From assembly GCA_029862045.1 (NCBI GenBank), contig JAOTYE010000004.1:62001-126000 (forward strand): DNA of 64,000 bases, written 5' to 3'. Each line of letters begins with the position of its first letter. Within the stretch, counting starts at the first letter, position 1. The notes under the pieces were generated by a model. That model worked only from the letters and a program-made list of their open reading frames with translations, had not been told where the DNA came from and ran no database searches. Made by a program: the position numbers and the translations under genes. Shown here one piece after another: positions 1 to 64,000 of this stretch. Origin of the DNA: Gammaproteobacteria bacterium. GTDB lineage: Bacteria > Pseudomonadota > Gammaproteobacteria > Steroidobacterales > Woeseiaceae.

Positions 1-554
1 ACGTGACCGACGCCCTGAACGGCAACCCGAATGCCATGCAGCGATTCCGCGCCCAGCCTGGCTTTGACAGCCGACTGGATACCAAGGAAAACGCCGAGTG
101 CTGTTATTGGCGACGGGTCGCCGCCCGCGCTATCACCGCTTTTCGGTAATCCGGAGACGTAGTCCGTTTCCTGATTGACGTAGCGCATGTCATCAACCGT
201 GCAACCGACGTCCTCTGCTGTAACGTAACGCCCGCCCAGGCCTTCTACGGCGCGACCAAATGCGCGGAAAAGCTCCGTCGACTTGGGTGCCGATTCGTCC
301 GCCAGTATGACGGCCTTGCCACCGCCGAACTTTAATCCCGCGATCGCGTTTTTATAGGTCATGCCGCGCGACAGGCGCAGTGCATCGGTCAATGCGATCG
401 CGTCGTCAGCGTATTGCCAGCGGCGGCAGCCGCCAGCTGCCGGGCCGAGGGCAGTGGAGTGAATCGCGATGATCGCCATGAGCCCGCTGCCCGGATCCTG
501 AATGAAATGCAGCGATTCATGCTGATCGAATTCGGGATGGTCGAAAACGCCCAT
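1..554 (-). CDS. Leucine dehydrogenase (Glu/Leu/Phe/Val dehydrogenase family), C-terminus beyond window
   Basis: The first 184 residues of an NAD-dependent leucine/branched-chain amino acid dehydrogenase, which oxidatively deaminates Leu/Val/Ile to the 2-oxo acids in the cytoplasm. The visible part contains AAGGCRRW and the lysine-bearing LKFGGGKAVI substrate motif, followed by GGRYVTAEDVG, all typical of this family. The start ATG at 552-554 gives the usual MGVFDHPEFD N-terminus. The gene runs off the left edge, where the Rossmann domain is just starting (VAVQGVGHV). It is transcribed divergently from an Lrp-type regulator, which suggests that regulator controls branched-chain amino acid catabolism. 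The family call is firm; leucine rather than phenylalanine or valine as preferred substrate is an inference. Confidence 0.9.
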   Translation of the reverse strand, partial: MGVFDHPEFDQHESLHFIQDPGSGLMAIIAIHSTALGPAAGGCRRWQYADDAIALTDALRLSRGMTYKNAIAGLKFGGGKAVILADESAPKSTELFRAFGRAVEGLGGRYVTAEDVGCTVDDMRYVNQETDYVSGLPKSGDSAGGDPSPITALGVFLGIQSAVKARLGAESLHGIRVAVQGVGH

Positions 555-688
555 GATTGTGGCTCCGCGCGCGATAGTTGGGGGGTACAATATATACCTC
601 TGAAACCGCACAGGCATTGCAATTTCATTTGCCAGTCGAGCAAAAAGAGCATAATTTATGCGAATTATGCGACTAAAAGGCATGATCT
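555..688. promoter_or_regulatory. Divergent promoter region with Lrp-type palindrome
   Basis: The 134-bp gap between the leucine dehydrogenase and Lrp genes holds a perfect 8-bp inverted repeat, GCATAATT at 649-656 and AATTATGC at 663-670 with a 6-bp spacer. A possible promoter for the regulator is TTGCCA (629-634), 17 bp, TAATTT (652-657); its -10 is a weak match. The palindrome would cover the -10 and start site, which fits autorepression. A second, imperfect AT-rich palindrome, GGTACAATATATACC, lies near 581-595 and could serve the leftward gene. Lrp/AsnC proteins bind AT-rich dyads of this kind; binding here is inferred. Confidence 0.5.
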
Positions 689-1156
689 ATGCAAACTGTT
701 GACCTGGATCAGACAGACCGCCGAATTCTCGAGTGGCTGCAACAGGAACCCGGTATCAACGCCGCCGAGCTGGGCGAGAAAATCAGCCTGTCACAGTCAG
801 CCTGCTGGCGGCGCATGCAGCGGCTGCGTGACGAAGGCGTTATCAAGGACCAGCCCGTCAAGATCGATCGCGAAAAGGTCGGACTCAACACGATGGTGTT
901 CGCCCACGTGAAGCTAACTTCACATGGGCGCGGCAATCTCGCCGAGTTTTCGGAGGCTGTAAGTGAGTATCCCGAAGTGCTCGACTGTTACGTCTTACTT
1001 GGCAACGTCGACTTCCTGCTGCGCATCGTTACTGAGGACATCAAAGCCTACGAGCGGTTTTTCTTCGAAAAACTTTCTCAGTTGTCCGGTATTCAGGAGG
1101 TGAATTCCAGTATCGTCCTTTCGGACATTAAACATACGACCGTGCTGCCGATCTGA
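689..1156 (+). CDS. Lrp/AsnC family transcriptional regulator
   Basis: A 155-residue DNA-binding regulator of the feast/famine family. Residues 5-60 form the winged helix-turn-helix (LDQTDRRILEWLQQEP, then SQSACWRRMQRLRDEGVI), and the remainder is the RAM/AsnC ligand domain (LDCYVLLGNVDFLLRIV, then ELSQLSGIQEVNSSIVL-like segments) that binds amino acids and mediates oligomerisation. The length is normal for the family. The ATG at 689 is preceded by AAAAGG. It is divergent from leucine dehydrogenase and has a near-perfect palindrome over its own upstream region, so it probably autoregulates and controls the dehydrogenase in response to leucine or a related amino acid. Confidence 0.93.
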   Translation: MQTVDLDQTDRRILEWLQQEPGINAAELGEKISLSQSACWRRMQRLRDEGVIKDQPVKIDREKVGLNTMVFAHVKLTSHGRGNLAEFSEAVSEYPEVLDCYVLLGNVDFLLRIVTEDIKAYERFFFEKLSQLSGIQEVNSSIVLSDIKHTTVLPI

Positions 1157-1172
1157 CAGAACACGCTGTCGG

Positions 1173-1264
1173 CGCGGCCGGGACATTTATCATCTTCATG
1201 GCTCGCTGCGCTGCGCTTTACTTCCGATGATTACATGCCCTAGGGGTACAAACGTCCCGCCCGC
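1173..1264 (-). repeat. Shortened copy of a dispersed intergenic repeat (copy 1)
   Basis: Read on the minus strand, 1231-1190 matches both ends of the core seen at 24084-24165 and 26691-26770: GGAAGTAAAGCGCAGCG followed almost directly by GAGCCATGAAGATGA. About 46 bp of the centre, including the inner hairpin, are missing. The flanks are again self-complementary (ATCATC/GATGAT and GGGACGTTT/AAATGTCCC), interrupted on one side by an 18-bp insertion centred on CCCTAGGG. It lies between convergent genes (lrp and the M20-like gene), as the two longer copies do. Confidence 0.7.
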
Positions 1265-1280
1265 ACCACTGCCGCGATCA

Positions 1281-2855
1281 TCAGTCGTCGGACACCGACA
1301 GCGCGTAGATGAAATCGACATAGGCTTTCTCGATGTCGGCAAGCCCGGCCGCGGCGGTTCCCTCCGCAGGTTTGATTAACATGACTTCGTTCGGTGCATG
1401 CGCTCCGGTGCCAAAGCCAAGGCCGGCGGGCACGAGTGGCAGGCCGAGTCGATCGGTGAATTGATAAAAAGGAGCGCTACCGGCGACGCGCGGTTGCACG
1501 GCAAGGTCATCCGCATATTTCTTGAACACCGAGAGTGCGGCCTGCACCGGCGGCGCATCGACCGATGTCTGCGATGCCGGATAGCCGCCCAGTTGCCGGA
1601 TCTCGATGTCTTCGAAGCCACTGTTATCAAGATGGGCGCGAATCCTGGCTATCGCTTCATCGGGATCGATGTCGGGCGGCAGACGTGAATCGACTTTCGC
1701 GGTCGCACGGTGCGGCAATATCGTTTTGGTCCCTTCGCCCGTGTAGCCAGCCCAGATGCCGTCGATGTTCATCGTCGTCGTGTAAAGGTATTCGATAGCG
1801 GCATCGATACCGGTCATCCCGTCGATCCATTGGCTGACACCGAGGATCTCTTGTTGTTGCTGATCGCTCCATTGCTCAATGCCGGCATTAAGAAGCCGCG
1901 ATTCTTCATCGTTCGGCGGACGAATATCGTCGTAATAACCCGGCACGAGTATCGTATTGCCATCTGCAGAGACCAGTGTCGACAACGCCTGCACGAGTTG
2001 CCATACGGGAGAGCCGACGATCGCTTTGTAAGAGCCGTGAATCTCGGCGACGGCAGGGCCACCCCATGCACCACCGTTCGCGATCATCTCGAAATAAATA
2101 ATGCCCTTGACGCCGAGAATAACGCTGACCGTACCGTCCGGCCGCTGCGAATTGAACGGGAACATGACCGCGTCCGCGGTCTGCAGACGATCGACATAAG
2201 CATCGACGATCTGCGGATAGTGCGGAGAGCCGAGTTCTTCCTCACCTTCGGCCGTAACCATGATATTAACGGGGAGCTTGCCATCGACCGCGATGATCGA
2301 TTCGAGGGCATTCAGAAACGCGCGCTCCGGTCCCTTTTGATTGGTCGCGCCGCGCGCCATGACGACCTTGCCGAGTTCATGATCGATCAACTCGGCTGCA
2401 AACGGCGGGCTCTCCCAATCTTCCGGGTTGACCGGCTGCACGTCGTACATCAGATAGACGACAAGAGTCCTGGCCGCTCCGGCGTCGTAGTAGCCCCAAA
2501 CTCCGGGATGACCATCGGTCGGTACGATCTCGGCTTCGGCAAAGCCGATGTCTTCAAGGTCCTGTCGCACGAGCGCCGCCATCTCGTCTATGCCGACGTC
2601 CTGCGCCGAGATGGAAGGTTGCCGCAGCCAGCGCTGCATTGCGGCGAAGTGCTCGTCGAGATGATCGTCGATGTAGTCGTAGACTGCCTGGTGATTCCCG
2701 GCATAGCTCGGGATCGTGTCGAAGTCGTAGGCTTCGTTGGTTGACGTGCTGAAGCTCGGCCGAGCGGCCGCATCAGCAAGCTCTGGTGGCGGTGATCCGG
2801 TCGGCTGACAGGCGGCGAGCAACAAGAATATCAACGTTGGCGTGAATTTTTGCAT
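1281..2855 (-). CDS. M20-like peptidase homolog, lipoprotein, degenerate zinc site
   Basis: A 524-residue protein of the M20 family, nearest in layout to dipeptidases of the CNDP/DapE type. The ATG at 2855 is chosen because it starts a lipoprotein signal (FLLLAAC, Cys16); a longer frame upstream has no signal. The family motif GHxDVQP reads YLMYDVQP here, so the first metal-binding His is Met136. The bridging Asp of TDDKG is Asn172. A third ligand Asp aligns with Phe234. The GEEELGS glutamates (205-206) and the C-terminal AHAPNE histidine remain. Three of five expected zinc ligands are therefore replaced, and the protein may not be a normal metallopeptidase. It is divergent from the ABC export operon. 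Confidence 0.85.
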   Translation of the reverse strand: MQKFTPTLIFLLLAACQPTGSPPPELADAAARPSFSTSTNEAYDFDTIPSYAGNHQAVYDYIDDHLDEHFAAMQRWLRQPSISAQDVGIDEMAALVRQDLEDIGFAEAEIVPTDGHPGVWGYYDAGAARTLVVYLMYDVQPVNPEDWESPPFAAELIDHELGKVVMARGATNQKGPERAFLNALESIIAVDGKLPVNIMVTAEGEEELGSPHYPQIVDAYVDRLQTADAVMFPFNSQRPDGTVSVILGVKGIIYFEMIANGGAWGGPAVAEIHGSYKAIVGSPVWQLVQALSTLVSADGNTILVPGYYDDIRPPNDEESRLLNAGIEQWSDQQQQEILGVSQWIDGMTGIDAAIEYLYTTTMNIDGIWAGYTGEGTKTILPHRATAKVDSRLPPDIDPDEAIARIRAHLDNSGFEDIEIRQLGGYPASQTSVDAPPVQAALSVFKKYADDLAVQPRVAGSAPFYQFTDRLGLPLVPAGLGFGTGAHAPNEVMLIKPAEGTAAAGLADIEKAYVDFIYALSVSDD

Positions 2856-2924
2856 GGCATGTCCCCGGTTGTAGGAGCCCGCCTCAGCCGCCGACCCCTG
2901 GCGCAAGTTTGGTACGATGCTGCG

Positions 2925-4151
2925 ATGAACGATACATCAGACCGCATTGAGGCGCTCAAGATTGATCGCGTTGCCGCCACAGCAAACAGCGCCGGGCGGC
3001 TTTGGTTGCTTGTACCCGCGGCGATCATCGTGCTGTTTGTCGCGTGGTGGTTTGTGCTGCGTCCGTCTGCTGGCAGCGTGCTGGTCGAGATTGATACGGC
3101 GCGAAGGCCGCCGAGCGTAGCGGCGGCGAGCAGCGTACTCGACGCGTCGGGCTACGTGGTCGCACGTCGCGAGGCGACCGTTTCTTCGAAGCTGACAGGA
3201 AAGGTCGAGGAAATTCTCGTCGAGGAAGGCATGCGCGTCGAGAAAGACCAGGTCGTTGCCCGTCTTGATGATGCGACTCAGCAGGCGCAACTTGCTTTGG
3301 CGAACGCACAGGTCGTTGCGGCACGCGCCGCCCTCGCGGAAATCGAGGCGCAGCTTCGGGCTGCGCGCCTGGAACGTGATCGCTTACGCGATCTCGCGAA
3401 ACGGCAACTGACCAGCGCATCGAGCCTCGATACCGCGGAAGCAGACTACGATTCGCTTGCGGCGCGACTTGAGACCGGCCGGGAAAACGTCAAGGTGTCC
3501 CAAAGTAGCCGGGCGCTTGCTCAGGACGCCCTCGACAACATGACGATTCGGGCACCGTTTGGCGGCATGGTCGTGTCCAAGAACGCGCAACCCGGCGAGA
3601 TGATCTCACCGGTCTCGGCGGGCGGCGGCTTCACGCGCACAGGCATTTGCACGATCGTTGACATGGATTCGCTCGAGATCGAAGTCGATGTCAACGAGGC
3701 CTATATACAAAGGGTCGCGGCAGGACAGCAGGTCAGCGCGACTCTCGATGCGTACCCGAGCTGGCAGATTCCGGCCGAGGTCATTGCAATCGTGCCGACG
3801 GCAGACCGCCAGAAGGCGACGGTTCGTGTGCGCATAGGATTCCTCGAGCGCGATGAGCGGGTGCTGCGCGACATGGGAGCGAGAGTCGCTTTTCTCGGCG
3901 CCGACACGCCGGCGGAACCGCGGCAAGAAATACAGGGCGTCATGATCGTGCAGGAAGCGTTGCAAAACGATGCGGACGGCGATTTCGTCTGGCGCGTCAA
4001 AAACGGGCTTGTCGAGCGGCGCGGCGTAACGCTCGGTGGCTCGCGAGATCGCGACCGGGTACTCATTACAAATGGGCTCGCGGCAGGTGATACAGTCGTA
4101 CGTTCGTCGGAGGCCGCGCTCAGCGCAGGCCAAAAAGTAACAACAGAATAA
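2925..4151 (+). CDS. ABC exporter periplasmic adaptor (HlyD/MacA-type membrane fusion protein)
   Basis: A 408-residue adaptor with one N-terminal membrane anchor (about residues 24-43, LLVPAAIIVLFVAWWF). A barrel-sandwich/lipoyl domain follows, split by an alpha-helical hairpin rich in Ala, Arg and Glu (about residues 115-200). It ends with a beta-barrel domain and a C-terminal domain closing with VVRSSEAALSAGQKV. MNDTSD at 2925 is preferred to an upstream ATG because the anchor then sits at the normal distance. It is the first gene of an operon with an ATPase 11 bp downstream and two FtsX-type permeases. Such adaptors link an inner-membrane transporter to an outer-membrane channel; no channel gene is nearby and the substrate is unknown. 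Confidence 0.88.
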   Translation: MNDTSDRIEALKIDRVAATANSAGRLWLLVPAAIIVLFVAWWFVLRPSAGSVLVEIDTARRPPSVAAASSVLDASGYVVARREATVSSKLTGKVEEILVEEGMRVEKDQVVARLDDATQQAQLALANAQVVAARAALAEIEAQLRAARLERDRLRDLAKRQLTSASSLDTAEADYDSLAARLETGRENVKVSQSSRALAQDALDNMTIRAPFGGMVVSKNAQPGEMISPVSAGGGFTRTGICTIVDMDSLEIEVDVNEAYIQRVAAGQQVSATLDAYPSWQIPAEVIAIVPTADRQKATVRVRIGFLERDERVLRDMGARVAFLGADTPAEPRQEIQGVMIVQEALQNDADGDFVWRVKNGLVERRGVTLGGSRDRDRVLITNGLAAGDTVVRSSEAALSAGQKVTTE

Positions 4152-4162
4152 GAGACAACACC

Positions 4163-4852
4163 ATGAGCGAAGCACTGGCCAACCTGACAGGTGTAAGCCG
4201 CGTTTATCAGAAGGGTAAGGATCGCGTCGAGGTGTTGCACGAACTCGATTTGACGATTCCCAACGGCGATTTCCTCGCCATCATGGGGCCGTCGGGATCG
4301 GGCAAGACCACGCTGCTTAATTTGTTGGGTGGCCTCGACAAGCCGAGCGGCGGTGCAGTAACAGTTGGCGGTGCTGAGTTGTCATCGATGTCAAATAGTC
4401 AATTGTCGACATGGCGCTCGACCCATGTTGGTTTCGTGTTCCAGTTCTACAATCTGCTACCGGTGTTGACAGCTCTCAGGAACGTTGAATTGCCATTGTT
4501 GCTGACGAATTTCAGTGCCAAAGAGCGCGCGAACCGTGCCCGCATCGCACTCGACATCGTCGGGCTTGCTGAGCGGGCGAAGCACCTGCCCAGCGAATTG
4601 TCCGGCGGTGAGGAGCAGCGTGTCGCGATCGCACGCGCCATCGTCTCGGATCCGACGCTCCTGCTTTGCGACGAGCCAACCGGTGACCTCGATCGCGAGA
4701 CGGCCGAGGAAATACTCAAGCTTCTGCAGATACTGAATCGTGAGCATGGCAAAACCATAGTTATGGTCACGCACGATCCACAGGCTGCCGAGTACGCAAC
4801 GCGCATATTGCACGTTGACAAAGGCAAACTGGAGTCGAGGTCGGTAGCGTGA
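4163..4852 (+). CDS. ABC transporter ATPase, MacB/LolD type
   Basis: A 229-residue nucleotide-binding subunit. It has Walker A GPSGSGKTTLLN (residues 41-52), the Q-loop region VGFVFQFYNLLPVLTA, the signature LSGGEEQRVAIARA and Walker B LLLCDEPTGDLD, followed by a switch His in VTHD. The EPTGDLD and FQFYNLLP motifs are characteristic of the MacB/LolD/FtsE group, which powers mechanotransmission rather than classic substrate translocation. Its stop overlaps the GTG start of the next permease gene by four bases, indicating translational coupling. Confidence 0.93.
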   Translation: MSEALANLTGVSRVYQKGKDRVEVLHELDLTIPNGDFLAIMGPSGSGKTTLLNLLGGLDKPSGGAVTVGGAELSSMSNSQLSTWRSTHVGFVFQFYNLLPVLTALRNVELPLLLTNFSAKERANRARIALDIVGLAERAKHLPSELSGGEEQRVAIARAIVSDPTLLLCDEPTGDLDRETAEEILKLLQILNREHGKTIVMVTHDPQAAEYATRILHVDKGKLESRSVA

Positions 4853-6009
4853 AATATTTCGGGCTGATCTGGAGGAATGTCTGGCGCAAGAAGATCAGGA
4901 CTTCACTGACGATACTGTCCGTACTTGTCGCTTTTCTGTTGTTCGCGTTGCTCAATGCGGTCGGCCAGGCAATGAGCTCGGGAGGTGCGATGACCGGCGC
5001 AGCGAGACTCGTGGTCATCGATAAGGTGTCGCTGATTAACTTCCTGCCTATCAGCTATCAGAACAAGATTGCGCAGGTGCCGGGTGTCGCGGTGGTTTCG
5101 CACCAGTCCTGGTTTGGCGGCTTCTACCAGGATCCGAAAAACCAGTTTCCGCAGTTTCCGGTTGTGCCCGAGGAGTATCTCGACCTGTACCCGGAGTTCG
5201 TACTGCCGGACGAACAGCTTCAGGCCTGGAAGAAAAACCGTACGGGAGCAATTATCGGCAGGGACCTGGCCGAGCTGCACGGGCTGAAGGTCGGCGACCG
5301 CATTCCAATTCAGTCCACGATCTTCACGAAGAAGGATGGCGGCCGTACGTGGGAGTTCGATATCGAGGGGATCTTCGACACCACGGACCCCAAAGGCGGC
5401 ACAGCGTTGCTGCTGTTCCGCCATGACTACTTCGCCGAGACGAACACATTCGGCGACGGCTTTGTCGGCTGGTACACGTTGCGACTTGCCGAAGGCGCCG
5501 ATCCGGTCGAAGTGGCTAACGCGATCGACGAGCAATTTGCGAACTCGCCGAACGAAACCGAGACGAGCACCGAAGCTGCGTTCGCGGCGTCTTTCGCCAA
5601 GCAGTTTGGCAACATTGCGCTGATCGTCACGATGATTCTCGGTGCCGTGTTTTTCACACTGCTCCTTGTTGCCGGGAACACGATGTCGCAGTCTGTTCGC
5701 GAACGTATCGCCGAACTCGCCGTGCTGAAGACACTGGGTTTCAAAGATGGCACCGTGCTCGGCATCGTATTGACCGAGTCGATCCTGATCATGGCGATCG
5801 GCGGATTGTTTGGACTCGGATTCGGCTGGTTGGCGGCAGAGGCTATCGGTTCGGCTATGGCCATGTTCGTGCCCGGCGGCATAGTGGTCTCGACCGATAT
5901 CGTTCTGCTTGCGATTGCGATGATGATCGGTGCCGGGGTCATCGCGGGCATATTCCCGGCACTGAAAGCGATGCGCCTGTCGATCGTCGATGCGCTGGCA
6001 CGAGGTTGA
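4849..6009 (+). CDS. ABC transporter permease, FtsX/MacB family
   Basis: A 386-residue inner-membrane permease. It has one transmembrane helix near residues 17-36, a large periplasmic domain (about 45-255), and three C-terminal helices (ALIVTMILGAVFFTLLL onward) ending in the conserved PALKAMRLSIVDALARG tail. This four-helix layout with an extracytoplasmic domain is the MacB_PCD-FtsX architecture. The start is GTG, overlapping the ATPase stop (GTGA). A second permease follows, so the complex is probably a heterodimer of permeases with an ATPase dimer. Confidence 0.9.
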   Translation: MKYFGLIWRNVWRKKIRTSLTILSVLVAFLLFALLNAVGQAMSSGGAMTGAARLVVIDKVSLINFLPISYQNKIAQVPGVAVVSHQSWFGGFYQDPKNQFPQFPVVPEEYLDLYPEFVLPDEQLQAWKKNRTGAIIGRDLAELHGLKVGDRIPIQSTIFTKKDGGRTWEFDIEGIFDTTDPKGGTALLLFRHDYFAETNTFGDGFVGWYTLRLAEGADPVEVANAIDEQFANSPNETETSTEAAFAASFAKQFGNIALIVTMILGAVFFTLLLVAGNTMSQSVRERIAELAVLKTLGFKDGTVLGIVLTESILIMAIGGLFGLGFGWLAAEAIGSAMAMFVPGGIVVSTDIVLLAIAMMIGAGVIAGIFPALKAMRLSIVDALARG

Positions 6010-6056
6010 AAGAGGTTCGACCTGTGTTTACTACTTACACAAATTAGAAGAGATTG

Positions 6057-7244
6057 ATGCATATAGTTAATCAAGTGCTCGCCGTTACCTGGTTAAACAT
6101 TCTCAACCTGCCGCGTCGGGTTGCGACGTCATCTGTAGCGATCGTCGGCGTTGCCGCTGTCGTACTCGTCTTTGCCGCGGTGTTGTCGATGGCGAAGGGC
6201 TTCGAGCGCACGATGACACTGGCAGGTGCCGAAGACACGGCTATCGTCATTCGCTCCGGATCCACATCGGAACTCGCCAGCGGCTTGTCCAATGATCAGG
6301 TGCTAATCGTTACGACGGCGCCCGGCGTCCTGCGAGACGGCGATCGGGCGGTGGTCTCGGCTGAATTGTTCGTTCTCGTCGACATTCGTAAAAAATCAAA
6401 TGACTCCGAAGCCAATGTTCCTTTTCGCGGCGTCGGGAACGGCGCGTTCGAGGTGCGCGATGCAACCCGATTGATCGCGGGTCGCATGTTCGAGCCGGGC
6501 AGGAATGAGCTGATCGTGGGTCGGGCGGCGCAGTCGGAGTTCAAGGGTCTCGAGCTTGGTGCAACGATCAGGTTCGGGCGCAGCGAGTGGGATGTCGTTG
6601 GTGTGTTCGAGGCCGGCGGTGGTGTTGCAGAATCCGAAATCTGGACGGACGTCAAGGTATTGCAGGGAGCCTATCGGCGGGGCAACAGTTTTCAGACTGT
6701 ACGCGTCCGGCTCGCGGATAAGGACAGCATTAGCGGGCTCGAGACAGCGCTCAAGACCGATCCGCGTATCGACGTGGACGTTTTTACCGAGCGTCAGTTT
6801 TACTCATCCCAGGCCGAGGGTACGAGTACATTCATCCGTGTGCTCGGCTATCCGATCACGTTCCTGATGGCGATTGGTGCCGTGTTCGGCGCACTGAATT
6901 CGATGTATTCATCGGTATCGACGCGTGGCAAGGAAATCGCAACATTACGCGCGCTCGGTTTTGGTCCGATGTCGGTGCTGATCTCAACGATGATCGAGTC
7001 GACCCTGCTGGCTTTAGTCGGTGGCCTGATCGGCGGCGCAATCGCTTACCTCGTGTTCAACGGCTTCACGGTGTCGACATTGAGCAATGCGAGTTTCAGC
7101 CAGGTCGTGTTCGACTTTGCGGTAACCGCTGATCTGCTCATGCAGGGCATTTTCACGGCACTGATCATCGGTCTCATCGGCGGCTTCCTGCCGGCTGTCC
7201 GGGCCGCCCGTCTGCCCGTGGCCCAGGCGCTGCGCGAGCTCTGA
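6057..7244 (+). CDS. Second ABC permease, FtsX/MacB family
   Basis: A 395-residue permease with the same layout as its upstream neighbour: an N-terminal helix (about residues 20-45), a periplasmic domain with GRMFEPGRNELIVGRAA, and three C-terminal helices ending PAVRAARLPVAQALREL. ATG at 6057 is chosen over the adjacent TTG (6054) because AGAAGAGA lies just upstream. The 47-bp gap to the first permease is the longest within the operon. Tandem permeases beside one adaptor and one ATPase resemble DevBCA/MacAB-like exporters. The substrate cannot be inferred from the sequence. Confidence 0.9.
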   Translation: MHIVNQVLAVTWLNILNLPRRVATSSVAIVGVAAVVLVFAAVLSMAKGFERTMTLAGAEDTAIVIRSGSTSELASGLSNDQVLIVTTAPGVLRDGDRAVVSAELFVLVDIRKKSNDSEANVPFRGVGNGAFEVRDATRLIAGRMFEPGRNELIVGRAAQSEFKGLELGATIRFGRSEWDVVGVFEAGGGVAESEIWTDVKVLQGAYRRGNSFQTVRVRLADKDSISGLETALKTDPRIDVDVFTERQFYSSQAEGTSTFIRVLGYPITFLMAIGAVFGALNSMYSSVSTRGKEIATLRALGFGPMSVLISTMIESTLLALVGGLIGGAIAYLVFNGFTVSTLSNASFSQVVFDFAVTADLLMQGIFTALIIGLIGGFLPAVRAARLPVAQALREL

Positions 7245-7634
7245 ATCGCGCAAAACAGCAGAAAAAGTTCCTTACCAGGCTAATTGCCTGGCGGCGGGAA
7301 CGAGCCCTGGCGGATATGCTCCCATGTAATATGGTGCCGGCAAAAGCCTTGCAAACAGATAGCTGGACGCCTGCTGTAGTAAAAATGCAACAAATCTGGC
7401 GAATCCGCAGAAGCAAATAAATTCGGCTACTACAGCCGGATTGCGAGCCTAAATTTGCGATTTTCTGGCCACGGTGTACCATTTATGCCACGAATCTACG
7501 AGGAAGTTTGCTCAAAGCACAGGGGAGTCATTTCCTTGTTCGTGGATAAGGGGACCTTGTTCGAGATCTGTCGCGACTCTGGTCAACGCGGATTTTCGGC
7601 TTGGAAAGTACTAAACCAACTATTGGTAAATGCT
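7245..7634. other. Long gap and leader before the TonB-dependent receptor
   Basis: These 390 bases separate the ABC operon from the receptor gene. A short inverted repeat, CCAGGC/GCCTGG with an AATT-containing loop, lies at 7275-7291 close after the permease stop; it lacks a T-run, so it is at best a weak terminator. The reading frame of the receptor stays open for 60 codons upstream of the chosen ATG, but that stretch has no protein-like features and the signal peptide starts only at 7635. I see no RNA gene or riboswitch that I can name. Confidence 0.4.
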
Positions 7635-10280
7635 ATGCGAAAACCTACTGCGCTCTCCGCGGCGATTAGCGGAATATTGTTCGGCGCAGCAATGGCCCCA
7701 CAAGGGGTGGCTGTTGCGCAGGAACAAGGTGATTCCGAGGTACTCGAGGAAATCATCACAACAGGAAGCCGCATTGTTCGGACAGACAAGTTCGACACTG
7801 CCGGTCATGTCATTAACGTTGACGAACAGCAAATCGACGCACTTGCAGAACTGAACATCGCTGACGTTCTGCGCGCATCGCCGCTGAATGCTTACGGCTC
7901 GTTTAGCGAGCGTTCCGGCAGCTCTGCTCAGTCAAATGCAACCTTCGACCTTCGTGGTCTGGGCAGCCAGCGCACGCTGGTGTTGTTTGACGGCATGCGT
8001 CTCCCGGGAAGCCCGGCTCTCGATGCTGACTCAGTCAACCTCAACATGCTGCCGATGGTAGCGATCAAGCGAATGGATATCCTCGCTGATGGCGCCTCTG
8101 CTGTATACGGTTCAGACGCGGTAGCGGGTGTTGTCAACCTCGTTCCGCACACGAGCTTCGACGGTGTCGAACTGTCACTGCGCTACGGCGATCGCGACAG
8201 GGACGATGGCGGCGACGTAAGCATGGGCTTAATTGCTGGTGCGGAAGGCGATCGTGGCAGCGTTCTCTTTGCTATCGAGTATTCGAAGCGCGATCCGGTG
8301 TTCGACGCTGAACGCGAATTCACGGCACCTTACATCGACGATGCGGGCCGCGGCGATGGCGACGGTGTCGTTGAAGCCTATGTCGACACAGATGGTATCT
8401 CGTACTTCGGCCGTACCTGGGAACTCTATGATCCCACTACCGGCTACTACGAGCTCGCCGCTGCTGCTGACTGCCCGACGACGGGTGGTTTCACGGGTGT
8501 TATGGGCGCCGAAGCATTGGGTGAGCCTGACGGCACGCTGTGCACGTTTGCTTACGCTGGCATTTCGGCCAACCGCGCCGAACTCGAGAAAATCAACACG
8601 TACATGTACGGAACATATGAAGTTTCGGATGACGTAGAGATGTATGCGCGCGCATTGTTCGCGAAGAATGAATCGTTTGGACGTTACGCTCCGCCGGCAG
8701 CCAGCTGGCCGAACCCGCCTGCGAGTCATCCGCACAATCCGTTTGACCTCGCGGCGCTGGATGCTGCAGGCACGATTGATCAGACAACGGCTGAGCTCTG
8801 GGGCTACTACCGTTGGACGAACATCGGTCCGCGCAACAACTTCGTAAGCGATACGCAGTGGGACATCTCGCTGGGCTTCAAGGGTGATGTGACAGACAAT
8901 GTCTCCTTTGATTTCTACGCGCAAGGTGGCCGCTACGACTCCAAGGACATCGGCAACTACTACCTCTCGCTCACGGGTCTCGACTACGTTCTGAACAACG
9001 GAATCGATCCGTTCAGTGATGCCGGTGCTTTCGCCATGCGTGCACAGCCGATTCAGGACAACTTCACCAAGCAGAACAAGGTTTATGGCCATGTTCAGTT
9101 TGGCACGGGTGACCTGTTCGGTGCTGGCGAGGCGATCGCCCTGCTCGGCGCGGAGTACGTGGACACCGAATATCAGAACCTCTACGATCCGCAGTCTGAA
9201 GCGGGCCTGATCGGTGGTTCAGCCGGTAACTCGAGCACTGGTGTTCGTGATTTCACGTCGATATTCTTCGAGTGGTTATTGCCGGTATCGGAAAACTCGG
9301 AACTGAACTTTGCCGCCCGTTACGACGATTACAGCGACTTTGGTACCGCAACCTCGCCGACGATCAGCTACAACATCAATGTAACTGATACGCTGGCGTT
9401 GCGTGCACGCTGGGGTCAGGGCTTCAAGGCCCCGTCGTTGGCTGACCTGTTCGGTCCGGAGACGTTCTCTGCTGAAGATGCTGTTGATCCGATTACGGGT
9501 GTGAGTCGTCAATTTACTACGTACTTCAACACCAACCCGGATCTCGACGCTGAGGAATCGGACTCGTATTCTGTTGGTCTGAACTGGGAGTATGTGGACG
9601 GCCACTCGATCGACATTGCGTATTATGCGGTCGAGATAACCGACGTCATCTCGACGCCGACTGCGCAGAGCCTGCTCTTTGCGGATGCTGCTGGTATCTC
9701 GTTCGATCCGAACGGTTCACGCGTAGTTCGCCTGCCTAACAACAATGTGGACGAGATCTACTCGTTCTCGGAAAATGGTGGCGATCTCGAAGTCAACGGT
9801 ATCGATCTTCAGCTTGCAAGCAGTTTCGACACGAGTGCCGGACTCTGGGATGCGCGTCTGTTCTGGTCGCATCAGTTGGAGTACAAGCAGAATGCGTACT
9901 TCAAGGGTGCTTTCCAGGATACGGCCGGCTACAATATGCAGCCACAGGACCGTGCTCAGGCATCTATGACCTGGTCGATGGGCAACAATGCGGTTGACCT
10001 GGTCGTCAACTACATCGGTGCACATTCCGAAATGGACATGGTCGACGAAACGACCGGCGTTCTGTCAACCAGCAACGTGGATCTGGACACCTGGACGACG
10101 GCCAATTTGTCGTACCGCTACGATGCGGGTGAGTGGGGTCAGGTGAAGATTGGCGCCAACAACGTCACGGATGAAGATCCGGTTATGGACTTCGAGGGCA
10201 AGTATGCTCGTGATCACTACGATCTGTACGACCCCCTCGGTCGTGTCTATTACCTTGAGTACAGAAAGACGTTTGACTAA
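7635..10280 (+). CDS. TonB-dependent outer-membrane receptor
   Basis: An 881-residue outer-membrane receptor for active uptake of a scarce substrate powered by TonB-ExbBD. ATG 7635 gives a clear signal peptide (MRKPTALSAAISGILFGAAM... ending AVAQ). A TonB-box-like segment LEEIITTGSRI precedes the plug domain, which carries FDLRGLGSQRTLVLFDGMR and DGASAVYGSDAVAGVVNLV. The rest is a 22-strand-type barrel with RARWGQGFKAPSLADLFG and a C-terminus ending YYLEYRKTFD, an aromatic-terminated last strand. The plug resembles the large Caulobacter/Xanthomonas-type receptors often used for glycans or peptides. It ends at a strong terminator, and modification-type enzymes follow. Confidence 0.95.
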   Translation: MRKPTALSAAISGILFGAAMAPQGVAVAQEQGDSEVLEEIITTGSRIVRTDKFDTAGHVINVDEQQIDALAELNIADVLRASPLNAYGSFSERSGSSAQSNATFDLRGLGSQRTLVLFDGMRLPGSPALDADSVNLNMLPMVAIKRMDILADGASAVYGSDAVAGVVNLVPHTSFDGVELSLRYGDRDRDDGGDVSMGLIAGAEGDRGSVLFAIEYSKRDPVFDAEREFTAPYIDDAGRGDGDGVVEAYVDTDGISYFGRTWELYDPTTGYYELAAAADCPTTGGFTGVMGAEALGEPDGTLCTFAYAGISANRAELEKINTYMYGTYEVSDDVEMYARALFAKNESFGRYAPPAASWPNPPASHPHNPFDLAALDAAGTIDQTTAELWGYYRWTNIGPRNNFVSDTQWDISLGFKGDVTDNVSFDFYAQGGRYDSKDIGNYYLSLTGLDYVLNNGIDPFSDAGAFAMRAQPIQDNFTKQNKVYGHVQFGTGDLFGAGEAIALLGAEYVDTEYQNLYDPQSEAGLIGGSAGNSSTGVRDFTSIFFEWLLPVSENSELNFAARYDDYSDFGTATSPTISYNINVTDTLALRARWGQGFKAPSLADLFGPETFSAEDAVDPITGVSRQFTTYFNTNPDLDAEESDSYSVGLNWEYVDGHSIDIAYYAVEITDVISTPTAQSLLFADAAGISFDPNGSRVVRLPNNNVDEIYSFSENGGDLEVNGIDLQLASSFDTSAGLWDARLFWSHQLEYKQNAYFKGAFQDTAGYNMQPQDRAQASMTWSMGNNAVDLVVNYIGAHSEMDMVDETTGVLSTSNVDLDTWTTANLSYRYDAGEWGQVKIGANNVTDEDPVMDFEGKYARDHYDLYDPLGRVYYLEYRKTFD

Positions 10281-10301
10281 GGTGTGAGTTACACCTGAGG
10301 A

Positions 10302-10329
10302 AAGGCCCGCTTCGGCGGGCCTTTTTTTT
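10302..10329 (+). terminator. Rho-independent terminator of the TonB-dependent receptor gene
   Basis: AAGGCCCGC, a TTCG tetraloop and GCGGGCCTT, followed by eight T residues. A GC-rich 9-bp stem with a stable UUCG loop and a U-run 22 bp after the stop codon is a textbook intrinsic terminator. Confidence 0.93.
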
Positions 10330-10344
10330 GCCTGGCTTTTGCGG

Positions 10345-10445
10345 CTAGCTCAGGTGAATCTGCCAGCCGGCGAGGCCATTATCGTCGGGCAACGTCGACG
10401 GATAACGATTACTCAATAGGGCTGCAGGAAATTACCGGGCACACG
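10345..10445 (-). pseudogene. Fragments of methyltransferase and DUF885 genes
   Basis: On the minus strand, 10387-10345 encodes DDNGLAGWQIHLS and a stop, identical in protein to the last 13 residues of the methyltransferase at 14672. Immediately upstream on the same strand (about 10443-10388) is sequence like part of the DUF885 gene at about 21784-21840: VPGNFLQ resembling VPGHYLQ, then a disrupted match to the SNRYPST coding region. The two pieces are fused and neither has a start. These look like recombination debris from genes 4 to 11 kb away or from paralogs of them. Confidence 0.65.
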
Positions 10446-10531
10446 CTCTTTTCTTCAGATTCGTTGTAATAATTTGCCGACATGACCGGCCCACTCAATA
10501 GTCGTCGGACTGTTTCGAAGAGATCGCCTCA

Positions 10532-10681
10532 ATGAATTACCGAATTGCAGCGCCTGGGCACGCCATGGCCCTCGTTTTGACCGCTTTTCTAATTGCAGGC
10601 TGTGGGGGGCGGTGGTGGTGGCAACAACAACCCGGATGATGCATTCGTATGGCTAATTTCGGCCGCCGAAGTTTTCGACGG
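10532..10681 (+). pseudogene. Frameshifted N-terminus of a Gly-rich lipoprotein
   Basis: ATG 10532 opens a lipoprotein signal (ALVLTAFLIAGC) and then breaks after a run of six G. Removing one G restores CGGGGGGNNNPDDAFVWLISAAEVFDG. This parallels the N-terminus of the DUF3179 lipoprotein at 15696-16790 (LIAAC, Gly run, NNNNP, WLIPEAQVVDAG). As written the product is only 35 residues. It is probably the remains of a paralogous lipoprotein gene, since the frame is lost again near 10680 where a barrel-protein fragment begins. A sequencing error in the G-run could explain the first shift but not the second. Confidence 0.55.
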
Positions 10682-11097
10682 GCGCCTACGGTGGTATCGA
10701 CTGGGCGTACGCAGCCCACGCATTCAACGAATCCACAAGTGCACGCATATACGGCCTGCTAACCTATACGTACAACGGCGAAAATGACCGTGACTATAAG
10801 TTCGGCAATGCGACCACGGCTAGCCTTGGCGGTAGCTACCAGACGGCGACGCCGTGGGGATTCAATGCAGAACGTCTGTTCCGGCACGCGGAACGCGATC
10901 AGAGGGCGTCAGTCGACATTCCGAATACAGGTGGCCGTTGGCTTGACTTCATTCCTGCGGTGCAATACCAAATTAACGAATCCCTCGCATTACGGGCGTC
11001 CATCAAGATTCCTGTAACGCGAAATCTCAACGACCAACTGCAGTTTACGACCAAGTACGCTTTCAGCCTTTCCCTCTCCTACGTATTCGGCGAATAG
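10657..11097 (+). pseudogene. C-terminal fragment of an outer-membrane beta-barrel protein
   Basis: This frame is open from a stop at 10654-10656 to TAG at 11095-11097 and has no convincing start codon. The roughly 146 residues contain alternating amphipathic strands (ARIYGLLTYTYNGENDRDYK, PAVQYQINESLALRASIKIPV) and end KYAFSLSLSYVFGE, the pattern of the last strands of an outer-membrane barrel. No signal peptide is in frame; the preceding lipoprotein remnant is in another frame. I read it as the 3' part of a lost barrel protein. Its parent family cannot be named from this piece. Confidence 0.6.
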
Positions 11098-11244
11098 GCG
11101 GATATCAGCCCCGGGAGTAACGATCTTTCCGGTGGTCGCATCTGAGACAGTGTAAGCCGACCTTCTCAAGCAGTGAACATATTTGGCGGCCAGCGCAAGC
11201 TGGTATCCTGTGACCTCGGCTGTATGGCAAGGCGCAAGTGGCAA

Positions 11245-12642
11245 ATGGCAAATTCGCTCCAATCCCTGTTCGATCGCGCTGTTGCACTCAAGGGTAGAGG
11301 AAAACTCACTGAGGCCATCGAACTCTACACAAGAGCAACTAAAGAATACCCAAATAGTGCGGTTGCGGAGCACAATCTGGCCGCCGCTTTCGGAGACGCA
11401 GGTCGTGCGAGCGAAGCTGAGGCGCACATACAGCGCGCTTTCGCCAAAGGCCTGAGCGCACCTGAAAGTTGGCTCGTGTTTGCTCGTGCACTATCGATGC
11501 AGGGCAAACTCGACGAGGCCCATGATGCGTTCGTGAAAACGCTGGAGCTTAATCCGGCCGTGCTCGACGCGCACCGCGAGCTTGCGCAGCTAACATGGAT
11601 GATGACCGGGGACAGCGCTGCCGCACTTTCAGCATTGGAATCGGCCATGCGTTCTTTCCCGGACGTCGTCGCGCTGCATACGATCAAGGCTCAGGTGTTG
11701 CGGTTTACCGTCAGTCCAGCGGCCGCCTACCGTTTTATCATAACGTCGCTTGAGCGGTGGCCAAATGAAGCCAGCCTATTGAGTCCCGCAATCGACTGGG
11801 CGACGCATGCCGGAGAGCCGGAAGCCGCTTTGGCGATGAGCGAACGTCTGGTCGCCTTACAGCCTGATACCCAATCTGCAAGGGGCCTCCACGCTATTGC
11901 TCTGCTGGCCTCTGGTCGTGCCGATGAAGCGCTGCCGATCGTCGAGGCAATAGTCATGGAGAATCCTGAAGATCAGCACTCCCTGGCCTTACTTGCGACA
12001 GCCTGCAGAATTCTCGGCGACGACCGCTATGCGGAACTCTATGACTATGATCAATTTGTTCGACCCTATGAGCTGACGGCACCGCGAGGCTGGTCCTCGC
12101 TTTCGGAGTATCTTGCCGATCTGGGCGAAGGCCTGCGTGCTCGGCACCCATTCAAGACCCATCCGTTCTCCAATTCCGTCGACGGGGGGAGCATGATTTC
12201 CGGTTTGCTCGGAATGGACGAACCGGCGATAAGGGCTTTGCCACAAGCGATCGCACCGGCAATTGACGCTCATATGGCGCGCCTTGGCACCGGCAGTGAC
12301 CCGTTACGCTCACGGAATGCAGAACACTGGAAGATAAACGGAATATGGTCGGTATGGCTCAAGCCGAACGGCTTCCATCATGATCACGTACATCCAAGTG
12401 GGTGGCTCTCATCGGCCTGCTATGTTGAATTGCCCGAGCAGCTTGACGAGGGAGCGCAACAAGGCTGGATCAAGTTCGGTGAGCCGGGGATTGTCACATC
12501 TCCGAGACTGTTGCCTGAGCATACGGTTAAACCGCGTCCTGGCACGATCGTTCTTTTCCCGTCTTACATGTGGCACGGAACCGTTCCGTTCGGCGGTGAC
12601 AGCCCAAGACTCACGGTCGCGTTGGATATTGTTCCCGATTGA
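11245..12642 (+). CDS. TPR protein with 2-oxoglutarate/Fe(II) oxygenase domain
   Basis: A 465-residue protein. The N-terminal two thirds are tetratricopeptide repeats (for example AIELYTRATKEYPNSAVAEHNLAAAF). The C-terminal about 190 residues resemble the putative 2OG-Fe(II) oxygenase family 2OG-FeII_Oxy_5. They contain HHDHVHPSGWLSS, giving the HxD or HxH metal pair, a distal MWHGTVPF histidine, and PRLTVALDIV with the 2-oxoglutarate-binding Arg. No signal peptide is visible, so it is probably cytoplasmic. It likely hydroxylates a protein or small-molecule substrate; the identity is unknown. ATG 11245 is preferred, with ATG 11224 possible. It lies in the TonB receptor/sulfotransferase-like neighbourhood. 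Confidence 0.85.
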   Translation: MANSLQSLFDRAVALKGRGKLTEAIELYTRATKEYPNSAVAEHNLAAAFGDAGRASEAEAHIQRAFAKGLSAPESWLVFARALSMQGKLDEAHDAFVKTLELNPAVLDAHRELAQLTWMMTGDSAAALSALESAMRSFPDVVALHTIKAQVLRFTVSPAAAYRFIITSLERWPNEASLLSPAIDWATHAGEPEAALAMSERLVALQPDTQSARGLHAIALLASGRADEALPIVEAIVMENPEDQHSLALLATACRILGDDRYAELYDYDQFVRPYELTAPRGWSSLSEYLADLGEGLRARHPFKTHPFSNSVDGGSMISGLLGMDEPAIRALPQAIAPAIDAHMARLGTGSDPLRSRNAEHWKINGIWSVWLKPNGFHHDHVHPSGWLSSACYVELPEQLDEGAQQGWIKFGEPGIVTSPRLLPEHTVKPRPGTIVLFPSYMWHGTVPFGGDSPRLTVALDIVPD

Positions 12643-12696
12643 GCACCGCTCATTCGGAAATAAGTCAGCTACAATAATTCCCGAGCGGTGTAGCTT

Positions 12697-13797
12697 TCAC
12701 AGTTGTGGCTGTAGCGGCGGGTTGACTGGCAATTTATTGAGCAACCCGTCCATCCATTCGAGCGTGCTGTGCAAGGCGCTTTCGTGCTGCACTGACAGCG
12801 CGGCGTTCTCATCCGAACGTTCGTCGGTGTCGTAACCATCACCTGATTTTGAATGCCGGGACAACGGACCGTTTTTGGCAAGCTGATTCAGTCGCTCGGT
12901 GTCGCACGCCAAACCAAAATAATCAAGCGCCTGCCTGACTATCGATTCGGGCTCCTCCAGGAAATCACTGGCAGCGAGGCAGCGCACAGAATCATTCCCG
13001 GATGCAGCAGCGACCAAATAGAAATGATAAATCTGGGTGTGCCACAGCACAGCACATTGCTTGAGATGTTCTAGATTTTGAACATCCGGGATATTTAACT
13101 TCTCCGCATAATCCGTAATTGGGTACAATCTTTTTAAGAACAAAGGAACCATATAGCGGCTTTCCTCGAGACGTTTCAAGTTTGACAACAGGAAATCGCG
13201 TAACGAACCATACATAAACAATGTCTTTGTCGGCCGCAGGCTCAAGATATCTTCCAGCATATTATTGGCCGAGTTAGCGGGCTTAATGATGACTCCCTGC
13301 TGGCCCGAATACTTTTTTTCAAGCAATAGCAAACTCGGCCTCAACAATGCCCACCAGTGACGGCGGATGAAGTTTCCGGAATTTTTCGAATGCGCCAATG
13401 CGTCCGCAAGGTGCAGCAGTATCAGGGGTTCTTTGAGTACAAGACTGTCACTGACTGTTTGTAGGCAATTGGCAAACAGTGTGGAACAGCAAAATGCCGA
13501 GTGAAAAATGTAATTCGCAGGCCGGCTATTGCTATTCAATAATCGGTTAATAATGTTGATATCGGCGCCTTTCACCTCGGTTGGCGCGGGACTAGTGCGG
13601 TGATCCAGGAAGGAGGAATCCCGGTAAGTGCTGCTGCTGACATGCGCGAAAAGATATTGCATGCTATCTCCTTGCAGCCCCTGCAACAGCCAGTCAGGAT
13701 TTTCTGCAAATTCCCGCGCTTGCCAGGTCGCCTTTTCGTCACTGCTCTTTATAATTTGCCCCCACCGGTTCGACCGTCTTACCCCCAAGTTGCACAT
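12697..13797 (-). CDS. Sulfotransferase-like protein
   Basis: A 366-residue protein with features of the P-loop-like PAPS sulfotransferase fold. NYIFHSAFCCSTLFANCL (about residues 93-110) takes the place of the 5'-phosphosulfate loop and is followed by LVLKEP. TKTLFMYGSLRDFLLSNLKR resembles the 3'-phosphate motif, and FLEEPESIVRQALDYFGL is the usual late helix. It is convergent with the TPR/oxygenase gene, 55 bp away at the stops. Base composition is lower in GC than the flanking genes, suggesting recent acquisition. The start at 13797 keeps a plausible N-terminal segment (FAENPDWLLQGLQGDS); Met46 is an alternative. Confidence 0.62.
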   Translation of the reverse strand: MCNLGVRRSNRWGQIIKSSDEKATWQAREFAENPDWLLQGLQGDSMQYLFAHVSSSTYRDSSFLDHRTSPAPTEVKGADINIINRLLNSNSRPANYIFHSAFCCSTLFANCLQTVSDSLVLKEPLILLHLADALAHSKNSGNFIRRHWWALLRPSLLLLEKKYSGQQGVIIKPANSANNMLEDILSLRPTKTLFMYGSLRDFLLSNLKRLEESRYMVPLFLKRLYPITDYAEKLNIPDVQNLEHLKQCAVLWHTQIYHFYLVAAASGNDSVRCLAASDFLEEPESIVRQALDYFGLACDTERLNQLAKNGPLSRHSKSGDGYDTDERSDENAALSVQHESALHSTLEWMDGLLNKLPVNPPLQPQL

Positions 13798-14199
13798 TGA
13801 CCCGTGGTGTGAATACGTCTACACCTGTATTGATGGTCGGGCATTGCAGATCAGGGTATGGCCTCTCAGGCTCGCACAGGATCGTTGGCACACACCAATC
13901 AGAATACTCTTTATTTAAGCTTCACGTTAAGATTCTCGAATGGACACAGGCGAACTGACTGAGACTGAGACAAGAACGTCGGAAGCTACTTTCGTGAGCT
14001 AATGATACCATCGGCTGCACCATGGTTCGTCGCGAAATACACCGATAAAGCCATTCGTTGTCCTGACCTATGTCTACGAAATCTTTTCGTGAATTGCCTG
14101 ACGCCAAACCTCTGGTTCGGAACGATACCATTACGCTAATTGCGTATCTTCGCAGTTATTTTTCTGCGGAGGAGTGCCGCGAAACAGGTGTGCTAGCCG
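13798..14199. other. Gene-free stretch of about 400 bp
   Basis: Between the divergent sulfotransferase-like gene and the truncated CmcI-like gene I see no convincing gene. A 60-codon frame from 14070 has a start and a nearby GGAGGAG at 14167-14173 but no recognisable features. Short direct repeats (ACTGAGACTGAGAC near 13957) occur. The region is relatively AT-rich and probably carries promoters for both flanking genes. Confidence 0.35.
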
Positions 14200-14745
14200 A
14201 TGCCGAAACGAAACATGATGGTCATATCGGCAAAGGCAAAAAAGCGCTGTAAGAGAAAGAAAGCCGCGCGCGAACCGCCGCCACCAGCTGAAGTATTGCG
14301 CCTTGCGAATATACTCTACTTTCGTAGTCACGTATTCGAGCACACGGAATGGATGGGGTACAAGGCTATCGAGTTTCCCACGGGTATGTGGATCTACCAG
14401 GAACTGATGCATAAGCTGGAGACGGACCTGTTGATTGAGACGGGCACCCTGCTACGCGGCTCGACACTGTTTTTCGCCCACATGATTGAGCTGATGGGGC
14501 GCGGCAAGGTGATTTCCATCGATATCGAGTTGCGTGACGGCCTGCCCCAGCACCCGCGTAACGAAGACATCGAAGGGTCGTCTATCGCGACCGAGGAGCT
14601 GGATCAGGTTGCGGCCGCCAGCGAAACAGCCAACTCGGTTGTCACCGCCCCGCCGGCGGGCCCTTTTTTGTTTAGCTCAGGTGAATCTGCCAGCCGGCGA
14701 GGCCGTTGTCGTCGCCGTATAGCTTCAGGCAATGCACGGAATTGA
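14200..14745 (+). pseudogene. Truncated CmcI/cephalosporin hydroxylase-like gene
   Basis: After a Lys/Arg-rich start, residues 25-140 match the first half of the CmcI-type SAM-dependent family: WIYQELMHKLETDLLIETGTLLRGSTLFFAHM gives the IETG-x-GGS motif (here LLRGS), then GKVISIDI and an IEGSS segment. Similarity stops at about 14620. The frame then runs through a terminator-like palindrome and antisense through the 3' end of the neighbouring methyltransferase. Roughly the C-terminal 100 residues of the family are missing. The GGS motif is also altered. I regard this as a 3'-truncated remnant. Confidence 0.6.
14646..14670 (+). terminator. Terminator-like palindrome with T-run
   Basis: CCCGCCGGCGGG (14649-14660) is a perfect palindrome, followed by CCC and six T. 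It is a tight stem with little loop, possibly the scar of a rearranged intrinsic terminator. It lies exactly where the CmcI-like similarity ends and the methyltransferase 3' end begins. The fragment at 10345 also lies just after a terminator. Confidence 0.5.
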
Positions 14746-15646
14746 AACCGGCTTCGCGGGCCGTCAGCGTGAGTGTCTCGATCTGTTCATTGTCCAGGGA
14801 GGCGGCAACCATATCGTCGAGTCTCGCCCTGGCAAGTTGGAAATCCGACCCGGCCTTGTCCAGGGCCTCGAGTCGCTCTGCCCGTGTGGTTTGCCTGGCG
14901 GTTCGTGCGATGTAGCCTATCGCTCCTATGATGAACTTGCCGCATTCGTGCTCCGCGTACTTGTCCTGGAAGCGATGCATCCGCCGGTTGTATTCCTCCA
15001 CCAGCGGCTGCACTTTTTCTTGTGCGTTTTTTAGCTGCTGCGGATCGTCCGGCAGCTCGCCCAGCGCTTCGAAATAACGTCGTGAGCCAGCGACGAGATC
15101 GAGTTCGTCCAGTGCAAGTTCGTAAATGTCCAGCTCGACTTTGGCGGCCTGGATAAGCACCGATCTCGTGTGATGACTAATGGCGACGAAGCGGCCACCG
15201 GGCACGAGCACGCGCCGTACCTCCGCCAAAGTCTGCTCGATAGTGCTGTACTCGAAACCAAACTGCGACGTCACCAACTCGAACGAATCGGCCTCGAAGG
15301 GCTGACTCTCGCAGGGTATGCGACTGTGGAATTCGACGGTCTTGCGCGCCCGCTTCGTCGCTTCATCGCCGATCAGGTCGGCGTGTATGTCAGCAAGGTC
15401 AGTCGCCGCGACGAAGAAATCTTTGCGATTGTCCTGTCCAATTTCGGCGGCAATAGTGGCTATCGCGCCGTTGCCGGCAGCAATGTCGAGTATGCGGGCA
15501 CCGTTCGGTAGCTCAAGGAACTTTTCGCGCCAGAACTCGCGAACGACGCCATCGTAATTATTGGGTTTGCTGGCGCCGAACGTCGTTATGAAGCCCTGCT
15601 CCCAGAACCGTGACCACTGCTCGAGGTCGTCAGCTTGCGTGTTTAT
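14672..15646 (-). CDS. Class I SAM-dependent methyltransferase with ATA at the expected start
   Basis: About 324 residues. The open frame extends back to ATA at 15644-15646, which encodes the first residue of an otherwise natural N-terminus (I/M-NTQADDLEQWSRFWEQGF). A GAGGCAGGGG Shine-Dalgarno-like stretch lies just upstream and an in-frame TGA lies five codons before. No ATG, GTG or TTG occurs in frame until TTG 15277, which would delete the SAM-binding loop ILDIAAGNGAIA. Motif ADSFELVTSQFGFEY and a typical RRVLVPGGRFVAI strand support the methyltransferase fold. Either the gene uses a rare ATA start or it has lost its start codon. The substrate is unknown. Confidence 0.72.
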   Translation of the reverse strand: MNTQADDLEQWSRFWEQGFITTFGASKPNNYDGVVREFWREKFLELPNGARILDIAAGNGAIATIAAEIGQDNRKDFFVAATDLADIHADLIGDEATKRARKTVEFHSRIPCESQPFEADSFELVTSQFGFEYSTIEQTLAEVRRVLVPGGRFVAISHHTRSVLIQAAKVELDIYELALDELDLVAGSRRYFEALGELPDDPQQLKNAQEKVQPLVEEYNRRMHRFQDKYAEHECGKFIIGAIGYIARTARQTTRAERLEALDKAGSDFQLARARLDDMVAASLDNEQIETLTLTAREAGFNSVHCLKLYGDDNGLAGWQIHLS

Positions 15647-15695
15647 GCCCCTGCCTCACTTGATTCGGAAAGGCGGGATTATAGGTCAATTCAAT

Positions 15696-16790
15696 CTAGT
15701 TGAAGTGTATTTCCGCGCCCGGATAAAACGCCACCCAGGCAAACCACATCGCGGTGTATGAGTTGGTCATCGCCAGTCTCTCGCCGGTTCGCGGCCCCGA
15801 TACGGCGTTGCCAAACACATCCCATACATTGCCCTCCGTATCGTCCATGATGTTGGGCAACTGATCGTCGAGCGGGCTGAAGGTCAGAATCGTCCCGTCG
15901 GCAAGTTCGCGACTGTAGATCGCGGCGATATCCGCGCCCGAGTCGCCGACCACGACGATCGGAGTCCCGCCGAACTGGTCGTTAACGGTCTGCGTTGCTG
16001 CGCCGAAGCTGCCGATCTGGTAAACCTTGCTCGTGGCACCGCTGTGTATGCCAATGACGCGTTCTTTGGGGTGCAGACGGTTGTCGGTATTGGAGACCGG
16101 AAACAGCAGTTCATCGCTGAAGCGGTAGGCACCGTATGGGTAAGCTGTGTAATCGCGATCGAAGCCGGTGTCTCGCGTGAGCACGAAAGAGTCCGGATAC
16201 ATCGCCTGCCACGTTGCCCAGGTGGTCTCAATGACTTGTATTCGTTCCGGCCGGTCGGCTGCGCGCGGACCCTGCACGGACTGCTCGAGCATCTGTGACC
16301 ATCTGCTGCCTGACTCGCGGTCGTAGAGAATCAGGTTGGAGTTGTACAGCAAACCGGAAACTCCAAACTCGGTGTCCACGAGATTATCATCGACGTCCCA
16401 GGCGACAGCGGATCCCGTGAGCGGACAGTAGCTCAGCACGTAGTCGTTGAAATTGATCGAGTCGTTGACGACTTCATGCCAGTTCATGATGTTGTGCGGA
16501 TAGGCGTGAATAGTGCCTTCGTGCAATACGCCAACGACGAGTTCGTTCCGCAGTATGTCGTCCACGGGGACTGTCGAAGCCAATTGCATGATCGGCCTGT
16601 CGACGGCGGGGATGCCGTCCTGACCCGGCCCGGCGTCGACAACCTGCGCTTCCGGAATCAGCCAACCGGACGTGCCAGGATTGTTGTTATTGCCGCCGCC
16701 ACCACCGCCACCACCGCCGCAGGCGGCGATAAGAAAGAGTGCGACGACCTGCAGGGCTACAGGCCTGGAGGCAAAATATCGTGTTGGCAT
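15696..16790 (-). CDS. DUF3179 domain lipoprotein
   Basis: A 364-residue exported lipoprotein: the signal ends FLIAAC, then a run of nine Gly and NNNNP linker. The rest matches the DUF3179 family, with DRPIMQLAS, GVLHEGTIHAYPHNIMNWHEVVND, YCPLTGSAVAWD, FGVSGLLYNSNLILYDRESGSRWSQM and a late AMWFAWVAFYP. The conserved YCPLTG Cys and the H/E residues of NIMNWHEVVND suggest a catalytic or metal site. The family has no established biochemical role that I know. It ends 49 bp before the methyltransferase start on the same strand. Confidence 0.88.
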   Translation of the reverse strand: MPTRYFASRPVALQVVALFLIAACGGGGGGGGGNNNNPGTSGWLIPEAQVVDAGPGQDGIPAVDRPIMQLASTVPVDDILRNELVVGVLHEGTIHAYPHNIMNWHEVVNDSINFNDYVLSYCPLTGSAVAWDVDDNLVDTEFGVSGLLYNSNLILYDRESGSRWSQMLEQSVQGPRAADRPERIQVIETTWATWQAMYPDSFVLTRDTGFDRDYTAYPYGAYRFSDELLFPVSNTDNRLHPKERVIGIHSGATSKVYQIGSFGAATQTVNDQFGGTPIVVVGDSGADIAAIYSRELADGTILTFSPLDDQLPNIMDDTEGNVWDVFGNAVSGPRTGERLAMTNSYTAMWFAWVAFYPGAEIHFN

Positions 16791-16975
16791 TGTAATAATT
16801 CCCTGTACTCGTCCGGCCGTCCGAACGACAGGCCCTTATCCAAAGATGACCCGCATACGGCATGATTTATTACATTTTGCCGGTCTTCCGCAGTAATTGG
16901 AGCGGTTGGTAAAAATAGAAGGTATTGCTCTGTCGCGGCAGACGCCGGGTCTGGCCGAGACGAAGGTACGGCCTG
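16791..16975. other. Intergenic gap upstream of DUF3179 gene
   Basis: These 185 bp separate the RND adaptor stop from the DUF3179 start, all on the minus strand. No gene or clear hairpin is visible. It must hold the DUF3179 promoter if that gene is not read through from the efflux genes. Confidence 0.3.
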
Positions 16976-18073
16976 CTAGTTTTCCTCCAACGTCTGCGAG
17001 ACCGCCTGTTGCGACACCGCCCGTTGTGACACCATAACCCTCACCTCAGCGCCTTCCCTGAGGTTCTCGGCGCCGCGAACCGCGACACGGTCGCCTTCCT
17101 GCAACAATCCCGAGACGCCAATCAGATTTCCGGACGAGTCGCCTATGCTGACCTCGATTCGCTCAGCCTTGTTCTCGTTGTTGATTCGAAATACGTATGA
17201 GCCATTCTGGCGCAGGACCAGCGCATCGCGCGGTATGGCCAGGGTCTGTTCGCCTGACCGAATCGGAATGCCGACGCTGACAAGTTGACCGACGGTCCAG
17301 ATACCACTGGCCTCGAGCGGCAGATCGATTCGCGCCTCGAATGTCTGTGAGCGGATATCGCCCGTGGGCACCAGCGCACGAATGCTGCCAGGAAATTGTG
17401 TGTCGGTTGCAAAAACGTTGATGGCATCTCCGACGACGGTACGCGGCAGGTGCTTGAGCGGCACGAACGCGCGCACCTCCATATTTTGAATGTCGGTCAT
17501 CTGCCCGAGAACTTCACCACGTGCGACATCCTCTCCGGCGCGATGCGCGCGGCTCGTGACGATACCCGTAAACGGCGCTCTGACATCGGCGCGGCGAATC
17601 TGATCGTCGATCTGACGCAAGCGTACCTTGGTGAGCTTGGCGTCCGACACAGCGAGGTCGCGGTTTGCTTCAGTCTGCTCGAGCTCGAACTCCGACACGA
17701 GGCTGGAGCCCTCGAGTTCACGCTGCCGGCCTAGCTGGCTGTTGAGCTGTCGAATATTGATCTCGGCGCGTTCAAGCAACACTTCCTGCTCGGCACGCTG
17801 CAGAAGTAACGTCTCCCGGTCAATACGCGCAACGGCCTCTCCCGCCTGTACGACGGTGCCTGGCTCCGCGACCATAATGAGCTGGCCAGCGACTCCCGCT
17901 GTGAGCTGCACGTCATTACGGCTGTAGATGGTGCCGGGAACTGCAACCGTCGGCGTGATCTCGGTCTGTGCGACATAGGCGATTTGCACGACCGGCGCCG
18001 GAGGCTGTTGCGCGACGGCTGCTGTCGTAAACAAAGCGGCTGCGCTTGCGAGCATGAATCGAAACTTAGGCAT
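16976..18073 (-). CDS. RND efflux periplasmic adaptor (MFP)
   Basis: A 365-residue membrane fusion protein with signal MPKFRFMLASAAALFTTAAVAQ. It contains a lipoyl half-motif GVAGQLIMVAEPGTVVQAGEAVARID, a helical hairpin (about 90-145), the second half RADVRAPFTGIVTSRAHRAGEDVARGE, a beta-barrel domain and a C-terminal domain (LLQEGDRVAVRGAENLREGAEV). Its start overlaps the end of the permease gene by 8 bp, so the order is permease then adaptor, the reverse of the common acrA-acrB order. It bridges the RND pump and an outer-membrane channel; no channel gene is adjacent. Confidence 0.92.
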   Translation of the reverse strand: MPKFRFMLASAAALFTTAAVAQQPPAPVVQIAYVAQTEITPTVAVPGTIYSRNDVQLTAGVAGQLIMVAEPGTVVQAGEAVARIDRETLLLQRAEQEVLLERAEINIRQLNSQLGRQRELEGSSLVSEFELEQTEANRDLAVSDAKLTKVRLRQIDDQIRRADVRAPFTGIVTSRAHRAGEDVARGEVLGQMTDIQNMEVRAFVPLKHLPRTVVGDAINVFATDTQFPGSIRALVPTGDIRSQTFEARIDLPLEASGIWTVGQLVSVGIPIRSGEQTLAIPRDALVLRQNGSYVFRINNENKAERIEVSIGDSSGNLIGVSGLLQEGDRVAVRGAENLREGAEVRVMVSQRAVSQQAVSQTLEEN

Positions 18074-21000
18074 CGGCTGTTACTCCCCGAGCGTTGCTGG
18101 GCCGAACGAAACCTGGCAGGCGAATGCCCGGCAACCGGAGAACGCTTGGCATCAGGATAAGTGTGAAGATGGCGCTGATGATCATGCCGCCAACGATGAC
18201 GGTAGCCAGCCCCCTGTAAATTTGCGAACCGACGCCCGGAATGAGCATCAGCGGCAGCATGCCGAATATGCTCGTGAGCGTGCTCATGTAGATTGGCCGT
18301 GCCCGTATTCGCACAGCTTGCGCCACCGCCGCACTGCGCTCGAGGCCGTTACGCTGACCTGTGCGTGTTTGCATCACGAGAAGAATGGCATTGTTGACGA
18401 CGAGTCCGAGCAGGATCACAAAACCAATCGTTGTCAGCAGGTCCATGGCCTGCACCGTGAACAGATTCATGACACGCAAAGCCAGAATACCGCCGGCAAT
18501 AGCCAGAGGAATCGAGAGCAACACAAGCAGAGCGTCCCAAAGTGAGCGGAACATGGCTGCGAGAATCAGAAACAGTACGATACAGGCGACGGCGAGATTC
18601 ACGGCCATCGTCGACAACGCGGCTTCGAGTCGATCCGCGGTACCGCGGTACTGCACGCTAATACCTGCCGGCATAATCTCCTTGATTCTCGGACCGGCGA
18701 CATCTCTGAGTTGTTCGAGTGCTTCCTGAACCGTCATTTCTTCGGGCGGCCTGACGCTCAGCGTCATCGTCCGCTGCCCGTCGACGCGGCGCAGCTGTGT
18801 CGGGCCAACAGTTCTGCGAATATCGGCCAGTTCGCCAATCGTCTGAATGCCGGCGAGAGGGGTCGCAATAGGTGTCGAGGCGAGTTCCTCCGGCGAGTCC
18901 CAGACCGGACCGCGCAAAATCATGTCCATGCGGTCATTGCCGTCGAAGTACTCACCGACATACGCACCACTCGTAACGGCGCGCACGATATTGGCAAGTG
19001 CGGCGCGGTCGAGTCCGGCGGCCGTGATGCGCCGGTCGTTCGGCAAGAGTTGCAACTCCGGCTCGGCGATGGCGAGGCTCGGAACCGGTCGTACCTGCGC
19101 GCCGGGCAGGACCTCATTGATGATTTCCATGCCCTGCATGGCGACGTCGGACAGGACATTGATGTCATTGCCGGACAGATCGACGTTGATCGCGCGGCCG
19201 CCGTCGAAACCGAAATTCAGAAGTGAAGAGCGTTGCACGAAAGCTTGCGTATCCGGCAAGTCGACGAGCACCTCATCGCGGACGATGTTTATCATCTCTT
19301 CGATACGGCCTGGATCCTGTGGATAAAGAAAGAGCGCATTAAAAGTGCCGAACGCTGACAGGTTATAGCCACGGATATACGGCTGCCGCTCATGATCCAT
19401 ATAGGGCTTCAGCCGTGCGACGATTGGCGCGGCGATCTCGTTCTGGACCATTTCTACCGTCCCGCCGGGCGGCATTGCAAAGAACGCATTTAATGAATCG
19501 GATGGTGCCTGCGGCAAGAGATTTGCCTTGGGTACCAGCAGCAAAATCACGAGCACTGAGCCACCAAGGATGGTCACGATCCAGGCTCTGCATATTGCGG
19601 GCGCTCTCGTCAGTCGCATGACGAGGTCCGTAATGCGTGTCCACCATGATTCAAGCGGATCGTTGTCCTCCTTAAGCAGAAACGATGCGGCGACGGGTAA
19701 CACGGTTATCGCGATGAAAAACGATGCGGACACCGCTACGGCGATCGTAAGCGCAAGATCCTGGAAGAGCTGTCCTTCCATTCCCTCCATGAACAACACG
19801 GGAACGAAAATAGCGACACTCGTGACTGTCGATGCGAAGAGCGCCCCCGTAATCTGTCGTGTTCCTTTGGCAACGGCCTCCTTCATTCCAAGCCCGTTCT
19901 GACGACACCGAACTATGTTTTCGAGCGTGACGATCGCAGCGTCCATGACGAGACCGACCGAAAACGCGAGGCCCGCCAACGAGATGACGTTGAGCGACTT
20001 GTCAAAAAGTCGTAGTGCGACAAATGCGACGAGCAACGACAACGGTACGGTCGCTGTGACCAAGAAAGTCGCACGGCGGCTGCGCATCAGGAAGTAAAGT
20101 ACACCGATCGCGAGTACCAGACCAAGACCAAGATTGTTCTTGACCAGCGCGATCGCGCGGCGAATATGCACGGACGCATCGAAACTCAGATCGATTTCGA
20201 GTTGAGCATCAGCCAGTGGTCCCGCATTGAGTTCGACAATGGCTTCGTTGATGCCATCGAGGATCGACACAGTATTGGCGTCGTATTCACGCTGTACCGT
20301 TATGTAGTAGGCCGGGAAGCCGTTGCGCAGCGTGAAGCCGTCCTGCTTGCGCGCGACGATTTCGACATCGGCAACCTCGCTCAGATTGATGGGGCGTTCG
20401 TTACTCCAGCCGACGATCAGCTCATTGAGCTCGGCAGGTTCGAACTGGCCGACGAAGCGCACGGTGTACTGGCGCCGGCCGACGTCAGCGAACCCGCCCG
20501 ATGTGTCCGTTGCGCGGGACACTGTTGCGATGATGTCGCTGATTTGAATGCCCAGCGCGGCCGCACGGTAAGAGTCAAATGTGATGTGCACTTCACGCGG
20601 CTGCTCGCCCTGCAGATCGACTCTGGATACGCCCGGAATACGCGCCAGTCGCGGCTCGACGAATTCCTCGATGAGCGCCTGGTAGTTCGAAAGTTCCTTG
20701 TCCGGGTTCACGGGCAGTACGCGGACCAGCAGTGATGCAGCTCCGGGAGTCTGCTGTCCGCCCCCGGCAAAGACCTGGGGCTCGATCGCATCGGCTGGTC
20801 CGGCCGGCACCTGTGACAGGTTGTTGATCACATCCAGCTTCGCAGCCTGGATGTCGGTGCCAACCGCGAAGCTCAGGTTGACGAATCCTGCACCGCGGCT
20901 GATGAAGGAATTGATATCGGTCAGCCCCGGAGTGTTCTTCAGAACGTTCTCCTGCGGCTCGATGATGTTGGCTTCCATCTCCTCGGGTGCTGCGGCGCGC

Positions 21001-21152
21001 CAGAAATTGGCGACCGACACCTGCGGCTCTTCGATCGTCGGCAATAGCTGGATTGGCAGTGCGGCGATCGACGTCAGGCCGAATAGCGCGACGAGAGCGA
21101 CTGCGACAGCCACGGATGGCCAGTGTTTGGTGCTCAACTCGGTGATATTCAT
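18066..21152 (-). CDS. RND efflux permease, AcrB/HAE family
   Basis: A 1028-residue inner-membrane proton-driven exporter of normal family length. It has the N-terminal helix, then two repeats each with a large periplasmic domain and six helices. NLGLGLVLAIGVLYFLMRSRRA, GLVMDAAIVTLENIVR (the conserved GxxxDxxIVxxEN segment of helix 4) and PVLFMEGMEGQLFQDLALTI are visible; the second half contains LLGLVVNNAILLVMQTR. The first repeat keeps the proton-relay Asp of VMDAAI but has one Asp where AcrB has DD. The substrate is unknown. It is co-transcribed with the adaptor. Confidence 0.94.
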   Translation of the reverse strand: MNITELSTKHWPSVAVAVALVALFGLTSIAALPIQLLPTIEEPQVSVANFWRAAAPEEMEANIIEPQENVLKNTPGLTDINSFISRGAGFVNLSFAVGTDIQAAKLDVINNLSQVPAGPADAIEPQVFAGGGQQTPGAASLLVRVLPVNPDKELSNYQALIEEFVEPRLARIPGVSRVDLQGEQPREVHITFDSYRAAALGIQISDIIATVSRATDTSGGFADVGRRQYTVRFVGQFEPAELNELIVGWSNERPINLSEVADVEIVARKQDGFTLRNGFPAYYITVQREYDANTVSILDGINEAIVELNAGPLADAQLEIDLSFDASVHIRRAIALVKNNLGLGLVLAIGVLYFLMRSRRATFLVTATVPLSLLVAFVALRLFDKSLNVISLAGLAFSVGLVMDAAIVTLENIVRCRQNGLGMKEAVAKGTRQITGALFASTVTSVAIFVPVLFMEGMEGQLFQDLALTIAVAVSASFFIAITVLPVAASFLLKEDNDPLESWWTRITDLVMRLTRAPAICRAWIVTILGGSVLVILLLVPKANLLPQAPSDSLNAFFAMPPGGTVEMVQNEIAAPIVARLKPYMDHERQPYIRGYNLSAFGTFNALFLYPQDPGRIEEMINIVRDEVLVDLPDTQAFVQRSSLLNFGFDGGRAINVDLSGNDINVLSDVAMQGMEIINEVLPGAQVRPVPSLAIAEPELQLLPNDRRITAAGLDRAALANIVRAVTSGAYVGEYFDGNDRMDMILRGPVWDSPEELASTPIATPLAGIQTIGELADIRRTVGPTQLRRVDGQRTMTLSVRPPEEMTVQEALEQLRDVAGPRIKEIMPAGISVQYRGTADRLEAALSTMAVNLAVACIVLFLILAAMFRSLWDALLVLLSIPLAIAGGILALRVMNLFTVQAMDLLTTIGFVILLGLVVNNAILLVMQTRTGQRNGLERSAAVAQAVRIRARPIYMSTLTSIFGMLPLMLIPGVGSQIYRGLATVIVGGMIISAIFTLILMPSVLRLPGIRLPGFVRPSNARGVTADA

Positions 21153-21229
21153 TATTCTTCGAGTTCCCCAAATTCAGGATTTACTATGACCACGAGCGGT
21201 AGCGCGAGTTCACAGCGCCGCTCTACACG

Positions 21230-21253
21230 TACGGCCCGGATGACCGGGCCGTA
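21230..21253. other. Strong 10-bp hairpin
   Basis: TACGGCCCGG, loop ATGA, CCGGGCCGTA: a perfect 10-bp inverted repeat with a 4-nt loop in the 172-bp gap between the DUF885 stop and the RND permease start, both on the minus strand. No T-run follows on either strand, so it may be a Rho-dependent or attenuating hairpin rather than a canonical terminator. Confidence 0.65.
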
Positions 21254-21324
21254 GCGTTGCGGCATTGATAGTCTTTAGATGCGGCAGGGGCTGAAAACGT
21301 TGCCTTATAAGAAACAGATATAAG

Positions 21325-23094
21325 TCAATCGTCGCCGCCGGGGATGTCCTCGCCCAGCATCAGGGCGCGGATGAATTTCACGGGAGGCGAGCCATAGGAC
21401 AGCGCCTGGTCGTGGTAGCGGCGCAACGTGAATTCGTCGCCCCATTCGGCCTCGACGGCGCGACGCATCTCAATGTGCTCCTGGTAGCCGACGAAATAGG
21501 TGGAGAGCTGGGCCGAGGTCAGCTGTGCCCTGACCCATTTGCCAGCCGCTTCACGCTCCTCCTGGAAACCACCTTCGATCATGAGTTTCATCGCTGCATC
21601 GCGCGTCATGCCGTCGACATGAATCGCTGAATCGATAATCGCGTTCGTCACGGCACGCAGGTACCACTTCAGGTTTATCAGTTTCATGAGTGGGTCGTGG
21701 TTGAGATAGCCCTCAGCGATCATCATTTGCTCGGCGTAGACACCCCAGCCTTCGATCATCGGTCCGGAACCGAGTACCGCCCGTAGCGTTGACGGATAAC
21801 GATTGCTGAGCGCCAGCTGCAGGTAGTGTCCGGGCACACCCTCATGAATCGTCAGGTCCTGAATCGACAGCATGTTGTACTCGCGCAGGAACGAATTGAC
21901 CTGCTCCTCGGTCCAGTCCGCAGGCAAAGGCGCAACCGCATAAAATGCTTTCTGGCCTTTGTCGAGAGGCCCGGGCGAATCAAGATAGGCAACGGACACG
22001 CCGCGCTGAAACTCGGGCATGATGATGATCTCTACCGGATCATCGGGCACAGTAACGATGTTGTTTTCGATGACGAAGTCGGTTGCCTGCTGCAACTGTT
22101 GCTTTGCTACGTCGACGATGCCATCGCGTGGTGGCAGGACCTGATAGGCTTCCTCGAGTGCCGCACGAATAATCGCCTGTTTGTAGGCCTCGTCGGGGTC
22201 ATCAGGAAATGCCGTATACGGGTGCGTCCCGGCATACACTTCCTTTGCGATGTCGTACATCTGTTTGCGCACCGATTCGTATTCCGCTTCGGCACGCGCT
22301 TTGATTTCCTTGCGGCCAAGCGGTGAATTCAGCGCATAGGCGAGTTTGGTGTCATACAACTCAGCGCCGATACGAAAGTCGCCGGCGGCGCGCGGCAACA
22401 GCTCTTCTTCGAGCCAGGTCTGGTGCTCGGCAATGGCGTCTTTGGCCATCTCAATCGCGGCCTTGAGTCGCTCGCGCGTCGCAGCTGTTAACGAACCCAT
22501 TTCCGGAACGATCATCGCGTCGATGATCGACACGAGTCCGACGTTTTGTTGCACGGCCGTTTCGGCGTGAATCTTCGGCACCCGAACCGGTTCAATAACC
22601 TCGCGCGCCTGCTCGAGGAATCTCGGTATTTGTTCGAGTCTTGATGCCGCTGCGAGCAATCTTTCCTCGAGCGGCGCGAAATCCCGCGCCACAAGCCCGT
22701 AGATAGAGCTGCCAGCGAGGTTCACATACATGAGCGGGTTCCAGGCCCACTCCTGCAGCGTATCGAGCCGCCACAGGCGCGCTTCGATCTCATCGCGTAA
22801 CAGCTCGGCATCAATCTGATTGGCGCGCGACAGTGCGTCACGGTCAATTGTTGCGATGGCGTCCAGATAATCCGAATAGAGTTGATGCGATTTTGCACGG
22901 GCCTTCGCGTCAACCTGATCGAGCTTGTCATCCATGCTGTGATCGCCGATCAGCGTTGCCTGGACGGGTGAGAAATTGGGCAGGTCACTGACTAAACGCT
23001 CGGCAAGGATTTCGAAGGCCTCATCGGCACTTGATGCAGCAAGTGCGCTGCCGGCAAACATTACGACGACCAGTACGTTGATGAATCTCTTCAC
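21325..23094 (-). CDS. DUF885 family metallopeptidase-like protein, exported
   Basis: A 589-residue protein with a signal peptide (VKRFINVLVVVMFAGSALA). GTG at 23094 is chosen because it puts the signal at the N-terminus; the frame extends further upstream without protein-like sequence. The hallmark of DUF885 is TIHEGVPGHYLQLALSNRYP, a HExxxGHxxQ variant of a zinc-peptidase helix, followed by MIEGWGVYAEQMM with a third-ligand Glu candidate. The family is distantly related to gluzincin/M32 peptidases and is probably a periplasmic peptidase. It is divergent from the L,D-transpeptidase gene (78-bp gap). Confidence 0.9.
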   Translation of the reverse strand: MKRFINVLVVVMFAGSALAASSADEAFEILAERLVSDLPNFSPVQATLIGDHSMDDKLDQVDAKARAKSHQLYSDYLDAIATIDRDALSRANQIDAELLRDEIEARLWRLDTLQEWAWNPLMYVNLAGSSIYGLVARDFAPLEERLLAAASRLEQIPRFLEQAREVIEPVRVPKIHAETAVQQNVGLVSIIDAMIVPEMGSLTAATRERLKAAIEMAKDAIAEHQTWLEEELLPRAAGDFRIGAELYDTKLAYALNSPLGRKEIKARAEAEYESVRKQMYDIAKEVYAGTHPYTAFPDDPDEAYKQAIIRAALEEAYQVLPPRDGIVDVAKQQLQQATDFVIENNIVTVPDDPVEIIIMPEFQRGVSVAYLDSPGPLDKGQKAFYAVAPLPADWTEEQVNSFLREYNMLSIQDLTIHEGVPGHYLQLALSNRYPSTLRAVLGSGPMIEGWGVYAEQMMIAEGYLNHDPLMKLINLKWYLRAVTNAIIDSAIHVDGMTRDAAMKLMIEGGFQEEREAAGKWVRAQLTSAQLSTYFVGYQEHIEMRRAVEAEWGDEFTLRRYHDQALSYGSPPVKFIRALMLGEDIPGGDD

Positions 23095-23172
23095 GATGAA
23101 TACCTGAGAACTGAATTCGATGCAGGGAAACATATCATGGTGATGCCATTCGGGCAGCTGTAATATCGATGC

Positions 23173-24060
23173 ATGATCAGATCGCTGCTATTGGCCGTGC
23201 TACTGATGCCCGGATTTCTCGCCGCGCAAGAACCGGCCTACCTGCTGCAAGTGCCTGCCTCGATTGTCGCTGTTTTCGTCGCCGAGACGGATGCCTCGAC
23301 GCTGCATCGTTTTGCCGCCGGCCCGGGCGATGCTGCGTCTCGTGACGAGCGTTATATGTCAGTCGGTCAGAATGGCGTCGGCAAACATCGCTCCTGGGAC
23401 CGGCGCACGCCGCTCGGCATCTATTTCGTCAACGAGCAATTGGACACGACAGGGTTGCACGAGCGTTATGGGCCACTAGCCTTTCCGCTCGATTACCCGA
23501 ACACCTGGGACCGGATCAACGATCGCAGCGGCGACGGCATCTGGATACACGGTGTTGCGCCGAACGGTGGCCGCAGACCGCCTCTGGACACTGACGGTTG
23601 CATCGCGTTGCCTAATGACGAGTTGCTGGCGCTCAAAGAACAGTTCGTGCCGCTGGTCACGCCCGTCATCATTACGCGCCAAATACAGTGGTTGAGTTCT
23701 GAACAAATTGCCGCAACGCGCGCCGAGCTCAATGCAGTACTGGACACGTGGGCAGAGAGTTATCGATCCGGCGATTTACACCGATACCTTTCGCTGTATG
23801 CCGACGACTTTGAATATCGGGGCTTGAATAAAGGCGAGTGGGCGGCTTACCGCCTGCAGAGCTTCAGCAAGAGGCCTGTCAGAGGATTCGAATTGCAGGA
23901 CGTGCTGCTACTTGCCGATCCTGAGGACAGCGGTCTGTACCTCAGCCGGTTTCGGCAGACGATAATCGAGGAAGCGCGAACGATCTCGATGATTAAACGG
24001 CTCTATTGGCGCAGGACCGATGACGGCGAGCTGAAAATCGTAGCGGAGGACAATGGCTGA
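23173..24060 (+). CDS. L,D-transpeptidase (YkuD) with C-terminal SnoaL-like domain
   Basis: A 295-residue exported protein (signal MIRSLLLAVLLMPGFLAAQ). Residues 25-170 form a YkuD catalytic domain with TPLGIYFV, IWIHGVAP (His126) and TDGCIAL (Cys143), so the catalytic His and Cys are present. The last about 105 residues (DTWAESYRSGDLHRYLSLYADDFEYRG onward) resemble a SnoaL/NTF2-like cone domain, seen in ErfK-like proteins of proteobacteria. YkuD enzymes cross-link peptidoglycan or attach lipoproteins to it. The conserved Arg of the usual GCIRL is Ala here. Confidence 0.88.
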   Translation: MIRSLLLAVLLMPGFLAAQEPAYLLQVPASIVAVFVAETDASTLHRFAAGPGDAASRDERYMSVGQNGVGKHRSWDRRTPLGIYFVNEQLDTTGLHERYGPLAFPLDYPNTWDRINDRSGDGIWIHGVAPNGGRRPPLDTDGCIALPNDELLALKEQFVPLVTPVIITRQIQWLSSEQIAATRAELNAVLDTWAESYRSGDLHRYLSLYADDFEYRGLNKGEWAAYRLQSFSKRPVRGFELQDVLLLADPEDSGLYLSRFRQTIIEEARTISMIKRLYWRRTDDGELKIVAEDNG

Positions 24061-24061
24061 G

Positions 24062-24187
24062 GCCGCAGTTCGGAGCCACGTCAGCAGAAGTAAAGCGCAG
24101 CGTACTCAACAAGGTACAAAGTCTCAGTCCGATCGTTAGAAGGCTATCGGACCGAGCCATGAAGATGACGTGGCTCCGAGATGCGGC
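24062..24187 (+). repeat. Dispersed intergenic repeat, full copy 2
   Basis: The core at about 24084-24165 shares about 80 bp with copy 3, with only about five differences, and contains an inner hairpin GTCCGAT/ATCGGAC with a 12-nt loop. The arms 24062-24083 and 24166-24187 pair with each other over 19 of 22 positions (CGGAGCCACGTCA with TGACGTGGCTCCG, then GCCGCA with TGCGGC). The arm sequence is unrelated to the arms of the other copies. It starts two bases after the L,D-transpeptidase stop codon and ends 20 bp before the dsbA-like stop, filling a convergent gap. Confidence 0.85.
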
Positions 24188-24206
24188 TTCGGTATAGGGC
24201 GGGCTG

Positions 24207-25049
24207 CTAGCGGGCGCTTTCTCTGACGATGAGTTCGTCAATGAGCTCGATCAACTTGGGATAGCTGCCGGCTTCCTTGGCACCGCTGCGGTACTTGCCA
24301 TTGACCACAATCATCGGTGTGCTCGCGATGCTGTAGCGGCGCGCCAGGTCTTGCGCGACGCGGAGCTTCTGATCGACTTCGAACGATTTCCAGGTGCGAC
24401 TGAAATCCTCAGCGCTGACGCCGAAGCGTTCAAATAGTTTCTGGATTGCGCCCTCCGAGCTCAGTCGGTTGTTACGACGGTGAATCTCCTCGTATACGGC
24501 ATCGTGAAATGCTGCGCCATCCGCGATGACGCCGTTCCGGGCCAGGATTTCATTCGTGTAATACATACGCGCGTGCAGAATGAGGAAGGCATTCCACGTC
24601 GCGGGCACCTGGACGAAGCGCACATTAGCCGGCTTGTTCTCGGCCCAGCCTTTGATCGCGGGCTCGAAGTTGTAGCAATGCGGGCACATATAATAGAAAA
24701 ATTCGGCGACCTCGATCTTGTCAGCGCCACCGACGGTCGGCTGCGCCGGTACGAGACGTATGTAATTCTGGCCTTCCTTGAATTGCCATTCGCGGGCTGC
24801 GGTCGGCGCATCGGCCTGTGCCAGCAGGATCGCCTGTTCGTCCGCCTCGGGCTCTGCAGCCGACTCTTCAACGACTTCGATCGTCTCGTCTACTGTGTCT
24901 GCCTCGGTGGCTTCCTGCGCAGCGTCGACTTCATCGACCAGCGGCTCTGCGACGGTCGGTTGTTCGTCGGCCGCGGGCGCTGCGGCTTCTTCAGTGCCAC
25001 AGGCAACGAGGAACAAGCAGAGCAAACTCAAGAGAAGTGTGTGTTTCAT
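24207..25049 (-). CDS. DsbA-like thiol:disulfide oxidoreductase, lipoprotein with acidic linker
   Basis: A 280-residue lipoprotein (LLCLFLVAC, lipid Cys17). A low-complexity stretch of about 70 residues rich in Ala, Glu and Asp precedes a thioredoxin fold with helical insertion. The active site is YYMCPHCYNF, matching the DsbA CPHC, and the cis-Pro loop is STPMIVVNG. Typical DsbA proteins are soluble; here the lipid anchor plus acidic tether would keep the enzyme at a membrane. It oxidises secreted protein thiols. Its ATG overlaps the stop of the cytochrome c4 gene (TAATG), so the two are translationally coupled. Confidence 0.9.
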   Translation of the reverse strand: MKHTLLLSLLCLFLVACGTEEAAAPAADEQPTVAEPLVDEVDAAQEATEADTVDETIEVVEESAAEPEADEQAILLAQADAPTAAREWQFKEGQNYIRLVPAQPTVGGADKIEVAEFFYYMCPHCYNFEPAIKGWAENKPANVRFVQVPATWNAFLILHARMYYTNEILARNGVIADGAAFHDAVYEEIHRRNNRLSSEGAIQKLFERFGVSAEDFSRTWKSFEVDQKLRVAQDLARRYSIASTPMIVVNGKYRSGAKEAGSYPKLIELIDELIVRESAR

Positions 25050-25678
25050 TACCGCAAACCTTGTACGTAGGAGGCGACGGCGTTGATATCGTCTTCGCTC
25101 AGACGAGCCGCGATGTCTCGCATGATGCGCGTCTTGCCGTCCGACGTGCGCGCCTCATTTGCATAGTCACGTAACTGCTTTGCAGTATACGTCGCGTGCT
25201 GTCCCTGGAGGGCCGGGTAAAGAGCTGCCGGATTGCCGCGGCCGGTTGGGCCATGGCACGCGAGGCAAGCCGCGACACCGTTGTCGCCGTTGCCACCTCG
25301 ATAAAGGGCTTCACCCTTGTCGACTTTGGATGGGTCGCCAACAGCCATTGCCGGGGCAGGAAGGCTCTCGAAGTAGACCGCGACGTCATGCATGTCCTCA
25401 TCAGACAGCAGCATCGCCTGGGACGTCATCAGCGGATCCATGCGCGAGCCGTTCTTGAACGCGCTGAGTTGGCCGATAATGTAATTCGCGTTCTGGCCGG
25501 CTATGTTCGGCCACAGCGGGTTAACGCTGTTGCCTTCGGCGCCGTGACACGCTGTGCAGGTAATCGACTTGCTCTTGCCGGCCTCGATCGAACCTTCGGC
25601 AAGACTCTCGGCCTGAGCCTGGAATGCTGCCAGTACAATAGCAAGCGGCAGCAAAATCGTAGCTATCCTGGTATTCAT
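25049..25678 (-). CDS. Cytochrome c4 (di-haem c-type cytochrome)
   Basis: A 209-residue exported protein (signal ending AAFQAQA). Two CxxCH haem sites, CTACH and CLACH, begin about equal halves; a methionine ligand probably lies in each half (for example RMDPLMTSQAMLL and TRIMRDIAARL). The repeated class I domains and GEALYRGGNGDNG are typical of cytochrome c4, which shuttles electrons in the periplasm to terminal oxidases. It is first of a two-gene unit with the DsbA-like gene; c4 followed by a DsbA is a common gammaproteobacterial arrangement. Confidence 0.92.
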   Translation of the reverse strand: MNTRIATILLPLAIVLAAFQAQAESLAEGSIEAGKSKSITCTACHGAEGNSVNPLWPNIAGQNANYIIGQLSAFKNGSRMDPLMTSQAMLLSDEDMHDVAVYFESLPAPAMAVGDPSKVDKGEALYRGGNGDNGVAACLACHGPTGRGNPAALYPALQGQHATYTAKQLRDYANEARTSDGKTRIMRDIAARLSEDDINAVASYVQGLR

Positions 25679-25870
25679 GTTCTCGTAACCGTTACTTCCT
25701 CGCGGTGGTCGCAGCCATCGCCTGTTTTAGATTCGATTTTTCGCGCCTTTTCCGCGCCATCTGATGAGCCGGCGTCGGGCCGCAAGGGTTTTGATTACCT
25801 TGCTGCGTGACCCTGAAGCCGTCAGACTGTGAACCCCAAATTATACACAGAATCCCCGGGGCATACCCCC
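25679..25870. promoter_or_regulatory. Divergent promoter gap between cytochrome c4 and engB
   Basis: These 192 bp separate the leftward cytochrome c4 gene from rightward engB and must hold both promoters. No strong consensus promoter or operator stands out. Confidence 0.3.
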
Positions 25871-26461
25871 ATGTCGCACTACCCCGAAGCCCGATTCATC
25901 ACGAGCGCGAATGCCCGGAAACAGTTCGTTCCCGACACGGGCGTCGAGGTCGCCGTCGCCGGCCGCTCGAACGCCGGCAAGTCGAGCGCGATCAATGTCA
26001 TCGTCAACCGGCGCCGGTTTGCGAGGACAAGCAAGACGCCGGGGCGCACCCGGCTGGTCAATTTTTTCAGCCTGCGCGACGACCAGCGCCTCGTCGATTT
26101 ACCCGGGTATGGCTTTGCCCGTGTTGCGGATTCGATGCGCGAGCACTGGGGGGAACTGCTTGCCGAGTACTTCCAATCGCGGCAGAGCCTCAGGGGTCTG
26201 CTAATGATCGTCGATATCCGGCGGCAACTGAAAGACTACGACAGGCAAATGATGGCGTTCGCCGAGGCCGTCAACGTGCCGATACACATCTTGCTGACCA
26301 AGGCCGACAAACTGAAAAAGGGCCAGGCGTCGCGGGCAGTTCTCGAAGTCCGCAAGGAAGTCGGTGACCGTGCGACCGTGCAGCAATTCTCGGCCCTTAG
26401 CAGACAGGGCGAGAATGAGGCACGTGAGGTTCTGCAGCGTTTGCTTACGTCCGAGCCATAA
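25871..26461 (+). CDS. engB: Ribosome biogenesis GTP-binding protein EngB/YihA
   Basis: A 196-residue GTPase acting in large-subunit ribosome assembly. All G motifs are present: GRSNAGKSS (G1), TSKTPGRT (G2), DLPGYGFA (G3), TKADK (G4) and SALSRQG (G5). ATG 25871 gives MSHYPEARFITSA, which lines up with the N-terminus of other family members; a GTG 42 bp upstream would add an unusual extension. The TAA stop merges with an A-run that forms the U-tract of a terminator on the other strand. It is convergent with polA across an intergenic RNA candidate, the same order as E. coli polA-spf-yihA. Confidence 0.95.
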   Translation: MSHYPEARFITSANARKQFVPDTGVEVAVAGRSNAGKSSAINVIVNRRRFARTSKTPGRTRLVNFFSLRDDQRLVDLPGYGFARVADSMREHWGELLAEYFQSRQSLRGLLMIVDIRRQLKDYDRQMMAFAEAVNVPIHILLTKADKLKKGQASRAVLEVRKEVGDRATVQQFSALSRQGENEAREVLQRLLTSEP

Positions 26462-26492
26462 AAAAAACCCCGGTGCACAAAGTGCCCCGGGG
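26460..26492 (-). terminator. Intrinsic terminator of the sRNA candidate (or of polA)
   Basis: Minus strand: CCCCGGGGCAC, loop TTT, GTGCACCGGGG (11 bp with one G.T-type mismatch), then eight T that overlap the engB stop codon on the other strand. It is very strong and points leftward. Confidence 0.9.
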
Positions 26493-26571
26493 AATCAAGA
26501 AGCAACCGGCTTGGGGTTACCGGATTGCACGCCTGTTTAGGGAGGTAAACAGGCGAGTGACTTGCACTCAT
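26460..26571 (-). ncRNA. Candidate sRNA at the Spot 42/ErsA locus
   Basis: Read on the minus strand from about 26570, the segment folds into four parts. The first is a small hairpin GAGTG/CACTC. The second is a perfect 10-bp stem CGCCTGTTTA/TAAACAGGCG (26530-26555) presenting a CCTCCC loop. The third is a CCGG/CCGG hairpin. The last is the terminator CCCCGGGGCAC/GTGCACCGGGG followed by eight T (26460-26492). The length, about 110 nt, matches Spot 42. In E. coli spf, and in Pseudomonas ersA, lie between polA and engB/yihA as here, on the polA strand. An unpaired CCUCCC is complementary to Shine-Dalgarno sequences. Expression and function are inferred. Confidence 0.65.
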
Positions 26572-26575
26572 GGGA

Positions 26576-26603
26576 TTGGAGTCTGCCTGCACGCCATAGT
26601 TCC
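26576..26603 (-). promoter_or_regulatory. Sigma-E-like promoter candidate for the sRNA
   Basis: On the minus strand GGAACTA (26603-26597), a 16-nt spacer, then TCCAA (26580-26576). This resembles the RpoE/AlgU consensus GGAACTT-N16-TCnnA. It would start transcription near 26570, giving an RNA of about 110 nt to the terminator. Pseudomonas ErsA at the same locus depends on AlgU, which makes the match more interesting, but only one -10 element is weakly matched and the site is unproven. Confidence 0.45.
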
Positions 26604-26662
26604 ACACAATCCGTAACCTTTGGAAAAATAAGGAAAAAAGCATTAGACTGAGTCTTGATGAT

Positions 26663-26798
26663 GGGCGGTCGTGGGCGGAAGCCTGCTCATCGGAAGTAAA
26701 GCGCAGCGTACTCAACAAGGTGCAAAGTTTCAGTCCGATCGTTAGTAGGCTATCGGACCGAGCCATGAAGATGAGCAGGCTTCCGCCCACGACCGCCC
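26663..26798 (+). repeat. Dispersed intergenic repeat, full copy 3
   Basis: Arms 26663-26690 and 26771-26798 are a perfect 28-bp inverted repeat (GGGCGGTCGTGGGCGGAAGC... ending GCTCAT). They enclose an 80-bp core nearly identical to that of copy 2, including the GTCCGAT/ATCGGAC inner hairpin (26734-26740, 26753-26759). The arms share no sequence with those of copy 2. It sits between the sRNA candidate and the polA stop codon (26815), within a convergent intergenic region. Confidence 0.88.
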
Positions 26799-26814
26799 GC
26801 CGCGCCGGCTCCTG

Positions 26815-29511
26815 CTAATGCGCTTCGTCCCAGTTCTTTCCGATGCCGACGTCGACTTTTAACGGTACTGAGAGATCCGCGGCCGAACACATGATGCCGG
26901 TGACTCTGTCGCGGAACGAATCCACGTTGTCTTTGGCAACTTCGAAGACGAGTTCGTCATGTACCTGCATGATCATGCGGCCGCTGGTGTCGTTATTTGT
27001 CAGCCAGTCGTGCACGTTGATCATCGCCCGCTTGATGATGTCGGCCGCCGTACCTTGCATTGGAGCATTAATCGCGCTGCGTTCGGCATACTGACGGCGC
27101 TGCGCATTGCGCCCATTGATCTCGGGCAGATACAGACGCCGGCCGAAAACCGTTTCAACGTAGCCTTGTTGGCGCGCTTTTTCACGAGTGCCGTCCATGT
27201 AGGCTTTGACGCCGGGATAACGGTCGAAATACAGGTCGACATACTCTTGCGCCTCGTTACGCGGAATCCCGAGTTGCTTGCCGAGACCAAAAGACGACAT
27301 GCCGTACATCAGGCCGAAGTTGATCGCTTTCGCTGAGCGCCGCTGATCAAGCGTCACGGCATCGAGGTCGACCTCGAACACCTCGGCAGCGGTCGCGCGA
27401 TGCACATCCAGTTCATCAGCAAACGCTTTCCGCAGCCCTGCGTCGGCTGACAGGTGGGCCATGATGCGCAACTCGATCTGCGAGTAGTCTGCGGCAAGCA
27501 ACACCTGATCCCGGGGCGCAATAAATGCCTGCCGGATGCGCCGGCCTTCCGGAGTCCGGATCGGAATGTTTTGCAGATTCGGATCGGTCGATGACAATCG
27601 CCCCGTGGCTGCAACCGCCTGGTGATAAGAGGTATGAATGCGTCCTGTGCTCGCGGCGATCTGCAGCGGCAGCTTGTCCGTATAGGTACTCTTGAGTTTA
27701 CTCACGCTGCGGTAGTCGATAATGACGCGCGGTAAATCGTAGTCCTCCGCCAACTCAACCAGAACGTCTTCCGCGGTCGATGGCTGTCCCTTGGGAGTTT
27801 TGCGTACCACCGGCAGCTCGAGTTTTTCAAATAAAATCTGTTGCAATTGTTTGGGAGAGCCGAGGTTAAATGGACCGCCGGCGAGCTCGTGCGCGTCTTT
27901 CTCGAGTTGCACCATCTTTTTTGCGAGCTCGCCGCTCTGTGTCGCGAGCATCTTGCGATCGATCAGAACTCCGGTCTCCTCCATGTCGAGGAGAACCGGC
28001 ACGAGCGGTTGCTCGATGTCGACGTAGACCTTACGCAGCGATTCGATCTCGCCGAGCTTCGACCACAATGTGTTATGCAGCTGCAGTGTGATGTCGGCAT
28101 CTTCGGCCGCATAGGGCGCCGCTGTTTCCAGATCGACCTGATTAAACGTCAGTTGTTTGGCGCCCTTGCCCGCAACATCTTCGTAGTGAATTGTTTCGCG
28201 CCCCAGATAGTGTCGCGCAACCGAGTCCATGTCGTGACGCGTGGCGACACTGTTCAATACGTACGACTCGAGCATTGAATCGAACGCCATGCCGCCCAGG
28301 TGAATGTCATGGCGGGCAAGCACATGCGCGTCGTACTTGAGGTGATGACCGACTTTCTTTTGCTTCGGGCTTTCAAGAAAATCTTTAAGTTTTTCAAATA
28401 CTTTCGCGCGTGGTAACTGGTCCGGTGCGCCCGGATAATCGTGTGCAACCGGGATATACGCTGCCTCGCCTGCCGCGACCGACAACGACATGCCGACGAC
28501 CTCCGCGACCATGTAGTCGAGGCTGGTGGTCTCGGTATCAAAGGCAACGAGGTCAGCTTTGTTGATTCTCTCGAGCCAGGTATCGAATGCTGACCAACTT
28601 AAAATCGTCTCGTAGTTGCGATCGCTTGTCGCTGGCATATCCGGCTCGGGTGCACCCGCCTGCTCGTCAAGTTGCCGCAGAAGCGTGCGCAGCTCGAATC
28701 GTCCGTATAACTCACGCAGTTTGTCGGTTTCGGCGGCAGCTGGCTTGAGATCGTGCACGGCGACGGGCAAGTCGACGTCAAGGCGTATCGTCGCCAGCTG
28801 TTGTGACAACTTCAGTTGTTCGATGTTGTCGCGCAGGCTCTCGCCGACCTTGCCCGTGATGTCGTCCGCGTTGTCGATGATGCCGACGACGCTTGCGTAT
28901 TGATTGAGCCATTTCGCCGCCGTCTTGGCGCCGACCTTTGGTACGCCCGGAATATTGTCGGAACTGTCACCGACGAGCGCGAGGTAGTCGATGATTTGCT
29001 CGGGATAAACGTCGAACTTCGCCTTGACGCCGTCACGGTCAAGAAGGCTTTCGCTCATCGTATTGACGAGCGTGACGTTGTCGTTGACAAGTTGCGCCAT
29101 GTCCTTGTCGCCCGTTGAGACGAGTACGCTAAGGCCGCTGGCGGCAGCGTCATGGCACAAGGTGCCGATGACGTCGTCGGCTTCGACGCCCTGCACCTGG
29201 AGTAACGGCAGCCCCATCGATTTCACCGCGTCGAGCAATGGTCCGACCTGTTCGCGCAATTCATCCGGCATCGGCGGACGATTGGCTTTGTACTCCGCGT
29301 ACAGTTCGTCGCGGAAAGTCTTGCCCGGCGCATCGAATACGACGCCGACGTGCGCCGTGGGTTGCTCACGCACGAGTTTGTTAATCATCGACAGCACGCC
29401 GTGCAGCGCACCGGTGGGTTCGCCCGCGGAATTGGTGAGATTGGGTAGCGCGTGGAACGCCCTGTACAAATAGGACGAACCGTCGATGAGTACCAGGTCA
29501 ACGCCAGACAT
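26815..29511 (-). CDS. polA: DNA polymerase I
   Basis: An 898-residue protein of normal length with all three domains. The 5' nuclease (residues 1-290) has LIDGSSYLYRAFHAL, TGDKDMAQLV and VGDSSDNIPG. The 3'-5' exonuclease (about 305-500) has VAFDTETTSLDYM and YAAEDADITLQL, so proofreading residues appear intact. The polymerase has motif A DYSQIELRIMAHLS, motif B RRSAKAINFGLMYGMS and motif C MQVHDELVFEV. It fills gaps and removes RNA primers during replication and repair. The lptM gene lies 15 bp upstream on the same strand. Confidence 0.98.
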   Translation of the reverse strand: MSGVDLVLIDGSSYLYRAFHALPNLTNSAGEPTGALHGVLSMINKLVREQPTAHVGVVFDAPGKTFRDELYAEYKANRPPMPDELREQVGPLLDAVKSMGLPLLQVQGVEADDVIGTLCHDAAASGLSVLVSTGDKDMAQLVNDNVTLVNTMSESLLDRDGVKAKFDVYPEQIIDYLALVGDSSDNIPGVPKVGAKTAAKWLNQYASVVGIIDNADDITGKVGESLRDNIEQLKLSQQLATIRLDVDLPVAVHDLKPAAAETDKLRELYGRFELRTLLRQLDEQAGAPEPDMPATSDRNYETILSWSAFDTWLERINKADLVAFDTETTSLDYMVAEVVGMSLSVAAGEAAYIPVAHDYPGAPDQLPRAKVFEKLKDFLESPKQKKVGHHLKYDAHVLARHDIHLGGMAFDSMLESYVLNSVATRHDMDSVARHYLGRETIHYEDVAGKGAKQLTFNQVDLETAAPYAAEDADITLQLHNTLWSKLGEIESLRKVYVDIEQPLVPVLLDMEETGVLIDRKMLATQSGELAKKMVQLEKDAHELAGGPFNLGSPKQLQQILFEKLELPVVRKTPKGQPSTAEDVLVELAEDYDLPRVIIDYRSVSKLKSTYTDKLPLQIAASTGRIHTSYHQAVAATGRLSSTDPNLQNIPIRTPEGRRIRQAFIAPRDQVLLAADYSQIELRIMAHLSADAGLRKAFADELDVHRATAAEVFEVDLDAVTLDQRRSAKAINFGLMYGMSSFGLGKQLGIPRNEAQEYVDLYFDRYPGVKAYMDGTREKARQQGYVETVFGRRLYLPEINGRNAQRRQYAERSAINAPMQGTAADIIKRAMINVHDWLTNNDTSGRMIMQVHDELVFEVAKDNVDSFRDRVTGIMCSAADLSVPLKVDVGIGKNWDEAH

Positions 29512-29526
29512 CAGGACTGCTCCGGC

Positions 29527-29712
29527 TTATTGACTGTCGGTGTCCTCGGAGTCGTCGCCGTTCTCGTCGCTCTCTTCGTCGCTTGGCGCTGCCTCAGGCG
29601 GCACCTTGATCGAGCTCGGATCGCCTGGTACGTACAACGGCCCGCTTTGGCCGCAGCCGGTTAGCGTCAGGGTGAGCAGCAATGCGGCTAGTGCGCAGAT
29701 AATAGATTTCAT
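29527..29712 (-). CDS. lptM: Small lipoprotein LptM (YifL family)
   Basis: A 61-residue lipoprotein: signal MKSIICALAALLLTLTLTGC with lipid Cys20, then the family signature GQSGPLYVPG and an acidic, Ser/Asp/Glu-rich tail. In E. coli LptM stabilises oxidative maturation of the LPS translocon LptDE. It lies between argH and polA on the same strand; in many gammaproteobacteria it precedes lysA instead. The N-terminal signature makes the call reliable despite the size. Confidence 0.85.
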   Translation of the reverse strand: MKSIICALAALLLTLTLTGCGQSGPLYVPGDPSSIKVPPEAAPSDEESDENGDDSEDTDSQ

Positions 29713-29759
29713 GGGTATCGACCGGTTCGGGAGATCGCCCGATTATAGAGGGCCTGTGC

Positions 29760-30944
29760 TTACTTTGAATAGCGTTCAGCGATCCGCTTGTAGGCGACGC
29801 GAAACGGAATATCCTCATCGGTGACCAGACGATACGCCTCTTCAGTCGCGAAACTACCGGCATCGAGTTCGATATTCTCTGGCAGGAAATGCAGTCCGTC
29901 GAGCAAATAGGCCATGATGTCGACGCTGTCTGTCGCCAGATCGATGCCACGAAACAGCGGTGCTTTGAGACGCTGCAGATCGCGCTGATAGCCTGACTGC
30001 AGCTTCGCCGTGATCATCAGCGATTCGTCGAGACAGGCGTGTGCCGTGCCCGATGCTGCGCGCAGCAATTCGAGCACATCGGGATTGCGTTTCTGCGGCA
30101 TGATCGATGAGCCCGTCGTAACGTCGGCCGCGAGGCTGACATAGGCGAATTCCTGGGTGTAGAACAGCAGCAGATCGGTCGCCATGCGTCCGAGGTCCTG
30201 CAACAAAAGCGTCACTTCAAACAACAGCGTGCTTTCGGCCTTGCCGCGGGAAAGCTGCACCGACGTTACGGGTGCCTGTGTCACATCGAAACCGAGCGTC
30301 TGTGTTGTGAGGTCACGATCGATCGGCAAACCCGGCGTGCCGTATCCTGCGGCGCTGCCTAACGGGTTCTTGTTGATGCGCCGTCGCGTCGCGCTGAGCC
30401 CTTCTATCGCGTCACCGAAGGCTTCGGCGAAGCCACCGCACCACAGCTCGACCGACGACGGCATCGCATGCTGCATGTGTGTGTAACCGGGTAGTTGCAC
30501 GTCTCCCTGGCGCTTGCTCAGCGCGGCGATTGAACCGCGCAATTTGCCGACGCGCGCGGCGAGGTCAGCAGCCGCATCGCGCAGGTACAGGCGCAATGCC
30601 GTCAACACCTGGTCGTTGCGTGAACGACCCAGGTGCAGGCGGGCACCGGCATCGCCGATGGTATTCGTCAGCCGTGATTCGAGCGCGGTATGCACGTCCT
30701 CGTCCTCGAGGCTGATGCTCCATTTTCCCGCATCGAAATCGGCCTCGAGCGCATTGAGCCCGTCGCATATTGCGCTGCAGTCTTCATTACTGATCAGGCC
30801 GGTTGCGGCGAGCATCTGTGCATGCGCGATCGAGCCTTTGACGTCATAGGGCACGAGGCGCGCATCGAGTAAATGATCTTCGCCAGCCGTGTAGCGAAGC
30901 ACGCGTTCGGCCAGTGGCAGGCCTTTTTCCCAGAGCCGCGTCAT
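29760..30944 (-). CDS. argH: Argininosuccinate lyase
   Basis: A 394-residue member of the fumarase/aspartase superfamily that cleaves argininosuccinate to arginine and fumarate, the last step of arginine synthesis. Signature GSSIMPQKRNPD carries the catalytic flexible loop. HLGRSRNDQV and PGYTHMQHAMP (with the catalytic His) are also present. It is shorter than E. coli ArgH (457) and has a compact C-terminus. Its start overlaps the argB stop (ATGA), the last arg gene of the operon. Confidence 0.95.
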   Translation of the reverse strand: MTRLWEKGLPLAERVLRYTAGEDHLLDARLVPYDVKGSIAHAQMLAATGLISNEDCSAICDGLNALEADFDAGKWSISLEDEDVHTALESRLTNTIGDAGARLHLGRSRNDQVLTALRLYLRDAAADLAARVGKLRGSIAALSKRQGDVQLPGYTHMQHAMPSSVELWCGGFAEAFGDAIEGLSATRRRINKNPLGSAAGYGTPGLPIDRDLTTQTLGFDVTQAPVTSVQLSRGKAESTLLFEVTLLLQDLGRMATDLLLFYTQEFAYVSLAADVTTGSSIMPQKRNPDVLELLRAASGTAHACLDESLMITAKLQSGYQRDLQRLKAPLFRGIDLATDSVDIMAYLLDGLHFLPENIELDAGSFATEEAYRLVTDEDIPFRVAYKRIAERYSK

Positions 30945-31873
30945 GATGCTTCGTCGCCTTGCTCGGCTGGCGTCAAAGCTGCGATGTCGTTGACGACGAG
31001 CGTGCCGGTGCCTTCATTGGTGAAGACTTCGAGCAACAGACTGTCGGCAACCTTGTACGAAATGACATGTACGCGATTGACCCCGTTCGCGAGCGCGGCA
31101 TCGATTGCAGCGGCTTTGGGCAGCATGCCATCGGCGAGCTTGCCGTAGTCCCTGAGCTTGTCGAGTTCGGCACGATCGATGTAACTGATCAGTGAGCGCG
31201 GGTCATCGACGTCTTCGAGGATACCCGGCGTACCGGTCAGCAAAATCAACTTCTCGGCATCGAGCTCCGCCGCAATTGCGGCGGCAACCGTGTCCGCGTT
31301 GATGTTCAGCAGCGTGCCGGCCTCATCGCAGGACAGCGGGCTGATGACAGGCATCAAGCCGTTGTCGAGTTGCTTGACCAGAACGTCGGCCTCGACTGAA
31401 TCGATGTCGCCGACAAATCCATAGTCAACGGACGTATCGCCTTCGCGCTCCACGGGCGGCCGGCGATGGGCACGAATGAGCCCGGCATCGACACCACTGA
31501 TGCCAACGGCGGGAATCTGCAGATCACGGCAGGACGCCAGCACACGCGTGTTGATCTGGCCGTTCAGCACCATCATCGCGACATCAAGTGAGGCACCATC
31601 GGTGACGCGGCGTCCGTCGACAAAGGTCGTATCGAGTCCGAGCGCCGTCGCGAGTTCGGTCGACTGCCGGCCGCCGCCGTGAACAAGAACGACGCGAATA
31701 CCGACCTGATGCAGAATGCCAACCTGCTCCATCAGTGCGCTCGTCTGCGCAGCATCGGCGAAGATCTCGCCGCCGGCTTTGAGCACGAACACCTTACCCT
31801 TGAACAAGCGGATATACGGCGCCGCGTGCTTGAGCGCGGATACGACGATTGCGCGATCTTTTTTTGCGGTCAT
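30941..31873 (-). CDS. argB: N-acetylglutamate kinase
   Basis: A 310-residue amino acid kinase family enzyme phosphorylating N-acetylglutamate. Motifs: VFVLKAGGEIF (nucleotide-binding Lys), VVLVHGGGRQS (substrate loop), LNINADTVAAAIAAEL and KLILLTGTPGIL. It carries an N-terminal extension of about 20 residues of the kind seen in arginine-sensitive forms, so feedback inhibition by arginine is possible. It has no fused acetyltransferase domain, unlike some xanthomonad argB proteins. It overlaps its neighbours argF' and argH by four bases each. Confidence 0.94.
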   Translation of the reverse strand: MTAKKDRAIVVSALKHAAPYIRLFKGKVFVLKAGGEIFADAAQTSALMEQVGILHQVGIRVVLVHGGGRQSTELATALGLDTTFVDGRRVTDGASLDVAMMVLNGQINTRVLASCRDLQIPAVGISGVDAGLIRAHRRPPVEREGDTSVDYGFVGDIDSVEADVLVKQLDNGLMPVISPLSCDEAGTLLNINADTVAAAIAAELDAEKLILLTGTPGILEDVDDPRSLISYIDRAELDKLRDYGKLADGMLPKAAAIDAALANGVNRVHVISYKVADSLLLEVFTNEGTGTLVVNDIAALTPAEQGDEAS

Positions 31874-32877
31874 GACGTTCCCCCGAGCATCTGATGCAGA
31901 ATCGCCATCTGCGCGAGCATGCGATTGCGCGCCTCGTGGATGACGACGCTGCGCGGACCGTCCAGGACCGGCTCGCTGACGACGACGCCGCGACGCACCG
32001 GCAGGCAGTGCATGAAACGACAGTCGTCCTGCGCGTTGTCGAACCAGGGATCATCGACGCACCAGTCGATCAGTTCCTCACGCGCTTTCTGATCGCCGAG
32101 TTTGTCACCATAGTACTTTGTGGACGACCACGACTTGGCGTAGATGATATGCGCGTCCTCCATTGCTTCTTTTCTGTTGTCGGATTCCTGAATCGAGCCA
32201 CCGCTTTTCGCGGCAGCCTCGCTGGCCTTTTGCATCAATACATCGGGAAGCGCGAAGCCCTCGGGCCGCAGCACGGTTACGTCCATACCGCGCTTCGCAG
32301 CCATGTGCAGAGTCGATGACGGCACCGCGAGCGGCAGCGCCTTTGGATGATAGGCCCAGCTCAGGACGAATTTGCCGCCGTTGGCCGGCACGCCGAGGTC
32401 ATCGAGCGTCTTCCAGTCAGCGAGATTCTGACAGGGATGATTCATCGCGGATTCCATGTTGATGTAAGGCGTGTGAATCAGGTCGATGAGCGCCGAGAAC
32501 TCGGTTTCGGCCAGGTCGGTCTCGAGATTCTTGCGTTCGGCGAATGCACGAATGCCGATCGCGTCGCCATAGGATGCGATAACGGGCACTGCTTCACGGA
32601 TGTGTTCGGCGGCCGCACCATCCATGACGATGCCAGGCCGCGTTTCGAGACCGTGGATGGACATGTCGGGAGAAATCACAAACGAACCGCCGCCGAGGCG
32701 GGTCATCGCGGCCTGAAACGATGCCAGCGTCCTGAGCGACGGGCTCAGGAACAACAGTGACAGGACCTTGCCGCGCAGGGCCTCTGGTTCCGGCTGCGAA
32801 TCAAGACGGTCCGCCAGCTCGAGGAGCGCGCTGATCTCTTCGTTCGAGAAGTCGGCAAGGTCATTAAATGCTTTCAT
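31870..32877 (-). CDS. argF': N-acetylornithine (or N-succinylornithine) carbamoyltransferase
   Basis: A 335-residue transcarbamylase. It is not a standard OTCase: the carbamoyl-phosphate loop reads SPSLRTLASF instead of SxRTR. INMESAMNHPCQNLAD and KFVLSWAYHPKALPLAV match xanthomonad acetylornithine carbamoyltransferase. The C-terminal MHCLPVRRGVVVS matches the HCLP(L/V)RR loop. The pathway therefore runs through acetylcitrulline or succinylcitrulline and needs a deacylase, which is not in this operon. Acetyl versus succinyl preference rests on single residues that I cannot settle by eye. Position between argD and argB, with 4-bp overlaps, fixes the pathway. Confidence 0.88.
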   Translation of the reverse strand: MKAFNDLADFSNEEISALLELADRLDSQPEPEALRGKVLSLLFLSPSLRTLASFQAAMTRLGGGSFVISPDMSIHGLETRPGIVMDGAAAEHIREAVPVIASYGDAIGIRAFAERKNLETDLAETEFSALIDLIHTPYINMESAMNHPCQNLADWKTLDDLGVPANGGKFVLSWAYHPKALPLAVPSSTLHMAAKRGMDVTVLRPEGFALPDVLMQKASEAAAKSGGSIQESDNRKEAMEDAHIIYAKSWSSTKYYGDKLGDQKAREELIDWCVDDPWFDNAQDDCRFMHCLPVRRGVVVSEPVLDGPRSVVIHEARNRMLAQMAILHQMLGGTS

Positions 32878-34079
32878 CGGGTTCTCTCTTGGTTCGTGCG
32901 CGGTGCCATCGATTCGAGGGCGTGTGCGAGTTGGTCGACATGACCGGCTTCAAGGACGAGCGGGGCGAGTATGCGCAATATGTTTGGATCACTGCTCGTG
33001 CCAGTCAGTATGTCGTGTTGCAGCAGGGCATCGCGAACCTCGACGGCCGGCTGGTCACAGACCAGGCCGAGCAGCAGTCCCATGCCCTGAATCTTCTGTA
33101 CGGGGCCCACGAGGCACTGCTCGCGAATCTGTGCCTCACGCTCCTGCACGTTCCTGAGCAGGCCTTCCGTCTCGATAGTTTCGATGACCGCGACAATCGC
33201 GGCGGCGGCCACAGGCCCGCCACCGAATGTCGTACCCAGGTCGCCCGGGCCGAAGTGCGACGCAATGTCCTCGCGGCAGAGCACGGCTCCGCAGGGAATG
33301 CCACCGCCAAGTGCTTTGGCGCTCGTCAGGATATCGGGTTCGATCTGGTGCCGCTGAATGGCAAAGAACTGACCGGCACGGCCCATGCCCGACTGCACTT
33401 CATCAACAATCAGCAGCACGCCGTTACGACTTGCGTAGTCGCGCAGGGTCGTCAGAAACTCATGTGAGAGAGCATATGCTCCCGCTATTCCCTGCACGGG
33501 CTCGACGATAACCGCAGCGATATCGTTGCTGATCATCGCGATGGCCGCATCACAGTCGTCGCGTGGAATAAAATCGACGTCGAACGGCTTGTTCGGGAAT
33601 CCGTACCACTTGTCGGAGTTCCATGTGACTGCGCCTGCTGCAGCCGTGCGGCCGTGAAAACCCTGCGTAATCGCGAGTACCTTCCTGCGATTCGTGACGA
33701 CGCAGGCCATGCGCAAAGCATTCTCATTGGCTTCGGCGCCCGAGTTGACGAAAAACACGCGGCTGAGTTCATTCGGTGCCGCGGCGACAAGTTTCTCGGC
33801 AGCCTGAGCGCGAATCTCGAGCGCGACGGCGTTACTCTGGAAAAGCAGTTTGGCGCTTTGTTCGCGGATCGCCTTGACGAGGCGCGGATGCCCATGGCCG
33901 AGCGCGGCCACAGCATGTCCGCCATAAAGGTCCAGTATGCGGCGGCCATCCGCTGTAATGATGTTGCAACCCGCGGCGCGTTCCGGCACGAACGGCAGCT
34001 GGCCATACACTGGCAACGTCGTTTGTGCTTCGCGCGGACGCGGATCGGAAGCGGGTATTTTCTCTGCCTGTCCGAACAT
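32874..34079 (-). CDS. argD: Acetylornithine aminotransferase
   Basis: A 401-residue PLP-dependent class III aminotransferase converting N-acetylglutamate semialdehyde to N-acetylornithine. The substrate/PLP region has FFVNSGAEANENALRMA and ITQGFHGRTAAAGAVT. The PLP Asp lies in LLIVDEVQSGMGR and the Schiff-base lysine in TSAKALGGGIP. Family and length are normal. Acetyl- and succinyl-ornithine forms cannot be told apart by motif, but the operon context assigns it to arginine synthesis. It starts 3 bp after argC ends. Confidence 0.93.
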   Translation of the reverse strand: MFGQAEKIPASDPRPREAQTTLPVYGQLPFVPERAAGCNIITADGRRILDLYGGHAVAALGHGHPRLVKAIREQSAKLLFQSNAVALEIRAQAAEKLVAAAPNELSRVFFVNSGAEANENALRMACVVTNRRKVLAITQGFHGRTAAAGAVTWNSDKWYGFPNKPFDVDFIPRDDCDAAIAMISNDIAAVIVEPVQGIAGAYALSHEFLTTLRDYASRNGVLLIVDEVQSGMGRAGQFFAIQRHQIEPDILTSAKALGGGIPCGAVLCREDIASHFGPGDLGTTFGGGPVAAAAIVAVIETIETEGLLRNVQEREAQIREQCLVGPVQKIQGMGLLLGLVCDQPAVEVRDALLQHDILTGTSSDPNILRILAPLVLEAGHVDQLAHALESMAPRTNQERTR

Positions 34080-34082
34080 CGG

Positions 34083-35153
34083 TCAGGTCCAACCCGGCGC
34101 GGCAACGGTCAGGCCGGTTGTCTCCGGCAGGTCCCACAAACGATTCATCCACTGCACGGCACCACCGGCCGCTCCTTTGACGAGATTGTCGATTACGCAC
34201 ATGACCACGACGGTATCCTCGCCCGTGGCAACGCCAAGCTGGCAATAGTTGCTGGCGACGACATTCTTGAGGCGCGGCGTGCCAGCAACAATTTCGACAA
34301 ACGGCGAATTGGCGTACGTCTTCGCAAACACATCGTAGATTTGCTCGTCGGAGACACGCTTCGTTGCCTTGGCCTGCACGGTCACGTGGATGCCACGGGC
34401 GAATGGGCCAGAGTGCGGCACAAAGTGCACGCGTGTTTCGCGATCGGTCGCGGCCTCGAGCAGTGCGGTTATCTCGGGTGCATGCCGGTGCACAAGCGGC
34501 TTGTACGCATACAAATTGCTGTGGCGTTCCGGGTGATGTGTGCCGGGTTGCGGATTGCGCCCCGAGCCTGTGCTGCCGGTGATTCCTGTGACGAAGACTT
34601 CGCTATCGGTCAGCCGCGACTGAATTAGCGGCACCGCGGCGAGTAGCACAGCCGTTGCAAAGCAACCCGGATGGCCAATGTGTGCCGTCTTTGCTGCAGC
34701 GAGGTGCTCCGGCACACCCGACTGAAACTCGGCGAGTAAGTCGGGCGCGCCATGTTCCGTGCCATAAACCACTTCGTAGTCCAGTTGATTGGCGTAGCGA
34801 AAGTCCGCGGACGAATCAACGACGTGCACGGTGATGTCTTTCTTTGCCGCCGCGCGGAGTGCATTTGCAATGAGCGCTGCGGACGCGCCGTGAGGTGCGG
34901 CTGAAAAAAGTGCAAGTTTGCTACCGGCCTCGAGTTCGTCGATCCAGGTGTCATGACCGACGAAACACTGATCACCATAGGAAGCGGCAAGATTCGGGAA
35001 CGTCACCGCAATTTTCTCCCCGCTGCGGCTCGCGGAAACGGCGCCGCTGAAGTTCAGCTCGGGGTGTGCCGAAATCAGGCGCAGCAATTCGCCGCCGACA
35101 TAGCCGGTTGCACCAAGGACGACGGCGCGAATTCCATTACCGTTTGTGTTCAT
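34083..35153 (-). CDS. argC: N-acetyl-gamma-glutamyl-phosphate reductase
   Basis: A 356-residue NADPH-dependent reductase. The N-terminal Rossmann motif is VVLGATGYVGGELLRLI; the catalytic Cys is in HPGCFATA; TGSTGSGRNPQPGTHHPERHSN and YKPLVHRHAPEI follow. It reduces N-acetylglutamyl phosphate to the semialdehyde, between ArgB and ArgD. The gene overlaps the stop of the upstream P-loop gene by four bases. Confidence 0.95.
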   Translation of the reverse strand: MNTNGNGIRAVVLGATGYVGGELLRLISAHPELNFSGAVSASRSGEKIAVTFPNLAASYGDQCFVGHDTWIDELEAGSKLALFSAAPHGASAALIANALRAAAKKDITVHVVDSSADFRYANQLDYEVVYGTEHGAPDLLAEFQSGVPEHLAAAKTAHIGHPGCFATAVLLAAVPLIQSRLTDSEVFVTGITGSTGSGRNPQPGTHHPERHSNLYAYKPLVHRHAPEITALLEAATDRETRVHFVPHSGPFARGIHVTVQAKATKRVSDEQIYDVFAKTYANSPFVEIVAGTPRLKNVVASNYCQLGVATGEDTVVVMCVIDNLVKGAAGGAVQWMNRLWDLPETTGLTVAAPGWT

Positions 35154-36208
35154 GCCGTCTCCCTGTCCTGCAGCAGTTCGGCAACGAGATCGCCAAGGGC
35201 GACACCGTTCGACAGCGCGTTAACCGCGGGCAATGACAGTCGTTCGGCGATCTGGTCAATACCGACTGCGTTGTCGGTCGCCGGTCCGGTGACCACAGTG
35301 GGCTCGATGTCGAACTGATCGCGCAGGAGTCTGCTACCCCCCCAGGCGGATACCGGATCGTTTGCGCAGAGGATGACAGCCGTTAGTGCGCTGCGAATTG
35401 ACGCATCAGACAGGATCGCCTCGACGCCGTAAGCGCCGAGCAAACCGTCACCGAGCTCGAGCACGATAACGTCAGGTTTGTGCTCCGCAAGCCCGGTCAA
35501 CAGCGCTCGGGTCAAAGCCGGACCATTATCGGCGGTCGTTGTTACGATACCGAGATCGGAAAAGATCATGGTTTCCGAGGCGCCGGCGTCTTCCATCGCC
35601 AGAATGTCACGCCGTAGTGAAACACCAGTTGCCTTGCACGCGGCAACATGCAGACCCAAATGCCGCAGACGGCCAACGATTGCACAGGCGGCAGCAGTCT
35701 TTCCAGAGTCCATGCAGGTTCCGGCCAGCGCGACGACGGGCACACCGCGGGTATCGAGCGGCGCTTCACTATCCAGTGATTTCTCACCGGCGCGTGCGGG
35801 TACACCAATGCGTTCGCCGAGAAAAGGAAAGTGCAATACAGTGCCAAGCACCTTGCAATCGAAGGGCGCGCCGACGTCAGGATTTGCCGAGTCACAGACG
35901 CCAAGTACGCCACCGATATTCAGCAGCTGAATCGTATCGCCGGCGCTGAGTTCGGTGGGCAGATGGCCCGAGTAACCGCGCAGTGCCTTGCGGTGGCCGA
36001 GCGCGCCGACGACGATGTCACCCTGATTGACGGTCGCCATGCGTCCGGACGTCAGCTCGAGTTGGTTGTAGCGCGTCTTGTTATTGAGCACGCGCACCGC
36101 GACGAGCACACCCTCCTCGCAAGGTATATCTGCCGACAAACGCAGCTCGTGCCCGAGTTCGCTGTGCTGTGCAACGGATGCGACTTTGTCGACAACGACG
36201 CTTTTCAT
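35150..36208 (-). CDS. P-loop protein of unknown function inside the arginine operon
   Basis: A 352-residue protein. Residues 1-155 form a beta-rich domain I do not recognise (RVLNNKTRYNQLELTSGRMA, GDTIQLLNIGGVLG). Residues 157-345 are a P-loop NTPase with Walker A GTCMDSGKT (163-171), a following ACKATGVSLRRD, and a VIVLELGDGLLGAYG Walker B-like strand. The layout recalls dethiobiotin synthetase/CobQ-type or DUF1611-type NTPases. ATG 36208 overlaps the argG stop (ATGA), and its stop overlaps argC, so it is translationally coupled on both sides and almost certainly works with arginine synthesis or its regulation. No function is assigned. Confidence 0.8.
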   Translation of the reverse strand: MKSVVVDKVASVAQHSELGHELRLSADIPCEEGVLVAVRVLNNKTRYNQLELTSGRMATVNQGDIVVGALGHRKALRGYSGHLPTELSAGDTIQLLNIGGVLGVCDSANPDVGAPFDCKVLGTVLHFPFLGERIGVPARAGEKSLDSEAPLDTRGVPVVALAGTCMDSGKTAAACAIVGRLRHLGLHVAACKATGVSLRRDILAMEDAGASETMIFSDLGIVTTTADNGPALTRALLTGLAEHKPDVIVLELGDGLLGAYGVEAILSDASIRSALTAVILCANDPVSAWGGSRLLRDQFDIEPTVVTGPATDNAVGIDQIAERLSLPAVNALSNGVALGDLVAELLQDRETA

Positions 36209-37419
36209 GATTCGCCTCCAGCCGCCCGGGTCTGCAAAGAACCCGGTAGCGACAGGATGCGTGCGTAACCGAGAGCGTCGGAAGCCGTCCATTCGCCGGC
36301 GGCCTCGCCATAGACACCCTTGGTCGCGGCGAGCAACGAGTGCCTTGATGTGACGCCCTCGATGAACAGGTTGCCTGGCCGCAACGAGAATTTGACGGTG
36401 CCGGTAACGCGCTGCTGCGATGAACTCAAAAATGTCTCGATATCGCTGCACACGAGATCGAGCTGTTTGCCCTCATGGACGAGGTCGCCGTAGATGGCCG
36501 CGATGCTGTCTTTGACGCGTACCTGCTGCGCACTGAGTACGAGCTTTTCGAGCTCGCGATGCGCCGTAATCAATGCAATGGCGGCTGGCGCCTCGAAAGC
36601 CACCCGGCCCTTGGTGCCGAGCACCGTATCGCCGAGGTGTATACCGCGACCGATGCCGTAAGATCCAGCCAGCACTTCGAGGCGTTCGATCAGTTCGACG
36701 GGCGACATTGTCTTGCCGTCTAATGCGACGGGAACACCCGTGTCGAACTCGAGCGTATGTTGTGAAGGCGGCTGTGGGTCGGAGAAGGCGTTCGCTGACA
36801 GGACCCAGGCCTCTTCGGGAATCGAGTTCTCGGAGGTCAGCGTTTCCCGGCCGCCAATTGTGATTCCCCACAGGCCGCGATTGATGGAGTACGCAGAGCC
36901 CTGCGTGGGCAGCGGCAGGCCGTGATCCTCGAGATACCTGAGTTGCTCCTCACGTACCCAGTTGTTGTCGCGCACCGGCGCAAGAATCTCGAGTCCGGGA
37001 TTCAGAGTGCGCAGCGCGACTTCAAAACGCACCTGATCATTGCCGGCAGCCGTACACCCGTGAGCGACAGTCGTCGCGTTGCGGTCGCTGGCCAGTTGCG
37101 CAAGGCGGGCAGCTTGCAGGCCACGTTCTGCGCCGACGCAAAGCGGGTAGGCCTGTCCTCGCAAAACGTTGCCCGCGATCAGGTGAGTGATGACTGTGCC
37201 GAAGAAATCCTGTTTGCAGTCGATCAGCACGTGCTCGATGGCGCCAAGTGCTAACGCCCGCTGCTCCAGGGCAACCGCCGCCTCCGCGTCGATGCCGCCG
37301 GTATCGACCGTTGCCGTGATGACATCGCGGCCGTACGTTTCCCTGAGCCACGGCACGCAGAATGACGTGTCGAGGCCGCCGGAGAACGCAAGAATGATGG
37401 GTGAAATGTCGTTACTCAC
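36205..37419 (-). CDS. argG: Argininosuccinate synthase
   Basis: A 404-residue ATP pyrophosphatase-type ligase joining citrulline and aspartate. The N-terminal LAFSGGLDTSFCVPWL is the PP-loop; ATVDTGG, AHGCTAAGNDQVRFE and APVRDNNW are the substrate motifs; SGRGIHLGDTVLG-like sequence (GIGRGIHLGDTVLG) lies later. The length fits type I enzymes. It is the first structural gene after argR (23-bp gap), and in the acetylated pathway its citrulline must come from deacylated acetylcitrulline. Confidence 0.95.
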   Translation of the reverse strand: MSNDISPIILAFSGGLDTSFCVPWLRETYGRDVITATVDTGGIDAEAAVALEQRALALGAIEHVLIDCKQDFFGTVITHLIAGNVLRGQAYPLCVGAERGLQAARLAQLASDRNATTVAHGCTAAGNDQVRFEVALRTLNPGLEILAPVRDNNWVREEQLRYLEDHGLPLPTQGSAYSINRGLWGITIGGRETLTSENSIPEEAWVLSANAFSDPQPPSQHTLEFDTGVPVALDGKTMSPVELIERLEVLAGSYGIGRGIHLGDTVLGTKGRVAFEAPAAIALITAHRELEKLVLSAQQVRVKDSIAAIYGDLVHEGKQLDLVCSDIETFLSSSQQRVTGTVKFSLRPGNLFIEGVTSRHSLLAATKGVYGEAAGEWTASDALGYARILSLPGSLQTRAAGGES

Positions 37420-37442
37420 AATAGTTTCCTAAGGTCCGCGGA

Positions 37443-37892
37443 TTACGCGCGTGCGCGCTCGATCTTCGCGATAAGAATTTTCTGGCCGGCTGCAGAGTCG
37501 GACGCCACAAATACGGTGTCGTCGCCACCGATGTTGCCAACCATCTCAGGCCAGTTGCTGCGATCGAGCGCAAGTGCGACGCGTTGTGCGGCACCAATCG
37601 CTGTCTTGATGACCGTCAGATTCGGGCCGGCGGGGGTGATGCTGCGCAGAAACCCGGTGATGTCCGCGATTTCATGATTTTCAGCTGACTCGGGGCCGGG
37701 AAGCTCATAGCCCCGGTGCGTCTTTATTGCCCCGAGGTCCTTGAGATCGCGGCTTACGCTCGACTGCGTTGCCACAAGGCCACGCGCCGTAAGTTCGTCC
37801 ACGAGCGCCTGCTGCGTGTCCGCCGGCGCACGTGTAAGCAGTTGCCGGATCGTATCGCGGCGCAGTATTTGTTCTGCCGTTGAGTTGGGCAT
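37443..37892 (-). CDS. argR: Arginine repressor
   Basis: A 149-residue repressor. The N-terminal winged helix has DELTARGLVATQSSVSRDLKDLGAIKTHRGYELP (the conserved TQ-x-SVSRDL recognition helix). The C-terminal hexamerisation/arginine-binding domain has VGNIGGDDTVFVA, a variant of the GTIAGDDT motif. ATG 37892 is selected because upstream residues do not resemble the family. It heads the arg operon; palindromes over its promoter indicate autorepression by arginine-bound ArgR. Confidence 0.93.
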   Translation of the reverse strand: MPNSTAEQILRRDTIRQLLTRAPADTQQALVDELTARGLVATQSSVSRDLKDLGAIKTHRGYELPGPESAENHEIADITGFLRSITPAGPNLTVIKTAIGAAQRVALALDRSNWPEMVGNIGGDDTVFVASDSAAGQKILIAKIERARA

Positions 37893-37902
37893 GGGCCATC
37901 TC

Positions 37903-37972
37903 GCATAATTATGCACATATTTGTAGCAAAATGCGCATATTCAGTCAAGCCCGTATTTCGCATTTTGCGCTT
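37903..37972 (-). promoter_or_regulatory. arg operon promoter overlapped by ArgR-type operators
   Basis: Minus-strand promoter: TTGACT (37948-37943), 17-bp spacer, TACAAA (37925-37920). The spacer is occupied by TGAATATGCGCATTTTGC, an ARG-box-like dyad centred on ATGCGCAT (37931-37938). Just downstream of the -10, GCATAATTATGC (37903-37914) is a perfect 12-bp palindrome. A third related element, GCGCAAAATGCG, lies upstream at about 37959-37970. Paired 18-bp boxes overlapping the promoter are the known ArgR arrangement. The divergent esterase gene could be affected as well. Confidence 0.75.
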
Positions 37973-38017
37973 ATTTTTTCGTTACACTGCGCGGCTTCGC
38001 AAGTAACGGCAGAGCGA

Positions 38018-38704
38018 ATGGCAATGGCAGATACGGTGGAAATCGAGACAGGCGCGAATCCCGGAGGCAGCGTGATCTGGTTGCACGGCCTGGGCGCCGA
38101 TGGCCACGACTTCGAGCCGATCGTGCCCGAGCTGTGTCTGCCCGACAGGCCGGCGCTGCGATTCGTCTTTCCGCATGCACCGCTTCGACCCGTTACGATC
38201 AACGGCGGCATGACCATGCGTGCCTGGTACGACATCCTGAGCCTTGATGGGGATGGCCCTGTCGACGAGGCCGGAATCCGCAGTAGTGCGGAGATACTCG
38301 AGACTTTGATTGCCCGTGAAAAAGAACGTGGCATCGATGCACGGAATATCGTTGTCGCCGGATTCTCCCAGGGCGGTGCGATCGCGATGCACGTCGCATT
38401 GCGCCACCCCGAGCGCCTGGCTGGATTGATGGCGTTGTCGACGTACCTGCCACTATCCAGTTACTTCCAAACCGAGGTCGTCGCTAATCCGGGCGCCGGC
38501 AATCAGGAGTTGCCCATATTCATGGCACATGGGAGTTTCGATCCGATGTTGCCAATGACGTTGGGACGCTCTTCGGCGGACTCTCTGCTGGAGTCAGGCT
38601 TCGACGTCGAATGGCACGACTATCCGATGGCACATGCTGTTTGTGCCGAGGAGATTCAAGATATCCGGGCGTGGTTAATTCGTGTCTGCGCGGGCTTTGA
38701 ATGA
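38018..38704 (+). CDS. Carboxylesterase (phospholipase/carboxylesterase family, alpha/beta hydrolase)
   Basis: A 228-residue cytoplasmic serine hydrolase. It has the oxyanion segment VIWLHGLGADGHDF, nucleophile elbow VVAGFSQGGAIAM, acid in FMAHGSFDPMLP and His in YPMAHAVCAEE, giving a full Ser-Asp-His triad. It resembles EstB/YpfH and acyl-protein thioesterase types that cleave small acyl esters. ATG 38018 is favoured over ATG 38024; upstream in-frame sequence overlaps the arg promoter and is not protein-like. It overlaps the 3' end of the NRDE gene on the other strand by 30 bp. Confidence 0.9.
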   Translation: MAMADTVEIETGANPGGSVIWLHGLGADGHDFEPIVPELCLPDRPALRFVFPHAPLRPVTINGGMTMRAWYDILSLDGDGPVDEAGIRSSAEILETLIAREKERGIDARNIVVAGFSQGGAIAMHVALRHPERLAGLMALSTYLPLSSYFQTEVVANPGAGNQELPIFMAHGSFDPMLPMTLGRSSADSLLESGFDVEWHDYPMAHAVCAEEIQDIRAWLIRVCAGFE

Positions 38705-39445
38705 GAATTTCGATTCGCCGACATTGTTGCCGGACGCATCGAAACGCCGCTCATGGAAGTGCCACGTGCCGCCGCGCTCTGCGCGTACGATCGTCGAGCA
38801 ACGGGTGCCATATTCTGCGGTGACGATAAACGGTGCCGTGATGGCGTGTGCCGTTGTAAATGGCAGGCGATCGCTCTTTACTTCTTCGACAGGGCCTTTT
38901 TCGCGGTCGCTGAGTAACCGCAAAAGATGGGTTTCGTTGACGCGCCCTTGGGCGAACAAACTTGCAAGACGCTCTTTGCTTCGTTCGACCTTTGTCCAGG
39001 GTGTGTCGAGCGTCGCATTGCTCAAGCCATAAATTCCAGCCGGTAGTTCCTGCAGTCCGCCACCGCGATTGGACAGATACGCGAGACTTTGGTTGTCAGC
39101 TGCGAGCAAATTGAATCCTGCGTAGTCGTCGGATCGAATCGTTTGCAGATAATCAACTGGCGATTGGCCGCCCTGCAAAAATTCGGTTACAAGATGACCA
39201 CGCGAGCGCAATTTGGCGTGCTTCTGCTGCGCATCCCGGTAGTTCGTAACCGTTGCCACACGTCCGTCGCGGTGCACGCCAAGCCAGGTCCCGCCGGCCT
39301 GCAGATCGCGACCGCCGATGATGTTCGGCGCGTCGGACCACCAGTCTGCATTTTGCGTCGGGCGTGCGTGAAACTCGTCGCGATTCGCGGCGACGACGAG
39401 TGGATTATCTTCATTGGCGCCGAACGCCAGTACGACGAGGCACAC
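38675..39445 (-). CDS. NRDE/TANGO2 family protein
   Basis: A 256-residue protein of the NRDE family. The start is GTG 39445, giving (M)CLVVLAFGAN with Cys at position 2, the invariant putative N-terminal nucleophile of the family, followed by the namesake AANRDEFHARPT. GGRDLQAGGTWLGV, VTNYRD, GFNLL and YGLSNATLDTPWTKV are all family motifs. The eukaryotic homolog TANGO2 is linked to haem or acyl-CoA handling, but the biochemical role is unsettled. It begins one base after the nudC stop, so the two are probably co-transcribed. Confidence 0.92.
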   Translation of the reverse strand: MCLVVLAFGANEDNPLVVAANRDEFHARPTQNADWWSDAPNIIGGRDLQAGGTWLGVHRDGRVATVTNYRDAQQKHAKLRSRGHLVTEFLQGGQSPVDYLQTIRSDDYAGFNLLAADNQSLAYLSNRGGGLQELPAGIYGLSNATLDTPWTKVERSKERLASLFAQGRVNETHLLRLLSDREKGPVEEVKSDRLPFTTAHAITAPFIVTAEYGTRCSTIVRAERGGTWHFHERRFDASGNNVGESKFSFKARADTN

Positions 39446-39446
39446 C

Positions 39447-40340
39447 CTAGTCGCCGTTGTCCAGGTCGATCCAATGATCCACGAGCCGCCGCGCGATCGA
39501 AATCCTGAACGGTAACTTGGGGAACCCGGAGCGTAGTTCTTTGCGAGTGAACCACCGCGCGTCCTCGAGTTCACCGTCGTTGAGCAGGATGTCCGACGAT
39601 GTTGCAGTGGCCGTGAAACCAAGCATCAGTGAAGAGGGAAACGGCCAGGGTTGCGAGCTGTGGTACGAGACCTTGCCGACGCGGATGTTGGTTTCCTCAT
39701 AGACTTCGCGCCGCACTGAGTCTTCGAGGCTTTCGCCGGGTTCGACAAACCCGGCGATCGTCGAATAGCGGCCCTCGGGCCAGGTGCGCTGTCGGCCCAG
39801 CAAACAGCATTCGGCAGCGGTGACCAGAACGATTATGGCGGGATCGACGCGAGGAAATATTTCGCGCCGGCAGTCCTCATTCATGCAAATGCGCGAGTTG
39901 CCGGCCGCCTTGGGCTGCGCCGATGAGCCGCACATGCCACAGAAAACCTGCGATGCATGCCAGAGCACCAGGGCACGCGCATGTGCAACGAGATTGGCCT
40001 CATCCGGTGGCAGTACGGTGCCGAGATAACGCAAATCCTGAAATTCGCCCAATTCGGGAAACGGTGCGTCGCCGCCACCTTTGAATGCCACGGCAAAGGC
40101 CGGATGGTCTCTGAAGACGCCGAGAAAAATCAGATCCTGATCAGCGGCGATATTTTCGACTTGCCGGCGCCGGAGCAATACTGCTTCGAGCGGCTCGCCG
40201 TCGACGAGGCATTGATCGCCCCACACCGGCACGAATCGACTGTCCTCGCTCCTGACGGCGCTCGCGAGCCAGTCGGGGTCCTTGCGTCGCTCGCCACTTC
40301 GATCGACAAATGCTCCGGCAAATACGTTGTGGTTCTCCAT
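39447..40340 (-). CDS. nudC: NADH pyrophosphatase NudC
   Basis: A 297-residue Nudix hydrolase that cleaves NADH/NAD+ and removes NAD caps from RNA. A zinc ribbon CGMCGSS...CMNEDC lies at about residues 136-158. The Nudix box GFVEPGESLEDSVRREVYEET follows at about 214, and downstream SQPWPFPSSLM is the NudC-specific signature. Length is slightly over the E. coli enzyme (257) because of a longer N-terminus. It is 25 bp downstream of flhC on the same strand. Confidence 0.94.
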   Translation of the reverse strand: MENHNVFAGAFVDRSGERRKDPDWLASAVRSEDSRFVPVWGDQCLVDGEPLEAVLLRRRQVENIAADQDLIFLGVFRDHPAFAVAFKGGGDAPFPELGEFQDLRYLGTVLPPDEANLVAHARALVLWHASQVFCGMCGSSAQPKAAGNSRICMNEDCRREIFPRVDPAIIVLVTAAECCLLGRQRTWPEGRYSTIAGFVEPGESLEDSVRREVYEETNIRVGKVSYHSSQPWPFPSSLMLGFTATATSSDILLNDGELEDARWFTRKELRSGFPKLPFRISIARRLVDHWIDLDNGD

Positions 40341-40365
40341 CCGGCAGATAGATTACCTGTGCAAC

Positions 40366-40959
40366 CTAGCTGGCGGCAAAACTGTGTACACCGGGCCGGC
40401 GGTGGCGGTGGGTCTCGATCTCACAGGAGGGACAGGTCTTGTGGTCCAGCGCATAGGCATCCTGGACGTAACGTGACAGGCAGCCCTTGCAGACGGCGAG
40501 GTACAGCTCGTCGTTATAGGAAATATTCTGCAGCAGATTCCAGGCCCATTCGAAACTCAGGTCGGCATTCTCATGCAGCAGCAGATAGGTTTCGTAGGCG
40601 CGACAGACCCTGTGCCCGAACTCGACGTCAGGTCGCGGCCAGCAGGGCGAGACTCTGTTGCCGGCATCGACGCGTAACAGGAGCCCGCTGCAGAACAGGG
40701 CGACCAACGTCGTTGCCTGCAGCTGGTTTTGCGGATTCTTGACAAAGCGCGTGACCTGTCGCGGCGACTTGCCACGGCGGCGGCGCACATGAGTGGCGCC
40801 TGTGTTGCGAAAGTAGGTTGCGTAGAGTTTTCGAATTCGGTCGTCAGAAAGCCCGGTACACTCGCGAATCGTTCGCGTGCGGGCCTCGTGCCTGATCATT
40901 CGCAGCGCCAGCTCAAACTGGCTGCGCTCGGCGGCATAGCGGTCGTCAGTGAGTCGCAT
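40366..40959 (-). CDS. flhC: FlhC family transcriptional activator (orphan)
   Basis: A 197-residue protein resembling FlhC. The N-terminal helices have ALRMIRHEARTRTIRECTGLSDDRIRKLY, aligned with the FlhC HTH-like start, and AYETYLLLHENADLSFEWAWNLL aligns with the middle. The zinc cluster VCKGC...TCPSC has Cys157, 160, 176 and 179, the same CxxC-15-CxxC spacing as E. coli FlhC. ATG 40959 has a strong GGGGAGGAA site. FlhC normally works as FlhD4C2, but no flhD or flagellar gene is in the window. It probably regulates something other than flagella, perhaps the divergent neighbour. Confidence 0.82.
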   Translation of the reverse strand: MRLTDDRYAAERSQFELALRMIRHEARTRTIRECTGLSDDRIRKLYATYFRNTGATHVRRRRGKSPRQVTRFVKNPQNQLQATTLVALFCSGLLLRVDAGNRVSPCWPRPDVEFGHRVCRAYETYLLLHENADLSFEWAWNLLQNISYNDELYLAVCKGCLSRYVQDAYALDHKTCPSCEIETHRHRRPGVHSFAAS

Positions 40960-41090
40960 TTCCTCCCCTTTATGATAGAAATAGACCATATATAGGTCTC
41001 AGACGCGGTATATTATCCATACATGGTCAACAAATCAAAAATACAGTAACTCGTAAAGTGCACAAGAAATGTGCGGATGAGGGAGGTCGT
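40960..41090. promoter_or_regulatory. Divergent promoter region flhC / unknown gene
   Basis: An AT-rich 131-bp gap with strong Shine-Dalgarno sites at both ends (GGGGAGG for flhC, GGGAGG for the rightward gene). TATATTAT near 41010-41017 is the best -10 candidate. AGACCTATATATGGTCT is an imperfect AT-rich palindrome on the minus strand at about 40982-40999 and could bind a regulator. Confidence 0.4.
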
Positions 41091-41759
41091 ATGGAATTCA
41101 GAGGGCCGGAGACAGCGGACTTTTGCAACGTTCAAGCGATGAATCAGGCGTTCCTGAAGCGCATGCGTGGCTCGACATCGGGCAGGGAACTGCGGCAACA
41201 GATGGTGGGAACGGCAGCTCCGATGATCCGTGGTCTCACCGATTTGCAGATCAAACGACTGTCAGCAACGCCATTCCTGCTGTTGTCCCTGCGGGAGCGC
41301 GACGAGGACTACTGGAGCTTCCTCACAAATCACGACTCGAACGGTGATTTGCTCATTGCGCCTGACCTGGGCTTCGAATCCAGCCAGCTGGCAGCAGCCA
41401 GTCTCGCGTTCTTGTGGCAACTTGCGCGGCGAAATCCGTACGCTGCGCGCCTCGTCTCCGGCGCCACGCTCAACTGGTGTGAGCAACTCGCTGAGTGCAC
41501 GCTGTTTCAACTGTTGCAGCGCACGGTCGGGCGCGGCGATTTGTTGCGGCCGCGTCGCCCTGACGATGCTGAGTTCTGGCACAAACTGCTCGGACCCGGA
41601 CTGAGTTCCGAGCAGGAGGTGCGCAGGGCTGCGCAGTTGTCCGCTCTGCAATCAATCCTGACGGAGGACCCGGTCACACGCTATCGTGCAGTACGCGCAG
41701 CGGCGTGCAACGCTTCGGTGCCGTCACTTCGTGTTGCCGAAAAACGCGATCGACCATGA
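41091..41759 (+). CDS. Hypothetical protein divergent from flhC
   Basis: A 222-residue, probably cytoplasmic protein I do not recognise. ATG 41091 follows GGGAGG by six bases. No signal peptide, membrane helix or metal cluster is visible. It is predominantly helical: ASLAFLWQLARRNPYAARLVSGATLNWCEQLAECTLFQLLQ is the most conserved-looking core. It shares a short divergent promoter region with the orphan FlhC. That spacing suggests a regulatory or partner relationship, possibly standing in for the missing FlhD. That is speculation; fold prediction would be needed. Confidence 0.7.
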   Translation: MEFRGPETADFCNVQAMNQAFLKRMRGSTSGRELRQQMVGTAAPMIRGLTDLQIKRLSATPFLLLSLRERDEDYWSFLTNHDSNGDLLIAPDLGFESSQLAAASLAFLWQLARRNPYAARLVSGATLNWCEQLAECTLFQLLQRTVGRGDLLRPRRPDDAEFWHKLLGPGLSSEQEVRRAAQLSALQSILTEDPVTRYRAVRAAACNASVPSLRVAEKRDRP

Positions 41760-41813
41760 TCCTGGCAGCCAGTGTGACGCTGCGTCGACGGCATGGTTAC
41801 AATACCCGGCCTT

Positions 41814-42755
41814 ATGCAAGCCCTGTCCACAAGCAACCTCACCAAGACCTATGCCAACGGCAACCAGGCGCTCAAGGGAATCAACTTCTCGGTTGAGGCC
41901 GGCGACTTCTATGCGCTCCTCGGGCCGAACGGTGCGGGCAAGACGACGGCAATTGGCATCATTAGCTCACTCGTCAACAAGTCCGGTGGCGAGGTTGAGA
42001 TCTTCGGTCACAATATCGACACGAATCTCGAGGCAGCAAAGTCCTGCATCGGACTTGTTCCCCAGGAGATCAATCTGAATCTGTGGGAGAGTGTGCACAA
42101 CGTCGTTCTGAATCAGGCCGGTTATTACGGACTCGCCCGTCGACTCGCAGGTGCGCGGACCGAAAAGTATTTACGTGCCTTGCGTCTCTGGGACCGCCGC
42201 GACGACCAGGCGAGAAGCCTGTCGGGCGGCATGAAACGTCGCCTGATGATCGCGCGAGCGTTGGTGCACGAACCCAAGCTGTTGATTCTCGATGAGCCCA
42301 CCGCCGGAGTCGACATCGAGATTCGACGTTCCATGTGGGAATTCCTGCGCGCTATCAATGCGGCCGGCACGACAATCATCCTGACGACGCATTACCTTGA
42401 AGAGGCTGAGTCGCTGTGCCGGCACGTGGCGATCATCGACGAAGGCAAGATCATTGAAGACGCACCGATGAGTACGGTGCTCAGAAAGCTGCAACGCGAG
42501 GTTTTTGTGCTGAGTCTTGCTGAGCCGTTAACTGAAGCGCCCGAGCTCAATGGTTTCGAGACGGTCCTGCGTGATGATTGCGAACTCGAAGTCGACAAGG
42601 GACCGGCGGTAAACCTCAACGACCTCTTCGCGCAGCTGAACAAACGCAACATCGAGGTTGTGAGCCTGCGTAACAAAGCCAATCGTCTCGAGGAACTGTT
42701 CATGCGGCTCGTCGAAAAAAAGCAGGACGGATTCAAAGAGATGGTGGGTCAGTGA
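41814..42755 (+). CDS. ABC-2 type transporter ATPase, YadG family
   Basis: A 313-residue ATPase with Walker A GPNGAGKTTAIG, signature LSGGMKRRLMIARALVHEP, Walker B LLILDEPTAGVDIEIR and switch His in TTHYLEEAE. The C-terminal extension of about 90 residues is typical of the YadG/CcmA-like drug and polysaccharide exporters. ATG 41814 is preferred over the start seven codons upstream. Its stop overlaps the GTG start of the permease gene. Confidence 0.93.
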   Translation: MQALSTSNLTKTYANGNQALKGINFSVEAGDFYALLGPNGAGKTTAIGIISSLVNKSGGEVEIFGHNIDTNLEAAKSCIGLVPQEINLNLWESVHNVVLNQAGYYGLARRLAGARTEKYLRALRLWDRRDDQARSLSGGMKRRLMIARALVHEPKLLILDEPTAGVDIEIRRSMWEFLRAINAAGTTIILTTHYLEEAESLCRHVAIIDEGKIIEDAPMSTVLRKLQREVFVLSLAEPLTEAPELNGFETVLRDDCELEVDKGPAVNLNDLFAQLNKRNIEVVSLRNKANRLEELFMRLVEKKQDGFKEMVGQ

Positions 42756-43525
42756 ATGTCGCTCTGAATCTCGTCGCGATGAAGACCATCGTGCGCAAGG
42801 AAATCGTACGCGTGCTGCGCATCTGGGTACAGACGATCGTGCCACCCGCGATCACAATGACCTTGTACTTCATAATTTTCGGCAATCTGATTGGCCGGCG
42901 AATCGGCACCATGGATGGCTTCGACTACATGCAATACATTGCGCCCGGCCTCATCATGATGTCGGTCATCACGAACTCCTATGGCAACGTCGTGTCGTCA
43001 TTTTTCGGCGCCAAGTTCGGACGCCACCTCGAGGAGATGCTCGTGTCACCCATGTCGAATGCGACGATCATCATCGGGCATGTGGCGGGTGGCGTGTTGC
43101 GTGGTGTCCTTGTCGGACTGCTCGTCACGATCATTGCGCTGTTCTTTACGAAACTCGAAGTGCGTCACCCATTCATTACGATCTCGATCGTGCTGCTGTC
43201 ATCAGTCGTTTTCGCACTCGCCGGATTTATTAACGCTGTGTACGCGAAGAAGTTCGACGACATCTCGATTGTTCCGACCTTCGTTCTGACGCCGCTGACC
43301 TATCTCGGCGGTGTGTTTTACTCGATATCCTTGTTGCCAGACTTCTGGCAAAAGGTGTCACTTGCGAACCCGATTCTGTACATGGTGAACGCCTTCCGTT
43401 ACGGCATCCTCGGTACGTCAGACATCGACATTGGCACGGCTTATGCGATCCTGCTGATTTTCGTCATCGTGCTGTTCACCGCCTGTCAGCAACTGATGCA
43501 CCGTGGCGTCGGCATCCGGGAATAA
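42752..43525 (+). CDS. ABC-2 type permease, YadH family
   Basis: A 257-residue inner-membrane permease with six predicted helices. It carries the ABC-2 signature region (ISIVPTFVLTPLTYLGGVFYSISLLPDFWQK) and NPILYMVNAFRYGILG. GTG 42752 overlaps the ATPase stop, giving translational coupling. YadGH pairs are abundant but substrates are mostly unknown; the E. coli pair is uncharacterised. Confidence 0.92.
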   Translation: MNVALNLVAMKTIVRKEIVRVLRIWVQTIVPPAITMTLYFIIFGNLIGRRIGTMDGFDYMQYIAPGLIMMSVITNSYGNVVSSFFGAKFGRHLEEMLVSPMSNATIIIGHVAGGVLRGVLVGLLVTIIALFFTKLEVRHPFITISIVLLSSVVFALAGFINAVYAKKFDDISIVPTFVLTPLTYLGGVFYSISLLPDFWQKVSLANPILYMVNAFRYGILGTSDIDIGTAYAILLIFVIVLFTACQQLMHRGVGIRE

Positions 43526-43527
43526 TC

Positions 43528-44199
43528 ATGTGCGGTCGCTTCGCGTTCTATTCACCAGCTGAAGCAACCGCTGCGCTATTCGGTGCGTCCGGATCGCTGG
43601 ATGCGAAACCACGCTACAACATCGCACCAACCCAGGACGTCGCGGCAATTCGCAGTGACGAAGAAGGCGCTCGTGAACTGACGTCGCTACGTTGGGGGTT
43701 GATACCATTCTGGGCCAAGGACCCATCAATCGGTAACCGGATGATCAACGCGAGGGCTGAGACTGTGGCGGAGAAACCGTCATTTCGTGCGGCCTACCGC
43801 AGACGTCGTTGCCTGGTGCTGGCAGATGGCTTTTACGAATGGCACAAGGACGCTGCGGGAAAGACACCGTATTTTATTTCGCGGGCAGACAACGTACCGT
43901 TCGCTTTCGCGGGGCTGTGGGAAAACTGGCAAAGCAAGGAAAGCGACGAGTCCATACAGAGTACGACACTGATCACCGCCGCCGCGAATGATTTCATGGC
44001 GTCGTTGCACCATCGCATGCCCGTCATTCTCGAAGCAGAAACCGCAAATCGCTGGCTCGCGGGCGACGATGACGTAATCGAATTCGCGATAAGCCATGGT
44101 CCCAGGCTCAAGGCCTGGCCAGTCGATCGGCGCGTGAATAACGCCCGTAACGAGGGCGAGGATCTTATCGATGCGGCCGGCGAAGTACTCGAGTCCTAG
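43528..44199 (+). CDS. yedK: SOS response-associated peptidase YedK/HMCES
   Basis: A 223-residue SRAP protein that shields abasic sites in single-stranded DNA by a covalent thiazolidine link. Met is removed to expose Cys2 in MCGRFAFYS. YNIAPTQDVAAI, RRRCLVLADGFYEWHKD (catalytic Glu) and LHHRMPVIL (His) complete the active site. It starts two bases after the YadH-type permease stop and overlaps the next, convergent gene by four bases. Confidence 0.95.
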   Translation: MCGRFAFYSPAEATAALFGASGSLDAKPRYNIAPTQDVAAIRSDEEGARELTSLRWGLIPFWAKDPSIGNRMINARAETVAEKPSFRAAYRRRRCLVLADGFYEWHKDAAGKTPYFISRADNVPFAFAGLWENWQSKESDESIQSTTLITAAANDFMASLHHRMPVILEAETANRWLAGDDDVIEFAISHGPRLKAWPVDRRVNNARNEGEDLIDAAGEVLES

Positions 44200-46034
44200 C
44201 CAGCAGCCGGCGCGGCGTAAGGCTGCGCGGCGACGAGTAAGGTGCCGGGCCCGCCATGCACGCCCAGCCCGGCACCGAGGCTTGTCGTCGACAAGTGTTC
44301 TATTTGAGGAAGGAGTTCGCGCAGCGAACGCTCGAACTCGGCGGCGTCATCAGGACAAACGGCGTGAGCAATTGCGATGTTCAGCGCTGGATATTTGCTG
44401 ATGCGGCGCGCAACGTGGCGCGCGAATCTCGCAATGCGATTTTGCTTACCAAGAAAAAAACTGCCGGCGGCAATACGGCCATCGGTCGTGGTGCGAACAA
44501 TCGGCGTCAGCCGCAGCAGTTCCGCAACCGTCTTCACCCAGCGAGGCAGGCGACCGCCACGAACGGCATAGTGCAGGTCATTCAGCAGTGCAAAGGTATG
44601 TGTTTTCGGCACTAACGCTTCGACCGCGGCAATAGTCTCCTCGGCACTGAGTCCGGCTGACGCGCATTCGGCGGCAAATACGACCAGTTGTCCCTGGCCC
44701 AGTGACGCGTTGAATGAGTTGATGACATGAATACGGCCCGGCGCATTCGTCCGTGCCGCCGCGGATCGCGCAGCCTCATACGTGCCGCTGGCGGTGGCGG
44801 TGAGATTGATCGAAATCACATCGGCGAAATGACTCGCCAAAAACTGGAACTGGCGCCGAAAATCACCCGGGGCGGGCTGCGATGTTGTCGGATGGCTTGG
44901 ATTCGTGGCGAGTTCTGAAAAAAACTCTTCTGCTGTGATGCTGACCTTGTCGAGATAACCGCGATCACCGAATTGAATGCGGCAGGGAACCATGTGAATG
45001 TCGAGGCGCTCCATGTCTTCATCGGCGATGTCGGCAGCTGAGTCGGTAATGACCGCGAACTTCTTTGTCGCATCGTGACTGCTGTGAGTTTGTCGATGCA
45101 TGTCGTCAGCTTTCTCAGAACTCACATCGCCGTACAGGCGACCGGTATCGAATACGTCTTCGGGATCATTGACGTGCACGTGAATCCTGGCTTTGCGTTT
45201 TGTGCCGGCCAGTACGAGCGAATCACCGAGTTCCGACAATGCCTCACGTAGTTTGCGGCGGTCGATATCGGTTCCGGTCACGATGCACTCCGTGCAGTAG
45301 CGATATTCGGAGTCGTCAGCAGAGCCGACAGTCAGCACAGGCGACTCATCACCTCGCAGCACCGAAAGGTCGGGTTCTGCTGCTATTCGACCGTGCAGAA
45401 TATATTCGTGCATGCCCTCGATGAGTGCGACAAACCCCCTGGCACCGGCATCGACAACACCGGCTTTGCGCAGCACGTCGAGTTGCTCCGTCGTTGCAGC
45501 GAGAGCGTCGCTGGCGCGTCGCAATGCGGCCGTCATAAGTGCCGGAAACTCGCTATTGCCAGGGCTGTCTCGGGCATCGCCGACTTGTATTGCAATGGTC
45601 TGCGCGAATGCCGCAATGACCGACAGGATCGTACCCTCGCGCGGTTTCGATAGCGCATCGTGAGCGTACTCATTGCCCTGACTGATCGCTTTGCTGAACG
45701 TATACGTCGTGAACCGGGTCAGTTCACCCGCCGAATCGCTGACCCCCTGGAAGAATTGCGCGACGATCGCTCCCGAGTTACCGCGCGCTCCATCGAGCAG
45801 TGCATCTGCTATTGCGGCCAGCAGGGTGCCGAGGTGCTTTTCGCCCGGGCGGGTCAGTACCGCAAGCGCTGCCCCAAGAGACAAACTCAGGTTCGTTCCC
45901 GTATCGCCATCTGCGACAGGGAACACGTTGATGCGATTCAGGTAGTCCTGTTCGTCGATGACGCGGTGTATGCCCGACACCAGCGCGTTGGCGAGGGCGT
46001 CGCCATCGAGATAATTTGTAACAACGTCAGGCAA
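44196..46034 (-). CDS. DAK2-DegV fusion, fatty acid kinase-like
   Basis: A 612-residue fusion. Residues 1-205 are a DAK2/FakA ATP-binding domain: NRINVFPVADGDTGTNL with the metal-binding Asps, LLDGARGNSGAIVAQFF and KAGVVDAGARGF. Residues about 240-320 match the FakA middle domain (YRYCTECIVTG, GDSLVLAG, ARIHVHVNDP). From 335 a DegV/FakB domain starts at KKFAVITDSAAD and contains NLTATASGTYEAA, the fatty-acid-binding Thr/Ser loop. FakA and FakB are usually separate and phosphorylate exogenous fatty acids; here kinase and lipid carrier share a chain, and FakA's own C-terminal domain is missing. Confidence 0.88.
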   Translation of the reverse strand: MPDVVTNYLDGDALANALVSGIHRVIDEQDYLNRINVFPVADGDTGTNLSLSLGAALAVLTRPGEKHLGTLLAAIADALLDGARGNSGAIVAQFFQGVSDSAGELTRFTTYTFSKAISQGNEYAHDALSKPREGTILSVIAAFAQTIAIQVGDARDSPGNSEFPALMTAALRRASDALAATTEQLDVLRKAGVVDAGARGFVALIEGMHEYILHGRIAAEPDLSVLRGDESPVLTVGSADDSEYRYCTECIVTGTDIDRRKLREALSELGDSLVLAGTKRKARIHVHVNDPEDVFDTGRLYGDVSSEKADDMHRQTHSSHDATKKFAVITDSAADIADEDMERLDIHMVPCRIQFGDRGYLDKVSITAEEFFSELATNPSHPTTSQPAPGDFRRQFQFLASHFADVISINLTATASGTYEAARSAAARTNAPGRIHVINSFNASLGQGQLVVFAAECASAGLSAEETIAAVEALVPKTHTFALLNDLHYAVRGGRLPRWVKTVAELLRLTPIVRTTTDGRIAAGSFFLGKQNRIARFARHVARRISKYPALNIAIAHAVCPDDAAEFERSLRELLPQIEHLSTTSLGAGLGVHGGPGTLLVAAQPYAAPAAG

Positions 46035-46042
46035 GGGCGCCG

Positions 46043-46639
46043 CTACTCGCGCGGCAGCAGAAACGTTGTTCCCTGATGCTCGAGAATGACGCCCTCGGTC
46101 GTGATCTCGACCACGACAGGGCCCTCGTCCAGCTCTGACCGTTCGCGATGCTTCACCATATTGATGAAGACGAAGCGCTCCGCCGGGTTGTCGCTGTAGA
46201 CATGGATATCGAGGTGCAGGTCCGTGATCTGCAGGGTACCGTTGGCGCGAACCTCATCGATCGACAGCACTCGCTCGTTGGCCGACACGGTCCTTGGCCT
46301 GGGCACGGTTTGCTGCGCTGGCTCGGTCGCCGTCGGCACCGCAGGTTCCGGCTGATTCTGCTTCGCTTCTGCGATGCGCTCTCGAAAAGTCGGTTCACCG
46401 ACCTGCGCTTCGTCGCCAGGTGGCGCATCGAGAGCTGCGACATCTTCTGTGGACTTGTCGGGGCGCAGCAGAATGCCGAGCAAGAAGGCGATGTTCACGG
46501 CAAGCAGCAAAGCAAGAATCCAAAGCCATTTGAATGACTGATGATTACCCGAACTGGACGGCACGTTGGCGAATTCAGCGCCCGCCTGCTCCTGACGTTC
46601 CGTTTCAGATTTTTTCAATGCATCGAGGATAAAAGACAT
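46043..46639 (-). CDS. gspB: Type II secretion assembly protein GspB
   Basis: A 198-residue membrane protein. The cytoplasmic start MSFILDALKKSETERQ is the conserved GspB signature; one helix (about 37-57, WLWILALLLAVNIAFLLGILL) follows; then a Pro/Glu-rich linker and the periplasmic GspB domain (SIDEVRANGTLQITDLHLDIHVYSDNP). With GspA it helps assemble the secretin GspD in the outer membrane through the peptidoglycan. It starts three bases after the gspA stop. Confidence 0.92.
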   Translation of the reverse strand: MSFILDALKKSETERQEQAGAEFANVPSSSGNHQSFKWLWILALLLAVNIAFLLGILLRPDKSTEDVAALDAPPGDEAQVGEPTFRERIAEAKQNQPEPAVPTATEPAQQTVPRPRTVSANERVLSIDEVRANGTLQITDLHLDIHVYSDNPAERFVFINMVKHRERSELDEGPVVVEITTEGVILEHQGTTFLLPRE

Positions 46640-46642
46640 GCG

Positions 46643-48286
46643 CTACTCCTGAGCCAATCGCGGGACTGTCAGTCGCGGCGTATTGTCGGGCGCGAGAAGC
46701 GTATTGATGATGATCTGTGTCTGATGCCCGGCCAGTCCATCTACGCTAAGTCGATGGTCGCGCTGGAACGCGCGCACCTGTTCCTGCAACTCTGCGTCAA
46801 ATATGTTGGAATTCGCTGCCGTCGTCTGATACCGATCGTCAATCGCTGCCAGGCTTTGCCGTAACCATACGACGTTCGCACCGCGCGATCCGGGACCCAG
46901 CGCCATCGAAGCGCCATTGGGCGGGCGCCACAACAGCATGTATTGACCGAACCACATATCCGAGACATCGGCGAGTTCGTGCGTGACCGTGACGCCACCG
47001 ATGGACAGTTCGGCCATCTCCCCTTCGATAGCCGTGAGTACAACGTTGTGCGTTGCGCCTTGGTGGTCGATTAGCGTCAATACCGCAGGACGGTCGTATT
47101 GCCTGAGGCCGCTCCAGGATCCACGCTGGAAAAGGCACTCGTAGCCGGCGGCTGCAGCTTGCGAGCAACCCGTTGCATCACTGCGATACTCGAGGCCCCA
47201 GCGCTGCAGCAAGGTGATGAGCGCCGCTTCCTTGTTGGTGAGGTCGCCGGCGACTTGTAGCTGCGCATCCAGTGACACCTCCGGCTCCGGCTCGGGCGCA
47301 ACGACCACTGGTTCCGTGTCTGGCTGCGGCGCCGCCAGCGCGACCGGCGGATCGATGTTGTGGTCGATAATCTCGCGGCGCTCGTCCAGCGCCGACAGAA
47401 AGCCTGCGGCGATGACGGCAGTTGCCGCAATACCGAATACCGGTATGGCCCACCGCAACCAGGACACGGCATCTGGTTTACCCCTGATCTCTGCAGCTGC
47501 GCGCCTGACCATGCGGCGATTGACGCGCCGGTTTTCGCTGCTGTAGGCGCCAAGCAAAGCGCGGTCACAGATGACATTGATGAGCCGCGGCACACCCTGG
47601 GACAAGCGAAATACTTCGCGCTTTGCCCCGGCATCGAATACTTCTCCGAGCGCGCCGGCAACTTTGAGCCGGTGTTCGATGTACTGCGCTGTTTCGTCGC
47701 GTGACAACGGTTCGAGGTGATAGCGACCCGTGATTCTCTGCGCGAGCTGACGCAAGTCGTTTCTGGCCAGCACGTCACGCAGTTCCGGTTGGCCAATCAG
47801 AATGATTTGCAGGAGTTTTTGTTTCGCGGTCTCGAGATTCGTCAGCAATCTGACTTCTTCGAGAACATCGGGCGCAAGATTCTGCGCCTCGTCCATTACC
47901 AAGATCGTACGCCTGCCGTCTGCATGGGTGTCGAGCAGGTGCTGATTCAGCGAGTCAATCAGCGCTTTGATGCTGCCTTTTTCCGCGGGCACGGTGACGC
48001 CAAGTTCTTCACAGATCGTGGCCAGGAATTCGCGTGCCGACAGTTGCGGGTTCAGGACGACGGCAACCTCGGCGTTGGCGGGCATGCGATTCAGGAGCAG
48101 AGTGCGGACAAGCGTCGTCTTGCCCGTGCCCACTTCGCCCGTAAGCTGCATGAAGCCGCCACTTTCTGTAACGCCGTAAACCAGGTGTGCGAGCGCCTCG
48201 CCATGGCGCTCACTCATGAACAGATAACGCGGGTCGGGCGTTATGGAAAACGGCTTCTCATTCAGACCAAAAAAGCTTGTGTACAT
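46643..48286 (-). CDS. gspA: Type II secretion ATPase GspA/ExeA
   Basis: A 547-residue protein. MYTSFFGLNEKPFSITPDPRYLF is the ExeA start signature. The AAA domain has Walker A TGEVGTGKTTLVR and Walker B ILVMDEAQNL. One helix lies near 275-295. The periplasmic part contains a C39-peptidase-like domain and a C-terminal peptidoglycan-binding domain (VRAFQRDHRLSVDGLAGHQT). ATG 48286 is chosen although the frame runs 180 codons further upstream, because homology begins at MYTSFF. No other gsp genes lie in the window. Confidence 0.93.
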   Translation of the reverse strand: MYTSFFGLNEKPFSITPDPRYLFMSERHGEALAHLVYGVTESGGFMQLTGEVGTGKTTLVRTLLLNRMPANAEVAVVLNPQLSAREFLATICEELGVTVPAEKGSIKALIDSLNQHLLDTHADGRRTILVMDEAQNLAPDVLEEVRLLTNLETAKQKLLQIILIGQPELRDVLARNDLRQLAQRITGRYHLEPLSRDETAQYIEHRLKVAGALGEVFDAGAKREVFRLSQGVPRLINVICDRALLGAYSSENRRVNRRMVRRAAAEIRGKPDAVSWLRWAIPVFGIAATAVIAAGFLSALDERREIIDHNIDPPVALAAPQPDTEPVVVAPEPEPEVSLDAQLQVAGDLTNKEAALITLLQRWGLEYRSDATGCSQAAAAGYECLFQRGSWSGLRQYDRPAVLTLIDHQGATHNVVLTAIEGEMAELSIGGVTVTHELADVSDMWFGQYMLLWRPPNGASMALGPGSRGANVVWLRQSLAAIDDRYQTTAANSNIFDAELQEQVRAFQRDHRLSVDGLAGHQTQIIINTLLAPDNTPRLTVPRLAQE

Positions 48287-48338
48287 TATTCTTCGCTGCA
48301 GCTCTGGCCATCGTTCCGGGCCCTCAATTCTACATGAC

Positions 48339-49511
48339 TCAGGGCCTGTCCAGCGTCCTTGCACGGCCAACCGACAGATTGCCGAAGCGGTCGCGGATGT
48401 CATCGACAGTCTGATCGACCGCGCCTGGCGCGGGGCCAGCTGCATCGGCGAACAGATCCTGCTGCTCCGCCGGAGAAAGCTTGCTACCGCCGACGCCGAG
48501 CAGCCGAATGCGCGTGCCGGGGTTTTTTTCGAGCCAGTTTCCGAGCAGCTTGCATGCGACCTGATAGATCTGGTCCGTGTTATTGATGGGGGGATGCAGG
48601 CTCTTTTGTCGTGTAAAGGTCTGAAAATCGGACTGCCGGATCTTGATCTGTACAGTCCCGGCCTGAAGTTTCGATTTGCGCAGTCGGCGCGCCGTCGTCT
48701 CTGACAAGCGCAGCAACTCTCGCTCCATGTCACCACGAGCACTGAGGTCGACGTCATAGGTTTCCTCTGCGCTGATCGATTTCTCGTCGCGAGATGCGAC
48801 AACCGGGCGGTTGTCGATACCTGCCGCACGCTCTCGGGTGCGTTGCGCGAACCGGCCGAACACGGATTCGAGATCCCGATCCGGGGCGAGGCGAAGATCA
48901 GCGATGCTGCGGATGTTGATCTGTTTCAGGCGAGTGAGAGTTTGGCGGCCGATTCCCGGAATCACTGCGACGGACAGCGGGTCGAGCTTTTCGCGGCAAT
49001 TGTCCCGTGTGATGACGACAAGTCCATCGGGTTTGTCCAGATCTGACGCGATCTTCGCGACGAGTTTGTTCTCCGCGACGCCGACCGACGCGGTCAGATT
49101 TGTTTGCTCGCGAATGGTTTTCTTGATGCGGTTTGCTATCTCCACTCCCGACCCATGCAGATTGCGGCTTGCAGATACATCGAGAAACGCCTCGTCGAGC
49201 GAAAGTCCCTCGACGACCGGGGTGAACTCGCGAAAGATCGCAAAGATTTCCTTTGACACTGCCTGGTAATGAGACATTCGTGGTGTAACTCGAATCAGGT
49301 CCGGACAGCGACGTATTGCATCGGCCATCGGCATCGCCGAGCGCACACCGAACTTGCGAACTTCATAGCTGGCCGCTGCAACGACGCCGCGGTTGCTGCC
49401 GCCACCCACAACGACGGGCTTGCCGCGCAACTCCGGGTTGTCTCTTTGCTCGACGGACGCGTAGAACGCATCCATGTCGACATGCAGAATTGTGCGAGCT
49501 GCCGCGGTCAC
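48339..49511 (-). CDS. dinB: DNA polymerase IV
   Basis: A 390-residue Y-family translesion polymerase. Catalytic motifs are ILHVDMDAFYASVEQ and GLSLDEAFLDV (Asp-Glu). HhH-like PGIGRQTLTRLKQ and a little-finger domain follow. The C-terminal tail (LFADAAGPAPG...) lacks a clear clamp-binding QL-x-LF but has QQDLFAD, which could serve as one. GTG 49511 is used: it lies two bases after the ispA stop, and ATG is not available before the DMDAF motif at a sensible distance. Confidence 0.95.
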   Translation of the reverse strand: MTAAARTILHVDMDAFYASVEQRDNPELRGKPVVVGGGSNRGVVAAASYEVRKFGVRSAMPMADAIRRCPDLIRVTPRMSHYQAVSKEIFAIFREFTPVVEGLSLDEAFLDVSASRNLHGSGVEIANRIKKTIREQTNLTASVGVAENKLVAKIASDLDKPDGLVVITRDNCREKLDPLSVAVIPGIGRQTLTRLKQINIRSIADLRLAPDRDLESVFGRFAQRTRERAAGIDNRPVVASRDEKSISAEETYDVDLSARGDMERELLRLSETTARRLRKSKLQAGTVQIKIRQSDFQTFTRQKSLHPPINNTDQIYQVACKLLGNWLEKNPGTRIRLLGVGGSKLSPAEQQDLFADAAGPAPGAVDQTVDDIRDRFGNLSVGRARTLDRP

Positions 49512-49512
49512 G

Positions 49513-50415
49513 CTAATGGCCGCGCTCGACGATATAACGGGCAAGCCAGCGCAGAGGCTCGGCGTCGTTGCCCAAATCGTCGAGTTGTTCCAGCGCGTTG
49601 CTCAGCAGACTCTCGCAGCGCGCACGCGCAGCGTCGATACCGACAAGGTCAGGATAGGTTGCCTTGCCAAGGCGCTGATCGGCGCCGGCCGTTTTGCCGA
49701 TGACCTCTGTCTTGCCCTCGACGTCGAGTATGTCGTCCTTGATCTGAAATGCGATGCCGATAGTGCGACCGAAAGCGTCAATCGCGGACGCACGATCGTT
49801 TGCAAGGTCGTCGCTCAAATAGGCGGCTGAGACGACCGCCGCATGAATTAGCGCGCCGGTCTTGAGTGAGTACATGTGTTCGATCTCTTCGGCAGAGAGC
49901 GCGCGCCCTTCGGCTGCGAGGTCCATCGATTGTCCACCAGTCATGCCGATCGATCCACAAGCGTCGGCGACGAGCTTCACGAGTTTGTTGCGGATCACCG
50001 GAGTAACGTCACTGATGTTGGCGAGTACGCTGAACGCAAGTGGCTGCAGGGCGTCGGCGGCAAGGATCGCAGTGGCCTCATCGAACTGACGGTGCAACGT
50101 AGGTTTGCCGCGGCGCAAGTCATCGTCGTCCATCGCCGGCAGGTCATCGTGAACCAGCGAGAATGCGTGAATCAACTCGATCGCAGCGGCGGGAGCATCA
50201 AGGACTTGTTGCGCCAGGCCGAGGCATTCTCCGGTCGCGTACACAAGCAAAGGCCGGACTCGCTTGCCACCGTTGAAGACGGCGTAGCGCATCGCATCGT
50301 GCAGGCGTCTCGGCGGCTGGGTGGCCGGTGGCAGGATCTCATCGAGCCTCACCGCCACGCGCTCCGTGTAGTACGCAATGCGCTTGTCAAACGCTGCTGA
50401 CAAAGGGTTATGCAC
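49513..50415 (-). CDS. ispA: Polyprenyl/farnesyl diphosphate synthase
   Basis: A 300-residue trans-prenyltransferase that condenses IPP with DMAPP/GPP. First Asp-rich motif DDLPAMDDDDLRRGKPT with the two-residue insertion typical of bacterial short-chain synthases; second motif FQIKDDILD; GGKRVRPLLVY near the start. The short chain length fits FPP or GPP synthase rather than long-chain forms. It is divergent from mvaD and so sits at the product end of the mevalonate cluster. Confidence 0.94.
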   Translation of the reverse strand: MHNPLSAAFDKRIAYYTERVAVRLDEILPPATQPPRRLHDAMRYAVFNGGKRVRPLLVYATGECLGLAQQVLDAPAAAIELIHAFSLVHDDLPAMDDDDLRRGKPTLHRQFDEATAILAADALQPLAFSVLANISDVTPVIRNKLVKLVADACGSIGMTGGQSMDLAAEGRALSAEEIEHMYSLKTGALIHAAVVSAAYLSDDLANDRASAIDAFGRTIGIAFQIKDDILDVEGKTEVIGKTAGADQRLGKATYPDLVGIDAARARCESLLSNALEQLDDLGNDAEPLRWLARYIVERGH

Positions 50416-50563
50416 CGTGATTACCAGGGTCGTGTAGCGTACACGGAATTGAGGCCCGTGCGCAGCACGGTCGTAATATCAGGCAAGGATCGAGGATTCC
50501 TGACGAGGACTGTGCGCCGGGCTAGGCTATAATTCGCGTCCCTTTTGCGCATCGAAGAAGCCA
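50416..50563. promoter_or_regulatory. Divergent promoter region ispA / mevalonate operon
   Basis: A 148-bp gap. CGTGTAGCGTACACG (50431-50445) is a perfect 6-bp-arm palindrome close to the ispA start. For the rightward operon TATAAT at 50528-50533 is a perfect -10 hexamer; no good -35 lies at 17 bp, so an activator may be needed. GAAGAAG precedes the mvaD ATG. The palindrome is a possible operator shared by the isoprenoid genes. Confidence 0.5.
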
Positions 50564-51526
50564 ATGCGGGTAACCGCCAAAGCCCAGCCCAACATTGCGT
50601 TGATCAAGTATTGGGGGAAACGCGACACACGTCGTAATCTTCCGGCGGTCGGCTCGATTTCGATTACGCTTGCCGACCTCAGCACGACAATGAGTGTCGA
50701 ATTCGATGCGTCTTTGGGCGACGATATTCTGATTGTCAACGATCGCGACAACATTGACATGTTGCCGCGCATCAAGCGTTGTCTCGACAACGTACTCGGC
50801 GAGGGGCGCCAATCGGCGCGTGTAGACAGCCATTGCAACTTTCCGATTGCCGCGGGGCTGGCATCCTCGGCGTCCGCTTTTGCCGCACTCGTCGTCGCTG
50901 CGGACGGGGCAGTCGGGCCGGGGCGGGACACGGCGGAACTGGCAAGTCTCGCGGGCATGGCATCCGGATCGGCCGCACGATCGCTGTGCGGCGGTTACGT
51001 CGAACTGCAGAATTGCGGCGCTGATATATCAGTCCAAAGTCTGCGCTCCGCGGACGAGTGGCCGCTCAAGGTCGTCGTAGCAATCACGGCGACCGCGCCG
51101 AAGCCTGTAGGCTCCACCGACGCGATGGAGATCAGCCGCAAGACCTCACCTTTTTTCGGTCGCTGGATAGATCAGCAAGCAGAGGATCTTGCGGACGCGA
51201 GGGCGGCGATTGGCGCAAGAGACTTTGCAAAGCTGGCGTCGGTCGCCGAACACAATTGCCTGAAGATGCATTCGGTTATGTGGGGATCGCGACCACCGGT
51301 AATCTACTGGAACAGCGCCACGCTTGCCTGTATGCAAACAGTGCGGGAGTTGCAGTCCCAGGGTGTTGCGGTCTTCTTTACGATCGATGCCGGGCCACAG
51401 GTCAAAGCCGTTTGTGAACCAGCCGCTGAACCTCGTGTCCGGGAGGCGCTCGCCGCGACAGCTGGTGTCGAGGACATCCTTGTGAGCGGACTGGGCGCTG
51501 GCGCAGGCCTGATCGCCGATGAGTGA
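50564..51526 (+). CDS. mvaD: Diphosphomevalonate decarboxylase
   Basis: A 320-residue GHMP kinase-family enzyme producing IPP from mevalonate diphosphate with ATP. Motifs: PNIALIKYWGKRD at the N-terminus, GLASSASAFAALVVAA phosphate loop, ASGSAARSLCGGYVE, and the late FTIDAGPQVKAV carrying the catalytic-type Asp. All of these are decarboxylase-specific. It heads the mevalonate operon and overlaps the next gene by eight bases. Confidence 0.94.
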   Translation: MRVTAKAQPNIALIKYWGKRDTRRNLPAVGSISITLADLSTTMSVEFDASLGDDILIVNDRDNIDMLPRIKRCLDNVLGEGRQSARVDSHCNFPIAAGLASSASAFAALVVAADGAVGPGRDTAELASLAGMASGSAARSLCGGYVELQNCGADISVQSLRSADEWPLKVVVAITATAPKPVGSTDAMEISRKTSPFFGRWIDQQAEDLADARAAIGARDFAKLASVAEHNCLKMHSVMWGSRPPVIYWNSATLACMQTVRELQSQGVAVFFTIDAGPQVKAVCEPAAEPRVREALAATAGVEDILVSGLGAGAGLIADE

Positions 51527-52532
51527 GGGACTCCCGGACATGCTGGTTACTGCGAGCGCGCCCGGCAAACTTGTTTTATCCGGCGAATACGCGGTACTCG
51601 ACGGTGCGCCGGCAATTTGCATGGCCGTGGATCGGCGCGCACGTGTGACGATCTCGCCGAGCACTGCCGAACATCACACGGTTGCGGCACCGGGTTTCTG
51701 CAGCACAGTGGGCAGTTTCAAAACCCACAACGGCGATGTCGAATGGCTCGCTGGCGGCGGCGATTTCAGGCTTGTCGACGATGTATGGCGCACCGCAAAC
51801 CCGGTTGTGCCGACAAGCCTGGCGATGGTGCTGGACACGAGCGAATTCCTTGATGCAAAAAGTAACGCCAAAATCGGTATTGGTTCGAGTGCCGCGTTGG
51901 CCGTGGCACTGGCGGCGGCGATTTGCGAGCTGGTTCAGGCAGATGCCGATGCAACGAGGGTTGCCTTTGCCGCGCACCGGCAATTCCAGGATGGGCTTGG
52001 CAGCGGCGCCGATGTCGCCTGCAGCACTGCAGGGGGGCTGATTGCGTACAGCATGGCTGCCGGCGCAGGGCCGCAGATCGCCTGGCCCGAGGGACTGGCA
52101 CACGCATTGGTCTGGAGTGGCGTAGTCACAAGCACGGGCGGAAAACTCGAGCGATTCGGCAGGCAGGAACCGCGGCCGTCGCGTAGCGCGCTGGTGGATT
52201 CGGCACAACGGATCGCAACAGCATGGCGCGGTGGCTCGGTGCAAACGATTCTCGACGAATACCGGGATTACACTCACGTGCTGCGCGAATTCAGTATTGA
52301 CCACGGACTTGGCATATTCGATGCTGGCCACGCAGAGCTGGCCGATGCTGCTGCTGCAGCTGGCGTGATTTACAAGCCCTGCGGAGCTGGCGGCGGTGAC
52401 GTCGGCGTGGTTTTCGCCGACGATGAGGCTGCCGTTGAAGCATTTGTCAGCAATGTTGTACCGCCAAATTTCCGGGCTTTGAAAATGAGTATCGACCGCT
52501 GCGGTGTACAGGTCGACCGGGAAGAGCATTGA
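51519..52532 (+). CDS. Phosphomevalonate kinase (GHMP family)
   Basis: A 337-residue GHMP kinase. ASAPGKLVLSGEYAVLDGAPAICMAV matches the N-terminal motif of phosphomevalonate kinases. IGIGSSAALAVALAAAI is the phosphate-binding loop and GAGGGDVGVVF the C-terminal glycine motif. A separate mevalonate kinase domain exists in the next gene, so this one supplies the second phosphorylation. It overlaps both neighbours (ATGAGTGA region upstream, TTGA downstream). Confidence 0.88.
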   Translation: MSEGLPDMLVTASAPGKLVLSGEYAVLDGAPAICMAVDRRARVTISPSTAEHHTVAAPGFCSTVGSFKTHNGDVEWLAGGGDFRLVDDVWRTANPVVPTSLAMVLDTSEFLDAKSNAKIGIGSSAALAVALAAAICELVQADADATRVAFAAHRQFQDGLGSGADVACSTAGGLIAYSMAAGAGPQIAWPEGLAHALVWSGVVTSTGGKLERFGRQEPRPSRSALVDSAQRIATAWRGGSVQTILDEYRDYTHVLREFSIDHGLGIFDAGHAELADAAAAAGVIYKPCGAGGGDVGVVFADDEAAVEAFVSNVVPPNFRALKMSIDRCGVQVDREEH

Positions 52533-54733
52533 GCGATTCGCGAATCACCGGTCTGTATCGGCTGAGCGTCGCGGAGCGCATCGACGAGCTGCAGCGACTC
52601 GGTTGGTTTTCAGACGCCGACGCGGAACTGCTGCGCCAGGGCAGACACACATTATTGACGGTGACTGCTGACCGGATGATTGAGAACGTCGTCGGGGTAT
52701 TCGGCCTGCCGTTGGGCATCGCGCCAAATTTCACGGTGAATGGGCGCGATTACATCGTACCGATGGTTGTTGAAGAGCCATCGATCGTTGCTGCAACAAG
52801 CGATGCCGCGCGGATGGCCCGAGCGAGCGGCGGGTTTGTTTCGCAATGCACCGAATCGATGCTGGTGGGTCAGGTTCATGTAGCCGACGTCAACGATGCC
52901 GATGCAGCGATCGAGCGAATTGACGCAGCCAGGGAAAAGCTGCTCGCGCTTGCCAATTCTGTGCATCCGCGCCTGACGGAGCGGGGTGGCGGCGTCCGCG
53001 AAATCGAGTCGCGTCATCTCGAGCTTGCGAACGGCACGAACACGATTGCCGTGCATCTCGTCGTCGATACCCGTGATGCGATGGGTGCAAATCTCGTCAA
53101 TACGATTTGTGAGGCCGTGGCGCAGGATATCGCCGAACTTTGCGAGGGCAAGGTTGCGCTTAGAATCCTGTCCAACCTCGCGGACCGAGCGTTGGTTACT
53201 GCCAGTGTGCGGTACAGACAGGATGACCTGTCGATGGCGGATTTCGATGCTGCGACGGTTCGCGATCAAATTGTATTGGCGAGCGATATCGCCCGTGTTG
53301 ACCCGCACAGGGCGGCAACGCACAACAAAGGCATCATGAACGGTGTTGATGCGCTGGCCATTGCGACAGGTAATGACTGGCGCGCGATTGAAGCCGGTGC
53401 GCACGCGTACGCCGCATCCGACGGACACTACCGGCCACTTGCGACCTGGTCGGTTGCCGACAACGGCGATCTCGTCGGCGAAATCACGATACCGCTCAAG
53501 GTCGGAATTGTCGGCGCCAACCTCGCTGCAAATCCGGGTGCTGCGTTCGGCCTGCGCGTGACAGGCGTCGCGTCAGCACGCGAGCTTGCGGAATTGATGG
53601 CCGCCGTCGGGCTGGCGCAGAATTTTGCGGCGTTGAAGGCGCTTGCGACGAGCGGAATTCAGAAGGGTCACATGAAGCTTCATGCGCGCAGCGTCGCATC
53701 GAGCGCCAACGTCCCTGACGAGTTGTTTGACGCCGTCGTCGATGAACTCGTCGCTGGTGGCGATATCAAGGCCTGGAAGGCGACCGAGATTCTTGCCGCG
53801 CAGCGTGCGCGCACGCGACGTGAGAGCCCGGCGGGTGCTGCCGCCGGCAAGGTTATTCTGCTCGGCGAACACGCCGTTGTTTATGGCAGACATGCGCTCG
53901 CGCTGCCGATTGCGGATGCTGTGAGTGCCGAAATTGCGGCCAGCGACACCCGATCGACGATCAGTGTTCCCGAGTGGGATGTATGCGAGGAAATTGCCGC
54001 CACCGACGCCTCGGGGATCGGTGCTGCGGTAGCTCTGATACAGCGTGAACTGGGGATCGCGGATTCGCACTATACGATTCACCTGCACTCGATGTTGCCA
54101 CGTGGAATGGGTCTTGGTTCTTCCGCGGCATTTGCCGTGGCAATCGCGCGGGCGTTTAATAGCGAACTCGCGCTCGGCTTCGATGATGAAAGAATCAATG
54201 CAGTTGCTTTCGAATGTGAAAAGCTTGCACATGGCACGCCGTCGGGCATCGACAATACGATTGCGACGTACGGCGAAGCGATGTTGTTTCGCAATACCGG
54301 ATCACCTGGGTTCAGGCGGGTAACTCTGGCGGCGTCACCGCCAATCGTTGTCGCGTGCAGCAACGCGCCGGGGCTGACGAAAGAGCAGGTTGCGGGCGTT
54401 CGGACACGACGCGGTCAAAGCCCTGCGCACTACAACGCGATATTCGATGAGATCGACGCGCTCAGTCAGTCTGGCGCAGCGGCGCTTGCGGGGTCCGATT
54501 ATGCGGAACTGGGTCGGCTCATGAATATGTGCCACGGCCTGTTGAATGCGATCGAGGTGTCGACTGCGGAGCTCGAGAGCATGGTGGCTATTGCGCGCGC
54601 GGCCGGAGCCGTCGGTGCCAAATTAACAGGGGCCGGCGGTGGTGGCTCAATTGTGGCTTTGTGCCCCGGATCGCTTGCCGTGGTAGAGGCTGCGCTTCAG
54701 ACTGCGGGCTTCAAAACGATCAGTCCGGCGTAG
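52529..54733 (+). CDS. mvaA: HMG-CoA reductase-mevalonate kinase fusion
   Basis: A 734-residue two-enzyme fusion. Residues 1-428 are a class II HMG-CoA reductase whose catalytic residues fall at the same numbers as the Pseudomonas mevalonii enzyme: Glu83 (VEEPS), Lys267 (HNKG), Asp283 (GND) and His381 (QKGHMKLHAR), with DAMGANLVNT as the nucleotide motif. Residues 436-734 are a mevalonate kinase: GKVILLGEHAVVYG, PRGMGLGSSAAFA, PSGIDNTIATYG with the catalytic Asp, and KLTGAGGGGS. The junction is only a few residues long. TTG 52529 overlaps the upstream TGA, with GGGAAGAG before it. It would take HMG-CoA to phosphomevalonate on one chain. Confidence 0.92.
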   Translation: MSDSRITGLYRLSVAERIDELQRLGWFSDADAELLRQGRHTLLTVTADRMIENVVGVFGLPLGIAPNFTVNGRDYIVPMVVEEPSIVAATSDAARMARASGGFVSQCTESMLVGQVHVADVNDADAAIERIDAAREKLLALANSVHPRLTERGGGVREIESRHLELANGTNTIAVHLVVDTRDAMGANLVNTICEAVAQDIAELCEGKVALRILSNLADRALVTASVRYRQDDLSMADFDAATVRDQIVLASDIARVDPHRAATHNKGIMNGVDALAIATGNDWRAIEAGAHAYAASDGHYRPLATWSVADNGDLVGEITIPLKVGIVGANLAANPGAAFGLRVTGVASARELAELMAAVGLAQNFAALKALATSGIQKGHMKLHARSVASSANVPDELFDAVVDELVAGGDIKAWKATEILAAQRARTRRESPAGAAAGKVILLGEHAVVYGRHALALPIADAVSAEIAASDTRSTISVPEWDVCEEIAATDASGIGAAVALIQRELGIADSHYTIHLHSMLPRGMGLGSSAAFAVAIARAFNSELALGFDDERINAVAFECEKLAHGTPSGIDNTIATYGEAMLFRNTGSPGFRRVTLAASPPIVVACSNAPGLTKEQVAGVRTRRGQSPAHYNAIFDEIDALSQSGAAALAGSDYAELGRLMNMCHGLLNAIEVSTAELESMVAIARAAGAVGAKLTGAGGGGSIVALCPGSLAVVEAALQTAGFKTISPA

Positions 54734-54748
54734 CGGAGGGAAAGCAGA

Positions 54749-55321
54749 TTGCATAGCGAACACCAGATAGTGTCGTCAGAGGCGGAGGAGTTGATCCTGG
54801 TCGATGACGACGATAATGAGGCCGGGTTCTCGTCAAAGGCTGAATGCCACGACGGCAGCGGCGTGTTGCATCGCGCGTTCTCATTATTCCTGTTCGATGA
54901 AGCGGGCGAGTTGTTATTGCAGCAACGCAGTGCAGCAAAGCGACTTTGGCCGGGTTTTTGGTCGAACAGCATCTGCAGTCATCCGCGACGCGGTGAATCC
55001 ATGCTTGTCGCGACGCGGCGGCGACTACGTGATGAACTGAATATTGAGGCGTCACTCGAGTTCGTCTACAAGTTTCGCTACGAGGCAAAATTCGGCGATT
55101 CGGGTTCTGAGAATGAACTTTGTTACGTTTATCTCGGCAAAATCGACGGCTCGGTCAAGCCAAACGAACACGAGATTTCTGCTATTCGGTTTGTGCGGCC
55201 AGACGATCTGGCCAGGGAGTTTGCCGCGTCACCGGCGATTTTCACTCCTTGGTTCAAGATGGAATGGCAGGCGCTCAGCGACGAGCATGCAGAAAAGTTA
55301 GCGGGCTACTGCCGCTCCTAG
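54749..55321 (+). CDS. idi: Isopentenyl-diphosphate isomerase, type I
   Basis: A 190-residue Nudix-fold isomerase interconverting IPP and DMAPP. HRAFSLFLFDEAGELLLQQRS, WSNSICSHPRRGE (catalytic Cys and metal His), a Nudix-like ATRRRLRDEL and ENELCYVYLG (catalytic Glu) are all present. TTG 54749 follows GGAGGGAAA. Last gene of the rightward mevalonate operon; its TAG stop shares the palindrome CTAG with the stop of the convergent HMG-CoA synthase gene. Confidence 0.94.
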   Translation: MHSEHQIVSSEAEELILVDDDDNEAGFSSKAECHDGSGVLHRAFSLFLFDEAGELLLQQRSAAKRLWPGFWSNSICSHPRRGESMLVATRRRLRDELNIEASLEFVYKFRYEAKFGDSGSENELCYVYLGKIDGSVKPNEHEISAIRFVRPDDLAREFAASPAIFTPWFKMEWQALSDEHAEKLAGYCRS

Positions 55322-56802
55322 CCCACGAAACGGTAGTACTCGATGCCCAGGTTGGTGAAGTGTCGATCGTCGGCCGTGCCAACATGATCAATCACAAACT
55401 CATTCCTCGGCACGTAGTCCAGTTCCCTGGCTCGACGGCCATCGTGCAGCGCGATGTACTGTTCGTAATTGAGGTCGACCGCAAACTGCATCACGTCGCC
55501 GAATCCGATTGCGGCGGTAGCGTCGCGCCAACCGTTCGCCATGAAGAACGGAATGACTTCGGCGGCGTCCCCGCTGCCATAGCCTAGCGTCAGCACTTCC
55601 TCGCCAGAGGACAGGGAGCCTTCATCGAGCGCCTGCTCGAAGCCGGCGGCCATCCAGGCCGGGAGCGCTGCCGTGTAGAGGTTGCCGAGGTCGAGCATCG
55701 TGTCGCTGCCCAGCGCGAGTTTGTCGAGAATTTCCCGTCGAAAGTGGCGCGACGCACGGAATGCGCGAAGTACGGCCATTGTTAACGGATAAGCCTCATA
55801 CTGCAGCCGCTCGGGATCAGCCAGCTCAGCCACCTCGGGTTTGCTGAGCATTTCGGCCTGCAGCATTTTCGGCTCGACGCCGGCTTCATAACAATATGAC
55901 GCCAGTTCGGCACGATCCTCGGAGTTCCCCTGGCTTATCGCAAACAAGTAGGAAACGGCCCAACCCGTCTCGGGCATACGGCGATACGGCCGGTGCATGA
56001 ACACGGTCTTGAGCGAATGCATGTAGTCGGCCGGATTCAGGTCACGCTTCTGATACATGTCGTGCAACGCATGCAGTGTCTCGTCGATGTAGCAGGTCGT
56101 TGAGTACTTGCCGTTGAATACGGGGAAATCCTGAACCTGATGTGTTTGTGAACGGTCTTGTCCACAAAAGCGCGACATCGGCTTACGGAAATCCATGATG
56201 CGGTAGTCAGATGCCGAACCCGAAGCTGGCAAGTCAACGATTGCGAGTGTCGGATCTTCCTCGAGCAACATCGCTACTGCACCGGCGCCCTGGGTAGGCT
56301 CGCCGCTTGAGCCACGCGCATATTCCGCGATATCCGCACAGACGACGATGGCCTGACCGCCGGCACCATCAAGTGCGAGGTGGCGAATCGCGCCTTTCAT
56401 GCCGTAGACGCCGCCAAGGCAGGCATGTTTGAACTCGGGGACTTCACAACTCCTGGCAATCGGTGGCTTGCCGCAAGCTTCAAGCGCGCGGTCGACCATG
56501 CCTTTAACGATAATCGCCCCGGCTGAGTTATCGGTACTCGATTCGGTCCCGAGGCCGAGGAACTTGACGCGCGTCGGATCGACGTCGTACTGCTCGATGA
56601 GCCGCATGACGGCGGTCGCTGCCATCGTGTAGACGCTTTGATCGGGCCCGCGAACCCGGAAACTCCGGCCGACAACCTCGCGGATCTTCGGCCACTGGTT
56701 ATCGGTCCAGTCACACCAGTCCTCGAGCCAGACCCGATACGGCGGGATATAGGCGGCGAGGCCGCTGATTCCGATGTTCTTTTTGTCTCTGGTTTGATTC
56801 AT
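55318..56802 (-). CDS. mvaS: Hydroxymethylglutaryl-CoA synthase
   Basis: A 494-residue thiolase-superfamily enzyme condensing acetyl-CoA with acetoacetyl-CoA. Catalytic Glu is in LGLGTESSTDNSAG (Glu87), nucleophile Cys128 in EFKHACLGGVYG, and a His in VFMHRPYRRMPETGW. It is about 100 residues longer than typical bacterial MvaS and nearer to HMG-CoA synthase-like proteins of some biosynthetic clusters, but the mevalonate context supports the pathway role. ATG 56802 begins NIGISGLAAYIPPYRV after a short polar start. Acetoacetyl-CoA thiolase is not nearby. Confidence 0.87.
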   Translation of the reverse strand: MNQTRDKKNIGISGLAAYIPPYRVWLEDWCDWTDNQWPKIREVVGRSFRVRGPDQSVYTMAATAVMRLIEQYDVDPTRVKFLGLGTESSTDNSAGAIIVKGMVDRALEACGKPPIARSCEVPEFKHACLGGVYGMKGAIRHLALDGAGGQAIVVCADIAEYARGSSGEPTQGAGAVAMLLEEDPTLAIVDLPASGSASDYRIMDFRKPMSRFCGQDRSQTHQVQDFPVFNGKYSTTCYIDETLHALHDMYQKRDLNPADYMHSLKTVFMHRPYRRMPETGWAVSYLFAISQGNSEDRAELASYCYEAGVEPKMLQAEMLSKPEVAELADPERLQYEAYPLTMAVLRAFRASRHFRREILDKLALGSDTMLDLGNLYTAALPAWMAAGFEQALDEGSLSSGEEVLTLGYGSGDAAEVIPFFMANGWRDATAAIGFGDVMQFAVDLNYEQYIALHDGRRARELDYVPRNEFVIDHVGTADDRHFTNLGIEYYRFVG

Positions 56803-56860
56803 GGGCTGGAAAATCCGTAGCCCCGGAATTCTAGTGGTCCGGGCGCGGTCACTCAACTAT

Positions 56861-57358
56861 CTATTTGACCGTAATCGTGATCGGTTCGGACATTACCGGC
56901 GGATTGTGCGGAATATGTGCGTGGTCGCCGAGCAATAATCGCAAGGTGTGCTCACCCGGTGCCAGCGTCAGCTCGGTCGACGTGCTGCCATCGCCGAAAT
57001 GAATATGATTCGCATCTGCCGGGATTGGCAGGCCCATCGCGGGTGGATCGGTGTCGACCAGCAGATGGTGATGGCCTGAATGCGCCGCATTGACGCCGGC
57101 GGCCACGACGCTCATGCCGTCGATACCGAATTCGATGCTGACGGGATTCGGCACGGTGTCGCCGTCACCGGGCGTGATGAAAAATACCGTGGCGCCTTGC
57201 GGGGACGCGGTTCGGGGCAATGCTGCTGGCGCATCTGCCGTGGGCATGTCCTCTGCGGCCGCTGGGTCAGTTTCCGCGGCCTGCTCGCGGCTGCACGCGC
57301 TTGTCAGCAGCAATCCGAACAGGGTGCCGAGTATCAGGAATGGACGGGTTGCATTCAT
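56861..57358 (-). CDS. DUF4399 domain lipoprotein
   Basis: A 165-residue lipoprotein (LLTSAC, lipid Cys21) with an Ala/Asp/Glu-rich linker and the DUF4399 domain: VFFITPGDGDTVPNPVSIEFGIDGMSVVAAG, SGHHHLLVD, NHIHFGDGSTSTEL and GEHTLRLLLGDHAHIPHNPPV. The many His residues suggest metal binding. Often found as a secreted rod-shape-determining-type annotation without demonstrated function. ATG 57358 is chosen for the signal peptide. Confidence 0.88.
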   Translation of the reverse strand: MNATRPFLILGTLFGLLLTSACSREQAAETDPAAAEDMPTADAPAALPRTASPQGATVFFITPGDGDTVPNPVSIEFGIDGMSVVAAGVNAAHSGHHHLLVDTDPPAMGLPIPADANHIHFGDGSTSTELTLAPGEHTLRLLLGDHAHIPHNPPVMSEPITITVK

Positions 57359-57435
57359 GTTCTTGTCTTTGGATTGGCCGCTTCGAGGCACCAATAGTAA
57401 GTGTTCAGGGCATGATTCACACCCCATATAGCCGG

Positions 57436-58782
57436 TCAGATTGAAAACGCTGCGATAACCAGCGCGCCGAGCATCGTCGCAAAAAAGCCCAGCAAATAGG
57501 CGGTAATCAGAGCGATGTACTTGATAAACGTAACGAAACGACCCTGCCCGTATACGCGGCGCATCGCGACAAACAGATAAACCGGCACATAGAATGCGGC
57601 GATGACGAGCGTCAGGATGATTATCGGCTCAGGGACCCGCAGCATGGCGGACAATCGCGCGAACAGAATCTGTAGTGACAGTATCAGGAAGAAGAACGCG
57701 TGAAAGTGGACGAAGAACAGCAGATGTTCGACGTAATAGCGCTTCGATAACGGGTACAGGGCCTTGAGGACGAAGGCCATCAGTGGCAGCAAAACAATCA
57801 ACGCAGCCGGAATATTGTCGAGCAGGTTATCGATGAGTGCGCGGCCGTCATCGAGTCGTGTGCGTTCACAGACCCGCTGCATCCGCTCGACCGTCAGACG
57901 ACGAGCCAGCCAGTCAGGCATGTCTTCAAGATCGGCGGCATCGATATCGCAATCACCACCCTCCTCGGATTCGTCATCGCCGAAGTCGAGGTTGAAGCCT
58001 GCGCTAATTTGGGAATCTTCTGGCAGCTCGTCGCCGATGATGATGCCGCTCTCAGCCAGGTCGTCGAGGATTTCCTGTTTTTCTTCTTGCGCCTCGCTGA
58101 TGTCCGTTTCACTCGGGGTGTCGGCTTCAGGCTCGAAAAGCAGGCCCAGACTTTCGCGGGGATCGAAAAATGCGACAACGAAGAACAACAAGCTAAGCAC
58201 GAGGTACATGCGAAACGGCGGCATGTAGCGGGCGCGACGGCCCTGCAGATAGTCGTGCGTCAGGCGCCCGGGCCGGATCAACAGCGGAATCAACGTCTGC
58301 CAGAGACGAGAATCGATCTCGAGCAAGTCACCGAATGCGTCAGATATCAGTTCCCACAAGCTGATCAGACGGCTGCGTGAACGCTGGCCGCAGCCACCGC
58401 AGTACTGTCCTCGAAGTCGGGCGCCACAATTCAGGCAGTTTGGTGATGCTCCGGGTGCCACGTCAGGTGCCTGGTCTTCGCGCAGCACGCGGCCTTGCAA
58501 CGAGGCCTGCGCAGAAAAAAGCGATTCGAGTTCGCCGTCGATGTCGGTGCCCGCGCCATCAAGGAAAGCATCGAGCGCCTCGTCGCTCTCGAGTACGTGC
58601 AGGCATACGCGTCGAACACGTCCTGCATCGTCGTCAGCAATGGAAAAAACATTGCAGTCAACAACGCCGGGCTCGCGGAGCGTCTTGCGAACGTGCTCTT
58701 CGAGCCAGCGATCACATTCGTCCGCAATGTCCCGGTCTACGAAGAAAGTAACTTCATAGATTGGTCCGGATTGGCTTGTCAT
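57436..58782 (-). CDS. DUF4286-DUF3667 membrane protein
   Basis: A 448-residue protein. Residues 1-105 match DUF4286, a small ferredoxin-like domain (YEVTFFVDRDIADECDRWLEEHV). A zinc ribbon CLNCGARLRGQYCGGCGQ (about 114-132) starts a DUF3667 region with helices around 190-208 and four near the C-terminus (LIVLLPLMAFVLKALYPL onward). A long acidic loop (about 210-300) separates them. The two domains are usually encoded separately. Function unknown; possibly a membrane sensor. It lies three bases after the fadE stop on the same strand. Confidence 0.8.
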   Translation of the reverse strand: MTSQSGPIYEVTFFVDRDIADECDRWLEEHVRKTLREPGVVDCNVFSIADDDAGRVRRVCLHVLESDEALDAFLDGAGTDIDGELESLFSAQASLQGRVLREDQAPDVAPGASPNCLNCGARLRGQYCGGCGQRSRSRLISLWELISDAFGDLLEIDSRLWQTLIPLLIRPGRLTHDYLQGRRARYMPPFRMYLVLSLLFFVVAFFDPRESLGLLFEPEADTPSETDISEAQEEKQEILDDLAESGIIIGDELPEDSQISAGFNLDFGDDESEEGGDCDIDAADLEDMPDWLARRLTVERMQRVCERTRLDDGRALIDNLLDNIPAALIVLLPLMAFVLKALYPLSKRYYVEHLLFFVHFHAFFFLILSLQILFARLSAMLRVPEPIIILTLVIAAFYVPVYLFVAMRRVYGQGRFVTFIKYIALITAYLLGFFATMLGALVIAAFSI

Positions 58783-58785
58783 TGT

Positions 58786-61371
58786 TTATGTGGCTTTCTT
58801 CGATACCTTCTTGCGCTTGGCCTTCTTGCGCGTGGTCTTTGCGCGCGCCGCAGCCTTATTCGGTGCCTTTTCCGGTGTCGCATTACTTGTGGCCGGCGCC
58901 GGCGGGACATCCGTAGTGGCACCGTGGCGACTGAGTTCCTCGGGTGCGAAATCATCCACGGCCAGCAGCGCGGATACCTTCTCATGGTAATCGAGCAACT
59001 CCAGCGCCTCTTTCTTACTGATTACTCCTGCTTGCTCGGCTTCCCCAATCTGATTGCCGAGATAGTCTGAGTGTATCAGTCCCTCTCGAAGCGCCTGCTT
59101 GAGCCGACGCTCCATTGGCGCGAATTTCTCTGCCAGCTCGAGAGCCTCTTGCAACTGGCCGAGCGGGTTGCCCGGCTCGAGCGTCGTGTAGGCCTCACGA
59201 CTCAGGCGTTCACGCGCCTCGCCCGAGCGCGTCATCAATTCGACGACTTTGTGGCTAAGTTGATCTGACGGGGCCGAGTAAGTCCTGCCGCGGGGAAAAA
59301 TGAACACGCGCAGGAAGCCGGCGACCCAACGATTTGGAAAATTGCGCAAGAACGCGTGCAGCGCTTCCTGAGCCTGATACATCAGGGTCCGGACCGACCA
59401 CTCGACCAGCGGCAAGTCGGTTGCACGACGCCCCTGGTTTTCGAAGTGTTTGAGCACTGTGGACGCAAGGTACATCGAGCTCAGCACATCACCGAGGCGC
59501 GCCGACAACAATTCGCGTTTTTTCAGTGCGCCGCCCAATGTCAGCATCGCGAAGTCGGAAGCCAACGCAAACGCTGCGCTGTAACGATTGATGTTCTGGT
59601 AATAACGACGCGTCGGCGTGTTGAGAGGGACGCGACTGAACTTGGCGTGCGTTAATGCGAGGAAGAAGGAACGCGCCAGGTTGCTGATGGCGTAGCCGAT
59701 ATGGCCGAACAGCGCCTTGTCGAACTCGATAAGACCGCGATCGGTATCCTCATCGGCGGCAGCATGCATCTCGGGCAATACGAATGGGTGGCAACGAACC
59801 GCGCCCTGGCCAAAAATGATCAGGCTGCGTGTCAGGATGTTGGCTCCCTCCACGGTAATCGCTATCGGTGACGCCATGTAGCCGCGGCCGATGTAGTTGT
59901 TCGGTCCCATTGAAATCGCTTTGCCGCCATGGACGTCCATCGTGTCGCTGGCAACTTTGCGGCCAAGTTCGGTGCAGTGATATTTGAGAATTGCGGACGG
60001 CACGGCTGGCTTCTCGCCCTGGTCGATGGCGCCCGCCGTTACAGAAACCGCCGCATTCATGATGTACGTGCGACCAGCGATACGTGTCAGCGCCTCGCCG
60101 ACACCCTCGAAGTTTGCGATCGACGTATTGAACTGTTTGCGAATCGTCGCATAGGCACCGGAAGCGTAGCTGGCCGCCTGTCCGCCGCCCGCCGCCGTCG
60201 ACGGCAGTGTAATCGCGCGACCGACCGACAGCAGCTCGACAAGCATCTTCCAGCCTTTGCCCGCCATTTCCTGACCGCCGATGATGAAATCGAGCGGCAC
60301 AAAGACATCTTCGCCCGTTGTCGGGCCATTCAGAAACGCAATATTCAACGGGTGATGGCGCCTCCCGACTGTCACCCCTGGCAGGTCGGTCGGGACCAAC
60401 GCCGCCGTGATGCCGTAGTCCTCCTTATCGCCGATCAGGTGGTCCGGGTCGTAGAGTTTGAACGCGAGCCCGAGCACCGTTGCGACTGGCGCGAGCGTGA
60501 TATAGCGCTTGTTCCAGTTCAGTCGAATCCCGACGATCTGTTTGCCATTCCACTTGCCCTTGCAAACAATGCCACTATCAATCAGCGAAGCCGCATCGGA
60601 GCCTGCCTGAGGTGAGGTTAATGCGAAGCACGGTATTTCGGTGCCAGCCGCCAAACCTGGCAGGTAATGGTCCTTTTGTTCTTCGGTGCCGTAGTGCAGC
60701 AATAATTCCGCGGGCCCGAGCGAATTCGGCACGCCAATCGTCGACGAAGCCGTCGCGCTGCGTCCGGCGAGCTTGGCGATGACCATCGCATTGGCATAGG
60801 CCGAAAACTCCAATCCGCCATAATGCTTCGGAATAATCATCGCGAAGAAGCGCTGCTCGATGATGAAGTCCCAGACTTCCTTCGGCATGTCGGCTCGCTC
60901 ATGACAAATATCCCAGTCATCGAGCATCCGGCAAAGCTCTTCGCAGGGCCCGTCGAGAAAGGCCTGTTCTTCTGCCGACAATTCGGGTGCCGGGAACGCC
61001 ATGAGCCGGTCCCACTCGGGCATTCCGGAGAACAGTTCGCCGTCCCACCAGACGCTGCCGGCTTCGAGCGCTTCACGCTCGGTATCGGACATCGATGGCA
61101 GCATCTTGCGGTAGACATCGAGTAGCGGCTTGGTTAGCTTCTCGCGCCGAACATCGATGAGATTAGGCAGGATCAGAATAGCCAGCGCGACCCAAAGCAA
61201 GATCATCCACAGCCACCAGCCATTGCCGATGAACGTATAGATCGTATAGGCCAGCACGGCCAGGCCGAAGGCAAATGTGGAGGTGCGCAGATCAATGCGC
61301 TGATACGCAAGGTAGATAGCGCCGCCGAAGATAAGCAGCAACCAAAACAGACTAACTAACAAACTGGACAA
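58786..61371 (-). CDS. fadE: Acyl-CoA dehydrogenase FadE
   Basis: An 861-residue FAD enzyme for the first step of fatty acid beta-oxidation. Two N-terminal membrane helices (LLVSLFWLLLIFGGAIYLA and the next) are followed by the catalytic core: ALTSPQAGSDAASL, TLPSTAAGGGQ, MDVHGGKAISMGPNNYIGRGYMA, ITVEGANILTRSLIIFGQGA. The family's large C-terminal domain follows. The last 45 residues are a Lys/Ala/Pro tail absent from E. coli FadE. TTG 61371 is used, with AGAGG at suitable distance. Confidence 0.94.
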   Translation of the reverse strand: MSSLLVSLFWLLLIFGGAIYLAYQRIDLRTSTFAFGLAVLAYTIYTFIGNGWWLWMILLWVALAILILPNLIDVRREKLTKPLLDVYRKMLPSMSDTEREALEAGSVWWDGELFSGMPEWDRLMAFPAPELSAEEQAFLDGPCEELCRMLDDWDICHERADMPKEVWDFIIEQRFFAMIIPKHYGGLEFSAYANAMVIAKLAGRSATASSTIGVPNSLGPAELLLHYGTEEQKDHYLPGLAAGTEIPCFALTSPQAGSDAASLIDSGIVCKGKWNGKQIVGIRLNWNKRYITLAPVATVLGLAFKLYDPDHLIGDKEDYGITAALVPTDLPGVTVGRRHHPLNIAFLNGPTTGEDVFVPLDFIIGGQEMAGKGWKMLVELLSVGRAITLPSTAAGGGQAASYASGAYATIRKQFNTSIANFEGVGEALTRIAGRTYIMNAAVSVTAGAIDQGEKPAVPSAILKYHCTELGRKVASDTMDVHGGKAISMGPNNYIGRGYMASPIAITVEGANILTRSLIIFGQGAVRCHPFVLPEMHAAADEDTDRGLIEFDKALFGHIGYAISNLARSFFLALTHAKFSRVPLNTPTRRYYQNINRYSAAFALASDFAMLTLGGALKKRELLSARLGDVLSSMYLASTVLKHFENQGRRATDLPLVEWSVRTLMYQAQEALHAFLRNFPNRWVAGFLRVFIFPRGRTYSAPSDQLSHKVVELMTRSGEARERLSREAYTTLEPGNPLGQLQEALELAEKFAPMERRLKQALREGLIHSDYLGNQIGEAEQAGVISKKEALELLDYHEKVSALLAVDDFAPEELSRHGATTDVPPAPATSNATPEKAPNKAAARAKTTRKKAKRKKVSKKAT

Positions 61372-61450
61372 GAACGTTACCTCTAGGTTGGGGTGCCACC
61401 ATGGCAGACCCTATCATCGGGGTGCAAAGCGTGCCATGCGCGGATTCACA

Positions 61451-62428
61451 TCAGAGCAATTCTGCGATCGCCACCCGTTCCTCGCGAAGTTCGACCTCGG
61501 TTGCATCCATGCGTTCGCGGCTGAATTCGTCGATCGACAAATCCTTGACGATCTCGTAGTCGCCGCCGCTGCATCGCACCGGGTAGGAGTAGACGACGCC
61601 GGGTTCTATGCCATAGCTGCCATCAGCCGGGATCGCCATGCTGACCCAGTCGTCGTCCGGCGTACCGAGCGCCCAGTCGCGCATGTGATCGATGGCGGCT
61701 GAAGCTGCCGATGCTGCTGATGATGCACCACGGGCTTTGATGATTGCGGCGCCACGCTGTTGAACGACGGGAATGAACTCGTCCGCCAGCCAGGCCTGAT
61801 CGACGAGCTCCAGGGCGGCACCGTCACCGACCAGTGCATGATGAACATCCGGGTATTGAGTTGCTGAATGGTTGCCCCAAATGGTCATACGCCGAATATC
61901 GGTCACGTGACTATTCGTCTTCGCCGCCAGCTGAGCCATCGCACGATTGTGATCCAGTCGCGTCATCGCAGTGAAGTTTCGCGGATTGATGTCCGGCGCA
62001 TTGCTCTGCGTGATCAGCGCGTTGGTGTTAGCGGGGTTACCGACTACGAGCACCCGTATATCCCGACTTGAGTGATCATTGATCGCCTTGCCCTGCACAG
62101 AAAAGATGGCGGCATTTGCTTCCAGCAGATCCTTGCGCTCCATTCCGGGACCGCGTGGCCGAGCTCCGACGAGCAGCGCGTAATCGGCGTCCTTGAAGGC
62201 AACATCCGGGTCATCCGTGGCAACCACGCCGGCCAGAGTGGCGAAGGCGCAATCGTCGAGTTCCATGACGACGCCGTTCAGGGCGGCAAGCGCTGGCGGA
62301 ATCTCGAGGAGTTGCAGAATGACGGGCTGGTCGGCGCCGAGCATCTGGCCTGAGGCAATGCGAAAGGCGAGCTGGTAGCCGATCTGACCGGCGGCGCCGG
62401 TAATCGTGACGCGAACTGGTGATTTCAT
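61451..62428 (-). CDS. mdh: Malate dehydrogenase
   Basis: A 325-residue NAD-dependent enzyme of the TCA cycle. [19 protein letters not shown] is the Rossmann motif; [16 protein letters not shown] carries substrate Arg residues; [21 protein letters not shown] (Asp) and [12 protein letters not shown] (catalytic His) follow. Motifs match the cytosolic-type bacterial group (Thermus-like) rather than E. coli Mdh. An Ala/Ser-rich loop ([20 protein letters not shown]) is normal for the family. Confidence 0.96.
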
Positions 62429-62546
62429 CGTTTTTGTCCTGGGTAAGCACGGTAAATAAGCGTTGAGCGCGCGGCGATTTTAGCACCGCCCGCGTAACGC
62501 GGCACTCGTTAGATACCGAACCCTGGCGACGGTTGAACGAAGCTTG

Positions 62547-63404
62547 CTACGGCTTGAATTCCGGAAATGCTGCTTGCAAAAGCTCGCGCTGCTGGCCAGC
62601 TTCGTCGGCACGGCCTGCCGCTTCGAGACGCTCTATACATTCGAGCCAGGTCTCGGGTGTCGCTACCGCCGATTCGTCACAAGCTTGAGCCTCCGTGCTA
62701 ACGGCTACGGCGCCCAAAGTGGCACCGTCTGCGGCAACGGGCGCGCTGCTCGGCAGGGCCAATGTCTTGTTTTCGCCGCTCCGCATGCGCGCCATGTCGT
62801 CGGCACGACGCAGCATATCGGCATCCTTGAGCTTGAATTCGTCCACATGCATTGCTGGTGCGGCCAAATCCTGTTTCCCGACGGGGCCCTCTCGACCCGC
62901 AGCGTGCTGTCTCTTCTGTAGCGTAGATTCAGGCACGGCTTGTTCTGCGTTAGCGTTCAATGCCTCGGCCTGTAGCCGTGTTACAACTGCCGTGCTCGAT
63001 GATCCACCCGGCGGTGTCGCGGGACGTATCGCTTCCTCGAGCACCTCGTCCTCAAGTATCCGGCCCTCTGATGGATTGGCTGGCGCAGTATCAGTCGAGT
63101 CAGGTTCGGGCGCGTCTGCTTTGATCTTCACAGCGGGTTCGTCGAAGGTTATGCCCTGCGGTGTTGGCACCTTCGTCACCTCGAGCACGAGCGCAACAGT
63201 GAGCATAACCGTAGCTGCCCAAGCCATTGGCCGCGTCCACGACCTTAGGCGTGAGTAACGAGGTCTAGCTGCACTGGCGGCCTCCTTAAGCACTGTCCGG
63301 TTAAGGTGATCGGGAGCGCGTTCGTCTGCGGTTTCGCGGTAAGTTCGCGTGACGAGCGCATCAGTCTCCGCAGCAGGTTGCGGTGCATTTCGATCTCTGG
63401 TCAT
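62547..63404 (-). CDS. Putative anti-sigma factor (single-pass membrane protein)
   Basis: A 285-residue protein whose ATG overlaps the sigma factor stop (ATGA). The cytoplasmic N-terminus contains VTRTYRETADERAPDHLNRTVLKEA, a motif common in proteins encoded beside ECF sigma factors of this bacterial group. One helix lies at about 60-78 (AWAATVMLTVALVLEV). The periplasmic part is a low-complexity Ala/Glu/Asp-rich stretch ending in a helical segment (CIERLEAAGRADEAGQQRELLQAAFPEF). No zinc-binding HxxxCxxC anti-sigma motif is visible. The role is inferred from the coupling and topology. Confidence 0.65.
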   Translation of the reverse strand: MTRDRNAPQPAAETDALVTRTYRETADERAPDHLNRTVLKEAASAARPRYSRLRSWTRPMAWAATVMLTVALVLEVTKVPTPQGITFDEPAVKIKADAPEPDSTDTAPANPSEGRILEDEVLEEAIRPATPPGGSSSTAVVTRLQAEALNANAEQAVPESTLQKRQHAAGREGPVGKQDLAAPAMHVDEFKLKDADMLRRADDMARMRSGENKTLALPSSAPVAADGATLGAVAVSTEAQACDESAVATPETWLECIERLEAAGRADEAGQQRELLQAAFPEFKP

Positions 63405-63958
63405 GATGTCCCCACTGGCTCGTCGATTGCGATGCGCAGTTTCTTAACCGCGTAACGCAGTCGACTTTTTGTGGTTTCCCGGTTGCTGCCGGTGATTGAT
63501 GCAATCTGGTCGAGGCTTAAGCTCGCCTCTTCGTGCAGCAAGAACACGTCGCGCTGCTCATCCGGGAGGTCTCGCAGTGCAGCAACGAGTCGGCGTCTTG
63601 CAAGGTCGCGCTCAGTTTGTACTTCCGGCTGTTCGCCGGCATCTGGCTGCGTGTCGGGCTCTATGTCGACCGTCTGCATATGACGCTTGTTGCGGCGGAT
63701 ATGGTCGATAAAGCAGTTGTGTGCAACGCGGTACAGGAAAGTTGTGAATTTTGCCGTCGGCCGATAGCTCTCACGCGCCTTGATAATCTTGCCCCAGACC
63801 TCCTGGAAGATGTCCTCGGCACTATCGCGGTGATGGCAAAGCCGTAACAGATAACGATACAAAGCGTCGTTGTGCCGCTTATACAAGGTCTCGAAAGCCG
63901 CCACATCGCCGTTCCGATAACGCAGCATCAAGGCGCTGTCTTCAGGCGCGTTGTCCAT
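63401..63958 (-). CDS. ECF-family RNA polymerase sigma factor
   Basis: A 185-residue sigma-70 family factor. Region 2 includes FETLYKRHNDALYRYLLRL and AEDIFQEVWGKI; TKFTTFLYRVAHNCFIDHIRRNKR covers 2.3-2.4. Region 4 has LRDLPDEQRDVFLLHEEASLSLDQIASITGSNRETTKSRLRYAVKKLR. ATG 63958 starts MDNAPEDSAL; the frame continues to the window edge but without family similarity. It is co-transcribed with the membrane protein downstream, a likely anti-sigma partner. Confidence 0.92.
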   Translation of the reverse strand: MDNAPEDSALMLRYRNGDVAAFETLYKRHNDALYRYLLRLCHHRDSAEDIFQEVWGKIIKARESYRPTAKFTTFLYRVAHNCFIDHIRRNKRHMQTVDIEPDTQPDAGEQPEVQTERDLARRRLVAALRDLPDEQRDVFLLHEEASLSLDQIASITGSNRETTKSRLRYAVKKLRIAIDEPVGTS

Positions 63959-64000
63959 TGTCGGAGCATAGGCGAGCTCTGGCGCCCGGGAAAGCCGCAA

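Follow-up and report, generated by a model that had tools for sequence, protein, structure and literature searches.

The gap between polA and engB in a genome of the Woeseiaceae very probably contains a real small RNA (sRNA) gene, and from our point of view the most interesting aspect is that this RNA exposes a class-wide family of polA-engB sRNAs that may unite several sRNAs which already carry names. The window, i.e. the whole stretch of 64,000 nucleotides that was analysed (GenBank assembly GCA_029862045.1, contig JAOTYE010000004.1), holds the element on its minus strand, where positions 26570-26460 read as a predicted RNA of 111 nt within the polA-engB gap. A literature search for Woeseia together with small RNA found no sRNA report for the Woeseiaceae, the papers it gave being judged by title and the beginning of the abstract. 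The features of the locus, in coordinates of the window, are as follows:

26815..29511, minus strand: polA, DNA polymerase I, upstream of the sRNA (Pfam DNA_pol_A and exonuclease domains)
26597..26603, minus strand: -35-like element GGAACTA of the sigma-E type (sequence; kept in the copies)
26576..26580, minus strand: -10-like element TCCAA, separated from the -35 element by 16 nt (sequence; copies)
26460..26570, minus strand: sRNA gene; the predicted RNA has about 111 nt, its 5' end being placed from the -10 element
26555..26569, minus strand: hairpin 1, GAGTG-CAAGT-CACTC (sequence, fold)
26530..26555, minus strand: hairpin 2, perfect 10-bp stem with the loop CCTCCC at 26545-26540 (sequence, fold, covariation)
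26502..26528, minus strand: hairpin 3 with the C-rich loop AACCCCAA (sequence, fold, covariation)
26460..26492, minus strand: intrinsic terminator, stem 26492-26468 followed by eight T at 26467-26460 (sequence, fold)
25829..26461, plus strand: engB, the convergent neighbour (Pfam MMR_HSR1), which we take to encode a GTPase of the YihA/YsxC type

Base 26555 is contested between hairpin 1 and the outermost pair of hairpin 2, the arms and loop of which read CGCCTGTTTA-CCTCCC-TAAACAGGCG, and the T run of the terminator shares bases with the stop codon of engB, which is on the opposite strand. Folded alone, 26570-26460 forms four hairpins with a free energy of -48.8 kcal/mol (z -5.18; none of 200 dinucleotide shuffles was as good), and two of the four loops are C-rich in this polA-adjacent RNA of several hairpins. 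The 144-nt stretch of the original prediction (26460..26603), which comprises the RNA plus its promoter, reached a z of -2.98, with 3 of 200 shuffles as good. That prediction had described a promoter-like GGAACTA-N16-TCCAA, a perfect 10-bp hairpin exposing CCUCCC, and further hairpins with a terminator of eight U, about 110 nt in all, on the polA strand between polA and engB; each of these elements was found again in the window, the location also in those genus copies that have flanks.

Some further observations concern the DNA around the element. The next gene after engB in the window, at 25049-25678, presumably encodes a cytochrome c4-like protein. Between polA and the sRNA promoter sits an inverted repeat (26640-26821) with arms of 52 nt, 79% complementarity and 78 nt between them, a MITE/REP-like element of which the genome has six further copies with 90-96% identity over 79-132 nt, one of them at window positions 24081-24168, together with many additional shorter or weaker matches. 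Just 5' of the -35 element (about 26604-26660 and in relatives) a conserved block tttca...a.tTac is found in 61 of 73 copies by a loose pattern, and a palindrome TTTAGACT-n-TCTAAA, spotted by eye, lies still further 5'; block and palindrome may represent the site of a second regulator or a weak polA terminator.

Within the same genus, the sRNA was detected by blastn in 35 of 37 genomes, and wherever flanks are present in the genus copies, polA lies upstream and engB downstream. CTCCCT is present in all copies that blastn found in these 35 genomes, a search without any motif filter, and the CCUCCC stem-loop is hence kept in relatives with the polA-engB order, on which the original prediction had made its own survival depend. 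None of 23 genomes from other families of the order gave a blastn match. A covariance model derived from a 67-row alignment of Woeseiaceae-type relatives (R1) recovered the sRNA in both blastn-negative genomes of the genus as well as in genome G225, so that blastn and R1 together account for 38 of 38 genus genomes, and of the 23 genomes from other families 16 gave an R1 match and seven did not. R1 is sparing in its matches: in none of 26 whole genomes does it have more than one at E <= 0.01. Of the 19 loci found in this way, 18 show engB and/or polA, and L239 shows neither.

Relatives of the window's engB occur in records named Woeseiaceae, Woeseia, Gammaproteobacteria, Proteobacteria and Chromatiales, with one from Nevskiales, and thereby point to a host of the Woeseiaceae type. 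At 65 of 72 such named engB loci, many of which served as training rows of R1 or lie on the same contigs as the genus genomes, the model matches, always behind engB, on the opposite strand and within about 600 bp; L078 shows only a piece and L068 is matched twice. No match was obtained at the seven named loci L109, L110, L111, L113, L114, L115 and L119, where the sRNA has possibly been lost. Two sRNA copies are present in the Woeseiaceae-type genomes G016 and G009; since runs of N stand between or inside these copies, they may be an assembly artefact.

The same 67 relatives provide evidence that the structure is under selection for pairing, in that 99.0% of the alignment cells pair. Before the alignment was made, spurious pattern matches (L043 minus, L106 plus and window position 8781), three copies with N runs and the copies L006, L018, L074 and L099 with bad ends had been removed. 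Changes on both sides of a pair occur in 8 of 20 pairs (shuffled mean 2.3, with 0 of 500 shuffles as high), and this number falls to between one and four if the partners are slid against each other. Hairpin 2 contributes most, with 6 of its 9 modelled pairs changed on both sides and 98.7% of cells paired, followed by hairpin 3 with 2 of 7 pairs (98.5-98.9% of cells paired); in hairpin 1 all cells pair with zero double changes, which makes it too invariant to tell. As the structure came from the same alignment and the relatedness of the rows inflates counts of this kind, we place the weight on the double changes in hairpin 2. The invariance of CTCCCT in the alignment exists by construction, as the rows were found by a pattern requiring it.

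Ahead of the sRNA, 73 of 74 Woeseiaceae-type copies carry a promoter motif with the consensus gGGAACT - 16 - cTCtAAt. The -35 site reads GAACT in 64 copies, GAACC in 6 and GAATT in 3, the last one being cut by a contig end, and by a loose pattern the spacer measures 15 or 16 in 69 of the 73. This motif bears on two other readings of the element. It could be imagined that (i) the element belongs to polA, as its structured 3' end or terminator region, and is no independent gene, which would agree with its position on the polA strand close behind polA. We regard this as very unlikely, and as a sole explanation we have rejected it, given that nearly every copy has the promoter motif; furthermore, the distance between polA and the sRNA varies widely and in the window contains the inverted-repeat element, six class members lie on the engB strand, and tandem copies occur. 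Or (ii) a short coding gene could start from the ATG at 26572, whose frame runs through the element in the window and remains open for more than 20 codons in 26 of the 74 copies. An ATG is, however, present at that place in only 9 copies, a stop codon follows within 10 codons in 34 copies and within 20 in 14 more, and the substitutions preserve base pairs. With neither frame nor ATG kept among the 74 copies, the coding reading has been dropped, and we give it next to no chance.

The small RNA gene remains the preferred reading. The genome encodes an RpoE protein (292.4 bits against an NCBIfam cut-off of 236.15), the gene next to rpoE contains an RseA_N domain (Pfam), and 73 nt before the rpoE start a GAACTT-N16-TCTA sequence is found. 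Together with the conserved promoter motif, these findings make control of the sRNA by sigma-E likely; at the level of sequence, both a promoter of the GAACTT-N16-TC..A type and an rpoE gene are present. In this genome (G000), 14 places match the RpoE profile, one of them above the cut-off, and many ECF sigma factors are probably encoded there.

At the gathering threshold, no Rfam family was found in the window. Under relaxed conditions, the anti-hemB model (RF02837) matches 26556-26460 over its full length (positions 1-81 of 81) with 39.5 bits and an E value of 6.9e-8, a score below the gathering cut-off of 49.5 bits. The same model matches in 124 of 274 genomes of the class at E <= 1e-3, 13 of them above the cut-off, and likewise, always below the cut-off, in 3 of 14 control genomes, E. 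coli and Deinobacterium among them; lone weak matches therefore mean little, and the position of a locus is needed as evidence. All class-wide searches (RF02837, RF00021, PrrF, RF01719 and RF02232) were run with stricter Infernal filters and 10 to 16 candidates per genome, and absences in them are soft. For RF02837, 110 loci were fetched (at E <= 1e-4 all except G145:C114, plus L229 at 3.9e-4), and the counts below exclude second copies within a locus as well as the window's own match.

Measured by position, 79 of the 110 loci have polA and/or engB no more than 900 bp away, and these come from 79 genomes in 53 GTDB families. The polA strand is used at 73 of them; the six on the engB strand (L152, L158, L171, L180, L204 and L222) can be read as local inversions or rearrangements. 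Among the remaining 31 loci, 7 adjoin a cytochrome c4-like gene and 24 are near neither polA/engB nor c4, the latter likely being a mix of promoter-bearing members and chance matches. A sequence GAAC[T/C]-N14-18-TC..A no more than 80 nt upstream occurs at 66 of the 79 near loci as compared to 20 of 1161 control windows drawn from those loci, and at 19 of the 31 others as compared to 12 of 429. CCTCCC or CTCCCT falls within the first 35 nt of the match at 74 of the 79 near loci, and these 74 loops are carried by 56 different 5' stem arms, with an uninterrupted stem of at least five pairs around the loop in 63 cases. In sum, sRNAs adjacent to polA or engB with this loop and this promoter motif are widespread in the class.

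R1 matches 85 of the 90 RF02837 loci given to it at E <= 0.1 (it misses L120, L123, L125, L175 and L179) and nothing outside the RF02837 sites and their tandem copies in 270,545 bases, an agreement partly to be expected as the loci had been chosen by RF02837. Among 20 engB stretches from genomes picked because RF02837 has no match there, R1 finds six (E 4.8e-8 to 0.018) and nothing in the other 14; polA is visible in four of the 20 (L253, L265, L266 and L269). Tandem arrays of two to five sRNA copies occur in other families (L165/L272 of genome G229, L169 of G321, L187 of G300, L170, L137, L151 and L124).

With regard to function, the CCUCCC loop is the complement of an extended Shine-Dalgarno sequence, GGGAGG. 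In PMC3771888, repression by the sX13 RNA is described to require C-rich loops and G-rich mRNA motifs, with Hfq being dispensable. ErsA, which is controlled by sigma-22, is described to repress algC and oprD and to stimulate amrZ and anr (PMC7565897, PMC8575079 and PMC5819304). By analogy with the C-rich loops of sX13 and the sigma-22 type control of ErsA, envelope stress would lead to the release of RpoE (sigma-E) from RseA, RNA polymerase with RpoE would then transcribe the sRNA, and the loop CCUCCC (and ACCCCAA) would pair with G-rich Shine-Dalgarno regions and thereby keep a set of mRNAs whose G-rich leaders are exposed from being translated. We consider it probable that the element is such a trans-acting sRNA gene of an old polA-engB family, which would be transcribed with RpoE, pair with ribosome-binding sites and repress mRNAs. 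This explanation is based on the compensatory changes in hairpins 2 and 3, the two conserved C-rich loops, the terminator, the promoter motif and the RNAs at the same locus.

Candidate targets were sought with the pattern GGGAGGT-N2-9-ATG in five genomes of the genus, with open reading frames read for most sites. Genome G000 has 25 such sites as compared to 9 for the reversed pattern, an excess that any Shine-Dalgarno-like pattern would produce, and several of its sites precede genes that look like lipoprotein genes by eye. Genes recurring behind the pattern are those for what we take to be an RpoH-like sigma factor (three of five genomes; Pfam sigma-70 regions) and a NuoE-like protein (two of five), and one further recurring pair is weak (31% identity). 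Of the 61 genus genomes searched, 57 have an rpoH gene, and the 18 readable starts of 30 rpoH loci are preceded by GGGAGG in 5 cases, GGAGG in 12 and neither in one. With GGGAGG before only 5 of 18 starts, rpoH is not claimed as a target, and neither the pattern search in five genomes nor the 18 readable rpoH leaders yielded a target conserved across the genus. Overall, the candidates obtained are weak. Directly upstream of the rpoH-like gene, most readable genus loci (L383-L388 and others) carry TTAGCACTC-n-GAGTGCTAA, which we assume to be a CIRCE-like element.

The lack of a conserved specific target would also agree with a role of the RNA as a titrator that binds an RNA-binding protein, or Shine-Dalgarno sequences in general, instead of regulating specific mRNAs. 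In that case, CCUCCC would copy the anti-Shine-Dalgarno core, and it would be understandable that the loop is kept while the stem varies, as in the 67 relatives and at the near loci of the class. However, the RNA has two C-rich loops of different sequence that are both kept, and sX13 and ErsA, the studied RNAs of the same locus type, act on particular mRNAs. From our point of view, a titrator is hence improbable and regulation of mRNAs remains the preferred function.

Beyond anti-hemB, the models of ErsA (RF01719, Pseudomon-1 in Rfam), sX13 (RF02232), Spot 42 (RF00021) and alpha-r7 (RF02342) do not match anywhere in the window, even at E <= 10. RF01719 matches 10 of the 274 class genomes, with polA or engB visible at all ten loci. 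A single one, L271 in the Pseudomonas-like genome G220 (which is also the sole genome of the 274 above the PrrF cut-off), exceeds the ErsA cut-off; it carries GAACTT-N16-GTCATA behind polA, and R1 does not match it. Of the 9 weaker RF01719 matches, 8 coincide with an RF02837 match (E 2e-11 to 0.13). Similarly, RF02232 matches 12 of the 274 genomes; two of these matches exceed the cut-off, and both adjoin polA. At 7 of the 12 loci polA or engB is visible, and three matches (G229, G140 and G292) are the same RNAs as those found by RF02837. The two strong sX13 copies (L311 and L312) share an upstream cttcacGAACCatcaatgt...TGTTATAg, with GAACC followed about 17 nt on by TGTTATA, which is outside the TC..A pattern used here and possibly represents an ECF-type promoter for sX13, too. 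The tandem array of G229 between polA and engB is matched, always below the respective cut-off, by the models of anti-hemB, ErsA, sX13 and alpha-r14, and for individual RNAs in L272 two or three Rfam families give a match simultaneously, again below the cut-offs. RF02342 gave one weak match at the RNA of a relative (L242; 29.1 bits against a cut-off of 60, E 0.079), and RF00021 none in the 274 class genomes, with a positive E. coli control.

Since the ErsA and sX13 models match some of the same RNAs as the anti-hemB model, these three families appear to be joined via intermediates at one locus, for the most part at modest scores. No publication uniting them was found in a search that largely covered papers outside subscription. 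Their likeness could alternatively be due to convergence, namely if a locus that suits sRNA genes acquired C-rich loops and GC-rich terminators several times over. Direct cross-matches between the models are weak or absent, RF02837 also finds matches in control genomes, and sRNAs with C-rich loops exist in bacteria as distant as Staphylococcus and Helicobacter (PMC3771888). Convergence would, however, hardly account for the near confinement of R1 matches to engB and polA in whole genomes, for the agreement in promoter motif, hairpin order and strand, or for single L272 RNAs being matched by several families; we therefore consider it unlikely. Common descent is the other possibility, and for its most far-reaching form the balance is, in our view, even: ErsA, sX13, anti-hemB and the Woeseiaceae RNA could be one ancient sRNA gene that was passed on together with polA-engB through much of the class, was ancestrally driven by sigma-E and uses its C-rich loops to hold back G-rich ribosome-binding sites in general, with Spot 42 and alpha-r7 maybe being diverged or replaced forms. 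The class in this case would presumably be the Gammaproteobacteria of GTDB, including the former betaproteobacteria. If it is one family, the virulence-studied sRNAs ErsA and sX13 would join a common stress circuit, sigma-E control would be predicted for members where it has never been tested, and one model and one loop could be put to the test in different species.

A comparison with the individual systems places the window RNA among them. Spot 42 of E. coli is encoded between polA and engB and has a length of 109 nt. The original prediction had regarded the element as a positional ortholog of Spot 42 and ErsA with diverged sequence; with Spot 42 the locus alone is in common, as its model matches neither the window nor the class genomes, and Spot 42 is repressed by cAMP-CRP according to the title of a reference in PMC3771888. 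The alpha-r7 RNA of the alphaproteobacteria also resides at the polA locus and has three hairpins with apical C-rich motifs, and sX13 adjoins polA and represses mRNAs with G-rich motifs by hairpins with C-rich loops (both from PMC3771888). With ErsA, whose gene is polA-engB intergenic (PMC8575079) and sigma-22 dependent (PMC7565897), the window RNA shares the place in the polA-engB gap, the orientation along with polA and the sigma-E-type promoter motif. Position, promoter type and anti-Shine-Dalgarno loop of the original prediction are supported by conservation, whereas kinship with ErsA in sequence is seen only through intermediates with mostly weak scores. ErsA differs from the window RNA in its length, 132 nt as against about 111, and in a U-rich domain that, according to PMC8575079, separates its first hairpin from the second. 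The nearest Rfam family is instead anti-hemB, known as Burkholderia RNA 7 and as ncS04 of B. cenocepacia with 105 nt. In contrast to anti-hemB, the window RNA is flanked by polA and engB and not by hemB, and it has an additional 5' hairpin ahead of the part modelled in Rfam. Like anti-hemB, however, it presents the CCUCCC hairpin, a second hairpin and the terminator in the same order, and many relatives resembling RF02837 adjoin polA-engB.
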